A stretch of DNA of 40,667 nt from Rhodopseudomonas sp. BR0M22 (lineage in GTDB: Bacteria > Pseudomonadota > Alphaproteobacteria > Rhizobiales > Xanthobacteraceae), in NCBI RefSeq assembly GCF_010907035.1, contig NZ_QUMK01000052.1:1-40667 (forward strand), given 5' to 3'. Shown piece after piece: positions 1-40,667 of the stretch. Positions within the stretch are counted from its first letter, which is position 1; each line of letters begins with the position of its first letter. Under the pieces are notes generated by a model. The model did no database searches and had not been told where the DNA came from. It worked only from the letters and a program-made list of their open reading frames with translations. Position numbers and translations under genes: made by a program.

Positions 1-44
1 TTTTCCAGGCGCCGGTCACCGAACCGTCCCAAACCAACATCCAT
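1..44 (-). CDS. Start of a possible IS4-like transposase (cut by window edge)
   Basis: Reading leftward from an ATG at 44, the first 14 codons give MDVGLGRFGDRRLE and the frame runs off the window. A very strong ribosome binding site (GAGGAGGAGCAG) directly precedes the ATG, so this is a convincing gene start. The LGRFGDRRL stretch resembles the N-terminal DNA-binding region of Tn5/IS4-type transposases, which usually carry a similar G-D-x-R-L motif. The family call rests on 14 residues only and is tentative; the gene start itself is better supported. Confidence 0.45.
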   Translation of the reverse strand, partial: MDVGLGRFGDRRLE

Positions 45-121
45 CTGCTCCTCCTCGTCCGCGACCGATATCGAGTCAGAGAAAGCTGCCGCCCGCAACA
101 GACAAAGCAGATGTGTGAATG

Positions 122-255
122 TCGTAGGGCTCGACCCGGCGATCCATCTTCTTCAATTGATGTTGTTGAACACGCGCTCACGCGCGGGATGGATGCGCGG
201 GCCTTCGCCGCGCCGAAGGGGCTCGCCCCGCAGGCGGATCAAGCCCGCGCATGAC
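122..255. repeat. Palindromic intergenic repeat with an internal insertion
   Basis: This is a degenerate member of the CGTCAT...GATCCA/TGGATC...ATGACG palindromic family seen five more times in the window. Its right half should read ATGCGCGGG followed directly by TCAAGCCCGCGCATGAC, as the intact copies do, but 37 bp (202-238) intervene. The insert is GC-rich and contains a GGGGCTCGCCCC hairpin. The element is non-coding. Confidence 0.6.
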
Positions 256-300
256 GTGGCAGCGTGATTGTCCGCAGTGCCACACCAAACGCCCCTCGCT

Positions 301-400
301 CGTCATCGCCCGCGCAGGCGGGCGATCCAGTAATCCAGAGCTTTGCTTCAAGAATCAGCGCACCGCCGTACTGGATCCTCCGCATACGCGGAGGATGACG
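301..400. repeat. Palindromic intergenic repeat (CGTCAT/ATGACG family)
   Basis: The element begins CGTCATCGCCCGCGCAGGCGGGCGATCCAGTA and ends with the matching TACTGGATC...GGAGGATGACG, so the two outer arms form a long cruciform around about 35 bp of less conserved sequence. It lies just downstream of the ubiV stop codon and may act as a transcription barrier there. Elements of this kind are common between genes in Bradyrhizobium relatives. No coding content is seen. Confidence 0.75.
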
Positions 401-445
401 GTTGGTGATGTGGAGACGGCGCCGAACTTCAAATAGTATGCGCGC

Positions 446-1366
446 TTACGCCGCCGGCACGATCCGCCGCACGTCGCCACCGTCGGTGATGAACGCCGCG
501 CCCGGCTTCGAGAACAGGAAGCCGTTGGACTTCTTCAGCGGGTAGAGCTGATCGAGCTTCTGCGCGCCTTCCGAGACGGCGAGCTTGCCGTCGATGACGT
601 TGCGATACAGCCTCGCGACCGCCACCATGTCGCACTGTTGCGGCGACAGGCGCATCGAGGAGACGCCGGCATCCTTGAGCTTGTCGATGTCGCCGAGCAA
701 GCTGGCGCAGGTGTAGGACAGCGTCTGCACGCCGTTCATCGCCAAAAACGGCTCGTCGTCGAGCGTGGTCACGGCAAGACCGTCCGGGTCCTGCTCGCAG
801 ACGAACTTGCAATTATCCTTCGCCAGCTTGTTGAGCCGGGCGTGATAGCAGCGCGCCGAGATCGCCAGCGGCACGCGGCCGAACGAGAACACCTCGAACG
901 ACACGTTGGGCAGCGACCCCGCAATGCTGCGGATCGCCGACAGCGGCAGCTCCGGCGGCAGGCAGATGCGGCTGGCGCCGCGCGAGGCGAAATACGCAGC
1001 GGTCGCTTCGTTGTAGATGTTGACGAACGGACCGATCGCGTGGGCCTTGTCGCCGAGCATGCCGAGGCAGGAGAGGTCGTTGACCTCCATCATGAAGCCG
1101 TCGTCGGCGGCGAGCTCGGCCATCGCCTTGCGCTCGCGCGGCAGCGACATCAGCACCAGCGAGCCCATCAGCACTTTCTTGCCGGCGCCGGCAAGGCGCT
1201 CGACCACCGCCGGAATATGCTCCTCGAGGAACGGCTGGCGCTTCGAGCACACCACCTCGCCGACCACGACGGTGTCGACCGGCGCTTCGTCGGCGATGCG
1301 GAAATAGAAGTCGCGCCACTCTTCGGGCTTCCAGTTGAACAGCACCGGTCCAAGCGTGAGTTGCAT
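446..1366 (-). CDS. ubiV: UbiV, U32-family protein of O2-independent ubiquinone synthesis
   Basis: This 306-residue protein of the peptidase U32 family acts with UbiU as the hydroxylase module that adds ring hydroxyls to ubiquinone precursors without oxygen, using prephenate as hydroxyl donor in characterised species. Four cysteines expected to hold a 4Fe-4S cluster are visible at C40, C173, C186 and C190, matching the one-plus-three pattern of E. coli UbiV (C39, C176, C193, C197). The start is preceded by GAGGC. It is the last gene of the leftward ubiT-ubiU-ubiV operon, 64 bp after ubiU. The proteins are cytoplasmic and no signal peptide is present. The assignment follows from the cysteine pattern, length and linkage to ubiU and ubiT. 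Confidence 0.93.
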   Translation of the reverse strand: MQLTLGPVLFNWKPEEWRDFYFRIADEAPVDTVVVGEVVCSKRQPFLEEHIPAVVERLAGAGKKVLMGSLVLMSLPRERKAMAELAADDGFMMEVNDLSCLGMLGDKAHAIGPFVNIYNEATAAYFASRGASRICLPPELPLSAIRSIAGSLPNVSFEVFSFGRVPLAISARCYHARLNKLAKDNCKFVCEQDPDGLAVTTLDDEPFLAMNGVQTLSYTCASLLGDIDKLKDAGVSSMRLSPQQCDMVAVARLYRNVIDGKLAVSEGAQKLDQLYPLKKSNGFLFSKPGAAFITDGGDVRRIVPAA

Positions 1367-1430
1367 GGGAGTAGCCTCGCTGTGGTTCGCGAAAAATCAC
1401 TCGGCGCCGACGGACGTCGGCGCCTGCTCC

Positions 1431-2408
1431 TTAGCGCCAGGTCTTCTTGTAGGCGCCGGTGGTGGTGGACTGGCCTTCGGTCAGACCGCGCAGCGCGTCG
1501 ACCGGCAGCGGCCGGCCCTCGTCGAGCGCGGCAAGCACGTCCTTGAAGGTCTTCACCACCCGCTCGATATAAGCGCGGCCGCGCTGGCGGCCTTCGATCT
1601 TGAGCGCCGCAACGCCAGCGGCGCGGAGGTCCGGCAGCATCGTGGTGGCATCGAGGCTGGCCGGGTCTTCGAACAGATAGCCGCAGCCTTCGTCGGTCTG
1701 GTAGCGGCCCTTGCACAGCGTCGGATAGGCAGCAGCCTCGCCCTTGGCGAATTTGTTGATAGTGAATTCACCGAGCCGCGACACCAGCGAGCCGTTCTGC
1801 TCGCGATACTGGATCGAAGCCGCCGGCGAGCAAACGCCATCCATGTTCGGCGACTTGCCGGTGGCGTAGGACGACAGCGAGCAACGCCCCTCCTCCATCA
1901 CGCACAGGCCGCCGAAGATGAAGACCTCGGTCTCGACCTTCACCTCTTTGGTGATCGCAGCGATTTCCTGCACGCTGAGCACGCGCGGCAGCACCACACG
2001 CTGGGCGTTGAAGCTGTCGACATAGAACCGGATCGAATCCGGGTTGGCGGCCGCCGCCTGCACCGAAACGTGCAGCCGCTGCTCCGGATGGGTCTTGGCG
2101 CAGTAATCCATCACGCCGACGTCGGCGAGGATCAGCGCATCGGCCTCGGCTTCGACCGCATCGTCGACCGCGCGCTGCCACAGCTCGACATTTCCGGCGC
2201 GGGCGAAGGTGTTGATCGCAACCAGCACCTTGGTGCCGTAGCGATGCGCGTGCGCGATCGACTCCCGCATTTCCTCGCGGCTGAAGTTCAGCCCCGGGAA
2301 GTTGCGCGCGTTGGTTTCGTCGTTGAAACCGCAATAGATCGAATCGGCACCTGCTGCGACGGCATCGTGCAGCGCCGCGGGCGTGCCAGCGGGACAGATC
2401 AGTTCCAT
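1431..2408 (-). CDS. ubiU: UbiU, U32-family partner of UbiV
   Basis: This 325-residue U32-family protein forms a heterodimer with UbiV in oxygen-independent ubiquinone hydroxylation. Cysteines at C169, C176, C193 and C232 fall at the same positions as the 4Fe-4S ligands of E. coli UbiU. The N-terminus ELICPAGTPAALHDAVAAGA is typical of the family. The start codon lies 3 bp after the ubiT stop, with the ribosome binding site GGAGG inside the end of ubiT (GGCGGAGGTTAGAGC), so translation is probably coupled. The family also contains RlhA and TrhP RNA-modifying enzymes, but the short length and pairing with UbiV and UbiT argue for UbiU. Confidence 0.94.
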   Translation of the reverse strand: MELICPAGTPAALHDAVAAGADSIYCGFNDETNARNFPGLNFSREEMRESIAHAHRYGTKVLVAINTFARAGNVELWQRAVDDAVEAEADALILADVGVMDYCAKTHPEQRLHVSVQAAAANPDSIRFYVDSFNAQRVVLPRVLSVQEIAAITKEVKVETEVFIFGGLCVMEEGRCSLSSYATGKSPNMDGVCSPAASIQYREQNGSLVSRLGEFTINKFAKGEAAAYPTLCKGRYQTDEGCGYLFEDPASLDATTMLPDLRAAGVAALKIEGRQRGRAYIERVVKTFKDVLAALDEGRPLPVDALRGLTEGQSTTTGAYKKTWR

Positions 2409-2411
2409 GCT

Positions 2412-2957
2412 CTAACCTCCGCCTCCGACGCCCAGCTCTTCGCGATAGCCGGGCTGCGCGCCGACCAGGCTGCGCAAGATCCGTTCGATCGGAGCCGCCA
2501 GCGGGCCGAACCACGCCACCGACTCCTTCAGAAAATCGACACGGGAGTCGTCGATCGCATTACGCAACGCGACCACCGCTTCCATGTCGCCGTCGATTTC
2601 GATGTCGCGCGAGAAGAACAGCGCGTCGCCGTCATAGGAGCCGTCGGTCATGCCGATCAGCGCCGACAGCGGACCTGCGATCCGCGCGTGGATGTTGGTG
2701 GGCAGCGTGCGCACCACCGTGACGCGCGGATTCATCCGCCGCGGCTCGAGCACGAACGCGATCGGCAGATCGGTCGGCGCGAGGCCGTAACGCTTGCCGG
2801 TGTGCGGACCGAGGCGATCGAAGATCCGGGGATGGCGCGCGCGAATTTCGCGCAAGCAGATTCCGAGCAACACCTGCAGCGGCAACAGCGGCAACACCCG
2901 CGTCGCGAGGGCAAGCGGCGCGGGCATCCTGGAGACGGATGAATTGGATACCGACAT
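2412..2957 (-). CDS. ubiT: UbiT, SCP2-domain lipid-binding accessory factor
   Basis: This 181-residue protein has an SCP2 sterol-carrier fold in its second half, beginning around residue 45 and running to the end. UbiT is the anaerobic counterpart of UbiJ and is thought to bind hydrophobic ubiquinone intermediates and organise the biosynthetic enzymes. The start at 2957 (MSVSNSSVSRMP) is preceded by AAGGTGG at good spacing; an in-frame extension to 3089 would run across the regulatory region and is unlikely. It is the first gene of the leftward operon, with an FNR/FixK-like box about 52-65 bp upstream. The glycine-rich tail GVGGGG is a small oddity. Sequence alone is weakly diagnostic, and the linkage to ubiU/ubiV decides the call. 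Confidence 0.88.
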   Translation of the reverse strand: MSVSNSSVSRMPAPLALATRVLPLLPLQVLLGICLREIRARHPRIFDRLGPHTGKRYGLAPTDLPIAFVLEPRRMNPRVTVVRTLPTNIHARIAGPLSALIGMTDGSYDGDALFFSRDIEIDGDMEAVVALRNAIDDSRVDFLKESVAWFGPLAAPIERILRSLVGAQPGYREELGVGGGG

Positions 2958-3008
2958 GGGCCACCTTATCGTGAACAGTTCGCGTAGCCCGGCCCCGACG
3001 GTACTTCT

Positions 3009-3022
3009 TTGCGCCTGATCAA
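3009..3022. promoter_or_regulatory. FNR/FixK-like operator between ubiT and ubiD
   Basis: The 14-mer TTGCGCCTGATCAA matches the FNR/FixK consensus TTGA-N6-TCAA at seven of eight defined positions; the fourth base is C instead of A. It sits in the 115-bp space between two divergent ubiquinone operons, 52 bp from the ubiT start and 51 bp from the ubiD start, where one dimer could serve either promoter. R. palustris has FNR-family regulators of this specificity (AadR, FixK). That this box is used is inferred. Confidence 0.6.
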
Positions 3023-3072
3023 AGACAGGGTCGATGGCAAGTGCTGACCAATGGTCTCCCCAGGGAGACATC

Positions 3073-4611
3073 ATGCTGAGCCGCGTCAAACCGCCCTTTC
3101 CGGATCTGCGGGCGTTCAGCGCCTATCTCGAATCCCGCGGACAACTGCACCGGATCCGCAAGCCGGTGTCGGTGGTCCACGACCTCACCGAAATTCATCG
3201 CCGTGTGCTGCACGCCAGCGGGCCGGCGCTCCTGATCGAAAATCCGATCAAGGCCGACGGCAGGCCGTCGGAGATGCCGATCCTGGTCAATCTGTTCGGC
3301 ACGGTCGAACGGGTGGCCTGGGGCCTGGGCATCCTGCCGGAAAACCTGTCGCGGCTCGGCGAGGCGCTCGCCGAAATGCGCGAGCCGGCGCCGCCGCAGA
3401 GCCTGACCGACGCTTTGAGCAAGCTGCCGATGGCCAAGGCCGCGCTGGCGATGCGGCCGAAGATGGCCAAATCAGCACCAGTGCAGGAAGTGGTGCTGAC
3501 CGGCGACGCGGTCGACCTCGGCCGGCTGCCAGTGCAGATCCCCTGGCCGGGAGAGCCGGCGCCGCTGATCACCTGGGGCCTCGTCTTCACCAAGCCGCCG
3601 CCCGGCGCGCACGGCACCGACAATGTCGGCGTCTATCGGATGCAGGTGCTGGGTAAGGACCGCCTCATAATGCGCTGGCTGGCGCATCGCGGCGGCGCCA
3701 AGCACCACCACCAGTGGAAAGCCGACAAGCGCGAGATGCCGGTCGCGATCGTGATCGGCGCCGATCCGTCGATGATTCTCTCGGCGGTGCTGCCGCTGCC
3801 GGAGACGGTGTCGGAAATCAAATTCGCCGGCCTGCTCGGCGGCGAGCGGCCGAGCCTGACGCCGTGCCAGACCATCCCGATCAGCGTGCCGGCCGACGCC
3901 GAGATCGTGCTGGAAGGCTTCGTCTCCCCGGCCGAAACCGCACCGGAGGGCCCCTACGGCGACCACACCGGCTACTACAACGCGGTCGAGGAATTCCCGG
4001 TGATGCGGATCACCGCCATCACCATGCGCCGGCATCCGATCTATCTGTCGACCTATACGGGCCGGCCGCCGGACGAGCCGTCGCGGCTCGGCGAAGCGTT
4101 CAACGACGTGTTCCTGCCCGTCGCGCGGCGGCAATTCCCCGAGATCGTCGACCTGTGGCTGCCGCCGGAGGCGTGCTCCTACCGGATCGCGGTCGCCTCG
4201 ATCAAGAAGCGCTACCCCGGCCAGGCGCGCCGGCTGATGATGGGGCTGTGGTCGATGCTGCCGCAGTTCAGCTACACCAAGCTGTTGATCATCGTCGACG
4301 ACGACGTCGACGTGCGCGACTGGGCCGACGTAATGTGGGCCGTGTCGACGCGGTGCGACACCTCGCGCGACATGGTGTCGATCAGCGACACCCCGATCGA
4401 CTATCTGGATTTCGCCTCGCCGAAGTCCGGACTCGGCGGTAAGCTCGGCATCGACGCCACCAACAAGATCGGCACCGAGACCGAGCGTGAGTGGGGCAAG
4501 GTGCTGGAGATGGACAAGGACGTGATCGCGCGGGTCGATGCGATGTGGACAAGCCTCGGGCTGTCGCCGGCACATCAACCGGCGGCCGGTCAACGCCGGC
4601 TGATCCGGTGA
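3073..4611 (+). CDS. ubiD: UbiD-family prenylated-FMN decarboxylase
   Basis: This 512-residue UbiD-family enzyme should decarboxylate the polyprenyl-4-hydroxybenzoate intermediate of ubiquinone synthesis, using prenylated FMN made by UbiX. The hallmark EGPYGDHTGYY motif is present (E292, D297), as is the HRGGAKHHHQW segment typical of the cofactor pocket. The start at 3073 (MLSRVKPPFPDLRAF) has GGAGA at good spacing and matches usual family N-termini; an in-frame ATG at 3034 would add 13 residues with a poorer ribosome site. The stop overlaps the ubiX start by 4 bp (GTGA). UbiD relatives act on many aromatic acids, but linkage to ubiTUV and ubiX favours the ubiquinone role. Confidence 0.88.
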   Translation: MLSRVKPPFPDLRAFSAYLESRGQLHRIRKPVSVVHDLTEIHRRVLHASGPALLIENPIKADGRPSEMPILVNLFGTVERVAWGLGILPENLSRLGEALAEMREPAPPQSLTDALSKLPMAKAALAMRPKMAKSAPVQEVVLTGDAVDLGRLPVQIPWPGEPAPLITWGLVFTKPPPGAHGTDNVGVYRMQVLGKDRLIMRWLAHRGGAKHHHQWKADKREMPVAIVIGADPSMILSAVLPLPETVSEIKFAGLLGGERPSLTPCQTIPISVPADAEIVLEGFVSPAETAPEGPYGDHTGYYNAVEEFPVMRITAITMRRHPIYLSTYTGRPPDEPSRLGEAFNDVFLPVARRQFPEIVDLWLPPEACSYRIAVASIKKRYPGQARRLMMGLWSMLPQFSYTKLLIIVDDDVDVRDWADVMWAVSTRCDTSRDMVSISDTPIDYLDFASPKSGLGGKLGIDATNKIGTETEREWGKVLEMDKDVIARVDAMWTSLGLSPAHQPAAGQRRLIR

Positions 4612-5210
4612 GCGCGCAGCACCGCATCGCGGTCGGCATCAGCGGTGCATCCGGCGCCGCAGTCGGGCTGCGGGTGGTCGAACTGCTCGTCTCGGTCGAT
4701 TGCGAAGTGCATCTGGTGGTGTCGAAAGCCGCCCTGCGCACCATCGCCTACGAGGTCGGACCGAACGCGCTCGATCACGCCATCGACCTGGTACATCGCC
4801 ACCACGACATCGACGATGTCGGCGCCTGCATCGCCTCGGGCTCGTTCCGCACCTCCGGCATGATCGTGGCGCCGTGCTCGATCCGCACCCTGTCGGCGAT
4901 CGCCCATGGCGATCTCGACAACCTTCTCGTCCGCGCCGCCGACGTCCAGCTCAAGGAGCGCCGCCGGCTGGTGCTGATGCTGCGCGAGACTCCGCTGCAT
5001 CTGGGGCATATCCGCAGCATGGCACAGGCGACCGAGATCGGCGCCATCGTGGCGCCGCTGTCACCGGCGTTCTATCAGCGGCCGCGCTCGATCTCTGAAA
5101 TGATCGACCACATGGCGCTGCGCGCGATCGGGCTGCTCGGGCTGCACGATCTGGAGCTGGCCGCGCCGGAATGGTCCGACGACACGCCGCCGACCTGCCC
5201 GAAGAATTGA
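4608..5210 (+). CDS. ubiX: UbiX flavin prenyltransferase
   Basis: This 200-residue protein prenylates FMN with dimethylallyl phosphate to make the cofactor of UbiD. The N-terminal flavin-binding motif GISGASGA lies at residues 10-17, and the family signatures PCSIRTLSAIAHG and LMLRETPLHLGHIRSM follow, with the C-terminal AFYQRP segment. The GTG start at 4608 overlaps the ubiD stop, so translation is coupled. The longer in-frame ATG at 4491 lies inside ubiD and would add residues not found in the family. It is probably the last gene of the operon, since a perfect 20-bp palindrome follows 31 bp downstream. Confidence 0.92.
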   Translation: MSAQHRIAVGISGASGAAVGLRVVELLVSVDCEVHLVVSKAALRTIAYEVGPNALDHAIDLVHRHHDIDDVGACIASGSFRTSGMIVAPCSIRTLSAIAHGDLDNLLVRAADVQLKERRRLVLMLRETPLHLGHIRSMAQATEIGAIVAPLSPAFYQRPRSISEMIDHMALRAIGLLGLHDLELAAPEWSDDTPPTCPKN

Positions 5211-5240
5211 GCTGCATCATTCGATGCACTGCCTGCTCCT

Positions 5241-5260
5241 TCTCCCCGCGCGCGGGGAGA
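5241..5260. terminator. Palindromic hairpin downstream of ubiX
   Basis: The sequence TCTCCCCGCGCGCGGGGAGA is a perfect 20-bp palindrome between the convergent ubiX and lipoprotein genes. It would fold into a stable hairpin in either transcript. There is no T-run, so it is a weak intrinsic terminator at best or a small repeat element. Confidence 0.45.
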
Positions 5261-5278
5261 GGTTAGGCTGCCCGCGCG

Positions 5279-5857
5279 TTAGCCGCAAAGCGGAATCCGT
5301 TCAGGGACGGCCTCCTTCGGCACGTCCTTCCGCAGATCCACATCCCTGGTCAGCGGGAAGAAGTCGCCGACGCTTTCGGTCTTCAGGTAGGTCGTGACCA
5401 GCGTCTTGGCAGGGAGCGTGCCGGTGCGGCACGCTTCGGCGCCGACCCCGATCGTCAACGAGCCGCGCTCGCCCTTCGCCTTATGGGCCGCCATTTGGTC
5501 GCGGACCGCGAGCAGCCGCGGCACATCTTCGGGCGCAATCCGGAAGGCGTAGATCTTGGTGTCGTTCGTCACTTCGCCGGCCAGCGACAACAGTTCGCCG
5601 GGATCGTCGAGATCAGCGAGTACGAACGCCTGCTCGCGTTTATCCGCGCCCACCGCAACGGTGACGCGCAGAGTGACCCGGCGCGGCCGCAACCCTTGCG
5701 GCAACCGCACGGCAATGCGCAGCGCCGCCGGATCGGTCGCTGATAGATCAGTACGCACCAGCTTGAGCATCGAAGTGACCGGAACGGAGCTGCAGGCGGT
5801 CAGAGCGCCGAGCGCCAGGGCGGCGGCGGCGAGGTTCAACAAAGCGGGGAAGCGCAT
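5279..5857 (-). CDS. Putative outer-membrane or periplasmic lipoprotein
   Basis: The 192-residue product starts MRFPALLNLAAAALALGALTA and then has Cys22 in an LTAC lipobox, so it should be exported by Sec and lipidated by Lgt/LspA. The mature part is mixed and soluble with no repeats or motifs I recognise, and ends CG. The start at 5857 is the one that gives a proper signal peptide; the frame remains open upstream to 5941 but that would ruin the signal. It is transcribed away from the DUF2975 gene, and the 78-bp gap between them holds the palindromic operator, so both may respond to the same regulator. The function is unknown. Confidence 0.75.
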   Translation of the reverse strand: MRFPALLNLAAAALALGALTACSSVPVTSMLKLVRTDLSATDPAALRIAVRLPQGLRPRRVTLRVTVAVGADKREQAFVLADLDDPGELLSLAGEVTNDTKIYAFRIAPEDVPRLLAVRDQMAAHKAKGERGSLTIGVGAEACRTGTLPAKTLVTTYLKTESVGDFFPLTRDVDLRKDVPKEAVPERIPLCG

Positions 5858-5872
5858 GACGCCTATCCTATC

Positions 5873-5905
5873 TTGACGATGATAAATTATCGTTTTACGA
5901 TAATT
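5873..5905 (+). promoter_or_regulatory. Promoter with overlapping palindromic operator for the DUF2975-Xre pair
   Basis: TTGACG (5873-5878) and TACGAT (5896-5901) are spaced by 17 bp and look like a sigma-70 promoter pointing at the DUF2975 gene. A perfect inverted repeat, AATTATCG-TTTTA-CGATAATT (5885-5905), covers the spacer and the -10 hexamer. This placement suits repression by a small Xre-type protein such as the one encoded two genes downstream. Binding is inferred from geometry. Confidence 0.6.
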
Positions 5906-5935
5906 AAATCTCGCAATAGACGACGGAGAAGCGCA

Positions 5936-6511
5936 ATGCAAGCGCGACTATCAAGCCCCCCGATCGGACTGACCGCCCCCGCGTCGGAGAAGCTGGTGCG
6001 GCTGTCACGGGCAATGGAATGGGTGACCACGGTCGGAATCGTGCTGATCGTCGCGCTGGTCGGCGCCGCCTTCGTGGTGCCGAGCTGGGCACGCAATCTG
6101 CTGCTGGCGAAGCTCGGCGAGATCGGCAATCGGCTGCCGCTCGACGCCGGCAATCAGGCGGTGGCGGCGATCATCATCGCCGTGCCGATCGTGGTGATGC
6201 TGTGGGGGCTGCTGAATGTGCGGGCACTGTTCAGCGAGTTCGCCCGCGGCCAGGTCTTCACCGCCACAGCCGCAATCCACCTGCAGCGCTTCGGCATCGC
6301 GGTGCTGGCGCAGGGCGCACTCGGCCCGATCACCGCAACTGCGTTGGCGCTCGCGCTGTCGCTCGGCAATCCGCCGGGGCAGCGGCTGCTGGTGCTGACC
6401 TTCTCGAGCAACGATTACGTCTCGGTGATCGTCGGCGGCGTCCTGATCGCGGTCGCGGCGGTGATGCGCGAAGCGGCACGGCTCGCCGACGAGAATGCGA
6501 GCTTCGTCTAA
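5936..6511 (+). CDS. DUF2975 integral membrane protein
   Basis: This 191-residue protein has four predicted membrane helices, around residues 31-49, 79-98, 120-145 and 162-178, the usual layout for DUF2975. The ATG at 5936 follows GGAGAA at proper spacing; a longer frame from 5873 overlaps the promoter and is discarded. DUF2975 genes are commonly followed directly by a short YozG-like helix-turn-helix gene, and that is the case here with only 3 bp between them. Their biochemical role is not established. The fixed pairing suggests the membrane protein either senses a signal for, or is controlled by, the small regulator. Confidence 0.82.
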   Translation: MQARLSSPPIGLTAPASEKLVRLSRAMEWVTTVGIVLIVALVGAAFVVPSWARNLLLAKLGEIGNRLPLDAGNQAVAAIIIAVPIVVMLWGLLNVRALFSEFARGQVFTATAAIHLQRFGIAVLAQGALGPITATALALALSLGNPPGQRLLVLTFSSNDYVSVIVGGVLIAVAAVMREAARLADENASFV

Positions 6512-6514
6512 TCG

Positions 6515-6724
6515 ATGGCGATCGTGGTCAATCTCGACGTGATGCTGGCGCGGCGAAAGATGCGCTCGAAGGAACTCGCTGAGCACATCGGCATCACCGA
6601 GCAGAACGTCTCGCTTCTGAAGTCGGGCAAAGTGAAGGGTATCCGCTTCGAGACGCTGGAGCGGATATGCGCGGCGCTCGACTGCCAACCCGGCGACATT
6701 CTCGAATACGTCGAGGACAAGTAG
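6515..6724 (+). CDS. YozG-like Xre-family helix-turn-helix regulator
   Basis: This 69-residue protein is little more than a Cro/C1-type helix-turn-helix domain: ELAEHIGITEQNVSLLKSGK (about residues 20-39) is the DNA-reading unit, followed by FETLERICAALDCQPGDILEY, typical of the YozG group. The start lies 3 bp after the DUF2975 stop, so the two are co-translated. It most likely binds the TATCG-N5-CGATA palindrome overlapping its own operon promoter and autoregulates. A hairpin follows 16 bp after its stop codon. Confidence 0.88.
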   Translation: MAIVVNLDVMLARRKMRSKELAEHIGITEQNVSLLKSGKVKGIRFETLERICAALDCQPGDILEYVEDK

Positions 6725-6740
6725 CGTCGAACAAGAGAGA

Positions 6741-6773
6741 GGGCCGGCAACTGCGCGAAGCAGATGCCGGCCC
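6741..6773 (+). terminator. Hairpin after the DUF2975-Xre operon
   Basis: The arms GGGCCGGCA and TGCCGGCCC are 9-bp perfect complements around a 15-nt loop, followed by TTCGAATCTT. The stem is strong but the T-run is poor. Its position directly after the last gene supports a terminator role, possibly for the convergent transcript as well. Confidence 0.5.
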
Positions 6774-6825
6774 TTCGAATCTTCAAGTCAGCGCCGCGAT
6801 CGGCGCTGGACCGATCGCCCTTCGA

Positions 6826-7020
6826 TCAGGCGGTCGCGGCCCGGGCGGAGTGCTCGTGCGGCCGCCAGTCTTCCGCCGCTTCGTCCCAATAATGGGCGTC
6901 GTCGAAGCGCTTCCAGTGCGCGTTCTGCGCCACGACCTCACGGCCGCCGATGATCAAGGCCACCAGACCGATCAGGCCGACCAGCCCGTAGATCGCTGCG
7001 ATCAATGCAACAATGGTCAA
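6826..7020 (-). CDS. Small single-span membrane protein
   Basis: The 64-residue product begins LTIVALIAAIYGLVGLIGLV, one strong membrane helix at the N-terminus, then has a polar tail rich in W, H, D and E (HWKRFDDAHYWDEAAEDWRP). I chose the TTG at 7020 because GAGGAAAGA sits 4-12 bp upstream of it; a GTG at 7050 would add ten residues. It has no recognised family. A second tiny membrane protein is encoded 90 bp upstream on the same strand, and the two may be one transcript. Confidence 0.55.
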   Translation of the reverse strand: MTIVALIAAIYGLVGLIGLVALIIGGREVVAQNAHWKRFDDAHYWDEAAEDWRPHEHSARAATA

Positions 7021-7110
7021 GGCTCTTTCCTCACAGTTTGCGATGAGCACCCGGAATACTCGACGGCGGGTGCGCCCGTCCTGAACGCCAAGAAGCTCGG
7101 CTCGCCGAAC

Positions 7111-7302
7111 TCAGTTCGCCCAGGCGAACCAGCCGGAACGCTTCGCGGGCTGCTTCGCCACGACCACCGGGGCCGGGGGCTGCGGTTGGGCACGCTGGGT
7201 CGCCTTCCGCCACAGATCGTCCACCACCAGATACGCAATCAACGCAGGTCCGACGGCGCACGTCAGGAACAACACAAGCGATCCGACAGAATCCAGAAAC
7301 AC
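7111..7302 (-). CDS. Small single-span membrane protein
   Basis: The GTG at 7302 is preceded by an excellent ribosome site (AGGAGGTGTACC) and opens a 63-residue protein with one membrane helix (SLVLFLTCAVGPALIAYLVV, about residues 7-26). A basic, proline-rich tail follows and it ends GWFAWAN. A longer frame to 7371 lacks such a site. The function is unknown; the size and topology resemble small inner-membrane accessory proteins. Its neighbour at 6826-7020 has the same organisation. Confidence 0.55.
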   Translation of the reverse strand: MFLDSVGSLVLFLTCAVGPALIAYLVVDDLWRKATQRAQPQPPAPVVVAKQPAKRSGWFAWAN

Positions 7303-7583
7303 GGTACACCTCCTGCTTTCGTCGAAGGCAAAACTACGGAAAGTACCGCTGCCCGCATTGCGCCGGATCAATTTTGCCGGGCCGCGGCTACAACCAAGAA
7401 CCGATTAGTTCCATGTAGTTAGCTGTTTATTAAACGGGTTTTTGCGCTCGCTGGGGCGGTCTTGGCGGCTTTACTCACCGTGTTGTGAATTCATCGCGAC
7501 GATCATCTCATGACCGGGCCCGCGTACCGCGAGCTGTGCAGCACGCGCAGAGCAACACCACGTCGCGCCTCTCGATCGCGGCG

Positions 7584-8609
7584 TCAGGCCGGCTTCAGGC
7601 GGTAATGACTGACGCCCCACTCGTCGCCGTCGGCGTAGCCGAACAGGCCGGAAGTGGCGAGGAAGAACCAGCGCCAGCGCCGCATCCACAGCGCGGTGTC
7701 GTCGCCGTAGACCGGCCGCAGGATCGTTTCGATATCACCCCGGTGACGATCGAAATTGACCAGCCAGTCTTCCGCCGTCCGCTGGTAGTGACGACCGCTC
7801 CAGCGCCATTGCTCGTCGATCTTGAACAGATCGGCATATTGCTGGATCAGCCGGTGGCTCGGCATCACTCCCCCGGTGAAGAAGTGCTGTGCGATCCAGT
7901 CGGCGCGATCGGCGCGGTCGAACAGATAGGCGCCGCGGCGATGGCTGAAGATATGCATGAAGAACAGCCCGTCCGGCTTCAGCCAGCCGCGGATCCGGGT
8001 CATTAGCTTGCGCCAGTTCATCATGTGCTCGAACATCTCGACCGAGACCACCCGGTCGAATGTCTCGTTGGGATCGAAGTCGTTCATATCGCAGGTAACG
8101 ACGCGCAAGTTGGTCAACCGCCGCGCAGCCGCTTCGGCTTCGATGTACTGACGCTGCGACGCCGAGTTCGACACCGACAGGATGCGCGCGCCGGGGAAGC
8201 GCTGGGCCATCGCCAGTGACAGCGAACCCCAGCCGCAACCGAGTTCGAGGATCGCCTGGCCGTCGCGCAGATCGGCGTGCTCGATCGTCAGCCGCAGCGC
8301 CTCCGCCTCGGCCTGCGCCAGATCGGTCTCGGCCTCGCGATAATAGCAGGACGAGTATTTGCGATGCGGCCCGAGCACCTTGCCGAAAAACGCCGCCGGC
8401 ACTTCGTAATGCTGGGCGTTGGCCGCATCGGTGTGTTCGGCCACCGCCCGCTCGGCCATCGCCTGCGCGAATGCGGCGTCGGTCGCCGGATTGCCCTGCG
8501 CCATCGTGGCGGCGGTCCGCGCGCACAGCGCCCTGATACCGAGGCGGATCACCGCGTCCGGCAGCGGCACCCGCTCGGCGATGTCGATCAGCGAGGAAAG
8601 CGCGGTCAT
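7584..8609 (-). CDS. Cyclopropane-fatty-acid-synthase-like SAM methyltransferase
   Basis: This 341-residue class I SAM-dependent methyltransferase belongs to the CFA synthase/coclaurine N-methyltransferase superfamily. The SAM motif LELGCGWGS is at residues 121-129, and QHYEVPAAFF near residue 66 is the substrate-side signature of the family. The usual helical N-terminus is present and there is no signal peptide. Its ATG overlaps the stop of the DUF1295 gene by 4 bp (ATGA), so translation is tightly coupled. In other proteobacteria this pair occurs in clusters that modify unsaturated membrane fatty acids, often under photo-oxidative stress regulators. A lipid substrate is therefore likely, though an amine methyltransferase cannot be excluded. 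Confidence 0.85.
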   Translation of the reverse strand: MTALSSLIDIAERVPLPDAVIRLGIRALCARTAATMAQGNPATDAAFAQAMAERAVAEHTDAANAQHYEVPAAFFGKVLGPHRKYSSCYYREAETDLAQAEAEALRLTIEHADLRDGQAILELGCGWGSLSLAMAQRFPGARILSVSNSASQRQYIEAEAAARRLTNLRVVTCDMNDFDPNETFDRVVSVEMFEHMMNWRKLMTRIRGWLKPDGLFFMHIFSHRRGAYLFDRADRADWIAQHFFTGGVMPSHRLIQQYADLFKIDEQWRWSGRHYQRTAEDWLVNFDRHRGDIETILRPVYGDDTALWMRRWRWFFLATSGLFGYADGDEWGVSHYRLKPA

Positions 8610-9433
8610 GATGCGTCTGGGCGCCGGGGCGGTAGCGGAAAGAACATCGAGGTGCGGGCCTGATAATCGCGATAACGGTCACCGCGCGATTTCAGCATCT
8701 GTTCTTCGAGCGGTGGAATGCCGGTGACGTACACCAGGATCCAGTACATGAACAGCGGCGCCAGCAGCGCCGCGTACCCCCAGAGATAAGATAGCGGCTC
8801 GGCGAACGGGATCGCGATCACCGGATAGGCCAGCCAGCCGAACCACTGGAAGAAGTAGTTCGGATGCCGCGACCAGCCCCACAGACCGGCGTCGCACACC
8901 TTGCCCTTGTTGGCCGGGTCTTCGCGGAACGCCTTGAGCTGGGAGTCGGCCAGCCCCTCCCCGGCGATCGCGGCGATCAGAATCAGCACGCCGAGATAGT
9001 CCTGCAGCCGCAGGCCGCCTGCCGGCGCATGGGCGGCGACGAAGATCGCAAACACCAGCGGGATCGTGCCGTAGGCCTGGTTCTGCAGGAAGAAGAACAT
9101 CTTCTTCGGCGCGTCCGCACCCCACTGGGCCGCATAGGCGGCATAGCGCGGATCGTCGGTGATGTGCCGGGTGCGGGCCGCGATGTGCGAGCCGAGCCGG
9201 AGCGACCACGCCGCGACCAGCACCGCCACCAGCCATTGCCGCGCATCGGGCGCCGCGCCGCCAATCGGCCACAGCGCAGCGGCTGCGCCGGTGAGCCCGA
9301 GCGAGAACGTCCAGATAGTGTCGACCCAGCCGGAATTGCCGGTCCGCTGCTGCACCACCCAGGCACCCGCCATCAACGCCGCCAGCGCCACCGCGATTGC
9401 CGCCATCGCCCCGAGATACATACCCGTCATCAT
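8606..9433 (-). CDS. DUF1295 integral membrane oxidoreductase-like protein
   Basis: This 275-residue polytopic membrane protein belongs to the DUF1295/steroid 5-alpha-reductase-like family. Hydrophobic segments are visible near residues 5-25, 34-57, 69-84, 111-131, 140-160 and 201-243. The family signature GLWGWSRHPNYFFQW, a cofactor-binding region related to isoprenylcysteine methyltransferases, lies around residue 188. The start at 9433 (MMTGMYLGAM) follows GGGTGG; the frame stays open to 9538 but that stretch is not membrane-like. It is the first gene of a two-gene operon with the CFA-like methyltransferase, and may reduce or otherwise modify the same lipid. Confidence 0.85.
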   Translation of the reverse strand: MMTGMYLGAMAAIAVALAALMAGAWVVQQRTGNSGWVDTIWTFSLGLTGAAAALWPIGGAAPDARQWLVAVLVAAWSLRLGSHIAARTRHITDDPRYAAYAAQWGADAPKKMFFFLQNQAYGTIPLVFAIFVAAHAPAGGLRLQDYLGVLILIAAIAGEGLADSQLKAFREDPANKGKVCDAGLWGWSRHPNYFFQWFGWLAYPVIAIPFAEPLSYLWGYAALLAPLFMYWILVYVTGIPPLEEQMLKSRGDRYRDYQARTSMFFPLPPRRPDAS

Positions 9434-9613
9434 CCACCCATCGTTCGACTGCCATGCTGGGCCGGCAGATACGTGCCGGACCGCTTCGGCGTTTCGATTC
9501 GAGTTCCCGCGCGATGCGGAAGCGGATAACCGTCGCAACGGCTTTCTTCCGCGCCGTGCTGTGCCATATTGGGTGAAACAGCCGCTTCCGGCAAACCGGA
9601 GACCGAACCGACG

Positions 9614-10633
9614 ATGGCTTCAGGCCCTTCCCCGCGCCACGCGATGGAGATCGAACTCGACAAGCTGTCGTCGCCGCGAATCTTCCTGGTGCGGATGCTG
9701 GTATTCCTGGTGCTGTGCGCGCTGATCGTGGTGGTGCTGTACAAGCAGGTGCTGGCCGCGTTCATGGCCAATCCCGGGCTCAACGGCCTGATCGGCACGG
9801 TGCTGCTGATCGGCATCGTGCTGGCCTTCCGCCAGGTGATCCGGCTGTATCCGGAGGTCGCCTGGGTCAACAGTTTCCGCATCAGCGATCCCGGGCTGGC
9901 GCTCGACCGGCGGCCGAGCCTGCTGGCGCCGATGGCGGCGATTCTGGGCGGTGAACGCTCCGGGCGAATCGCGATCTCGCCGCAGACGATGCGGCACCTG
10001 CTCGACTCGATCGCCACCCGGCTCGACGAGGCGCGCGACATCTCGCGCTACATGACCGGCCTGCTGGTGTTCCTCGGCCTGCTCGGGACGTTCTGGGGCC
10101 TGATCGAAACCGTCGGCTCGATCGGCGGGGTGATCGGCAGCCTGAAGGTCACCGGCGACGCCGGCTCGCTGTTCGACACGCTGAAGGAGGGCCTCGCCGC
10201 CCCGCTCGGCGGTATGGGAATCTCGTTCTCGTCGTCGCTGTTCGGTCTCGCCGGCTCGCTGATCCTCGGCTTCCTCGATCTGCAATCCAGTCAGGCCCAG
10301 AACCGGTTCTACACCGATCTCGAAGACTGGCTGGCCTCGACGGTGCGCAGTTCGGCCGGCGACGGCGCGCTCGCCGGCAGCGCCGACCTGCAGGCCGCGC
10401 TGGAGCGGCTGCGGCTGACGCTGGAAGACGGCAGCGCCAACCGCGCCACCACCGCCGCGATGGCCAACCTCGCCAACGCGATCCAGAGCCTGGTGGCGCA
10501 TATGCGCAACGAACAGCAGATGATCCGCGAATGGGCCGACGCCCAGGGCGAGCAGAACCGCGAGATCAAGGAGCTGTTGTCCGCCCTGGTGCAACGGCCG
10601 GAGAAGAACCTGCGCGAGCCGGAGAAGAACTGA
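9614..10633 (+). CDS. MotA/TolQ/ExbB-like proton-channel protein
   Basis: This 339-residue inner-membrane protein has four helices (about 23-45, 55-73, 146-170 and 198-222) in the MotA-type arrangement, with a cytoplasmic loop between the second and third. The segment LLGTFWGLIETVGSI (156-170) is typical of the conserved MotA/TolQ/ExbB channel helix. A long cytoplasmic helical tail (230-339) follows. The ATG at 9614 is used, with GGAG 12 bp upstream; a TTG at 9569 would extend it by 15 residues. It overlaps the next gene by one base (TGATG). No flagellar or Tol genes adjoin, so it is a stand-alone ion-driven motor pair of unknown cargo. Confidence 0.82.
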   Translation: MASGPSPRHAMEIELDKLSSPRIFLVRMLVFLVLCALIVVVLYKQVLAAFMANPGLNGLIGTVLLIGIVLAFRQVIRLYPEVAWVNSFRISDPGLALDRRPSLLAPMAAILGGERSGRIAISPQTMRHLLDSIATRLDEARDISRYMTGLLVFLGLLGTFWGLIETVGSIGGVIGSLKVTGDAGSLFDTLKEGLAAPLGGMGISFSSSLFGLAGSLILGFLDLQSSQAQNRFYTDLEDWLASTVRSSAGDGALAGSADLQAALERLRLTLEDGSANRATTAAMANLANAIQSLVAHMRNEQQMIREWADAQGEQNREIKELLSALVQRPEKNLREPEKN

Positions 10634-11658
10634 TGGCGCTGGCCCGCGGTCGCCGGCACGAATCCGGCTTCAATTATTGGCCGGGCTTTGTCGATGCGCT
10701 GTCGACGCTGATTCTCGGCATCGTGTTCCTGCTCACCGTGTTTCTGGTGGTGCAGTTCTTCCTGTCGCAGGAGGTCACCGGCAAGGACAAGGCGCTGGCC
10801 GAGCTGAACGCCAAGATCGCCCAGCTCAACGACATCCTGTCGCTGGAGAAGCTCGGCAAGCTCAATCTCGAGGAGCAGCTCGCGCAGATGCGCGCCGGGC
10901 TGTCGGCCGCCGAGAGCGAGCGCGACCGCGTCAAGGGCCTGTACGCCGGCCTCGCCGGGGCCGGCAACGATGCCGCCGGCCGCGCCGGCGAACTGGGCAA
11001 GGCGCTGGATTCGGAAAAGCAGATCTCGGCCCGCGCACTGGCGCAGGTCGAGGTGCTGAACCAGCAGATCGCAGCATTGCGCCGCCAGCTCGCCGCGCTC
11101 GAAGATGCGCTCGACGCCTCGGAGAAGCGCGGCAAGGAATCCCAGAACAAGATCGCCGATCTCGGCCAGCGCCTGAACGTCGCGCTGGCGCAGCGGGTGC
11201 AGGAGCTGTCGCGCTACCGCTCGGAGTTCTTCGGGCGGCTGCGCGCCATCCTGGGCGACCGGCCCGACATCCGAATCGTCGGCGACCGCTTCGTGTTCCA
11301 GTCCGAAGTGTTCTTCGACACCGGCCAGGCGGTGCTGCTGCCGGAAGGCCGCGCCGAGCTCGACAAGGTGGCTGATGCGCTGAAGGAGCTCGACAAGAAG
11401 ATCCCGTCCGAAATCCCCTGGGTGGTGCGGGTCGACGGCCATACCGACAAGCGGCCGATTACGGGGAGTTTCAAATCGAACTGGGAGCTGTCCAGCGCGC
11501 GGGCGATTTCGGTGGTGCAGTACCTGATTTCACTCGGCGTGCCCGCGCAACGACTGGTCGCCGCCGGCTTCGCCGAATTCCAGCCGCTCGACACCGCCGA
11601 CACCGAAGACGCCTACAAGCGCAACCGGCGGATCGAACTGAAGCTGACGGAGCGGTGA
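10633..11658 (+). CDS. MotB/OmpA-like peptidoglycan-binding partner protein
   Basis: This 341-residue protein has a single N-terminal membrane helix (about 22-44), preceded by the motif YWPGFVDALSTL whose Asp21 is placed like the proton-carrying aspartate of MotB. A long coiled coil (about 48-190, rich in A, L, E, K and Q) spans the periplasm, and a C-terminal OmpA domain follows (about 215-341). That domain contains FFDTGQAVLLPEGRAEL, DGHTDKRPI and YKRNRRIEL, which bind peptidoglycan. The gene starts within the stop codon of the MotA-like gene, so the two are made together. The coiled coil is far longer than in TolR or ExbD and distinguishes the pair from classical MotAB. Confidence 0.85.
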   Translation: MALARGRRHESGFNYWPGFVDALSTLILGIVFLLTVFLVVQFFLSQEVTGKDKALAELNAKIAQLNDILSLEKLGKLNLEEQLAQMRAGLSAAESERDRVKGLYAGLAGAGNDAAGRAGELGKALDSEKQISARALAQVEVLNQQIAALRRQLAALEDALDASEKRGKESQNKIADLGQRLNVALAQRVQELSRYRSEFFGRLRAILGDRPDIRIVGDRFVFQSEVFFDTGQAVLLPEGRAELDKVADALKELDKKIPSEIPWVVRVDGHTDKRPITGSFKSNWELSSARAISVVQYLISLGVPAQRLVAAGFAEFQPLDTADTEDAYKRNRRIELKLTER

Positions 11659-11683
11659 AATTGGCGGCTCTCCACCTCTGGTT

Positions 11684-11790
11684 CGTCATTTCCGGGCGCT
11701 CGCATAGCGAGCGAACCCGGAATCTCGATCGGTGCGCGTGTCAGTTTCCGGGTTCGCGCGCAGCTGCGCTGCGCCCGCCCCGGAATGACG
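11684..11790. repeat. Palindromic intergenic repeat (CGTCAT/ATGACG family)
   Basis: It starts CGTCATTTCCGGGCGCTCGCATAGCGAGCG and ends GCCCCGGAATGACG, with inner hairpins GCTCGCATAGCGAGC and GCGCAGCTGCGCTGCGC. It fills nearly the whole gap between the OmpA-like gene and the acetyltransferase. The arms are related to the other repeats in this window but the interior differs. Confidence 0.75.
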
Positions 11791-11806
11791 GCACTTGGTG
11801 AAGGCG

Positions 11807-12250
11807 ATGCCCAGCTTCACCCTCCGCCCCTACACCGAAGCTGACGAAGACCCCGCGATCGCGCTGTGGCTGCGGACCTGGCAGCTCGCCTATCCCGCGA
11901 TCGACTTCACCAAGCGGGTCGAGTGGTGGCGCGAGCGCTGGCGTAACGAACTGGTGCCGCAGGCGGCGATCATCGTCGCCGCGCAGGACCACACGCTCAT
12001 CGGCTTCGTCACCATCGATGCAGCCGGCTATCTCGACCAGCTCGTGGTCGAGCCCGAACACTGGGGCAGAGGCGTCGCCGAGGCGCTGGTGGATGAGGCT
12101 AAGCGGCGCTCGCCCACCGAGGTCACCCTCAAGGTCAACGCCGACAACTACCGCGCCATCAAATTCTACCGCCGCAACGGCTTCGCGGTGACAGGAGAAG
12201 AGCTCAACAGCTCCGGCCGGCCGGTGCTGAACATGCTGTGGCGGCCGTGA
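11807..12250 (+). CDS. GNAT-family N-acetyltransferase
   Basis: The 147-residue product is a single GNAT domain. The acetyl-CoA pyrophosphate loop reads EPEHWGRGVAEALV (about residues 82-95), following the strand YLDQLVVEP, and the late motif NYRAIKFYRRNGF with a final beta strand is complete. ATG 11807 is chosen; in-frame TTG 11795 and GTG 11798 would add a few residues and have no better ribosome site. The substrate cannot be told from sequence. The gene stands alone between a palindromic repeat and a toxin-antitoxin pair. Confidence 0.83.
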   Translation: MPSFTLRPYTEADEDPAIALWLRTWQLAYPAIDFTKRVEWWRERWRNELVPQAAIIVAAQDHTLIGFVTIDAAGYLDQLVVEPEHWGRGVAEALVDEAKRRSPTEVTLKVNADNYRAIKFYRRNGFAVTGEELNSSGRPVLNMLWRP

Positions 12251-12287
12251 GCTTCCGCATGCCGCCGGGAATTGCTAGTCTCGTGCG

Positions 12288-12515
12288 ATGACCAAGCTGC
12301 TCGATCAAGCGCTGGAAGTGGCCCGCAGTCTTCCTGCCGAACTGCAGGACGACATTGCACGGGTGGTGCTGCAGCTTACCGGCGACGATGACGCCGTCGT
12401 CGGTTTGTCGGACGATGAGCGGGCCGCCATCGAACGCTCGAAAGCCGCAGCCAAGCGCGGAGCCTTCGCAGCAGACGAGGATGTCCGCGCGCTGTGGGCC
12501 AAGTACGACCTGTGA
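12288..12515 (+). CDS. Antitoxin of a ParE/RelE-type module
   Basis: This 75-residue acidic protein has a helical N-terminus (LDQALEVARSLPAELQDDIAR) and an acidic C-terminal half ending ALWAKYDL, which should wrap the toxin. The phrase GLSDDERAAIERSKAAAKRG is common in small antitoxins paired with ParE toxins. Its stop codon overlaps the toxin GTG start (GTGA), the standard coupled arrangement. It has no recognisable ribbon-helix-helix or AbrB domain, so DNA-binding autoregulation is uncertain. Confidence 0.78.
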   Translation: MTKLLDQALEVARSLPAELQDDIARVVLQLTGDDDAVVGLSDDERAAIERSKAAAKRGAFAADEDVRALWAKYDL

Positions 12516-12805
12516 AGGTCCGCTTCACTGAGCCGGCCCTTGCCGATCTCAGTGCCGTTCTTGCCTATATTGCCGAATACTCGCCGCACGGCGCAAAGCT
12601 TGTCCAAGCGCGGATTCGAACCGCGATCGAACTGCTTCGAACGCATCCGAGAGTCGGAACGCGGACAAGCGATGCCACGGTCCGGCGTTTGGTCACGACA
12701 CCCTATCCGTATCTAATCTTCTACGAGGTCGGCGCAGACGAGATCATCATCCATGCCGTCCGCCATGCGGCGCGAGATCCGAATCTCCCCGGCCGATCGA
12801 AGTAG
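12512..12805 (+). CDS. ParE/RelE-superfamily toxin
   Basis: This 97-residue protein starts VKVRFTEPALADLSAVLAYI, the typical ParE opening, and continues with the central RIRTAIELLRTHPRVGTR and the C-terminal PYLIFYEVGADEIIIHAVRHAAR. The RHAAR-type ending is usual for the family. The GTG at 12512 overlaps the antitoxin stop by 4 bp; the ATG at 12494 lies inside the antitoxin and adds six residues. ParE members poison gyrase and RelE members cleave mRNA; sequence resemblance here is closer to ParE. It ends 7 bp from the convergent ABC transporter stop. Confidence 0.85.
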   Translation: MKVRFTEPALADLSAVLAYIAEYSPHGAKLVQARIRTAIELLRTHPRVGTRTSDATVRRLVTTPYPYLIFYEVGADEIIIHAVRHAARDPNLPGRSK

Positions 12806-12812
12806 AGGCGAA

Positions 12813-14717
12813 CTACGCCGCCTCGAACTGCAGCTTGGCGAGGCGGGCGTAGAGGCCGCCGCGGGCGACGAGTTGGGCGTGGGTGCCCTGTTCGACAATG
12901 CGGCCGTGCTCCATCACCATGATGCGGTCGCACGACAGCACGGTGGCGAGCCGATGCGCGATCACCAGTGTGGTGCGGTCGCGCATCAACTGCTGCAGCG
13001 CGGTCTGCACCAGCACTTCGCTTTCGGCGTCGAGCGACGACGTCGCCTCGTCGAGCAGCAGCAGCGGCGCATCGCGCAGGATCGCGCGGGCAATGGCGAT
13101 GCGCTGGCGCTGGCCGCCGGACAGCGTCACGCCGCGCTCGCCGAGCATGGTGTCGAACCCCTCCGGCAGGCGCGAGATGAACTCTGTGGCGTGGGCCTGC
13201 TGAGCGGCGCGCTCGACGTCGAGTTCGCTGGCATCATCGCGGCCGAACCGGATGTTGTCGCGCGCGGTCGCGGCGAACACCACCGAGTCCTGCGGCACCA
13301 GCGCGATCCGCTCGCGCACCGCCTGCGGATCGGCCGCGTTGATGGCGACCCCGTCGAGCGAGATCGTGCCCGAGATCGGATCGTAGAACCGCAGCAATAG
13401 ATGAAACAGCGTGCTCTTGCCGGCGCCGGAGGGGCCGACGATCGCGACCTTCTCGCCCGCGCGGATGCTCAGCGACAAGCCGTCGAGCGCCAGGAAGTCC
13501 GGCCGGGTCGGATAGGAGAAGCTGACATTGTCGAACACCACCTCGCCGCGCACCGGCATCGGCAGCGCTTTGGGCTGCGCCGGCGCGGCGATCTGGGGCT
13601 TGACGCGGAGAATTTCGAACAACCGCTCCGCCGCACCCGAGGCCGCCGAGACTTCGCCCCACACTTCGCTGAGCTGGCCGAGGCTGGAAGCTGCGAACAC
13701 CGCGTAGAGGATGAACTGACCGAGCCGGCCCGGCGACATGATGCCGGTGGCGACGTCATGCGATCCGACCCACAGGATCGCCACCACGCTGGCGAATACG
13801 ATGAAGATGATGATCGCGGTGAGCAGCGCCCGCGCTCCGGTCGAGCTGCGCGCCGCCTCGTAGGACTCTTCGACCGCACCGCCGAACCGCGCATTGGCGA
13901 CCCGCTCGTTGGTGTAGGCCTGCACGGTGCGGATCGCGCCGACCAGTTCCGACGCATAGGCGGAGGCGTCGGCGAGCGTGTCCTGCGCGTTGCGCGACAG
14001 CCGCCGCACCCAGCGACCGAACGCCACCAGCGGGATCACGATCAGCGGAATCGCCGCCAGCACGAAGCCGGACAGCCGCGGGCTCGACACCACCATCATC
14101 GAGATCGCGCCGACGAACAGCAGCATGTTGCGCAGCGCGATCGACACCGAGGCGCCGACGGCGGATTTGATCTGGGTGGTGTCGGCGGTCAGCCGCGAGA
14201 TCAGCTCGCCGCTGCGCGCTGAATCGAAGAAGGCCGGCGACAGTGCGGTCAGATGCCGGAACACGTCGCGGCGAACGTCGGCGACGATCCGCTCGCCGAT
14301 CGTCATGACCAGATAATAACGCGCCGCGCTGGCGATCGCGAGCACCGCGACGACGCCGAGCATCACGGTGAAATAGCCGTTGATCAGCGCGACGCCTTCG
14401 GCGCTGAATCCGAAATCGATCAGCCGCCGAACCGCGACCGGCACCACCAGCGTGGTCGCCGCAGCAACGATCAGCGCGATCAGCGCCAGCGCCGCACGCC
14501 CCCGATAGCGCGCCACATAAGGCATCAGCTCGAGCAACGGCTTCAGCCGGCTGCGCTTGACGACCGCCGCGACCTCCTCGACCTGGCTGGCGTCGGCATC
14601 TGCCCGTAGCGTGCCGGTCCGCGGACCGACATTCTCGGTCGCGGCGATCGCGTCCAGCGACAGACTGATCGCCGATGCGTCGGCGTTGGAGCTCTGCGGT
14701 TTGTTCGGTGATGTCAT
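12813..14717 (-). CDS. MsbA-type ABC exporter (fused permease-ATPase)
   Basis: This 634-residue half-transporter works as a homodimer in the inner membrane. A polar N-terminal extension of about 70 residues precedes six membrane helices (about 75-360), and the nucleotide-binding domain fills the C-terminal third. Walker A is GPSGAGKST (about 427-435), the signature is LSGGQRQR (about 530), Walker [13 protein letters not shown] follows, and the switch His lies in [10 protein letters not shown]. All catalytic motifs are intact. The ATG at 14717 gives the plausible start ([11 protein letters not shown]); the frame extends to 14912 without a ribosome site. The family includes lipid A, glycan and drug exporters, and the substrate is not evident. 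It diverges from rpmE. Confidence 0.9.
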
Positions 14718-14914
14718 TCGAAACTGCCAAGTCGATGAAGACGCTTCAGCGGGCACCACATAGGCCGCAATCGCCGCGGGTGGCAAATCCGGGACACCCC
14801 GGTCACCTGATCGTGTGCGGTGCCTTGTGCAGGCGGCATTGCTGGGATATAGAGCCCGGCAAATTCGCCCGAAATCATCGCGATGCAGGCGCCGGCGAGC
14901 GCAAGGGATCACCC

Positions 14915-15142
14915 ATGAAGACCGAAATTCATCCGGACTATCATACCATTACCGTCGTCATGACCGACGGAACCGAGTACCAGACGCGGTCGACCTGGGG
15001 CAAGGAAGGCGACAAGCTGAACCTCGACATCGACCCGAAGTCGCACCCGGCGTGGACCGGCGGCACCCAGCAGGTGCTCGACCGCGGCGGCCGTGTGTCG
15101 CGCTTCCAGAAGAAGTTCTCGGGCTTCCTCAAGAAGGATTGA
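14915..15142 (+). CDS. rpmE: Ribosomal protein bL31
   Basis: This 75-residue protein matches alphaproteobacterial bL31 throughout: [20 protein letters not shown] at the start, [20 protein letters not shown] in the middle and DRGGRVSRF near the end. It binds the large subunit near the central protuberance. The cysteines that bind zinc in C+ forms are absent, so this is the zinc-independent type. AAGGGA precedes the ATG. An intrinsic terminator with a GGGGCGTTTT end follows 54 bp after the stop, so it is a monocistronic gene. Confidence 0.97.
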
Positions 15143-15195
15143 GCCGGCGCCGGCATTCGCCGGCCGCTCGCGCTCTCGAACAGACCAGATACGAC

Positions 15196-15223
15196 AAACG
15201 CCCTGCTCACGCGGGGCGTTTTG
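15196..15223 (+). terminator. Intrinsic terminator of rpmE
   Basis: AAACGCCC and GGGGCGTT pair around a TGCTCACGC loop, and the right arm runs into TTTT. The hairpin lies 54 bp after the bL31 stop codon. Confidence 0.75.
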
Positions 15224-15345
15224 CGTTGGCGGATCGGGCCGTGATCACCGGTCCGGACGGGGACCGCGCCGTGCGGCCGTTCAAAACGACAATGGCCGGG
15301 ACGAACCCGGCCAGTGCGACTGCAAAAAGTGCAACTTAAGGGGCG

Positions 15346-15855
15346 TCAGTTCTCGAACGCCGCCTTGAGCATGTTGAGATGCGGCACCAGCGGATTGCCG
15401 ACCGCGATCGGCTCCGGCGGGGTGTGCATGCTGGAATCCAGCCGACGGATCCGGCTTTGCAGGCTCATCGACCGCGCGATCAGCGATTGCAGCTGTTCCG
15501 GCAGCCGTTCCAGCACGTCCGGCGCGCCGGGATCGGCGGCGGAAAGCTTCACTTTGGTCTTTTCGCGATTGGCCTGGATCAGCGTCATCTCGCCTTCCTT
15601 GACGGCCCGGTGCAACAGCAACCAGGAGGCGAGCTGCATCAACCGGGTGGTCAGGCGCATGCTCTCGGTGGCGTAAGTCAGGCTGACGGCCCGGTCGAGC
15701 TGTTTGGCCTCGGCACGGCCGGCCCCATCGAGATAGGCGGCGGTCTCCTCGACCAGGTCCATCCCCTCCCGAAACAGGGCCGTGAACGCTGCCGAACTGG
15801 TCAGCCGCTCGCTGAGCACCACCAAGGCGGCTTCGCCCTGCGCGACTTCAGACAT
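15346..15855 (-). CDS. rcdA: RcdA-like (DUF1465) regulator of CtrA degradation
   Basis: The 169-residue all-helical protein belongs to DUF1465, the family of Caulobacter RcdA (about 176 residues), an adaptor that helps ClpXP degrade the cell-cycle regulator CtrA. Recognisable features are the N-terminal SSAAFTALFREGMDLVEETAAYLDG helix pair, RLTTRLMQLASWLLLHRAVKEGEM, and the conserved C-terminal region VGNPLVPHLNMLKAAFE. The start at 15855 has GAGG upstream; a TTG two codons earlier is possible. In Caulobacter RcdA needs CpdR to act, and a CpdR homologue is encoded about 15 kb away in this window. Cytoplasmic. Confidence 0.85.
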   Translation of the reverse strand: MSEVAQGEAALVVLSERLTSSAAFTALFREGMDLVEETAAYLDGAGRAEAKQLDRAVSLTYATESMRLTTRLMQLASWLLLHRAVKEGEMTLIQANREKTKVKLSAADPGAPDVLERLPEQLQSLIARSMSLQSRIRRLDSSMHTPPEPIAVGNPLVPHLNMLKAAFEN

Positions 15856-16058
15856 GATCAACGCCTCACACTACCGTGTACTTCTACCGGCTACGCGAAG
15901 CTGCGCGCCGGCTTATGATGAACAAATCATTACGCCACGCTCGCCCGGAGTCCAGCGGACCCGCGCGCAAAGGTTAACGTAGCTTCAGATACAGCATTGT
16001 GGCGGTCAATGACCAAAGCGTGACGCCGGCACTGCGGACGATCCCGAGGCCAAAAAAG

Positions 16059-16081
16059 AGCCGCCGTTTCCGGCGGCTTTT
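16059..16081 (-). terminator. Intrinsic terminator (leftward transcript, possibly bidirectional)
   Basis: AGCCGCCG and CGGCGGCT form a perfect 8-bp stem with a 4-nt loop. Read on the minus strand the hairpin is followed by CTTTTTTGG, and on the plus strand by TTT, so the better terminator is leftward. It lies 195 bp beyond the stop of the DUF1192 gene and 204 bp before the rcdA start. Confidence 0.7.
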
Positions 16082-16175
16082 AAGTTGATAACAGGGAGGC
16101 GTCAAAACAGAGTGGACAGGAGCCACTCGGTCCAAAGATGGACATCCACAGTAATAAGCGGGAAAGCTTAATCGG

Positions 16176-16201
16176 GCGTAAACGAGCGGATTTGTTTACG
16201 C
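16176..16201. promoter_or_regulatory. Dyad GCGTAAAC-N10-GTTTACGC downstream of the DUF1192 gene
   Basis: Perfect 8-bp arms surround a 10-nt centre in the non-coding stretch 15856-16275. In a leftward transcript it would fold into a hairpin; as DNA it could bind a dimeric regulator. The rest of this 420-bp gap holds the terminator at 16059-16081 and, presumably, the rcdA promoter, with nothing else recognised. Confidence 0.4.
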
Positions 16202-16275
16202 TCTGTTTGCCATGATCCGGCCGCCGCGAACTGTCCCGGCACGAGACAGCGGCGCACCTGCTATCAACTTTTCGT

Positions 16276-16467
16276 TCATGATCTGAATATGCGATCCGCA
16301 GCTTCCCGGGTCGCGCGCTTCATCGTCAGCGCGGTCTCGAGCCGGGCGATTTCGGCCTTCAGCAGCGCGATCCGCCCGTCGAGTTCTTCGACCGACAACA
16401 GCGACAAATCCTGCCCAATGTCGTGGCTGGTCCTGATCCTCGGCTTTTCGTCGTCCTCGATCGCCAT
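16276..16467 (-). CDS. DUF1192 family protein
   Basis: This 63-residue protein starts MAIEDDEKPRI, has the conserved DUF1192 core LSVEELDGRIALLKAEIARLE (about 24-44), which should be a short coiled coil, and a basic end. The family is small, restricted mainly to Alphaproteobacteria, and without assigned function. It is divergently placed to the quinone oxidoreductase gene, a linkage often seen in this group. AGGGACAAG upstream of the ATG is an adequate ribosome site. Confidence 0.88.
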   Translation of the reverse strand: MAIEDDEKPRIRTSHDIGQDLSLLSVEELDGRIALLKAEIARLETALTMKRATREAADRIFRS

Positions 16468-16580
16468 CTTGTCCCTCGCCCGTTCGTGATCCGCTGCGGT
16501 TGCCAGCCGGCCTCCGGCTGTCTAATCACAGCCTGCTTAGCCAGATGACACCCACCCGCCTCGCCAGCCAAGGAAAAACC

Positions 16581-17579
16581 ATGGAACCGATCCCTTCGCA
16601 AATGACCGTGGTCGGGATCAGCAAGCCCGGCGGCCCTGAGGTCCTTCTGCCCGAGACGCGCGCTGTGCCGCAGCCGAGTCCGGGCGAAATCCTGGTCAAG
16701 GTCGCAGCCGCAGGCGTCAATCGTCCCGATGTGGCACAGCGCTCCGGCAGCTACCCGCCGCCGCCCGGCGCAAGCGACCTGCCGGGACTGGAAATCGCCG
16801 GTGAGGTGGTGGCGCTCGGCGACGGCGCCAGCCGGCACAAGATCGGCGACAAGGTGATGTCGCTGGTGGCCGGCGGCGGCTATGCGGAATACTGCATCGC
16901 CCAGGACGCGCAGGCGATGCGGGTGCCGGCAGCGTTTTCGATGATCGAAGCCGGCGCCACGGCGGAGACGCTGATGACGGTGTGGCACAACGTGTTCGAG
17001 CGCGGCGGCTTGCAACCCGGCGAAACGCTGCTGGTGCACGGCGGCTCGTCGGGGATCGGTACGATGGCGATCCAACTCGCGGTTGCGCTCGGATCGAAAG
17101 TGATCACCACCGTCGGCTCGCAGGACAAGGCCGACGCCTGCGTCAAGCTCGGCGCCAGCCGCGCCATCAACTACAAAACCGAGGACTTCGTCGCCGCAAC
17201 GAAGGAAGCGACCGACGGCAAAGGCGTCGACGTGATCCTCGACATGGTCGGCGGCGATTACATCGAACGCAACTACGACGCCGCCGCAATGGACGGCCGT
17301 ATCGTTCAGATCGCGTTTCTGGGCGGCGCCAAGGCCAACGTCAACTTCGTCAAGCTGATGACCAAGCGTCTGCATCACACCGGCTCGACGCTGCGGCCGC
17401 GCTCCAACGCCGACAAGGCCGCCATGGTCGCGGCGATCGAAGCCAAGGTGCGACCACTGCTCGAGCAAGGCCGGATCAAGCCGCTGATCGACGGCACCTT
17501 CGCGCTACGCGACGCTGCCGATGCCCATCGGCGAATGGAAACCAGCCAACATATTGGCAAAATTGTGTTGACCGTGTGA
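16581..17579 (+). CDS. PIG3-type NAD(P)H:quinone oxidoreductase
   Basis: This 332-residue zinc-free medium-chain dehydrogenase is of the quinone oxidoreductase/PIG3 type, which reduces quinones with NADPH. The catalytic fold opens with GVNRPDVAQRSGSYPPPPG (about residues 51-69), a family hallmark, and the NADPH-binding motif HGGSSGIGTMAIQLA follows near residue 153. The zinc ligands of alcohol dehydrogenases are absent. The start at 16581 has AAGGAA upstream; an in-frame start at 16500 would add 27 atypical residues. It is a monomeric cytosolic enzyme class. A detoxification role fits with WrbA elsewhere in the window, but this is inference. Confidence 0.9.
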   Translation: MEPIPSQMTVVGISKPGGPEVLLPETRAVPQPSPGEILVKVAAAGVNRPDVAQRSGSYPPPPGASDLPGLEIAGEVVALGDGASRHKIGDKVMSLVAGGGYAEYCIAQDAQAMRVPAAFSMIEAGATAETLMTVWHNVFERGGLQPGETLLVHGGSSGIGTMAIQLAVALGSKVITTVGSQDKADACVKLGASRAINYKTEDFVAATKEATDGKGVDVILDMVGGDYIERNYDAAAMDGRIVQIAFLGGAKANVNFVKLMTKRLHHTGSTLRPRSNADKAAMVAAIEAKVRPLLEQGRIKPLIDGTFALRDAADAHRRMETSQHIGKIVLTV

Positions 17580-17700
17580 GTAGGACAACTCCCGGGCTCG
17601 CTGTAAAATCTATGTTTCCACTCGCTTTTATGTCATCTATCGGTTGCTCACGGTGCGCGGGGCCGCGCCGTTCGCCCCGGTGTGAACGCGGAGAACCGAC

Positions 17701-20580
17701 TTGCGTCTGATCAGATGCCTCGCGCTGCTGGCGCTTGGCGTGATGATGGTTGCGGCAGCTCCGCAGGCTCACGCCCTCGATGCCGTCAGCGTTCGAAGTG
17801 ACGCGCCGGCGATCGACCTCACCGGTGTGCTCGAGCATCTGCACAGCGACAACGACCGGATTCAGATTTCCACCGCGCCCGGCAACGACGGCATCGTCCG
17901 CCGCGTCGAGGTGCGTGCCCGCGAGGGCGGCCAGAACTGGGTGGTGTTCGCGCTCGCCAACAACTCCGACGATCAGCTCGATCGTCTGATCGTGGCGCCG
18001 CATTACCGCATGGTCGGCTCGGGGCTGCTGTGGCCGGATCTCGGCATGTCGCGGATCGCGACCATCACGCCGTCGACCGGCGATCGCCCCGAGCGACAGG
18101 AGGGGCCGACCGCCGACATCTTCCGTGTCACGCTCGACCCTGGCTCGGTGATCACCTTCGTGGCCGAATTGCGGACCGACAAGCTACCACAGCTCTATCT
18201 GTGGGAGCCGGAAGCCTACAAGGACAAGGTCAACTCGTTCACGCTGTACCAGGGCATCGTGATCGGCATCTCCGGCCTGCTGGCGCTGGTGCTGACGATC
18301 CTGTTCGTGGTCAAGGGCAGCATCATGTTTCCGGCCGCCGCCGCGCTGGCCTGGGCGGTGCTGGTCTATATCGGCATCGATTTCGGTTTTTGGGGCAAGG
18401 TGCTGGACATGTCGTCCGGTGCCGAACGTATCTGGCGCGCCTCCGGCGAGGCGATCCTCGCCGCGACTCTGCTCGTCTTCCTGTTCGCCTATCTCAATCT
18501 CAGTCGCTGGCACGTCCGCTATTCGCACATCACCTTCGGCTGGCTGGTCTTTCTCGGATCGCTGGTCGCCTTGGCGCTGTTCGATCCCGCGGTCGCGTCC
18601 GGCATCGCGCGAATTTCGCTGGTGCTGATCGCCTTCGCGGGCTTCGCGTTGATCGTCTATCTGTCGACCCACGGCTTCGACCGCGCGGTGCTGCTGATCC
18701 CGACCTGGTTCCTGCTGGTGGTCTGGGTGGTCGCTTCGGGCATGGCGGTCGCCGGCGCCGTCACCAACGACATCGTCGGCCCGGCGCTGCTCGGCGGCCT
18801 GGTGCTGATCGTGATGCTGATCGGCTTCACCGTGATGCAGCACGCGTTCGCCGGCGGCGGCGCCGCCGGTGGCGTGATCTCCGACGTCGAGCGCCGGGCG
18901 CTGGCGCTGATCGGGTCGGGCGACCTGATTTGGGATTGGGACGTCTCGGCCGACAAGGTGTTCACCAGCCCCGAGACCGAAGCGCTGCTCGGCCTCAAGC
19001 GCGGTGCGCTGGAAGGCTCGGCGGCGAGCTGGCTCGAAGTGCTGCACCCGCTCGATCAGGACCGCTTCCGCGCCGCGCTCGACTCGGTGCTCGACCAGCG
19101 CCGCGGCCGGCTGACCCAGGATTTCCGGCTGCGGACCCCGGACGGTCACTTCATGTGGTTCTCACTGAAGGCCCGCCCGGTGGTCGGCACCGACGGCGAG
19201 GTCACCCGCGTTGTCGGTACGCTGACTGACGTCACCGAGATCAAGAACGCCGAAGAGCGGATGCTGCACGACAGCGTGCACGACAACCTCACCGGCCTGC
19301 CCAACCGCAAACTGTTCCTCGACCGGCTCGGCGCGGTGGCGAATTTCGCCAAGACGATGCCGAACCTGCGTCCGACCCTGATGGTGATCGACCTCGACCG
19401 CTTCAAACAGGTCAACGACTCGGTCGGGATCGCGGTCGGCGACTCCATTCTGCTGACGCTCGCCCGCCGGCTGAGCCGCATCCTCAAGTCGCAGGATACA
19501 TTGGCGCGAATTGCCGGCGATCAATTCGGGCTGATCCTGCTGTCGGAGCAGGATCCGGCCAAGATCACCGCCTTCGCCGAGACCATCCGCAAGACCATCA
19601 AGGCGCCGATCGCGTTCAACGACCGCGAGATCTTCCTCACCGCCTCGATCGGCCTCGCGCTCTCCGATCCGCAGACCCAGCTGTCCGACGAGATCATCAA
19701 GGACGCCGAGCTGGCGATGTATCACTCCAAGCGGATCGGCGGCGACCGCATCGACGTCTACAAGCCGGCGATGCGGGCGCGGAAGTCGGACCGCCTGACG
19801 CTGGAATCCGAGCTGCGCCGCGCCATCGAGCGCAGGGAAATCACCATCCTGTATCAGCCGATCGTGCGGCTGGAAGATCGTTCGATCGCCGGCTTCGAGG
19901 CGCTGGCGCGCTGGGATCACCCCAAGCTCGGCCGGATGTCGCCGAGCGAGTTCATCTCGATCGCCGAGGAAATCGGGTTGATCGTTGAACTCGGTACCTT
20001 CGTGCTCGACCAGACCGCCAAGCAGCTTTCGATCTGGCAGCGCGCGATGCGCGCCCGCGAACCGCTGTTCGCCTCCGTCAACGTGTCGTCGCGGCAGCTG
20101 CTGCGCCACGATCTGCTGCACGACATCCGCACCGTGATGTCACGGTCCTCGGTCGCGCGCGGTACGCTGAAGCTCGAACTCACCGAGTCGCTGGTGATGG
20201 AGAATCCCGAGCACGCCGCGCAGATGCTGCAGCGGATTCGCGAGCTCGGCGTCGGGATGTCGCTCGACGATTTCGGCACCGGGCATTCATCGCTGAGCTA
20301 TCTGCAGCGCTTCCCGTTCGACACCATCAAGATCGACCAGTCGTTCGTCCGCACCACCAGCCGCGGCACCCGCCCGGTGATCCTGAAGTCGATCATCGCG
20401 CTGGCGCACGACCTCGGCATGGACGTGGTGGCCGAAGGCGCCGAGACGGATTCGGACGCGGTGGAGCTGTACCAGCTCGGCTGCGAATACGCCCAGGGCT
20501 TCGCCCTTGGCGAACCGATGGATGCGGATGCGGCGATGAAGCTGCTGACCGAAGAGCAGCGCCTGGCCGCGGCGAGCTGA
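17701..20580 (+). CDS. Membrane sensor with PAS, degenerate GGDEF and intact EAL domains
   Basis: The 959-residue protein has a signal peptide (1-26, cut near AHA), an extracytoplasmic sensor region to about 180, some seven membrane helices (about 185-390), a PAS domain (about 400-520), GGDEF (about 525-690) and EAL (about 700-950). The GGDEF site reads A605-G-D-Q608-F, losing the first Gly and the metal-binding Glu, so cyclase activity is doubtful. The EAL site is intact: E733-A-L, DDFGTG from 856, NVSSRQL, LELTES, KIDQSFV and EGAET. It is therefore probably a c-di-GMP phosphodiesterase tuned by an outside signal through the 7TM and PAS parts. The TTG start at 17701 follows GGAG at good spacing and is needed for the signal peptide. 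Confidence 0.9.
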   Translation: MRLIRCLALLALGVMMVAAAPQAHALDAVSVRSDAPAIDLTGVLEHLHSDNDRIQISTAPGNDGIVRRVEVRAREGGQNWVVFALANNSDDQLDRLIVAPHYRMVGSGLLWPDLGMSRIATITPSTGDRPERQEGPTADIFRVTLDPGSVITFVAELRTDKLPQLYLWEPEAYKDKVNSFTLYQGIVIGISGLLALVLTILFVVKGSIMFPAAAALAWAVLVYIGIDFGFWGKVLDMSSGAERIWRASGEAILAATLLVFLFAYLNLSRWHVRYSHITFGWLVFLGSLVALALFDPAVASGIARISLVLIAFAGFALIVYLSTHGFDRAVLLIPTWFLLVVWVVASGMAVAGAVTNDIVGPALLGGLVLIVMLIGFTVMQHAFAGGGAAGGVISDVERRALALIGSGDLIWDWDVSADKVFTSPETEALLGLKRGALEGSAASWLEVLHPLDQDRFRAALDSVLDQRRGRLTQDFRLRTPDGHFMWFSLKARPVVGTDGEVTRVVGTLTDVTEIKNAEERMLHDSVHDNLTGLPNRKLFLDRLGAVANFAKTMPNLRPTLMVIDLDRFKQVNDSVGIAVGDSILLTLARRLSRILKSQDTLARIAGDQFGLILLSEQDPAKITAFAETIRKTIKAPIAFNDREIFLTASIGLALSDPQTQLSDEIIKDAELAMYHSKRIGGDRIDVYKPAMRARKSDRLTLESELRRAIERREITILYQPIVRLEDRSIAGFEALARWDHPKLGRMSPSEFISIAEEIGLIVELGTFVLDQTAKQLSIWQRAMRAREPLFASVNVSSRQLLRHDLLHDIRTVMSRSSVARGTLKLELTESLVMENPEHAAQMLQRIRELGVGMSLDDFGTGHSSLSYLQRFPFDTIKIDQSFVRTTSRGTRPVILKSIIALAHDLGMDVVAEGAETDSDAVELYQLGCEYAQGFALGEPMDADAAMKLLTEEQRLAAAS

Positions 20581-20601
20581 GAGCGGCATAGCCAAACACA
20601 G

Positions 20602-20704
20602 CGTCATTGCCGGGCTTGACCCGGCAATCCATCATCCTTCGCAAAGAGTCTTCAAAGTGCGCGCGACACGCGCAATGGATGCGCGGGTCAAGCCCGCGCA
20701 TGAC
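20602..20704. repeat. Palindromic intergenic repeat (CGTCAT/ATGAC family)
   Basis: It runs from CGTCATTGCCGGGCTTGACCCGGCAATCCATC to GATGCGCGGGTCAAGCCCGCGCATGAC. Each half is itself a hairpin (TTGCCGGG/CCCGGCAA and ATGCGCGGG/CCCGCGCAT), and the halves are paired as an inverted dimer. It lies between the convergent GGDEF-EAL and YqgE genes and is the cleanest copy with the element at 24180. Confidence 0.82.
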
Positions 20705-20760
20705 AGCCGATTGTGCGGGATGCGGAGTCGTTCCGTGGGCGATGACGCGGAGGCGTTGCC

Positions 20761-21414
20761 TTACGCGTGCCCCGCCTCGGCGGACAGCATCCCCGGCTCG
20801 ATGCCGAGCTTGTGCAAGGCGCGGTCGTATTTGTCTTCGATGTCGTCGCCGAAAACCAAATCCGCGTCCGCTGCGCAATGCAGCCAGCCGTTCTCCTGAA
20901 TCTCGTTTTCGAGCTGGCCGGGCGCCCAGCCGGCATAGCCGAGCGCCAGGATGGCGTGCTTCGGACCGGTGCCGCCGGCGATCGCCTTGAGGATGTCCAC
21001 GGTGGCGGTCAGACAAATGCCGTCATCGATCGGCAAGGTGGCGTCCTTGATGAAGAAGTCACTCGAATGAAGCACGAAACCGCGGCCGGTCTCGACCGGC
21101 CCGCCCCTCAGCACCTTCATGGATTCGGCATGGTCGGGAAGCTGAATTTGTTCGGCCTTTTCGACGATGTCGAGCTGAACCAGCAGCTCCGGAAAGTCGA
21201 TACTGCCGGCGGGCCGGTTGACGATGATTCCCATGGCCCCCTCTGACGAATGCGCGCAAATGTAGATGACCGAGCGCGCAAACCGCTCGTCTTCCATCAC
21301 CGGCATCGCGATCAGGAGCTGGCCGTCCAAATAGCTCGGCCCATCGCCGCGCGCCTTGGCGGCGCGAGACTTCTTCGCTGCGCCGGACTTCGGCCTTTTG
21401 GATTCAGTCTCCAT
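20761..21414 (-). CDS. YqgE/AlgH family protein (UPF0301)
   Basis: This 217-residue protein has a basic, lysine-rich N-terminal tail ([20 protein letters not shown]) of about 30 residues before the conserved YqgE fold. That fold begins [22 protein letters not shown], followed by [14 protein letters not shown] and [15 protein letters not shown]. The ATG at 21414 has GAGGAT upstream; the frame is open to 21468. AlgH was first implicated in alginate regulation, but the molecular role of the family is unknown. It is a soluble cytoplasmic protein, transcribed divergently from the DsbD-like gene. Confidence 0.9.
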
Positions 21415-21548
21415 CAGGGGATCCTCGCGTTGCACCATCATCCTGATATTGGGTGCCGATCCTGTCAATCAATCTCGATCCGGCAAACGGCCGCGATTTC
21501 ACCGCCAATTCAGTGGCTCCGAAGCCGCCAAAACTCTAGATACGTCAA

Positions 21549-22385
21549 ATGATCGCAATCGTTCCGTCCCGTGCCACCGTGTTCGCTGCCGCTGCGCTGC
21601 TTGCGGCTTCTACGTGCGGCGCACGCGCCGACGACGTATCCCCGTGGGTCAGCGAGCAGTATTCCGCAGTTCGGCTGCTCGCCGGGTCGCGCAGCGGCGC
21701 GGTGCTACTAGGTGGTATCGCCTTCCAGTTGCAGCCCGGCTGGAAAACGTACTGGCGCACCCCGGGCGATTCCGGGGTGCCGCCGCGGTTCGATTTCTCC
21801 AAGTCGGAGAACGTCGAGAGCGTCACGATCCTGTGGCCTGCGCCGCAGGCGTTTCCGGATGGCGCCGGCGGCACGTCGCTGGGCTACAAGGGACAGGTGG
21901 TTTTACCGCTGCGCATTGTGACCAAACATGCCGACAAGCCGGTGACATTGCGTGCGACCGTGGACTACGCGGTCTGCGACAAGCTGTGTATTCCGGTTCA
22001 GGCGACGCCCGAACTGTCCTTCGCCAGCGTCGCATCGACCCAGGACGGTGCGCTGGCGAGCGCACTCGACTCGGTGCCGGTGCCCGCCAATGTCGGCGAC
22101 GCCAATCCGGTGGCGATCCGAGACGTGGCGCGCAAGGGCGACAAGGATGTCGAGGTCGATGTCGTCGCACCGCCCAAGGCCAAGATCAGCCTGTTCGTGG
22201 AAGGACCGACTCCCGAATGGGCGCTGCCGGTGCCGAAGGAGATCAAAGGCGCGCCGCCCGGCATGCGCCGCTTCAGCTTCGCGCTCGACGGCCTCCCGCC
22301 CGGAGCGCAAGCCTCGGGTGCCGCGCTGAAATTCACGCTCGTCGGCCCGGAACGAGCCTACGAGATCAACACCACGCTCGAATGA
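21549..22385 (+). CDS. Secreted protein with DsbD N-terminal-like domain
   Basis: The 278-residue product has a signal peptide (about 1-27, ending ARA) and a mature part resembling the periplasmic alpha domain of DsbD. The features are FQLQPGWKTYWRTPGDSGVPP, a repeated family motif, and DYAVCDKLCIPV, whose C-x3-C pair (near residues 143 and 147) matches the redox cysteines of DsbD-alpha. The membrane and thioredoxin-like domains of full DsbD are missing and are not encoded next door. It may therefore receive electrons from another transporter such as CcdA/ScsB, or serve metal or thiol homeostasis. The gene stands alone. Confidence 0.82.
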   Translation: MIAIVPSRATVFAAAALLAASTCGARADDVSPWVSEQYSAVRLLAGSRSGAVLLGGIAFQLQPGWKTYWRTPGDSGVPPRFDFSKSENVESVTILWPAPQAFPDGAGGTSLGYKGQVVLPLRIVTKHADKPVTLRATVDYAVCDKLCIPVQATPELSFASVASTQDGALASALDSVPVPANVGDANPVAIRDVARKGDKDVEVDVVAPPKAKISLFVEGPTPEWALPVPKEIKGAPPGMRRFSFALDGLPPGAQASGAALKFTLVGPERAYEINTTLE

Positions 22386-22400
22386 GGCAGACGGGCGGCA

Positions 22401-23324
22401 TCAGTCCGCGCCGTGCCGCCTGCGTCCCAAACGGCCGAGCCGATCGGCGAGGAATTCCGACAGCACCTCGACCCGCGCCGGCCGCGGACCGCCGGGCGGT
22501 GTGACCAGATGCACCGCGCCTTCGCGCTGGTGCCAGCCCTGCAGAATCACTTCGACCTCGCCGGCCGCAATCGCGTCGCCGACGATGAACTCCGGCAGAT
22601 CCGCAATCCCGAGCCCGGCGATCACCGACGGCAGCAGCGCTTCGCCGTTGTTGACGCGGAGCGGACCGGCCAGCCGCACCGCCACCTGCTCCCCGGCGTC
22701 GTTGCTGTAATGCCAAGTATTCGGTGTCGACAGATAGGCGTAGCCGAGGCAGCGATGCTCGGCCAGATGCATTGGATGCGTCGGCCGGCCGTGCGCTTCC
22801 AGGTAGGCGCGCGATGCCACGGTGTAGCGCGGCATCGCGCACAGCCGGCGCGCCACCAGCGACGAATCCGGCAACGATGCGATCCGCACGCCGGCGTCGA
22901 AGCCGTCGCCGATCAGATCGACCATCGCATCCGACAAATGCAGATCGATCGACACGTCCGGATAGGCGAGCAGAAACTCGGGCAACAGCGGCGCGATGAT
23001 TTTGACGCCGAACGTCATCGGCACCGCCAGCCGGACCAAGCCGCGCGGCGCGGCCGACTGCGCCAGCGCCTCAGCCTCGGCGGCCTCGCCATCCGCCAGC
23101 AGTTGCGCGGCGCGTTCGGCCAGTCGATGCCCGGCATCGGTCAGCGCCAGCCGTCGCGAGGTGCGATTGAACAGCCGCGCGCCCAGCCGCTTCTCCAGCC
23201 GGGTCACCGCCTTCGACACCGTCGCCTTCGACAGCCGGAGTTCAGCGGCGACCGCCGCGAACGAGCGCAGCTCCACCACCTTCGCGAAGATCGCCAGCGC
23301 TTCGAAGTCCGGCAATTGCGGCAT
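22401..23324 (-). CDS. LysR-family transcriptional regulator
   Basis: This 307-residue protein has an N-terminal winged helix-turn-helix (residues 7-65): FAAVAAELRLSKATVSKAVTRLEKRLGARLFNRTSRRLALTDAG is the standard LysR recognition unit. A type 2 periplasmic-binding-like effector domain follows. It is transcribed away from the pirin gene, and the 130-bp gap carries a GAAAC-N5-GTTTC dyad suited to LysR binding. LysR genes divergent to pirin and quinone reductase genes usually control them, so the effector is probably a quinone or aromatic compound. This last step is inference. Confidence 0.92.
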   Translation of the reverse strand: MPQLPDFEALAIFAKVVELRSFAAVAAELRLSKATVSKAVTRLEKRLGARLFNRTSRRLALTDAGHRLAERAAQLLADGEAAEAEALAQSAAPRGLVRLAVPMTFGVKIIAPLLPEFLLAYPDVSIDLHLSDAMVDLIGDGFDAGVRIASLPDSSLVARRLCAMPRYTVASRAYLEAHGRPTHPMHLAEHRCLGYAYLSTPNTWHYSNDAGEQVAVRLAGPLRVNNGEALLPSVIAGLGIADLPEFIVGDAIAAGEVEVILQGWHQREGAVHLVTPPGGPRPARVEVLSEFLADRLGRLGRRRHGAD

Positions 23325-23345
23325 GGTGGCTCCAGGTCATTTTTG

Positions 23346-23360
23346 GAAACAATGAGTTTC
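23346..23360. promoter_or_regulatory. LysR-type dyad between the regulator and pirin genes
   Basis: GAAAC-AATGA-GTTTC is a perfect 15-bp inverted repeat, 21 bp upstream of the LysR start and 95 bp upstream of the pirin start. The flanking sequence is AT-rich. LysR activators commonly bind such interrupted dyads near their own promoter. Confidence 0.55.
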
Positions 23361-23454
23361 AATCATTTCTATTTATGAACCAAGAGCGGATCCCTATTCA
23401 AGAGCCAACGCAAGTCACTGGCGCCAACCCGGCGCCCGACAACAGGAGGCTTCA

Positions 23455-24153
23455 ATGATTGAACTCCGTCCCTTCGACCGTCTCGGCGGCGCCGACCATG
23501 GCTGGCTCAAGGCCCGTCACCACTTCTCGTTCGCCAACTACTACGACCCCAACAATATGGGCCACGGCGCCTTGCGGGTCTGGAACGACGACGAAATCGC
23601 GCCCGACACCGGCTTTCCGCCGCATCCGCATCGCGACATGGAGATCATCACCTATGTGCGCGACGGCGCCATCACCCATCAGGACTCGCTCGGCAACAAG
23701 GGCCGCACCGAGGCCGGCGACGTTCAGGTGATGAGCGCGGGCTCGGGCGTCCGGCACTCCGAGTACAATCTCGAACCGGAGACCACCCGTATCTTCCAGA
23801 TCTGGATCGAGCCGACGCAGAGCGGCGGCCAGCCGACCTGGGGCTCCAAGCCGTTTCCGAAGGCCGATCGCTCCGGCAAGCTCGTCACCATCGCCTCGGG
23901 CATCAAGGGCGACGCCGACGCCCTGCCGATCCGCGCCGACGCGCGGGTGCTGGCGACGACGCTGAAGGCCGGCGAGACCGCCACCTACGACGCCGAGAAG
24001 GCGCGGCACCTCTATCTGGTGCCGGCCGCCGGCAGCGTCGAAGTCAACGGCGTCCGCGTCAACGCCCGCGACGGCGCCGCGATCCACGGCGAGACCAAGC
24101 TCACCATCACGGCGATCGCTGACGCCGAACTGGTGCTGGTCGACGCGGCGTGA
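23455..24153 (+). CDS. Pirin-family bicupin protein (YhhW type)
   Basis: The 232-residue protein has two cupin folds. The metal site of the N-terminal cupin reads PPHPHRDMEIITYV (about residues 57-70), with a third His in SGSGVRHSEYN (about 97-107), as in E. coli YhhW, which has quercetin-cleaving activity in vitro. The start is preceded by AGGAGG. Tandem placement before wrbA and opposite a LysR gene suggests joint induction by quinone-like compounds, although a palindromic repeat sits between pirin and wrbA and may alter their relative expression. The physiological substrate is unknown. Confidence 0.9.
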   Translation: MIELRPFDRLGGADHGWLKARHHFSFANYYDPNNMGHGALRVWNDDEIAPDTGFPPHPHRDMEIITYVRDGAITHQDSLGNKGRTEAGDVQVMSAGSGVRHSEYNLEPETTRIFQIWIEPTQSGGQPTWGSKPFPKADRSGKLVTIASGIKGDADALPIRADARVLATTLKAGETATYDAEKARHLYLVPAAGSVEVNGVRVNARDGAAIHGETKLTITAIADAELVLVDAA

Positions 24154-24179
24154 GGCCACTGCCTCGCGTAACCAACGAC

Positions 24180-24270
24180 CGTCATGCGCGGGCTTGACCC
24201 GCGCATCCAGCCTTCTTCGCGAGAGCCTTGACGAAGTGGATGGATGGCCGGGTCGAGCCCGGCCATGACG
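24180..24270. repeat. Palindromic intergenic repeat (CGTCAT/ATGACG family)
   Basis: CGTCATGCGCGGGCTTGACCCGCGCATCCA at the left is mirrored by TGGATGGCCGGGTCGAGCCCGGCCATGACG at the right, with about 30 bp of variable centre. It is inserted between the pirin and wrbA genes, which share orientation. Confidence 0.85.
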
Positions 24271-24325
24271 GCTGACTAACAACGCAATCACTCCCCACCC
24301 CATCACCCACCAAACGGAGACTCCC

Positions 24326-24925
24326 ATGGCGAAGGTTCTGGTTCTTTACTACTCGGCTTACGGTCACATCGAAGCGATGGCCAACGCGGTCGCCGAGGGC
24401 GCGCGGGAGGCCGGCGCACAGGTCGACATCAAGCGCGTGCCCGAGCTGGTGCCGCCGGAGGTCGCCAAGGCGTCTCACTACAAGCTCGATCAGGCCGCGC
24501 CGGTCGCAACCATCGAAGATCTCGCCAATTACGACGCCGTCGTCATCGGTACCGGCACGCGGTTCGGCCGGATGGCGTCGCAGATGTCGAACTTCCTGGA
24601 TCAGGCCGGCGGCCTGTGGGCGCGCGGCGCGCTGAACGGCAAGGTCGGCGGCGCCTTCACCTCGACCGCGACCCAGCACGGCGGCCAGGAGACCACGCTG
24701 TTCTCGATTATCACCAACCTGTTGCATTTCGGCATGGTGGTGGTCGGCCTCAACTACGGCTTCGGCGACCAGATGCGGCTCGACCAGGTCACCGGCGGCG
24801 CGCCCTATGGCGCCACCACGATCACCGGCGGCGACGGCTCGCGCCAGCCGAGCGAAACCGAACTCGCGGGCGCCCGCTATCAGGGCAAGACCATCGCCGA
24901 AACCGCGATCAAGCTGCACGGCTGA
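24326..24925 (+). CDS. wrbA: WrbA-type NAD(P)H:quinone oxidoreductase
   Basis: This 199-residue flavodoxin-fold protein carries all WrbA hallmarks: the FMN-binding loop [12 protein letters not shown] (9-20), [17 protein letters not shown] (76-92), [12 protein letters not shown] and [10 protein letters not shown], and the C-terminal [12 protein letters not shown]. WrbA reduces quinones by two electrons, avoiding semiquinone radicals. The start has GGAG 8 bp upstream. It follows pirin on the same strand and is probably in the same stress response. Confidence 0.95.
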
Positions 24926-25074
24926 TCGGCAGCGGCGGGGCGCTCACAAGCGCCCCGCCCGTCCCGGCCAGACTTAATGCAGATGCATCTATCGCATGCC
25001 TGCTGCGCTGCAGCGGGACTACTGCGTCCGCTGCTTCGGCACCATCTCCACATTGCTAGCGGGGAGACGACAAC

Positions 25075-25224
25075 ATGCTCGAGATGGTTTTCATGCTTCA
25101 ATTGGCGCGCAGCCCGCTGCAGGCGATGGCCAAGCGGTTAGTTTGCAAGAGCCTCAGTCTCGCGACCTATGGCAAGCGGCAGTGCCGAAGCTGCACCGGC
25201 GCCACCCCGCCGGACGCGGAGTGA
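25075..25224 (+). CDS. Possible small protein (49 residues)
   Basis: An ATG with an unusually good ribosome site (GGGGAG, 8 bp upstream) opens a 49-codon frame beginning MLEMVFMLQLARSPLQAMAK. It contains three cysteines (CRSC plus one earlier) and is basic overall. Codon third positions are less GC-biased than in the large genes, and I recognise no family, so it may be a real small gene or chance. It lies in the otherwise empty 590 bp between wrbA and the molybdenum enzyme operon. The rest of that stretch contains only a palindromic repeat. Confidence 0.35.
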   Translation: MLEMVFMLQLARSPLQAMAKRLVCKSLSLATYGKRQCRSCTGATPPDAE

Positions 25225-25350
25225 TTGCCACGGCAGTCGCCTGTAGTTAGCCCGCTCATCAGCGCGCAGTTCAAGCAGCTTTCTCTTTGCCGAATCGAGC
25301 GGCCCCGCGCCCTTTGAGGCGTTCATCCGTTTCCCCTCGGACCAGAACCC

Positions 25351-25435
25351 CGTCATTGCGAGCGTAGCGAAGCAATCCAGGAGCTCCGTGCACCGAGCCC
25401 TGGATTGCTTCGTCGCTTCGCTCCTCGCAATGACG
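25351..25435. repeat. Palindromic intergenic repeat (CGTCATTGCGAGC type)
   Basis: CGTCATTGCGAGCGTAGCGAAGCAATCCAG is mirrored by CTGGATTGCTTCGTCGCTTCGCTCCTCGCAATGACG around a 20-bp centre. This is the widespread CATTGCGAGCG...AAGCAATCCAG palindrome of alphaproteobacteria. It lies downstream of the molybdenum hydroxylase operon. Confidence 0.9.
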
Positions 25436-25515
25436 GGCATGATTTCGCGACGCGGCGGAACTTGATCGCCGCGAGCGATGCCGGGCCGCGAGCAAGGCCC
25501 GCGACCCGAATGCCG

Positions 25516-27849
25516 TTACATCAGCTTGTCGAGCGTCAGCGGCAGATCGCGAATGCGTTTCCCGGTGGCGTTGAACACCGCATTGGCGACCGCGGCGCCG
25601 ACGCCGGTGATGCCGATCTCGCCGATGCCGCGGGCGCCCATCGGGGCGCGCGGATCGGGAATGTCGGTCCAGATCACATCGATCTCCGGCACGTCGAGAT
25701 GCACCGGGACGTGATAGTCGGACAGACTCGGATTCATCACCCGCCCGTTGCGCTCGTCGAACTGTGTCTCCTCCATCAGCGCCAGGCCGAGGCCCATGAT
25801 GATGCCGCCGCGGAACTGGCTCGCCGCGGTCTTCGGATTGAGGATGCGGCCGCAATCGTAAGATCCGAGGAAGCGCCGGACGCGAATTTCGCCGGTGACG
25901 CTGTTGACGCCGACCTCGCAGAACAGCGCACCGAACGAATGCATCGACCAATGCATGGTTTCGAGCGGCGCGGAGGCACTGCCTTCGACCGCAACATGAT
26001 CGCGGCCCGAGCGCGTCAGGATCGACACGTAGCTTTCATGGCGCGACGGATCGTCGAGCTTGGCAAGCCCGCCATTCACGGTGCCGACCTCGTCGGCGCT
26101 GAGGCCCGCCAACGGCGAGTCGTTGCCGGCCAGCTTGAGCAGCTCCTTGATCAGCCCATGATGCGCCGCGATCACCGAGGCGCCGATCGACGCAGTCTGC
26201 TGCGAGCCGCCGGCCAGGACCACGCCGGGCAGCGTCGAGTCGCCATAGGCGAACGTCACCTGATCGCGCGACAGCCCGAGCCGTTCGGCCGCCACCTGAG
26301 TATGCGCGGTCGCGGTGCCCATCCCCATCTCGTGCGCGGCGATCTCGACCCTGGCGCCGCCATCGCGGGTCAGGGTGATACGCGCCGCACCGCCCGGCAT
26401 GCGGTGATACGGATAGGTCGCGGTGGCGCAGCCCATGCCGACCAGCCACTCGCCGTCGCGCATGCTGGCGGCGGTCGGATTGCGCTGAGACCAGCCGAAC
26501 CGTTCGGCGCCGGCCCGCCACGCCTCCGCAATGTGCCGCGACGAGAACGGCGTGCCCTTCAGCGGATCTTCCGTTGGCTGATTGAGGATGCGCAGCTCGA
26601 CCGGATCGATGCCGAGTGCCACCGCCATCTCGTCGATCGCCGACTCCATCGCGAAGGTGCCGACCGACTCGCCGGGCGCCCGCATGAAGGTGTTGGCCAG
26701 CATGTCGAGGTGGACGGTTTCGACATCGAGCTTGATGTTCGGCGAGCCGTAACTGCTCATCGTCGGCAGGATGAAGGGTTCGGGGAACGCGTTCTGGCGC
26801 GACGTCGGGGCGACGCCGGTGTGGATCAGCGCAACGAACCGGCCATCGGGCTCGGCGCCGATCGCGAAGCGCTGCTCGGTGAGGGTGCGGCCGCCGATCA
26901 TCCGGTACACGCCCTCCCGCGACAGCGCGATCCGCACCGGCCGGCCGGCGAGCTTGGAAGCCGCCGCGCCGAGCACCTGATGCTGCCACAGGCATTTGCC
27001 GCCGAAGCCGCCGCCGACGAACGGCGAGGTGACGTGGACCTGCTCCTCGGCGATGCCGAACACATCCCCGAGCGACCACGCGGTGTGCTGCACCGCCTGC
27101 GAGGCATCGTGCACGATCAGTTTGTCGCCCTGCCACGCCACCGTGGCGGCGTGCGGCTCGATCGCATTGTGGTTGTGGCGCGGCGTCGAATAGCGGCGAT
27201 CGACCCGGACCGGCGCATTGACGAACGCCGCGTCGGCGTCACCCTTCTCGGCCTTGAGCGGCTGGCCCAAGAACAGACCGGGTTCGGTGCCCTTGGCTTT
27301 GGCGGTGGCCAGACTGGTGAGCGCAGCTTCCGCCTCATAGGTGACGCTGATCAGCGACACGGCATGATCGGCCTGCTCCTGCGTGTCCGCCAGCACGACC
27401 GCGATCGGCTGGCCGTTCCAGTGGATGCGATCGTCCTGCATGATCGGCAGATTGTCGCCGCCATCGGCTTTCTCCGCCGTCATGAACAGCGGCATCGGCT
27501 TCATCCGCGGCGCATTGCGATGCGTCATCACCAGTGCGACGCCGGGCGCGGCTTCGGCCGCAGCCGTGTCGAGCGTGGCGATCCGGCCTTTCGGCACGGT
27601 GCTGAACATCAGCGCGGCATAGAGCATGCCGTCGAGCGCGAACTCCGCCGCGAACCGCGCGGCGCCGCGGACCTTGAGCGGGCCGTCGATCCGCGGGATC
27701 GACGCGCCGATCGAGCCGTGCCTGGCGCGGATCAACGGATCGGGCTCGCCGCCCGGCATCCAGCTGTCGGGCGCGAGCGCAACGGCTTTCTCCATCACGT
27801 CCATCGCGGCACCGCGCACGGCTTGTTTGGCTTCGTTGACGATGCTCAT
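25516..27849 (-). CDS. Molybdenum cofactor subunit of a PaoABC-like aldehyde oxidoreductase
   Basis: The 777-residue large subunit of the xanthine oxidase family binds molybdopterin cytosine dinucleotide. The cofactor loop GGGFGGKCLWQHQ lies near residue 260, further Moco contacts appear in GMGTATAHTQV and GGSQQTAS, and the catalytic base is Glu744 in GARGIGEIG. It resembles E. coli PaoC (YagR), which oxidises aromatic aldehydes. It is the last gene of a three-gene operon; its ATG overlaps the FAD subunit stop by 4 bp. No signal peptide is present. No dedicated XdhC/PaoD-type chaperone gene lies within the window. Aldehydes are the expected substrates, but xanthine-like heterocycles remain possible. 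Confidence 0.9.
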   Translation of the reverse strand: MSIVNEAKQAVRGAAMDVMEKAVALAPDSWMPGGEPDPLIRARHGSIGASIPRIDGPLKVRGAARFAAEFALDGMLYAALMFSTVPKGRIATLDTAAAEAAPGVALVMTHRNAPRMKPMPLFMTAEKADGGDNLPIMQDDRIHWNGQPIAVVLADTQEQADHAVSLISVTYEAEAALTSLATAKAKGTEPGLFLGQPLKAEKGDADAAFVNAPVRVDRRYSTPRHNHNAIEPHAATVAWQGDKLIVHDASQAVQHTAWSLGDVFGIAEEQVHVTSPFVGGGFGGKCLWQHQVLGAAASKLAGRPVRIALSREGVYRMIGGRTLTEQRFAIGAEPDGRFVALIHTGVAPTSRQNAFPEPFILPTMSSYGSPNIKLDVETVHLDMLANTFMRAPGESVGTFAMESAIDEMAVALGIDPVELRILNQPTEDPLKGTPFSSRHIAEAWRAGAERFGWSQRNPTAASMRDGEWLVGMGCATATYPYHRMPGGAARITLTRDGGARVEIAAHEMGMGTATAHTQVAAERLGLSRDQVTFAYGDSTLPGVVLAGGSQQTASIGASVIAAHHGLIKELLKLAGNDSPLAGLSADEVGTVNGGLAKLDDPSRHESYVSILTRSGRDHVAVEGSASAPLETMHWSMHSFGALFCEVGVNSVTGEIRVRRFLGSYDCGRILNPKTAASQFRGGIIMGLGLALMEETQFDERNGRVMNPSLSDYHVPVHLDVPEIDVIWTDIPDPRAPMGARGIGEIGITGVGAAVANAVFNATGKRIRDLPLTLDKLM

Positions 27850-28828
27850 CTTGCATCTCCTGCGAGTTCGGCCAAAACGGCAGTGATGGTTCGTTTGGCC
27901 AGTTCGATCTTGAAGGCGTTGTCGCGCAGCGGGGCCGCATCGGTGAACTCCGCCTCGGCCGCGGCGCGGAACGCCTCAGCCGTTGCTTCCCCGCCGCGTA
28001 GCGCCTGCTCGGCCTTCAGCGCGCGCCAGGGCTTGTGGGCGACGCCGCCGAGTGCGAGCCGGACATCCTTCACCTTGCCGCCGTCGAGTTTGAGCGCGGC
28101 TGCGACCGACACCAGCGCGAACGCGTAGCTCGAGCGATCGCGCACCTTGCGATAGGTCGAGCGCGCCGCAATCGACTGCGACGGCAGCTCGATCACAGTG
28201 ATGAGTTCGCCGGGTTGAAGCGTCGTCTCCTGATCCGGGCGGTCGCCCGGCAGGCGGTGCAGTTCGCCGAAAGGCATCTGGCGCTTGCCATGACCGCCTT
28301 CGACATGAACCACCGCGTCGAGCGCGGCGAGCGCCACGCACATGTCGGAGGGATGCGTCGCGACGCAGGCCTCGGACGCGCCGAGGATCGCGTGGTTGCG
28401 GTTGAAGCCGTCGATGGCGTCGCAACCCTGCCCCGGATTGCGCTTGTTACAGCGCGAGCCGGCATCGTCGTAGAAGTAAGGACAACGCGTCCGTTGCAGC
28501 AGATTGCCGCCGACCGTCGCCATGTTGCGGATCTGCGCCGAGGCGCCCGCCAGAATCGCGCGCGACAGCACCGGATAGCGCCGGCGCACGGCGGGGTGCT
28601 CCGCGAGCGCAGTGTTGCGCACCGCTGCGCCGATCAGCAGGCCGCCACCCTCGCGCTCGGCGATGTCGGCGGGCAGGCGGGTGATATCGACCAACGCCGC
28701 CGGACGCTCGATCGTCTCGCGCATCAGGTCGACCAGATTGGTGCCGCCGCCGAGAAATTTGGCCTGCGCGGCGCCGCCAAGCCGCAGCGCTTCGGCGACG
28801 TCGCCGGCGCGTGAGTAATCGAAGGGAG

Positions 28829-28832
<4 letters not shown>
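27846..28832 (-). CDS. FAD and 4Fe-4S subunit of the PaoABC-like enzyme
   Basis: This 328-residue medium subunit holds FAD through AKFLGGGTNLVDLMRE (about 24-39) and IRNMATVGGNLLQRTRCPYF (about 101-120). Unlike standard xanthine oxidase subunits it has an insert with cysteines at RTRCPYFYDD, GSRCNKRNPGQGCDA. These match the 4Fe-4S site of E. coli PaoB (YagS) and support a PaoABC-type assignment. The start at 28832 has AGGG just upstream and overlaps the stop of the 2Fe-2S subunit by 4 bp. It passes electrons from molybdenum to its acceptor. Confidence 0.9.
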
Positions 28833-29365
<533 letters not shown>

Positions 29366-29517
29366 AGGACCTCCTTGGGGACGAGATGAAAGCGCGCAAG
29401 CGGCCATGTTCGCGCGCGCACGTTGCGCGAGACGACAATGCGAGACGAAAAACTCGCTGACCGCAGAGCGGCTGGTTAGTTCGATGCGTTGGTTGTTGAG
29501 GCCGGATAGCCCGGCGG

Positions 29518-29540
29518 GGTTCGATATGAGATAACGAACC
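29518..29540. promoter_or_regulatory. Interrupted dyad GGTTCG-N11-CGAACC
   Basis: Six-base perfect arms face each other across 11 bp in the gap between the molybdenum enzyme operon and the TetR gene, 14 bp left of the stronger TetR-type palindrome. It may be a second regulator site or part of a promoter region. Support is positional only. Confidence 0.35.
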
Positions 29541-29553
29541 AGCAACTCCTTAT

Positions 29554-29570
29554 ACGGAACATTGTTCCGT
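29554..29570. promoter_or_regulatory. TetR-type operator
   Basis: ACGGAAC-ATT-GTTCCGT is a perfect palindrome with 7-bp arms, ending 18 bp before the GTG start of the TetR gene. It lies in the space shared with the divergent molybdenum hydroxylase operon. Size and position are typical for TetR autoregulation with control of the divergent operon. Confidence 0.7.
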
Positions 29571-29588
29571 TTATCAAGAGGTATTCTC

Positions 29589-30209
29589 GTGTCTGAAACG
29601 CCGCCCGGAAAAGGCGCCTCCGCGGCCCGCGCGCCGCGTCGGGTCCGGGCGGACGCGCAGCGCAATCTCAAGACGCTGATCAAGGCGGCGCTGGACGTGT
29701 TCGCCGCCTCGGGCGTGGATGCGCCGGTGCGGGAGATCGCCGAAAAGGCCGGCGTCGGGGTCGGCACTCTGTATCGCCACTTCCCGCAGCGGTCGGACCT
29801 GATCGTCGCGGTTTTCCGCAGCGGCGTCGATTGCTGCGCCGATGCGGCCGAGACGCTGGCCGAGGAACATCCGCCGCTCGAAGCGCTGTCGCGCTGGATG
29901 CAGCATTACGTCGACTTCATCGCGACCAAGCGCGGTCTGGCGGCGGCGCTGTATTCGGGCAATCCCGCCTACGACAACCTGCCGGCCTATTTCGAGCAGC
30001 GGCTGGTCCCGGCGCTGAAATCCCTGCTGGATAAGGCTGGCGCGGCCGGCGAAGTTCGGCGTGACGTCGATCCGTTCGATCTGCTCAGGGCGGTGGCTCA
30101 GCTCTCTAATTCGGCGCCAGGCGATTCCGAACATACGAGGCGCATGGTCGCCCTCCTGATCGACGGCCTGCGTTACGGGGCTACGAGCGACCACAAGCCC
30201 CGCCAATGA
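29589..30209 (+). CDS. TetR-family transcriptional regulator
   Basis: The 206-residue protein has an N-terminal helix-turn-helix (about 22-68): VREIAEKAGVGVGTLYRHFPQRSDLI is the classic TetR recognition segment. A ligand-binding helical domain follows, including an LLIDGLRYG end. The GTG at 29589 has AGAGGT upstream; an in-frame upstream start (29562) would fall within the operator palindrome. It is divergent from the three-subunit molybdenum enzyme operon and most likely represses it until an inducer, perhaps the aldehyde substrate, binds. The inducer is not deducible. Confidence 0.9.
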   Translation: MSETPPGKGASAARAPRRVRADAQRNLKTLIKAALDVFAASGVDAPVREIAEKAGVGVGTLYRHFPQRSDLIVAVFRSGVDCCADAAETLAEEHPPLEALSRWMQHYVDFIATKRGLAAALYSGNPAYDNLPAYFEQRLVPALKSLLDKAGAAGEVRRDVDPFDLLRAVAQLSNSAPGDSEHTRRMVALLIDGLRYGATSDHKPRQ

Positions 30210-30253
30210 GACCTGACAGAGCGCACCTCCGGCAAACGTCCCCACCAACGACA

Positions 30254-30276
30254 ACGGCCTCCGCAATGGAGGCCGT
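30254..30276. terminator. Bidirectional hairpin between convergent genes
   Basis: ACGGCCTCC and GGAGGCCGT form a 9-bp perfect stem with a 5-nt loop between the TetR gene and the convergent small secreted protein gene. A short ATTTT follows a few bases later on the plus strand. It probably ends both transcripts. Confidence 0.6.
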
Positions 30277-30297
30277 CGGACATTTTGGCTGGCCGTC

Positions 30298-30570
30298 TTA
30301 ATCGTCGTCGCGCTCGATGATCACGCGGCGGCGCGGCTCGTCGCGATACTGGCGCCGAACCACGACAGTCTCGTCAGGCTCTCGCTCGCGATAGACCCGG
30401 CGCTCGCGGACGACGTAGCGGTCGCCATCGTAATACGGACCGTGGCTGGTCCCGACGGTGACCCCGACCGGGCCGACACCGATGCCGACCTCGTCGGCGG
30501 TGGCCGGCGTGATGACGGCGGCCGAGACAGCCGCCAGCGCGGCGGCGGTGATTGCAATCTGCTTGATCAT
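30298..30570 (-). CDS. Small secreted arginine-rich protein
   Basis: The 90-residue product has a clear signal peptide (MIKQIAITAAALAAVSAAVI, cut near TADE). A glycine/valine stretch (VGIGVGPVGVTVG) follows, then a strongly charged tail full of R, E, Y and D (RERRVYREREPDE and RRRVIIERDDD). Such short periplasmic proteins are frequent in Bradyrhizobium relatives and have no known function. The start at 30570 has GGAG upstream; the frame extends to 30666 without a ribosome site. Confidence 0.7.
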   Translation of the reverse strand: MIKQIAITAAALAAVSAAVITPATADEVGIGVGPVGVTVGTSHGPYYDGDRYVVRERRVYREREPDETVVVRRQYRDEPRRRVIIERDDD

Positions 30571-30734
30571 CGTGTCGCTCCCATACGTCGAAATGGCGAT
30601 ACCGAGCCAATTCGTCGCAGGCCGCTTCGTTCCGAACGGAACGCCATCGTACCCAAAAGCCATCAACGGCCGCGGATCTGGAACCGGCGGAGCTGTGCGG
30701 GTCGATAACAGCTGAAACTGAGGGGAACTGAGGA

Positions 30735-30809
30735 TGGTGGGCGCGACAGGGATCGAACCTGTGACCCCCTCGATGTCAACGAGGTGCTCTCCCGCTGAGC
30801 TACGCGCCC
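30735..30809 (-). tRNA. tRNA-Val (anticodon GAC)
   Basis: On the minus strand the cloverleaf is complete. The acceptor arms GGGCGCG/CGCGCCC, D arm GCTC-AGCGGGA-GAGC, anticodon arm CCTCG-TTGACAT-CGAGG, and T arm ACAGG-TTCGATC-CCTGT are all present, with an encoded 3' ACCA. The anticodon GAC reads valine codons GUC and GUU. There is no sign of an integrated element at its 3' end. Confidence 0.96.
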
Positions 30810-30893
30810 TCAGATCTTCTTCACGGGTGGCGTCCCTATATCGGCTCCGGGCCGGTCAGGCAAGGACACCAAAGCAGGATTTCGACGCCAATC

Positions 30894-31253
30894 TCACGCG
30901 GCGAGCATCTTATTCACTTCGCTGACCAATTCCCGCAGGTGCACGGGCTTGGCCAGGACCTTGGCATTCTTCGGCGCATCCGAATCGGAGTTCAGCGCCA
31001 CCGCGGCGAATCCGGTGATGAACATGATCTTGATGTCGGGATCGAGTTCGGAGGCGCGGCGCGCCAGCTCGATCCCGTCCATCTCCGGCATCACGATGTC
31101 GGTCAGCAGCATTTCGAACGGCTCTTCGCGAAGCCGCTGATAGGCCGACATGCCGTTGTCGAACGAGGAAACCTGGAAGCCTGCGTTTTCCAACGCCTTC
31201 ACCAGGAAGCGGCGCATGTCGTTGTCGTCTTCGGCGAGAAGGATCTTGTGCAT
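30894..31253 (-). CDS. cpdR: CpdR single-domain response regulator
   Basis: This 119-residue receiver domain has no output domain. The acidic pair is at E8-D9-D10, the phosphoacceptor Asp52 lies in LLTDIVMPEMDG, and the switch region is MFITGFAA with the conserved Lys in VLAKPVHL. The sequence matches alphaproteobacterial CpdR closely, including the C-terminal NKMLAA whose final Ala-Ala is typical. Unphosphorylated CpdR docks on ClpXP and promotes CtrA breakdown; phosphorylation through CckA-ChpT blocks it. Adjacency to the N-formylglutamate amidohydrolase gene is a usual CpdR neighbourhood. Confidence 0.93.
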   Translation of the reverse strand: MHKILLAEDDNDMRRFLVKALENAGFQVSSFDNGMSAYQRLREEPFEMLLTDIVMPEMDGIELARRASELDPDIKIMFITGFAAVALNSDSDAPKNAKVLAKPVHLRELVSEVNKMLAA

Positions 31254-31573
31254 GGTGGCTGGAACTTCAAATCCGGGCGAGGAGAACCGATCGATCCACT
31301 TAGACCGAAGTCTGGTAAATTTCGGGTGAAATTCCCGCGGCCCATCGCGAGCAGGAGGTGCGTGTGATCCTGCGCCCGATCGACTTCTGAATCAACAAAT
31401 CCAGATCGGCACTTCTGTGCGGCCTCGGCGTTCTGCCTCTGCCTTTGGAAGGATTTTGCTTGGCAGCGCCGGCCCGATTGCCGACAATACCGCTTACAAA
31501 TCACCAGAGCGCTGTCGGCCAGACAGGAGAACGGCGAATCTGACGGGTGGCGGACGACAGGTGGCGGACAACG
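31254..31573. other. Intergenic region between cpdR and the amidohydrolase gene
   Basis: This 320-bp stretch separates the divergent cpdR and N-formylglutamate amidohydrolase genes and must contain both promoters. I see no hairpin terminator and no repeat apart from a tandem GGTGGCGGAC (about 31546-31568) just before the amidohydrolase start. No convincing promoter hexamers stand out. Confidence 0.4.
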
Positions 31574-32461
31574 ATGACCGAGTTCGACGGTGAGTTTTCC
31601 CCCGCCTTCGAGATTGCCGAACCGGCGATCTGGCGCGCGCCGATCATTTTCAACTCGCCGCATTCCGGCTCGGTTTATCCGAACACATTCCTGAACGCCT
31701 CGCGGATCGATCTGGAAGCGCTGCAGCGCTCCGAGGATTCGTTCGTGGACGAGCTGATCGGCCACCTGATTCACGACGGGTTTCCGGTGGTGCGGGTGCA
31801 TTTCCCGCGCTCCTATATCGACGTCAATCGCGAGCCCTACGAACTCGATCCCAGGATGTTCAACGGCCGGCTGCCGAGCTTCGCCAATACTCGGTCGATG
31901 CGGGTCGCCGGCGGCCTGGGGACGATTCCCCGCGTGGTCGGCGACGGCCAGGAGATCTATCACGAGCGAATTCCGATCGACGACGCGCTCGGCCGGATCG
32001 AGACGCTGTACAAACCCTATCACCGCGCGCTGCGCCGGCTGATCAACCAGGCGCACCAGCAGTTCGGCTCGGTAATTCTGGTCGACTGCCATTCGATGCC
32101 GTCGGTCGGCATCTCGCGCGACGAGCCGAGGCGGCCGGACGTTGTGATCGGCGATCGCTACGGCACCAGTTGCTCACCGCTGATCGCCGCCGTGATCGAA
32201 GAGACGATGGCGGCGCGCGGCTATTCGACCGGCCGCAACAAACCCTATGCGGGCGGCTTCATCACCGAGCATTACGGTAACCCGGGCACCGGGCTGCACA
32301 CCGTTCAGGTCGAACTCAACCGCGCGATCTATATGGACGAGCGGCTGCGATTGCGGAGCGACCGGTTCGACGCGGTGGCGGAGGATTTCGGCCGTCTCGC
32401 CGAGGCGCTCGCGGCAATTCCGCTCGACGACCTTCGCCCATTCCAGGCGGCTGCCGAATAA
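31574..32461 (+). CDS. N-formylglutamate amidohydrolase family protein
   Basis: This 295-residue FGase-family hydrolase should remove formate from N-formylglutamate, the last step of one histidine-degradation route, or act on related N-formyl amino acids. Family motifs visible are IIFNSPHSGSVYP (metal-site His, about 26-38), FPRSYIDVNREPYELD, VDCHSMPS (about 162-169) and GGFITEHYGNPG. No other hut genes are nearby; instead the gene sits divergent to cpdR, as in many alphaproteobacteria, so a role outside histidine catabolism is possible. ATG 31574 is chosen; a GTG at 31547 would add nine residues, and neither has a strong ribosome site. Confidence 0.87.
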   Translation: MTEFDGEFSPAFEIAEPAIWRAPIIFNSPHSGSVYPNTFLNASRIDLEALQRSEDSFVDELIGHLIHDGFPVVRVHFPRSYIDVNREPYELDPRMFNGRLPSFANTRSMRVAGGLGTIPRVVGDGQEIYHERIPIDDALGRIETLYKPYHRALRRLINQAHQQFGSVILVDCHSMPSVGISRDEPRRPDVVIGDRYGTSCSPLIAAVIEETMAARGYSTGRNKPYAGGFITEHYGNPGTGLHTVQVELNRAIYMDERLRLRSDRFDAVAEDFGRLAEALAAIPLDDLRPFQAAAE

Positions 32462-32636
32462 GCGAGCATCAGATCAAGATACAATCTGCGGCTTCATTAT
32501 ACCATTCATTGGTTGTTTTATTTCGGAAAACACAACTTACCGTCGAGTTTCTGCTTACAAATTTAGTCGGCTTTAAATCCTCCACGACAATTTCAGGTTG
32601 TGCATCCTGCGCCGCACATCACATTTGGAGGTATAA

Positions 32637-32834
32637 ATGAAGCGCACTCTTCAAAAATTCTGGAAGGACGAAACCGGCGCCACCGCGATCGAATACGGTC
32701 TGATCGCCGCCGGCATTGCCTTGATGATCATTGCCGTCGTGCAGACCATCGGCGGCACCCTGAATTCCAAGTTCACCGAACTCAGCGGCAAGCTGAGCGG
32801 CGCGACCGCTGGCGGTGGGGGCGGTGGCAACTGA
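32637..32834 (+). CDS. Flp/Fap-type IVb pilin
   Basis: The 65-residue precursor has a short basic leader cut after Gly14 (KDETG/ATAIEYGL), the invariant Glu-Tyr of Flp pilins, and a 20-residue hydrophobic helix (LIAAGIALMIIAVVQTIGG). It has a glycine-rich end (TAGGGGGGN). A strong GGAGG precedes the ATG. It would form thin Tad-type adhesive fibres, but no tad/cpa secretion genes occur in this window, so it is an orphan copy or the locus is elsewhere. The 175-bp leader upstream is AT-rich compared with its surroundings. Confidence 0.93.
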   Translation: MKRTLQKFWKDETGATAIEYGLIAAGIALMIIAVVQTIGGTLNSKFTELSGKLSGATAGGGGGGN

Positions 32835-32979
32835 TTAAGACCCGCCGCGAGGGACCCGCACCGGTCACGCCTGGGCTCCACGGGTTTGCGGCTGGCGTTC
32901 TCACCCCTCGCGGCGGCCTTGACGTTCGGATCGCGTCAAGCGGATCGGGAATGAAGTCCGATCAGACCTCCCCAGCAAG

Positions 32980-33011
32980 AAAAAAGGGCCGCTTGCGATG
33001 GCAAGCGGCCC
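32980..33011 (-). terminator. Strong intrinsic terminator, leftward
   Basis: GGGCCGCTTGC and GCAAGCGGCCC form a perfect 11-bp stem with a GATG/CATC loop. On the minus strand it is followed by six T residues; on the plus strand there is no T-run. The orientation shows that a transcript arrives from the right, although the flanking annotated genes run rightward. It may also slow read-through from the Flp pilin gene. Confidence 0.8.
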
Positions 33012-33070
33012 AAGTCTAGGGAGGAAACGCCCAAGGAGGGCAGCGATAGCGCGAGGCGCTACCGCACCGC
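32980..33070 (-). ncRNA. Candidate small RNA with anti-Shine-Dalgarno motifs
   Basis: Read leftward, the segment shows a hairpin with 10-bp arms and one mismatch (33043-33052 with 33056-33065). A short hairpin GCCC-TCCTT-GGGC follows, then a single-stranded stretch containing CCTCCC, then an 11-bp terminator stem with TTTTTT. CCTCC occurs twice (33035-33039 in a loop and 33020-33024 unpaired), as in alphaproteobacterial small RNAs that mask ribosome binding sites. A weak promoter (TTGCGT, 17 bp, CATATT) ends just upstream of the proposed start. No protein gene explains a leftward terminator here. The 5' end is approximate. Confidence 0.5.
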
Positions 33071-33424
33071 AACAATATGCAATCGCGCCGCACAAAACGC
33101 AAGTGTTTTTGGGCGTTTCTTCATGCAAAAAACGCATGACTGAGCACCGTCCGCGCCGCGAAACTGAGAAGTTTTTTTGAGCCACATCAATGAGATGGAA
33201 TACTCGCGGCCGATGGACGCGGAGACGGTCTGCGACCTTGTTTCAGCCCGGTTCCCGTCTCGCCGCGACGCAATCAAAGCTGTGCGTCAGGCTTATTGCC
33301 GACGCGCGAAGCTATGGACCCGGACTCGCCCGCCATAATAAAGGAGGCATAGGTTCGACGATCGCTCATTCTGGACATGGTCGGTTCCCCGCCTCACCCC
33401 GCAACTCTCGCCTAGGAATCGCCC
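33071..33424. other. Non-coding region before the HisN-like gene
   Basis: About 350 bp lack a credible gene. The segment 33109-33119 (TTGGGCGTTTC) is an 11-bp perfect inverted match to 33024-33034, inside the small RNA candidate. ATGC-A6C-GCAT and two long T/A runs (near 33106 and 33172) mark AT-rich patches in otherwise GC-rich DNA. The promoter of the phosphatase gene should be within the last 150 bp. Confidence 0.35.
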
Positions 33425-34207
33425 GTGACGGTCATCGATTTCGCCGCCTTTATCGGCCGCCTTGCGACCTCGTCGGGCGACACCATCCTGCCGTTCTTTC
33501 GCACCTCGCTGACGATCGACAACAAGCAGCCCGGGCGGGACTTCGATCCGGTGACCGAGGCTGACCGCGCCGCCGAGGCGGTGATGCGGCGCCTGATCAA
33601 GGCCAGCTTTCCCCAGCACGGCATCGTCGGCGAAGAGTTCGGCAACGAACGCGAAGACGCCGACTATGTCTGGGTGCTGGATCCGATCGACGGCACCAAA
33701 TCCTTCATCGCCGGCTTTCCGGTGTGGGGCACGTTGATCGCGCTGCTGCACAAGGGAACCCCGGTATTCGGGATGATGCACCAGCCGTTCATCGGCGAAC
33801 GCTTTTCCGGCGACAACGCCTCGGCGAGCTACAAGGGCCCGTCCGGCGAGCGCAAGCTCGGGGTGCGGCGCTGCGCGGCGATCAAGGACGCGGTGCTGTT
33901 CACCACATCGCCGCTGCTGATGAACGCCGCCGACCGCGCGATCTTCGAAAAGGTACAGGCTGGCGCACGGCTGACCCGCTTCGGCGGCGACTGCTATTCC
34001 TACTGCATGCTCGCCGCGGGCCAGCTCGATCTGGTCATCGAGACCGAGCTGAAGCCCTACGATGTCGCCGCCCTGATTCCGATCATTACCGGGGCCGGCG
34101 GCATCATCACCACCTGGGACGGCCAGCCGGCGCAGAACGGCGGCCGGATCGTCGCGGCCGGCGACAAGCGCGTGCACGAAGCCGCGATGAAGATCCTCAA
34201 CGGCTGA
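33425..34207 (+). CDS. hisN: Inositol-monophosphatase-family protein, HisN-like histidinol phosphatase
   Basis: This 260-residue metal-dependent phosphatase has the family metal sites: GEEFG (Glu70 and Glu71), DPIDGTKSF (Asp86, Asp89) and the C-terminal KPYDVAALIPII, with the conserved Asp. The WVLDPIDGTKSFIAGFPVWG and LKPYDVAAL wording is typical of HisN-type histidinol-phosphate phosphatases, which dephosphorylate L-histidinol phosphate in histidine synthesis. The GTG start at 33425 follows AGGAA. No other his genes are nearby, so the substrate assignment within the family is less sure than the fold. Confidence 0.82.
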   Translation: MTVIDFAAFIGRLATSSGDTILPFFRTSLTIDNKQPGRDFDPVTEADRAAEAVMRRLIKASFPQHGIVGEEFGNEREDADYVWVLDPIDGTKSFIAGFPVWGTLIALLHKGTPVFGMMHQPFIGERFSGDNASASYKGPSGERKLGVRRCAAIKDAVLFTTSPLLMNAADRAIFEKVQAGARLTRFGGDCYSYCMLAAGQLDLVIETELKPYDVAALIPIITGAGGIITTWDGQPAQNGGRIVAAGDKRVHEAAMKILNG

Positions 34208-34314
34208 GCCGAACGCCGATAGCCCCCGACGCGACACGAGTTGCGCGCCGAGCGCATTGACCTCCGCCGCCCGCCGGCGTTGTCCGGCGTTGGCGGATCG
34301 GGCTAGCTGGCCCG

Positions 34315-35067
34315 ATGACGGTTTCCTTCCTGTTCGTGATCGCCGCGGTGTTCGCCTTTGCCGGCTTCATCAAGGGCGTGATCGGCCTCGGCCTGCCGAC
34401 GGTGTCGATCGGACTGCTGGCGATCGCGATGCCGCCGTCGCACGCGGTCGCCATCGTGATCGTGCCGGCGATCGTCACCAACATCTGGCAGACCTTCGCC
34501 GGCAGCTATCTGCGTGACATCCTGCGCCGGCTGTGGCCGCTGCTGCTCGGCACCGTGATCGGCATCCGCCTCGGCGCCGGACTGATGACCGGTCCTTACG
34601 CCCGCTACGGCGCGCTGGTGCTCGGCGTGCTGCTGGTCGCTTATGGCATTCTCGGCCTCAGCAAGCGCAGCTTCCACGTCGCGCCGAACCGTGAGAAATG
34701 GATCGGCGGTCCGGTCGGGCTGATCACCGGAGTGATCTCGGCGGCGACCGGCGTGCAGGTGATTCCCTCGATGCCGTATCTGCAGGCGATCGGGATGGAG
34801 AAGGACGAGCTGGTGCAGGCACTCGGCGTGTTCTTCACCACCGCGACGCTGGCGCTGGCCGTGAACCTCACCGACGCCGGGCTGCTGTCGACCGCCACCG
34901 CCCTGCCCGGCGTGATCGCAATGGTGGCGGCGTTCGGCGGGATGTTCGGCGGTCAGGCGGTGCGGACGCGGATGCATCCCGACGCGTTCCGGCGCTGGTT
35001 CCTGATCGCCCTGATCGGACTCGGCCTCTATCTCGCCGCGACCACGCTGGTGAAGCTGATCGGCTGA
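34315..35067 (+). CDS. TauE/SafE-family anion exporter
   Basis: The 250-residue membrane protein has about eight helices arranged as two related halves. Each half opens with a glycine-rich motif: FAGFIKGVIGLGLPTVSIGL (about 16-35) and GLITGVISAATGVQVIPSMP (about 143-162). This is the TauE/SafE signature of sulfite, sulfoacetate or other organic anion exporters. It is a single-gene unit that converges with the LysE-type gene. The substrate is not evident from neighbours. Confidence 0.88.
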   Translation: MTVSFLFVIAAVFAFAGFIKGVIGLGLPTVSIGLLAIAMPPSHAVAIVIVPAIVTNIWQTFAGSYLRDILRRLWPLLLGTVIGIRLGAGLMTGPYARYGALVLGVLLVAYGILGLSKRSFHVAPNREKWIGGPVGLITGVISAATGVQVIPSMPYLQAIGMEKDELVQALGVFFTTATLALAVNLTDAGLLSTATALPGVIAMVAAFGGMFGGQAVRTRMHPDAFRRWFLIALIGLGLYLAATTLVKLIG

Positions 35068-35083
35068 CCGCTGCGCAGCCTGA

Positions 35084-35716
35084 TCAGGCCCGCGCCATTG
35101 CCACCCGCACCCCGAGCGCAACGAACAGCGCGCCGAGACCACGATTGATCCACTGCAGCACCGTGACGGAGCGGCGCAGGCGATCGGCCGCCCGCGCCGC
35201 GAAGGCCGCGAGCGCCAGGCAATACAGCGTGCCGTTGACCACGAAGATCAGCCCGAGCACCAGAAACGCCAGCTCCTTGTTGGCTGCATCGGCGGCGACG
35301 AACTGCGGCAGGAAGGCGAGAAAGAACAGCGCCACCTTGGGATTGAGCACATTGGTGAGCATGCCCTGGCGAAACACCGAGGCCAGCGACAGCGCCGGGG
35401 CAGCGCCTGCGGTCGCGGTGAAGTCGCTCGGCTTCGACAGCAGCATCCGCAACCCCAGCCAGATCAGATAGGCGGCGCCGGCCCATTTGAGCACGCCGAA
35501 CGCCAGCGTCGACACCATCAGCAGCGCCGACAGCCCCGCGGCCGCCGCCGCAACGTGGACCAGGCAGCCGGTGCTGACACCGAGCGCCGCAGCCGCCCCA
35601 CCGCGCCAGCCGAACTGCAGGCCGCGGCCGACGATGTAGGCGGTGTCCGGCCCGGGCGTGACATTGAGCAGCAGCCCGGAGGCGACGAACAGCCAGAAGT
35701 CGTGAATGCCCAGCAT
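35084..35716 (-). CDS. LysE/RhtB-family amino acid exporter
   Basis: This 210-residue inner-membrane protein has six hydrophobic segments and the LysE-family opening FWLFVASGLLLNVTPGPDTA (7-26), with the NVTPGPD loop intact. FRQGMLTNVLNPKVALFFLAFLPQF follows at about 115-139. Members export basic amino acids, threonine or homoserine lactones. The start at 35716 has AGGA upstream; the frame is open far beyond (to 36109), but that part antiparallels the transglycosylase gene and is not real. It converges with the TauE-like gene with 16 bp between stops. Confidence 0.88.
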   Translation of the reverse strand: MLGIHDFWLFVASGLLLNVTPGPDTAYIVGRGLQFGWRGGAAAALGVSTGCLVHVAAAAAGLSALLMVSTLAFGVLKWAGAAYLIWLGLRMLLSKPSDFTATAGAAPALSLASVFRQGMLTNVLNPKVALFFLAFLPQFVAADAANKELAFLVLGLIFVVNGTLYCLALAAFAARAADRLRRSVTVLQWINRGLGALFVALGVRVAMARA

Positions 35717-35898
35717 CGCAGTCCTATTCCCATGCGCGTTTTCCACCATCCTCCGGCGATCATGCCGGCCGTCAAGGGCCGCCGGCGCACCGGAAAACTC
35801 GGTACGGGCGCGGGCGGCCGGACGGCAAAAAGCCGCTTTGTTAAGCTGATGGAAACCATCACGGCGCCTCCTGCCCCGGGGGCCTCGCAACAGGTGGG

Positions 35899-37296
35899 AT
35901 GCAATCGGCGATGACGGGACACAACCGGCTGGCAGCCGCCGCGCTCGCGGCATGGTTCGGCGGCGTGGCGCTTTCGGCCACGGCGGCGCAGGCGCAATCC
36001 GGCAATCCTCTGAACTTCCTCGACAGCATTTTCGGCAATCCGTCGCCGAGCCGCCCGGCCGCGCCCGGCGCTGGCGCGCCCTCCGGCAGCAGCTCCGCCG
36101 CCCAGCCATGGAGCGGCGAGGACGGGGCTTCGGGCCATCCGCTGATGACCGCCGCCGCGATCCGCGAGGCCGCGGCGAATTTCGACAATTGCGTCGCGGC
36201 GATGTGGCCGGACGCGGCGCGCCGCGGCATCTCGCGGGAGTCGTTCGAGCGCTACACCGCCGGCCTGTCGCCCGACCTGCGGCTGATGGACCTGATGGAT
36301 TCGCAGCCCGAGTTCACCAAATCGATCTGGGATTATCTCGATATCCTGGTCAACGACACCCGCCTCGCCAGGGGCCGCGAAATCCTGGCGCAGTACAAGC
36401 CGCAGTTCGACGCCGTCGAGCGCGCCTACGGCGTCGACCGCTACATCATCGCGTCGATCTGGGGCATCGAATCGAACTACTCGACCCAGATGGGCGATCG
36501 CTACGTGGTGAATTCCACCGCAACGCTGGCCTGCGTCGGCCGCCGCCAGGGGTACTTCAAGGACGAATTCCTCACCGCGCTGGAGATCCTGCATCACGGC
36601 GACCTGCGTCCCGAGCAGCTGCGCGGCTCATGGGCCGGCGCGTTCGGCCCGACCCAGTTCATGCCGACCGCATTCAAGCGCTTCGCGGTCGATGCCGATG
36701 GCGACGGCCGCAAGGACGTCGTCGACAATCCCTACGACCTGATCGCCTCGACCGCCAACAACCTGAAGAAGGACGGCTGGCAGACCGGCCAGACCTGGGG
36801 CTACGAGGTCGTGGTGCCGCGCGGCTTCAACTACATGCTGGCCGACCGCCGCCAGACCCAGACGCTGGCGCAATGGGAGCAGATGGGCCTGCGCCGCGCC
36901 GGCGGCCAGCCGTTCCCGCGCGCGAGCGAAAAGGCCTATCTGCTCGCCCCCGCCGGCGCCGCCGGTCCCGGCTTCCTGATGCTCACCAATTTCCGGGTGA
37001 TCATGAAGTACAACCCGGCCGAGGCCTATGCGCTGGCGATCGGCCATTTCGCCGACCGGCTGCGCGGCGGCGCCCCGTTCGTCCAGGACTGGCCGCGCCA
37101 GGAGCGCGCCCTGTCCCGCACCGAAAAGCTGGAATTGCAACAGCTCCTCGCCCAGCGCGGCTTCTACCGCGGCACCCCCGACGGCCAGTTCGGCAGCATG
37201 ACCCGCGAAGCGCTGCGGAATTTCCAAGCCTCGATCGGCGCACCGGCCGACGGGTTTGCGACGGGGGAAATGCTGGAGAGACTGAGAGGAAAGTAG
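35899..37296 (+). CDS. MltB-type lytic murein transglycosylase
   Basis: This 465-residue periplasmic enzyme has a signal peptide (about 1-33, ending AQAQ), a proline/serine-rich linker (45-75), the SLT/MltB catalytic domain (about 85-390) and a C-terminal peptidoglycan-binding domain (about 405-463, LQQLLAQRGFYRGTPDGQFG). The catalytic Glu191 is in IASIWGIESNYS, and the GAFGPTQFMPTAFKRFAVD segment is typical of MltB. It cleaves glycan strands to 1,6-anhydro-muropeptides. No lipobox is present, so it is a soluble form. ATG 35911 is an alternative start. It is the last GC-rich gene before the AT-rich island. Confidence 0.92.
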   Translation: MQSAMTGHNRLAAAALAAWFGGVALSATAAQAQSGNPLNFLDSIFGNPSPSRPAAPGAGAPSGSSSAAQPWSGEDGASGHPLMTAAAIREAAANFDNCVAAMWPDAARRGISRESFERYTAGLSPDLRLMDLMDSQPEFTKSIWDYLDILVNDTRLARGREILAQYKPQFDAVERAYGVDRYIIASIWGIESNYSTQMGDRYVVNSTATLACVGRRQGYFKDEFLTALEILHHGDLRPEQLRGSWAGAFGPTQFMPTAFKRFAVDADGDGRKDVVDNPYDLIASTANNLKKDGWQTGQTWGYEVVVPRGFNYMLADRRQTQTLAQWEQMGLRRAGGQPFPRASEKAYLLAPAGAAGPGFLMLTNFRVIMKYNPAEAYALAIGHFADRLRGGAPFVQDWPRQERALSRTEKLELQQLLAQRGFYRGTPDGQFGSMTREALRNFQASIGAPADGFATGEMLERLRGK

Positions 37297-37320
37297 CACG
37301 CAAGAGAGGGTGGAAGCAGC

Positions 37321-37351
37321 TTGCACTCTTCAGTATACTGCAACCTATAAG
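37321..37351 (+). promoter_or_regulatory. Candidate promoter facing the left inverted repeat
   Basis: TTGCAC (37321-37326) and TATAAG (37346-37351) are separated by 19 bp, a little long, in the AT-rich 93 bp between the transglycosylase stop and the first island gene. The T7 run at about 37354 follows. It points into the cassette and would drive whichever gene lies next to the left repeat. Confidence 0.4.
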
Positions 37352-37375
37352 TGTTTTTTTGATTTTGCAACTGGT

Positions 37376-37392
37376 CATAACTTGGAATTATG
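37376..37392. repeat. Left copy of a 17-nt inverted repeat, Xer-like crossover site
   Basis: CATAACTTGGAATTATG is repeated exactly in inverted orientation at 39630-39646. It consists of CATAA, a 7-nt core CTTGGAA, and TTATG, the inner-arm bases found in Xer/dif sites. The last three bases are the start codon of the FAD-protein gene. Outer flanks (GGT and CGT) do not match the other copy, so identity is confined to the core and inner arms. Confidence 0.75.
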
Positions 37393-38568
37393 CGTCGGTT
37401 CGATGTCGTCGTGTGTGGAGCAGGAATCTCGGGTTTGTTGATAGCCTCGGAGCTCTCCCGGTTCTGTTCCGTTCTAGTCATTGAGAAACAGCCTCGATCT
37501 GATTGCTCGAGAAAATTCTGGCTGACTAAGAAAGATTGTCTGACGAGCAATATGGAGCTGATCGACTGTGTGGACTCAGAGTGGGACCAGCTAGATTTTG
37601 TTGCAAACGACAGGTCCACCTTCACCGCGCGAGGGCAATACATCCTCTGGGATACTAGGAGGCTGGAAAGCTACCTAATCAATCAAATTCACCTCAATAA
37701 CTCTGAGGTGCAATATCAGACCAGACTGTATGGCTATCAACCATTGCAGGATTCAATTAGTGCCTTTGCTAATTCTGAAACATTCAATACATCGCTAATA
37801 ATAGACTGTATGGGGCATTCATCACCGATCGTAAATGCGACAAACTCAGTCAAGATCCTGGGATATCATCATCTGTACGGTCGCACCTTGGGGTTGCGAC
37901 GTCCGATCGCCCCGATCGCTGTAGACAACGTGATTCTGTCGGATCATCCCTTGTTCCTTGAAATTATGCCGAAGTCTGGCGGCACGGCTAACGTAGTTAT
38001 GATATCCCCATCTGCCTCCACAAAATTGAGCAAGGTGCTGGTCGACGATTTTAATTTCGCAATCACGAAGACGCACTATGCTGACGTCTTTTATCCTCTC
38101 AGAAGCAGCGAAGAATTACAGGGAATTGTTCCAATCGGAAGGATGAGAAAGAGGTCGCTCGATAGAATCTTGTTCTTTGGAGAAGCCGGACAAATACATC
38201 CCGCAGCGAGTTGCACCTGCCTAAATCGAATGCTGAAAGTCTATAAAGAAACGGCCAAAAATATAGAGCATCGACTGCTAACTAACTGCGTCTCTGCGGT
38301 AGGCCTGTCCGATGCAATTCCGCAAACAAGCCTATTTTCACAGCGATTTCATCAGAATCTTTTTCGCCAATTGAACTGCTGCTCTTCGGATCAAGTTCGC
38401 TCGATGGTTGAGCTGCTGCACTGCTTGAATGAAAAATCTCTGGATGATTTGATCTTTGGTGAGGTTGGATTTGGGCACTTCATCCAGACCGATAATTTGA
38501 GGCGGGTTACACGGGCACGCAATACTATCTGGCTTGCCCCGTTGCTTCAGACGCTTTTCAATTTGTGA
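37390..38568 (+). CDS. FAD-dependent oxidoreductase, lycopene-cyclase-like
   Basis: The 392-residue protein opens FDVVVCGAGISGLLIASELS, a Rossmann FAD-binding motif (G-x-G-x2-G at 10-15) with the acid IEK at the end of the second strand. A second FAD contact is FFGEAGQIHPAASCTCLNRM (about 258-277), the position where lycopene cyclases have G-x-A-G...HP-(S/A)-T/S. The last 60 residues also resemble the cyclase C-terminus. Codon use is AT-rich, unlike neighbours, indicating transfer. No carotenoid genes are nearby, so cyclase activity on lycopene is doubtful. The start codon lies inside the inverted repeat with a weak GGA ribosome site. Its 3' end overlaps the convergent membrane gene by 11 bp. 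Confidence 0.75.
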   Translation: MRRFDVVVCGAGISGLLIASELSRFCSVLVIEKQPRSDCSRKFWLTKKDCLTSNMELIDCVDSEWDQLDFVANDRSTFTARGQYILWDTRRLESYLINQIHLNNSEVQYQTRLYGYQPLQDSISAFANSETFNTSLIIDCMGHSSPIVNATNSVKILGYHHLYGRTLGLRRPIAPIAVDNVILSDHPLFLEIMPKSGGTANVVMISPSASTKLSKVLVDDFNFAITKTHYADVFYPLRSSEELQGIVPIGRMRKRSLDRILFFGEAGQIHPAASCTCLNRMLKVYKETAKNIEHRLLTNCVSAVGLSDAIPQTSLFSQRFHQNLFRQLNCCSSDQVRSMVELLHCLNEKSLDDLIFGEVGFGHFIQTDNLRRVTRARNTIWLAPLLQTLFNL

Positions 38569-39628
38569 TCCCGATTATCCCGTCTAAGAATCTTCTTACC
38601 TCTTTGTCGTTAAGCCACAAGAACTGGAGGATCGCGACAATCACGAGAGCGATAGAAGGCGAGTCCTTTAAGGTTAGAACCGGAAGAACTCTGTTGTTCT
38701 CAACGATCTTCTCCTTCAGTTCCGTTGCAGCCTTGCGGATTTCGATGACTGCAGGTTCGGATTTTTTTAGATCCACACTGTCGAGAATTGGCTGGGTGAG
38801 GCGGTCTATCTCGGATACCTTGCGCTTGATGCTGAAAAGATAGATCTGGCGAATTACGTGCTTCATGTAGAAGCTCGCAAAGAGTGCCAACGGAAGAAAA
38901 ACAACTATTGGATAAAGAAGCAAGTTCCTCACTGCTTGGTATTTTCCATCCTTCCCCACGAAGAGTGCAGCAAAATCCCCTATGAGTTCGCTCGGCGCCT
39001 CGAATGTAAAGTTAGCGGTCAGGGTGCCTCGGAAGGAGAGGTAAAGCGCCCCGATGGCTGTGAAGAGGAGAACCGAAAGATAGAGGCTAAAATTCTCCAA
39101 TTCGACTATGTTGACGTTATCCTGCAGGTCGACATCAGCAATTGAGAATTCAAGCGCCTGGAACACTTGAAGCGAATGAATGGTGTAGGCGACCATCAAT
39201 CCGCCAGCATAAAACATGAGCGATGATGTTACCCACAGGTAGTATTTCGGGACCCCCGTCATGGGGTATCCGCACATATAGAGAATTAGTCCTCCAACTA
39301 CAAAAATTGGAACTGCAATTTTCTGCTTGTTCCAGAAGGAGTAGAGTTGCTCCAATTTTGTTGCAACCAATGCAATCGATGTCGGCTTGATATCTAGGAT
39401 ACCAAAGATCAGGAAATGAAACTGCTGACGAAAGGTGGCTACAGAGAATTGCAGAGCCCCAAATCCTGCAGTAGCGACAAGCAAGCCGTCCCAATAATAT
39501 AAGTAAGACATCAGGAAAAGGTGGGCTTGATCCTTTTGAAAGATAAGGGTCGCCGCAAAGCCCGCGAGAAAGGCCAGAAAGCTGATAAGCAGCCAACTTG
39601 CGTATGCCTTAAGCAGGGTAAAGAACAT
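38558..39628 (-). CDS. AT-rich seven-helix membrane protein, unknown family
   Basis: The 356-residue product has hydrophobic segments near 9-30, 45-70, 98-116, 127-150, 180-200, 232-258 and 330-346, with a long charged cytoplasmic stretch (about 262-325, many K, E, I and D) before the last helix. I recognise no family. The start at 39628 (MFFTLLKAYASW) begins inside the right crossover site; the frame is open to 39706 but the extra residues are not membrane-like. It runs against the FAD-protein gene and overlaps it by 11 bp. Base composition matches that gene and not the chromosome, so the two probably arrived together. Confidence 0.7.
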   Translation of the reverse strand: MFFTLLKAYASWLLISFLAFLAGFAATLIFQKDQAHLFLMSYLYYWDGLLVATAGFGALQFSVATFRQQFHFLIFGILDIKPTSIALVATKLEQLYSFWNKQKIAVPIFVVGGLILYMCGYPMTGVPKYYLWVTSSLMFYAGGLMVAYTIHSLQVFQALEFSIADVDLQDNVNIVELENFSLYLSVLLFTAIGALYLSFRGTLTANFTFEAPSELIGDFAALFVGKDGKYQAVRNLLLYPIVVFLPLALFASFYMKHVIRQIYLFSIKRKVSEIDRLTQPILDSVDLKKSEPAVIEIRKAATELKEKIVENNRVLPVLTLKDSPSIALVIVAILQFLWLNDKEVRRFLDGIIGITN

Positions 39629-39649
39629 CCATAATTCCAAGTTATGGAT
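39627..39649. repeat. Right copy of the inverted repeat, Xer-like crossover site with 8-bp arms
   Basis: The 17-nt match to the left copy is at 39630-39646, on the opposite strand. Here the palindromic arms extend further: ATCCATAA (39627-39634) and TTATGGAT (39642-39649) flank a 7-nt core. Paired arms of this size with a 6-8 nt core are the normal form of tyrosine-recombinase sites. The ATG of the membrane-protein gene (39628-39626) lies at its left edge. A tyrosine recombinase gene starts 128 bp to the right. Confidence 0.75.
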
Positions 39650-39654
39650 AGCAG

Positions 39655-39673
39655 ATCCGATTCGGATGCATCC
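39655..39673. promoter_or_regulatory. Overlapping dyads between cassette and recombinase
   Basis: ATCCGA-T-TCGGAT (39655-39667) and GGATGCATCC (39664-39673) are perfect small palindromes that overlap, 5 bp outside the right crossover site. They may be accessory binding sites for the recombinase or an operator for its gene. The remaining 100 bp before the recombinase show no other structure. Confidence 0.4.
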
Positions 39674-39777
39674 ACACCCGTCTTCAACCGATAACCGTGA
39701 ATGCAAGTTCGTCCACGTGGGCGGTGGCGTAGATGAAGCTATTGGGTCATTTTCGTTTGCTCGTTGAGGGGAGCGAA

Positions 39778-40667
39778 ATGGATTTCCATAGATCGATTGC
39801 TGGCTTTCTCGATCATTGTTCTGTGGAGAGACAGCTAGCGGAATGTACGCTGCAGGCCTATAGCTATGACTTGGCGGACTTTGGCGCTTGGTTGCAAACC
39901 CAATTTATTGATCGCACATTCTTGGATTATTTAGCACTGTCGCCTGCTGTAGAGCTTTGCGACTCCACTGCAAATCCGATCAAAACCGACCATCTTCGCG
40001 CCTATCTCGAACACATGACGGAGCGAAAGCTCTCCGCCGCGACAATCCGGCGGCGGCTTGCGTGTCTGCGCGCATTCTTCCGTTTTCTCGCCGATCGCGA
40101 TGGCACGCCGAATCCGTTCGATGGCTGGCGGCTGAAGCTGCCGAAGCGGAAGCGGTTGCCGCGGACGTTGTCGCGGGACGAGACCACGCGGCTTTTGAAA
40201 TCAACGCGAGTGCCGGGCGCGGCGCGGCATGCGGCGCCGGATGCGCCGTCGCTGTGCACCGAGATCCGACTGATGATCGCGACCGGAATCCGGATCGGCG
40301 AGTTGTGCAAGATCATCAGCAGCGATGTCGCCAGCGACGGCGCGGCGATCCGGATTCACGGCAAAGGGGCGCGCGATCGCGTCGTCTACGTCACCGATGC
40401 GGCGCTCCGCACCGAGTTGCGCAAGCTGGCGGCGCAGCGGCAGCGCATGCTCGGCGGCGACGGACCGCTGTTCGTCAATCGCAACGGCACCAAGCTGCGG
40501 CCGCATTCGTTCCGCACCAAGCTGCGCAACTTCGCCGGCCAGGCGGGCGTGCGGCGGCGGGTGACGCCGCACATGCTGCGCCACACCGCCGCGACGCTGC
40601 TGATCGAGAGCGGCGTCGACATCCGGATCGTGCAGCGGCTGCTTGGCCACTCCAGCATCGCCACCAC
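39778..40667 (+). CDS. Tyrosine recombinase (XerC/XerD-like), 3' end outside window
   Basis: The open frame from ATG 39778 (GAGGGGAG upstream) runs to the window end, giving 296 residues. An N-terminal SAM-like core-binding domain (about 5-115, with CTLQAYSYDLADFGAWL and TIRRRLACLRAFFRFL) precedes the catalytic domain. Arg172 is in ATGIRIGEL, Lys196 in HGKGARDR, His265 and Arg268 in HMLRH, and His291 in LLGHSS; the nucleophilic Tyr would lie about nine residues beyond the end. The first 65 codons are AT-richer and the rest is strongly GC-rich, so the gene looks mosaic. It lies beside the inverted repeats it may act on. Confidence 0.9.
   Translation, partial: MDFHRSIAGFLDHCSVERQLAECTLQAYSYDLADFGAWLQTQFIDRTFLDYLALSPAVELCDSTANPIKTDHLRAYLEHMTERKLSAATIRRRLACLRAFFRFLADRDGTPNPFDGWRLKLPKRKRLPRTLSRDETTRLLKSTRVPGAARHAAPDAPSLCTEIRLMIATGIRIGELCKIISSDVASDGAAIRIHGKGARDRVVYVTDAALRTELRKLAAQRQRMLGGDGPLFVNRNGTKLRPHSFRTKLRNFAGQAGVRRRVTPHMLRHTAATLLIESGVDIRIVQRLLGHSSIAT

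Follow-up and report, generated by a model that had tools for sequence, protein, structure and literature searches.

What does a tyrosine recombinase do beside two convergent genes that are enclosed by a perfect inverted repeat? This question is raised by one end of a contig of the soil bacterium Rhodopseudomonas sp. BR0M22, all 40,667 nucleotides of which we analysed (the window). We consider it very likely that positions 37376–39646 are a site-specifically invertible two-gene cassette, that the adjacent recombinase flips it and that a single fixed promoter on the recombinase-distal side serves whichever gene inversion selects. The parts are as follows.

35899–37296, + strand: lytic transglycosylase with a peptidoglycan-binding domain, outside the segment (Pfam SLT_2, E = 3.5e-104)
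37297–37375, + strand: left outer flank, from the transglycosylase stop to the site; putative promoter region with TGGAAG-N17-TATACT (z 0.64, not significant alone)
37376–37392, + strand: left (recombinase-distal) site, CATAACTTGGAATTATG; the FAD gene's start codon is formed by its final three bases
37390–38568, + strand: cargo gene A, a 392-aa FAD protein, FAD-oxidoreductase type (Pfam Lycopene_cycl, PF05834, E = 6e-10)
38558–39628, − strand: cargo gene B, 356 aa, with about six hydrophobic stretches (counted on a 360-aa frame from an upstream TTG); converges on gene A
39630–39646, − strand: right (recombinase-proximal) site, an exact inverted copy
39647–39777, + strand: right outer flank, 131 nt, inward promoter-like signal absent; CAACCGATAACC at 39685–39696
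39778–40665, + strand: tyrosine recombinase, presumed invertase (Pfam PF00589, E = 2e-29); ends before the catalytic Tyr

Most of the layout described in an earlier note on this DNA, which had proposed a switch here, could be confirmed. The two copies of CATAACTTGGAATTATG have 0 mismatches between them and form the sole exact pair in the 5.29-Mb genome, where a reversed-pattern control gave 0 matches. No further copy is found in the window when up to three mismatches are allowed (shuffles give 0.01). The ATG of the FAD gene is indeed the end of the left repeat, the membrane-protein gene does begin with an ATG immediately inward of the right site (where the site's own ATG is out of frame), and the two genes overlap by 11 bp as described. 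The recombinase lies outside the right site as claimed; the distance is 131 nt and not 128 nt, with the start at 39778 taken from the frame that aligns to relatives. The segment between the sites has a GC content of 47%, its flanks 64–73%.

Only one relative of gene A was found among 198 family genomes (in G053, E ≤ 1e-10), and it is also flanked by sites and lies beside the same kind of recombinase. Gene B has no relative in the other genomes of this sample at E ≤ 1e-5, and a Pfam scan of its protein gave no family. Homologues without flanking repeats, which the earlier note had named as grounds for giving up the switch, were thus not seen. A PDB sequence search with the query protein P0001 alone gave no match, and one with the query protein P0002 gave seven weak matches, the best of which is to designed helical filaments; a profile of the FAD pair found distant flavoproteins (best E 3e-5). 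Patterns of P0001 found no relative in the genome contigs, neither query protein matched the plasmids and P0002 matched no viral contig. The PADLOC models gave a single match to the window proteins, at an E value of only 0.04, so the locus does not count as a known anti-phage defence system; the best value for the cargo proteins of 10 relatives was 0.0027. Gene A presumably encodes an oxidoreductase and gene B a membrane protein.

The same slot can be followed through the genus. Transglycosylase DNA is present in 16 of 16 Rhodopseudomonas genomes and forms the conserved anchor of the slot. Seven of the 16 carry the recombinase (six of the 15 genomes other than the window's, at 82–90% identity and E ≤ 1e-30), and all seven have an inverted site pair. 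Equivalents of the left site are present in 6/6 of the other carriers, and variants of CAACCGATAACC can be recognised by eye beside the recombinase in the other six loci. In six of the 16 genomes, all of them recombinase-bearing, the pattern CATAACNNNNAATTATG has one forward and one inverted match; the seventh carrier, G199, has a variant site pair, and the nine genus genomes without the recombinase gave 0 matches. Five loci are assembled across the slot (G000, G181, G200, G108 and G156; the assemblies of G199 and G202 are broken inside it), and each has two convergent low-GC genes between transglycosylase and recombinase. Their gene pairs are of four unrelated kinds. The spacers are identical at both ends of each locus and differ between loci (TTGG in the window, CCCC in G181, TCGG in G200, G108 and G202, TACG in G156); inverted repeats with an identical crossover region, as inversion calls for, are found in the window and in relatives alike. 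The best reading is that each cassette is one version of an exchangeable module, in which recombinase and slot are kept and the gene pair is replaced between strains.

The window's recombinase may itself carry the trace of such a replacement. Its first ~200 bp are AT-rich, like the segment, and share 58–62% identity with the other six recombinases, compared with 75–90% over the rest of the gene; the other six average 72–84% over the same ~200 bp. Cassette replacement by homologous recombination, with one crossover within the recombinase gene, would fit this mosaic. Because the window is the whole contig, the recombinase frame is cut at 40667 and its C-terminus is unseen; it is open over 296 of ~310 aa (310 aa in complete relatives). 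A complete relative, P0004, aligned to XerD (solved, 1a0p), has all of R, K, H, R, H and Y, which we take to be the catalytic residues of a tyrosine recombinase.

One could also argue that the host's XerC and XerD recombine the sites and that the adjacent recombinase is incidental. The dif site has a 6-bp centre between inner arms CATAA and TTATG, and the earlier note had called the present sites dif-like. This holds for the inner arms, which do read CATAA...TTATG. It does not hold for the rest: there are two inverted sites and not a single one, their spacer is 7 nt long and variable, and the recombinase stands apart from the XerC/D-like sequences tested. XerC and XerD are the nearest NCBIfam models, with scores below their curated cut-offs for the truncated protein that was scanned; on the same truncated protein the tyrosine-type DNA invertase models are far weaker than the Xer models (1e-11 vs 1e-54), and the integron-integrase model reaches 85.9 bits against a cut-off of 265. 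In a maximum-likelihood tree (midpoint-rooted, with long-branch warnings, including L173, L169 and pMRAD01), all 31 recombinases labelled as site-linked fall into one group (100/100), apart from 10 XerC/D-like rows, which are named by similarity alone and include the window genome's own second copy. The same group also holds nine rows labelled 'no site', a label that includes L172 and Ruegeria, each with one site. The recombinase resembles Xer proteins in family, in its six catalytic residues and in the inner arms of its sites, and differs from Xer/dif in the inverted pair, the spacer, the separate tree group and an outcome that would be inversion and not dimer resolution. XerC/D-like genes are frequent in the family's genomes, yet 0/9 congeners without the recombinase have the sites. 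A role for the host Xer proteins is therefore highly improbable.

Does the segment actually invert? The same gene pair, a methyltransferase and its partner (49% and 58% amino acid identity), stands in opposite order relative to the fixed neighbours in G181 and G200. In G380, a family member assembled as one contig of 7.84 Mb, the locus is present at both contig ends. The contig end repeats the start to the last base, so it is a circle left untrimmed. The overlapping ends have 0 mismatches over the 20 kb compared (indels only), save for a block of 1,748 bp, which holds two genes between 24-bp repeats and matches its counterpart at 100% identity in the inverted direction. Because the overlap extends from the contig's first base to its last, we think a true duplication unlikely. 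Both orientations were present in one culture of G380. The proposal of an invertible segment is thus supported, and the prospect that all relatives would show only one orientation, which would have counted against the proposal, is not what we found.

The order of another pair varies as well. Relative to the recombinase, the ATP-grasp gene is distal in G345 and the STAND gene is distal in G438, pMRAD01 and G433. (The ATPase match in G433 is weak.) Assembly breaks may tell a similar story: of 38 site occurrences, 10 are found no more than 150 nt from a contig end (~0.33 would be expected), and these belong to 8 of 21 genomes. This count covers genomes of more than one contig anchored by the recombinase, including G653 (2 contigs, 4 sites, none near an end). 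It leaves out a contig start in G383, which has only the arms ATAA/TTAT and is not verified as a site, as well as genomes that came from the site pattern and not from the recombinase (G803, G858, G1052, G775, G885 and others). Such breaks fit mixed orientation, and long inverted repeats would give them too. A 99-nt end shared by two flank contigs of G803 could have either cause. The breaks suggest that mixed states in cultures may be common and go unnoticed as contig ends.

Could the locus instead be a mobile element, a transposon or integrated cassette whose terminal inverted repeats lie beside a recombinase by chance, so that the two orientations are independent insertions? The low GC content, the rarity of the cargo in the family and the different cargo in the same slot are what one would look for in such an element. 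It is very unlikely, for the following reasons. First, each site-positive genus genome has one pair, always at this recombinase. Second, G181 and G200 have the same type of cargo but different spacers. Third, the G380 locus exists in both orientations with no other base change. Fourth, insertion itself does not explain start codons within the repeat.

It is a separate matter whether the window's own copy still flips. Relatives could flip while the copy in this strain is locked, and the mosaic 5′ end of its recombinase, with the C-terminus lying beyond the contig end, is compatible with a vestigial switch. There is also no assembly break at the window's sites, the contig end being 3.3 and 1.0 kb away from them. 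Nevertheless, the sites are perfect, both cargo frames are open and the recombinase is open as far as it can be read, and we regard a locked copy as quite unlikely. The window's recombinase probably performs the flip, and its segment should still be able to invert.

The association of site and recombinase extends well beyond the genus: of the 32 recombinases of this type found in two genome samples, 28 have accompanying sites. Among 391 family genomes, 70 have a recombinase match at E ≤ 1e-40, and 21 at E < 1e-60 were taken as this recombinase, a cut set after seeing the gap to matches of ~40% identity. Twelve of the 21 have both sites (G199 and G202 over two contigs), five have one site near a contig end and four have no recognisable site (G383, G389, G037 and G272). 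Among the other 49, nine loci were scanned over ~3.9 kb each, and none of the nine has a site. In 397 genomes of the order, 11 matches besides the window's reach E ≤ 1e-55; all 11 have at least one site (G551 and G631 only one), and in 10 of them a site lies just behind the recombinase stop codon. Fifteen plasmid records contain a relative. Of five examined, pMRAD01 of M. radiotolerans JCM 2831 has a pair, pSD25 has one site and the other three have no recognisable site.

A site scan of 385 genomes of the class gave 37 matches in 32 genomes, compared with 9 control matches, and many of the single matches are therefore probably due to chance. Inverted pairs with the same spacer occur in three of the 385 (the window's own genome, G796 and G858) and in none of the controls. 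We did not count G796 as a cassette: it has a site pair and a recombinase of 35% identity, and the frames that start from its sites are short. Viral contigs hold 39 stretches with a single site match each and no pair, which gives no link to phages. Within the window's order the system occurs in several families. It is also present on a plasmid of Methylobacterium, and some genomes elsewhere in the class have sites or inverted pairs.

How would such a switch control its genes? The adjacent recombinase would pair the two identical inverted sites and flip the 2.2 kb between them. From a promoter beyond the recombinase-distal end, transcription would enter through the site, which often provides the start codon with its final bases. 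This promoter would drive only the gene at that end, the FAD protein now and the membrane protein after inversion; the gene on the recombinase side points the other way and would be silent or weak. In the assembled orientation gene A would be on and gene B off. With the 3′ ends of the two convergent genes overlapping, transcripts that run past the end of the active gene would be antisense to its silent neighbour.

The earlier note had assumed that inversion exchanges the genes behind two promoters. To weigh this, inward sigma70-like signal was scored in the 100 nt outside each site of 22 cassettes (G380 counted once, pMRAD01 included) against dinucleotide shuffles; the promoter matrix is of E. 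coli type, and related loci among the 22 are not independent. The distal flanks carry inward signal (mean z 0.85, p = 0.0015, n = 22) and the proximal flanks do not (mean z −0.39, p = 0.14, n = 22); the paired difference has p = 0.005 (n = 22), and the outward controls are 0.29 (p = 0.35) and 0.10 (p = 0.92). Distal inward signal averages 0.54 in the 14 upstream and 1.38 in the 8 downstream cassettes, and for some distal flanks (G602, G433) the shuffles outscore the flank itself. Only recombinase-distal flanks being promoter-like, one promoter for two genes fits better than a swap between two.

A two-promoter swap would mean that both outer flanks carry promoters of different strength or regulation, that inversion exchanges them and that neither gene is ever silent, with only the levels differing. 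The proximal gene of downstream cassettes follows shortly behind the recombinase stop, so co-transcription is possible, and some proximal flanks do score well (G681 and G602 upstream). With the proximal flanks of the 22 cassettes lacking inward signal on average, we think this arrangement unlikely, albeit the strongest of the rivals.

The cargo of the 22 cassettes follows a common plan. Each has two opposed frames (the second is short in both G681 cassettes), and in 16 of the 22 the two frames share bases at their 3′ ends. The site's ATG is the start of 30 of the 44 genes and another start is used in 14, including gene B of the window, with starts set by the longest-frame rule or, in pMRAD01, by annotation. 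The gene pairs are of nine kinds or more, and most combine an enzyme with a membrane, STAND-ATPase or pentapeptide partner: FAD protein and membrane protein (2 cassettes); methyltransferase and a partner with two hydrophobic stretches (3); pentapeptide and aminotransferase-like protein (5); cyclopropane-synthase-like and membrane protein (2); ATP-grasp/D-Ala ligase-like and AAA_16 STAND-like protein (G345, G438, G433 and pMRAD01, also G858 outside the 22); and the recognised pairs of SHMT with AAA_16/TPR, glycosyltransferase/methyltransferase with AAA_16, spermidine synthase with an unknown protein, and PAP2 with a membrane protein. Members without a Pfam match, such as gene B of G602 and of G179, were placed by BLASTP, and the STAND label denotes domain type plus length. 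When the PDB was searched with a profile built from the methyltransferase's partner, the GNAT matches were all weak (best E 0.21), so calling this partner GNAT-like is a judgement by eye. In the pentapeptide/aminotransferase cassettes the pentapeptide gene is distal in 5/5.

In the cassettes compared by BLASTP, a shared gene comes with a shared partner, with two exceptions, the membrane partners of the cyclopropane-synthase type and the STAND gene of G433, where only size and type agree. Across distant genomes, then, wherever one gene is recognisably shared its partner is related or of the same size and type. Pairs that are kept together in this way suggest that the two products belong together. 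This creates a paradox, as both would seldom be expressed together from the switch. A cell probably makes only one of the two partners at a time, and the pair in the same switch differs between strains. One speculation, which we ourselves find rather improbable, is that a metabolite- or lipid-modifying enzyme is matched with a receptor or effector (STAND ATPase, pentapeptide or membrane protein) and that inversion makes the two mutually exclusive. The logic would be like that of mating-type idiomorphs: a clone would split into 'makers' and 'responders', and strains would exchange matched pairs while the switch is kept. The switch as such would be phase variation built from whole swappable gene pairs and not from flipped promoters or surface antigens.

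Some elements of this design are familiar. Integrons have a tyrosine recombinase beside exchangeable gene cassettes in attC arrays; the present loci likewise adjoin a tyrosine recombinase to exchangeable cargo, and differ in that the cargo is a convergent gene pair bounded by identical inverted sites. The vsp and vpma loci of Mycoplasma are families of related lipoproteins, unlike the exactly two unrelated genes and two sites of each cassette here. As proposed for the present cassettes, a silent frame is placed behind a single promoter by inversion (PMC3047005). The switches fimS/FimB-FimE, those of C. difficile and gut invertons also rely on a site-specific recombinase that flips DNA between short inverted repeats. 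According to the available parts of these sources, they flip a promoter or leader (PMC9993118; PMC7446863; PMC11892184), whereas here whole genes flip and the promoter is apparently fixed.

The closest parallels are the mba/UU376 and UU172/UU171 loci of Ureaplasma, where inversion at short inverted repeats alternates two opposed neighbouring genes and Xer-type tyrosine recombinases are suspected (PMC3047005, passages on these elements). Two opposed genes are arranged in the same manner in the window, and a single promoter is suggested by the one-sided signal. The same passages concern surface antigens in Mollicutes and sites that lie partly inside genes, so that chimeras arise, and they describe neither a recombinase in a fixed unit with the cassette nor a swapping of unrelated gene pairs. 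The available parts of a tyrosine-recombinase classification (PMC8138268) and of a phase-variation review (PMC11868660) make no mention of a comparable system, and a genome-wide inversion survey, as far as its available text goes, reports none in 4 alphaproteobacterial samples (PMC5903667). The inversion logic would thus resemble that of known alternating loci in Ureaplasma; an exchangeable family of enzyme/partner cassettes was not found described in the literature searched, which included few subscription papers.

Where one recombinase has sites on both of its sides, the spacers of the two sides differ, in 5/5 loci. Such loci offer a natural example of insulated recombination sites.

By its base composition and conservation, the tyrosine recombinase gene that adjoins the proposed invertible segment is a mosaic: its 5' end (39778-40000) is AT-rich and diverged, whereas the rest of the gene is GC-rich and conserved. 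The gene is interrupted by the end of the contig (40665-40667), near the residues LGHSSIATT. In two other recombinase-bearing Rhodopseudomonas genomes (G156 and G181) the contig ends likewise fall in the last part of the recombinase gene. A search of the window's own genome for a second close copy of the recombinase found none. In one relative (locus L105 of genome G053), about 290 additional bases, around 8373-8667, split the N-terminal from the C-terminal part of the recombinase.

The flank on the recombinase side carries a short motif, a possible regulatory or accessory site, variants of which, judged by eye, are found in the six other Rhodopseudomonas loci:

39685-39696, recombinase-side flank, about 40 nt from the site: CAACCGATAACC

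A single recombinase can have sites both upstream and downstream, as is the case in the relatives' loci L127, L128, L129, L135 and L097. The spacers of the upstream and downstream sides differ in all five, and only L127 and L128 have a complete downstream pair.

The upstream cassette of L128 (genome G681) contains a 491-bp inverted repeat, and its second reading frame is short. Its cargo is possibly degenerate or self-duplicated. At another locus (L168, genome G858), a contig of 3,726 bp corresponds almost exactly to one invertible segment whose ends are the sites; its cargo is the recurring pair of a STAND-like and an ATP-grasp gene.
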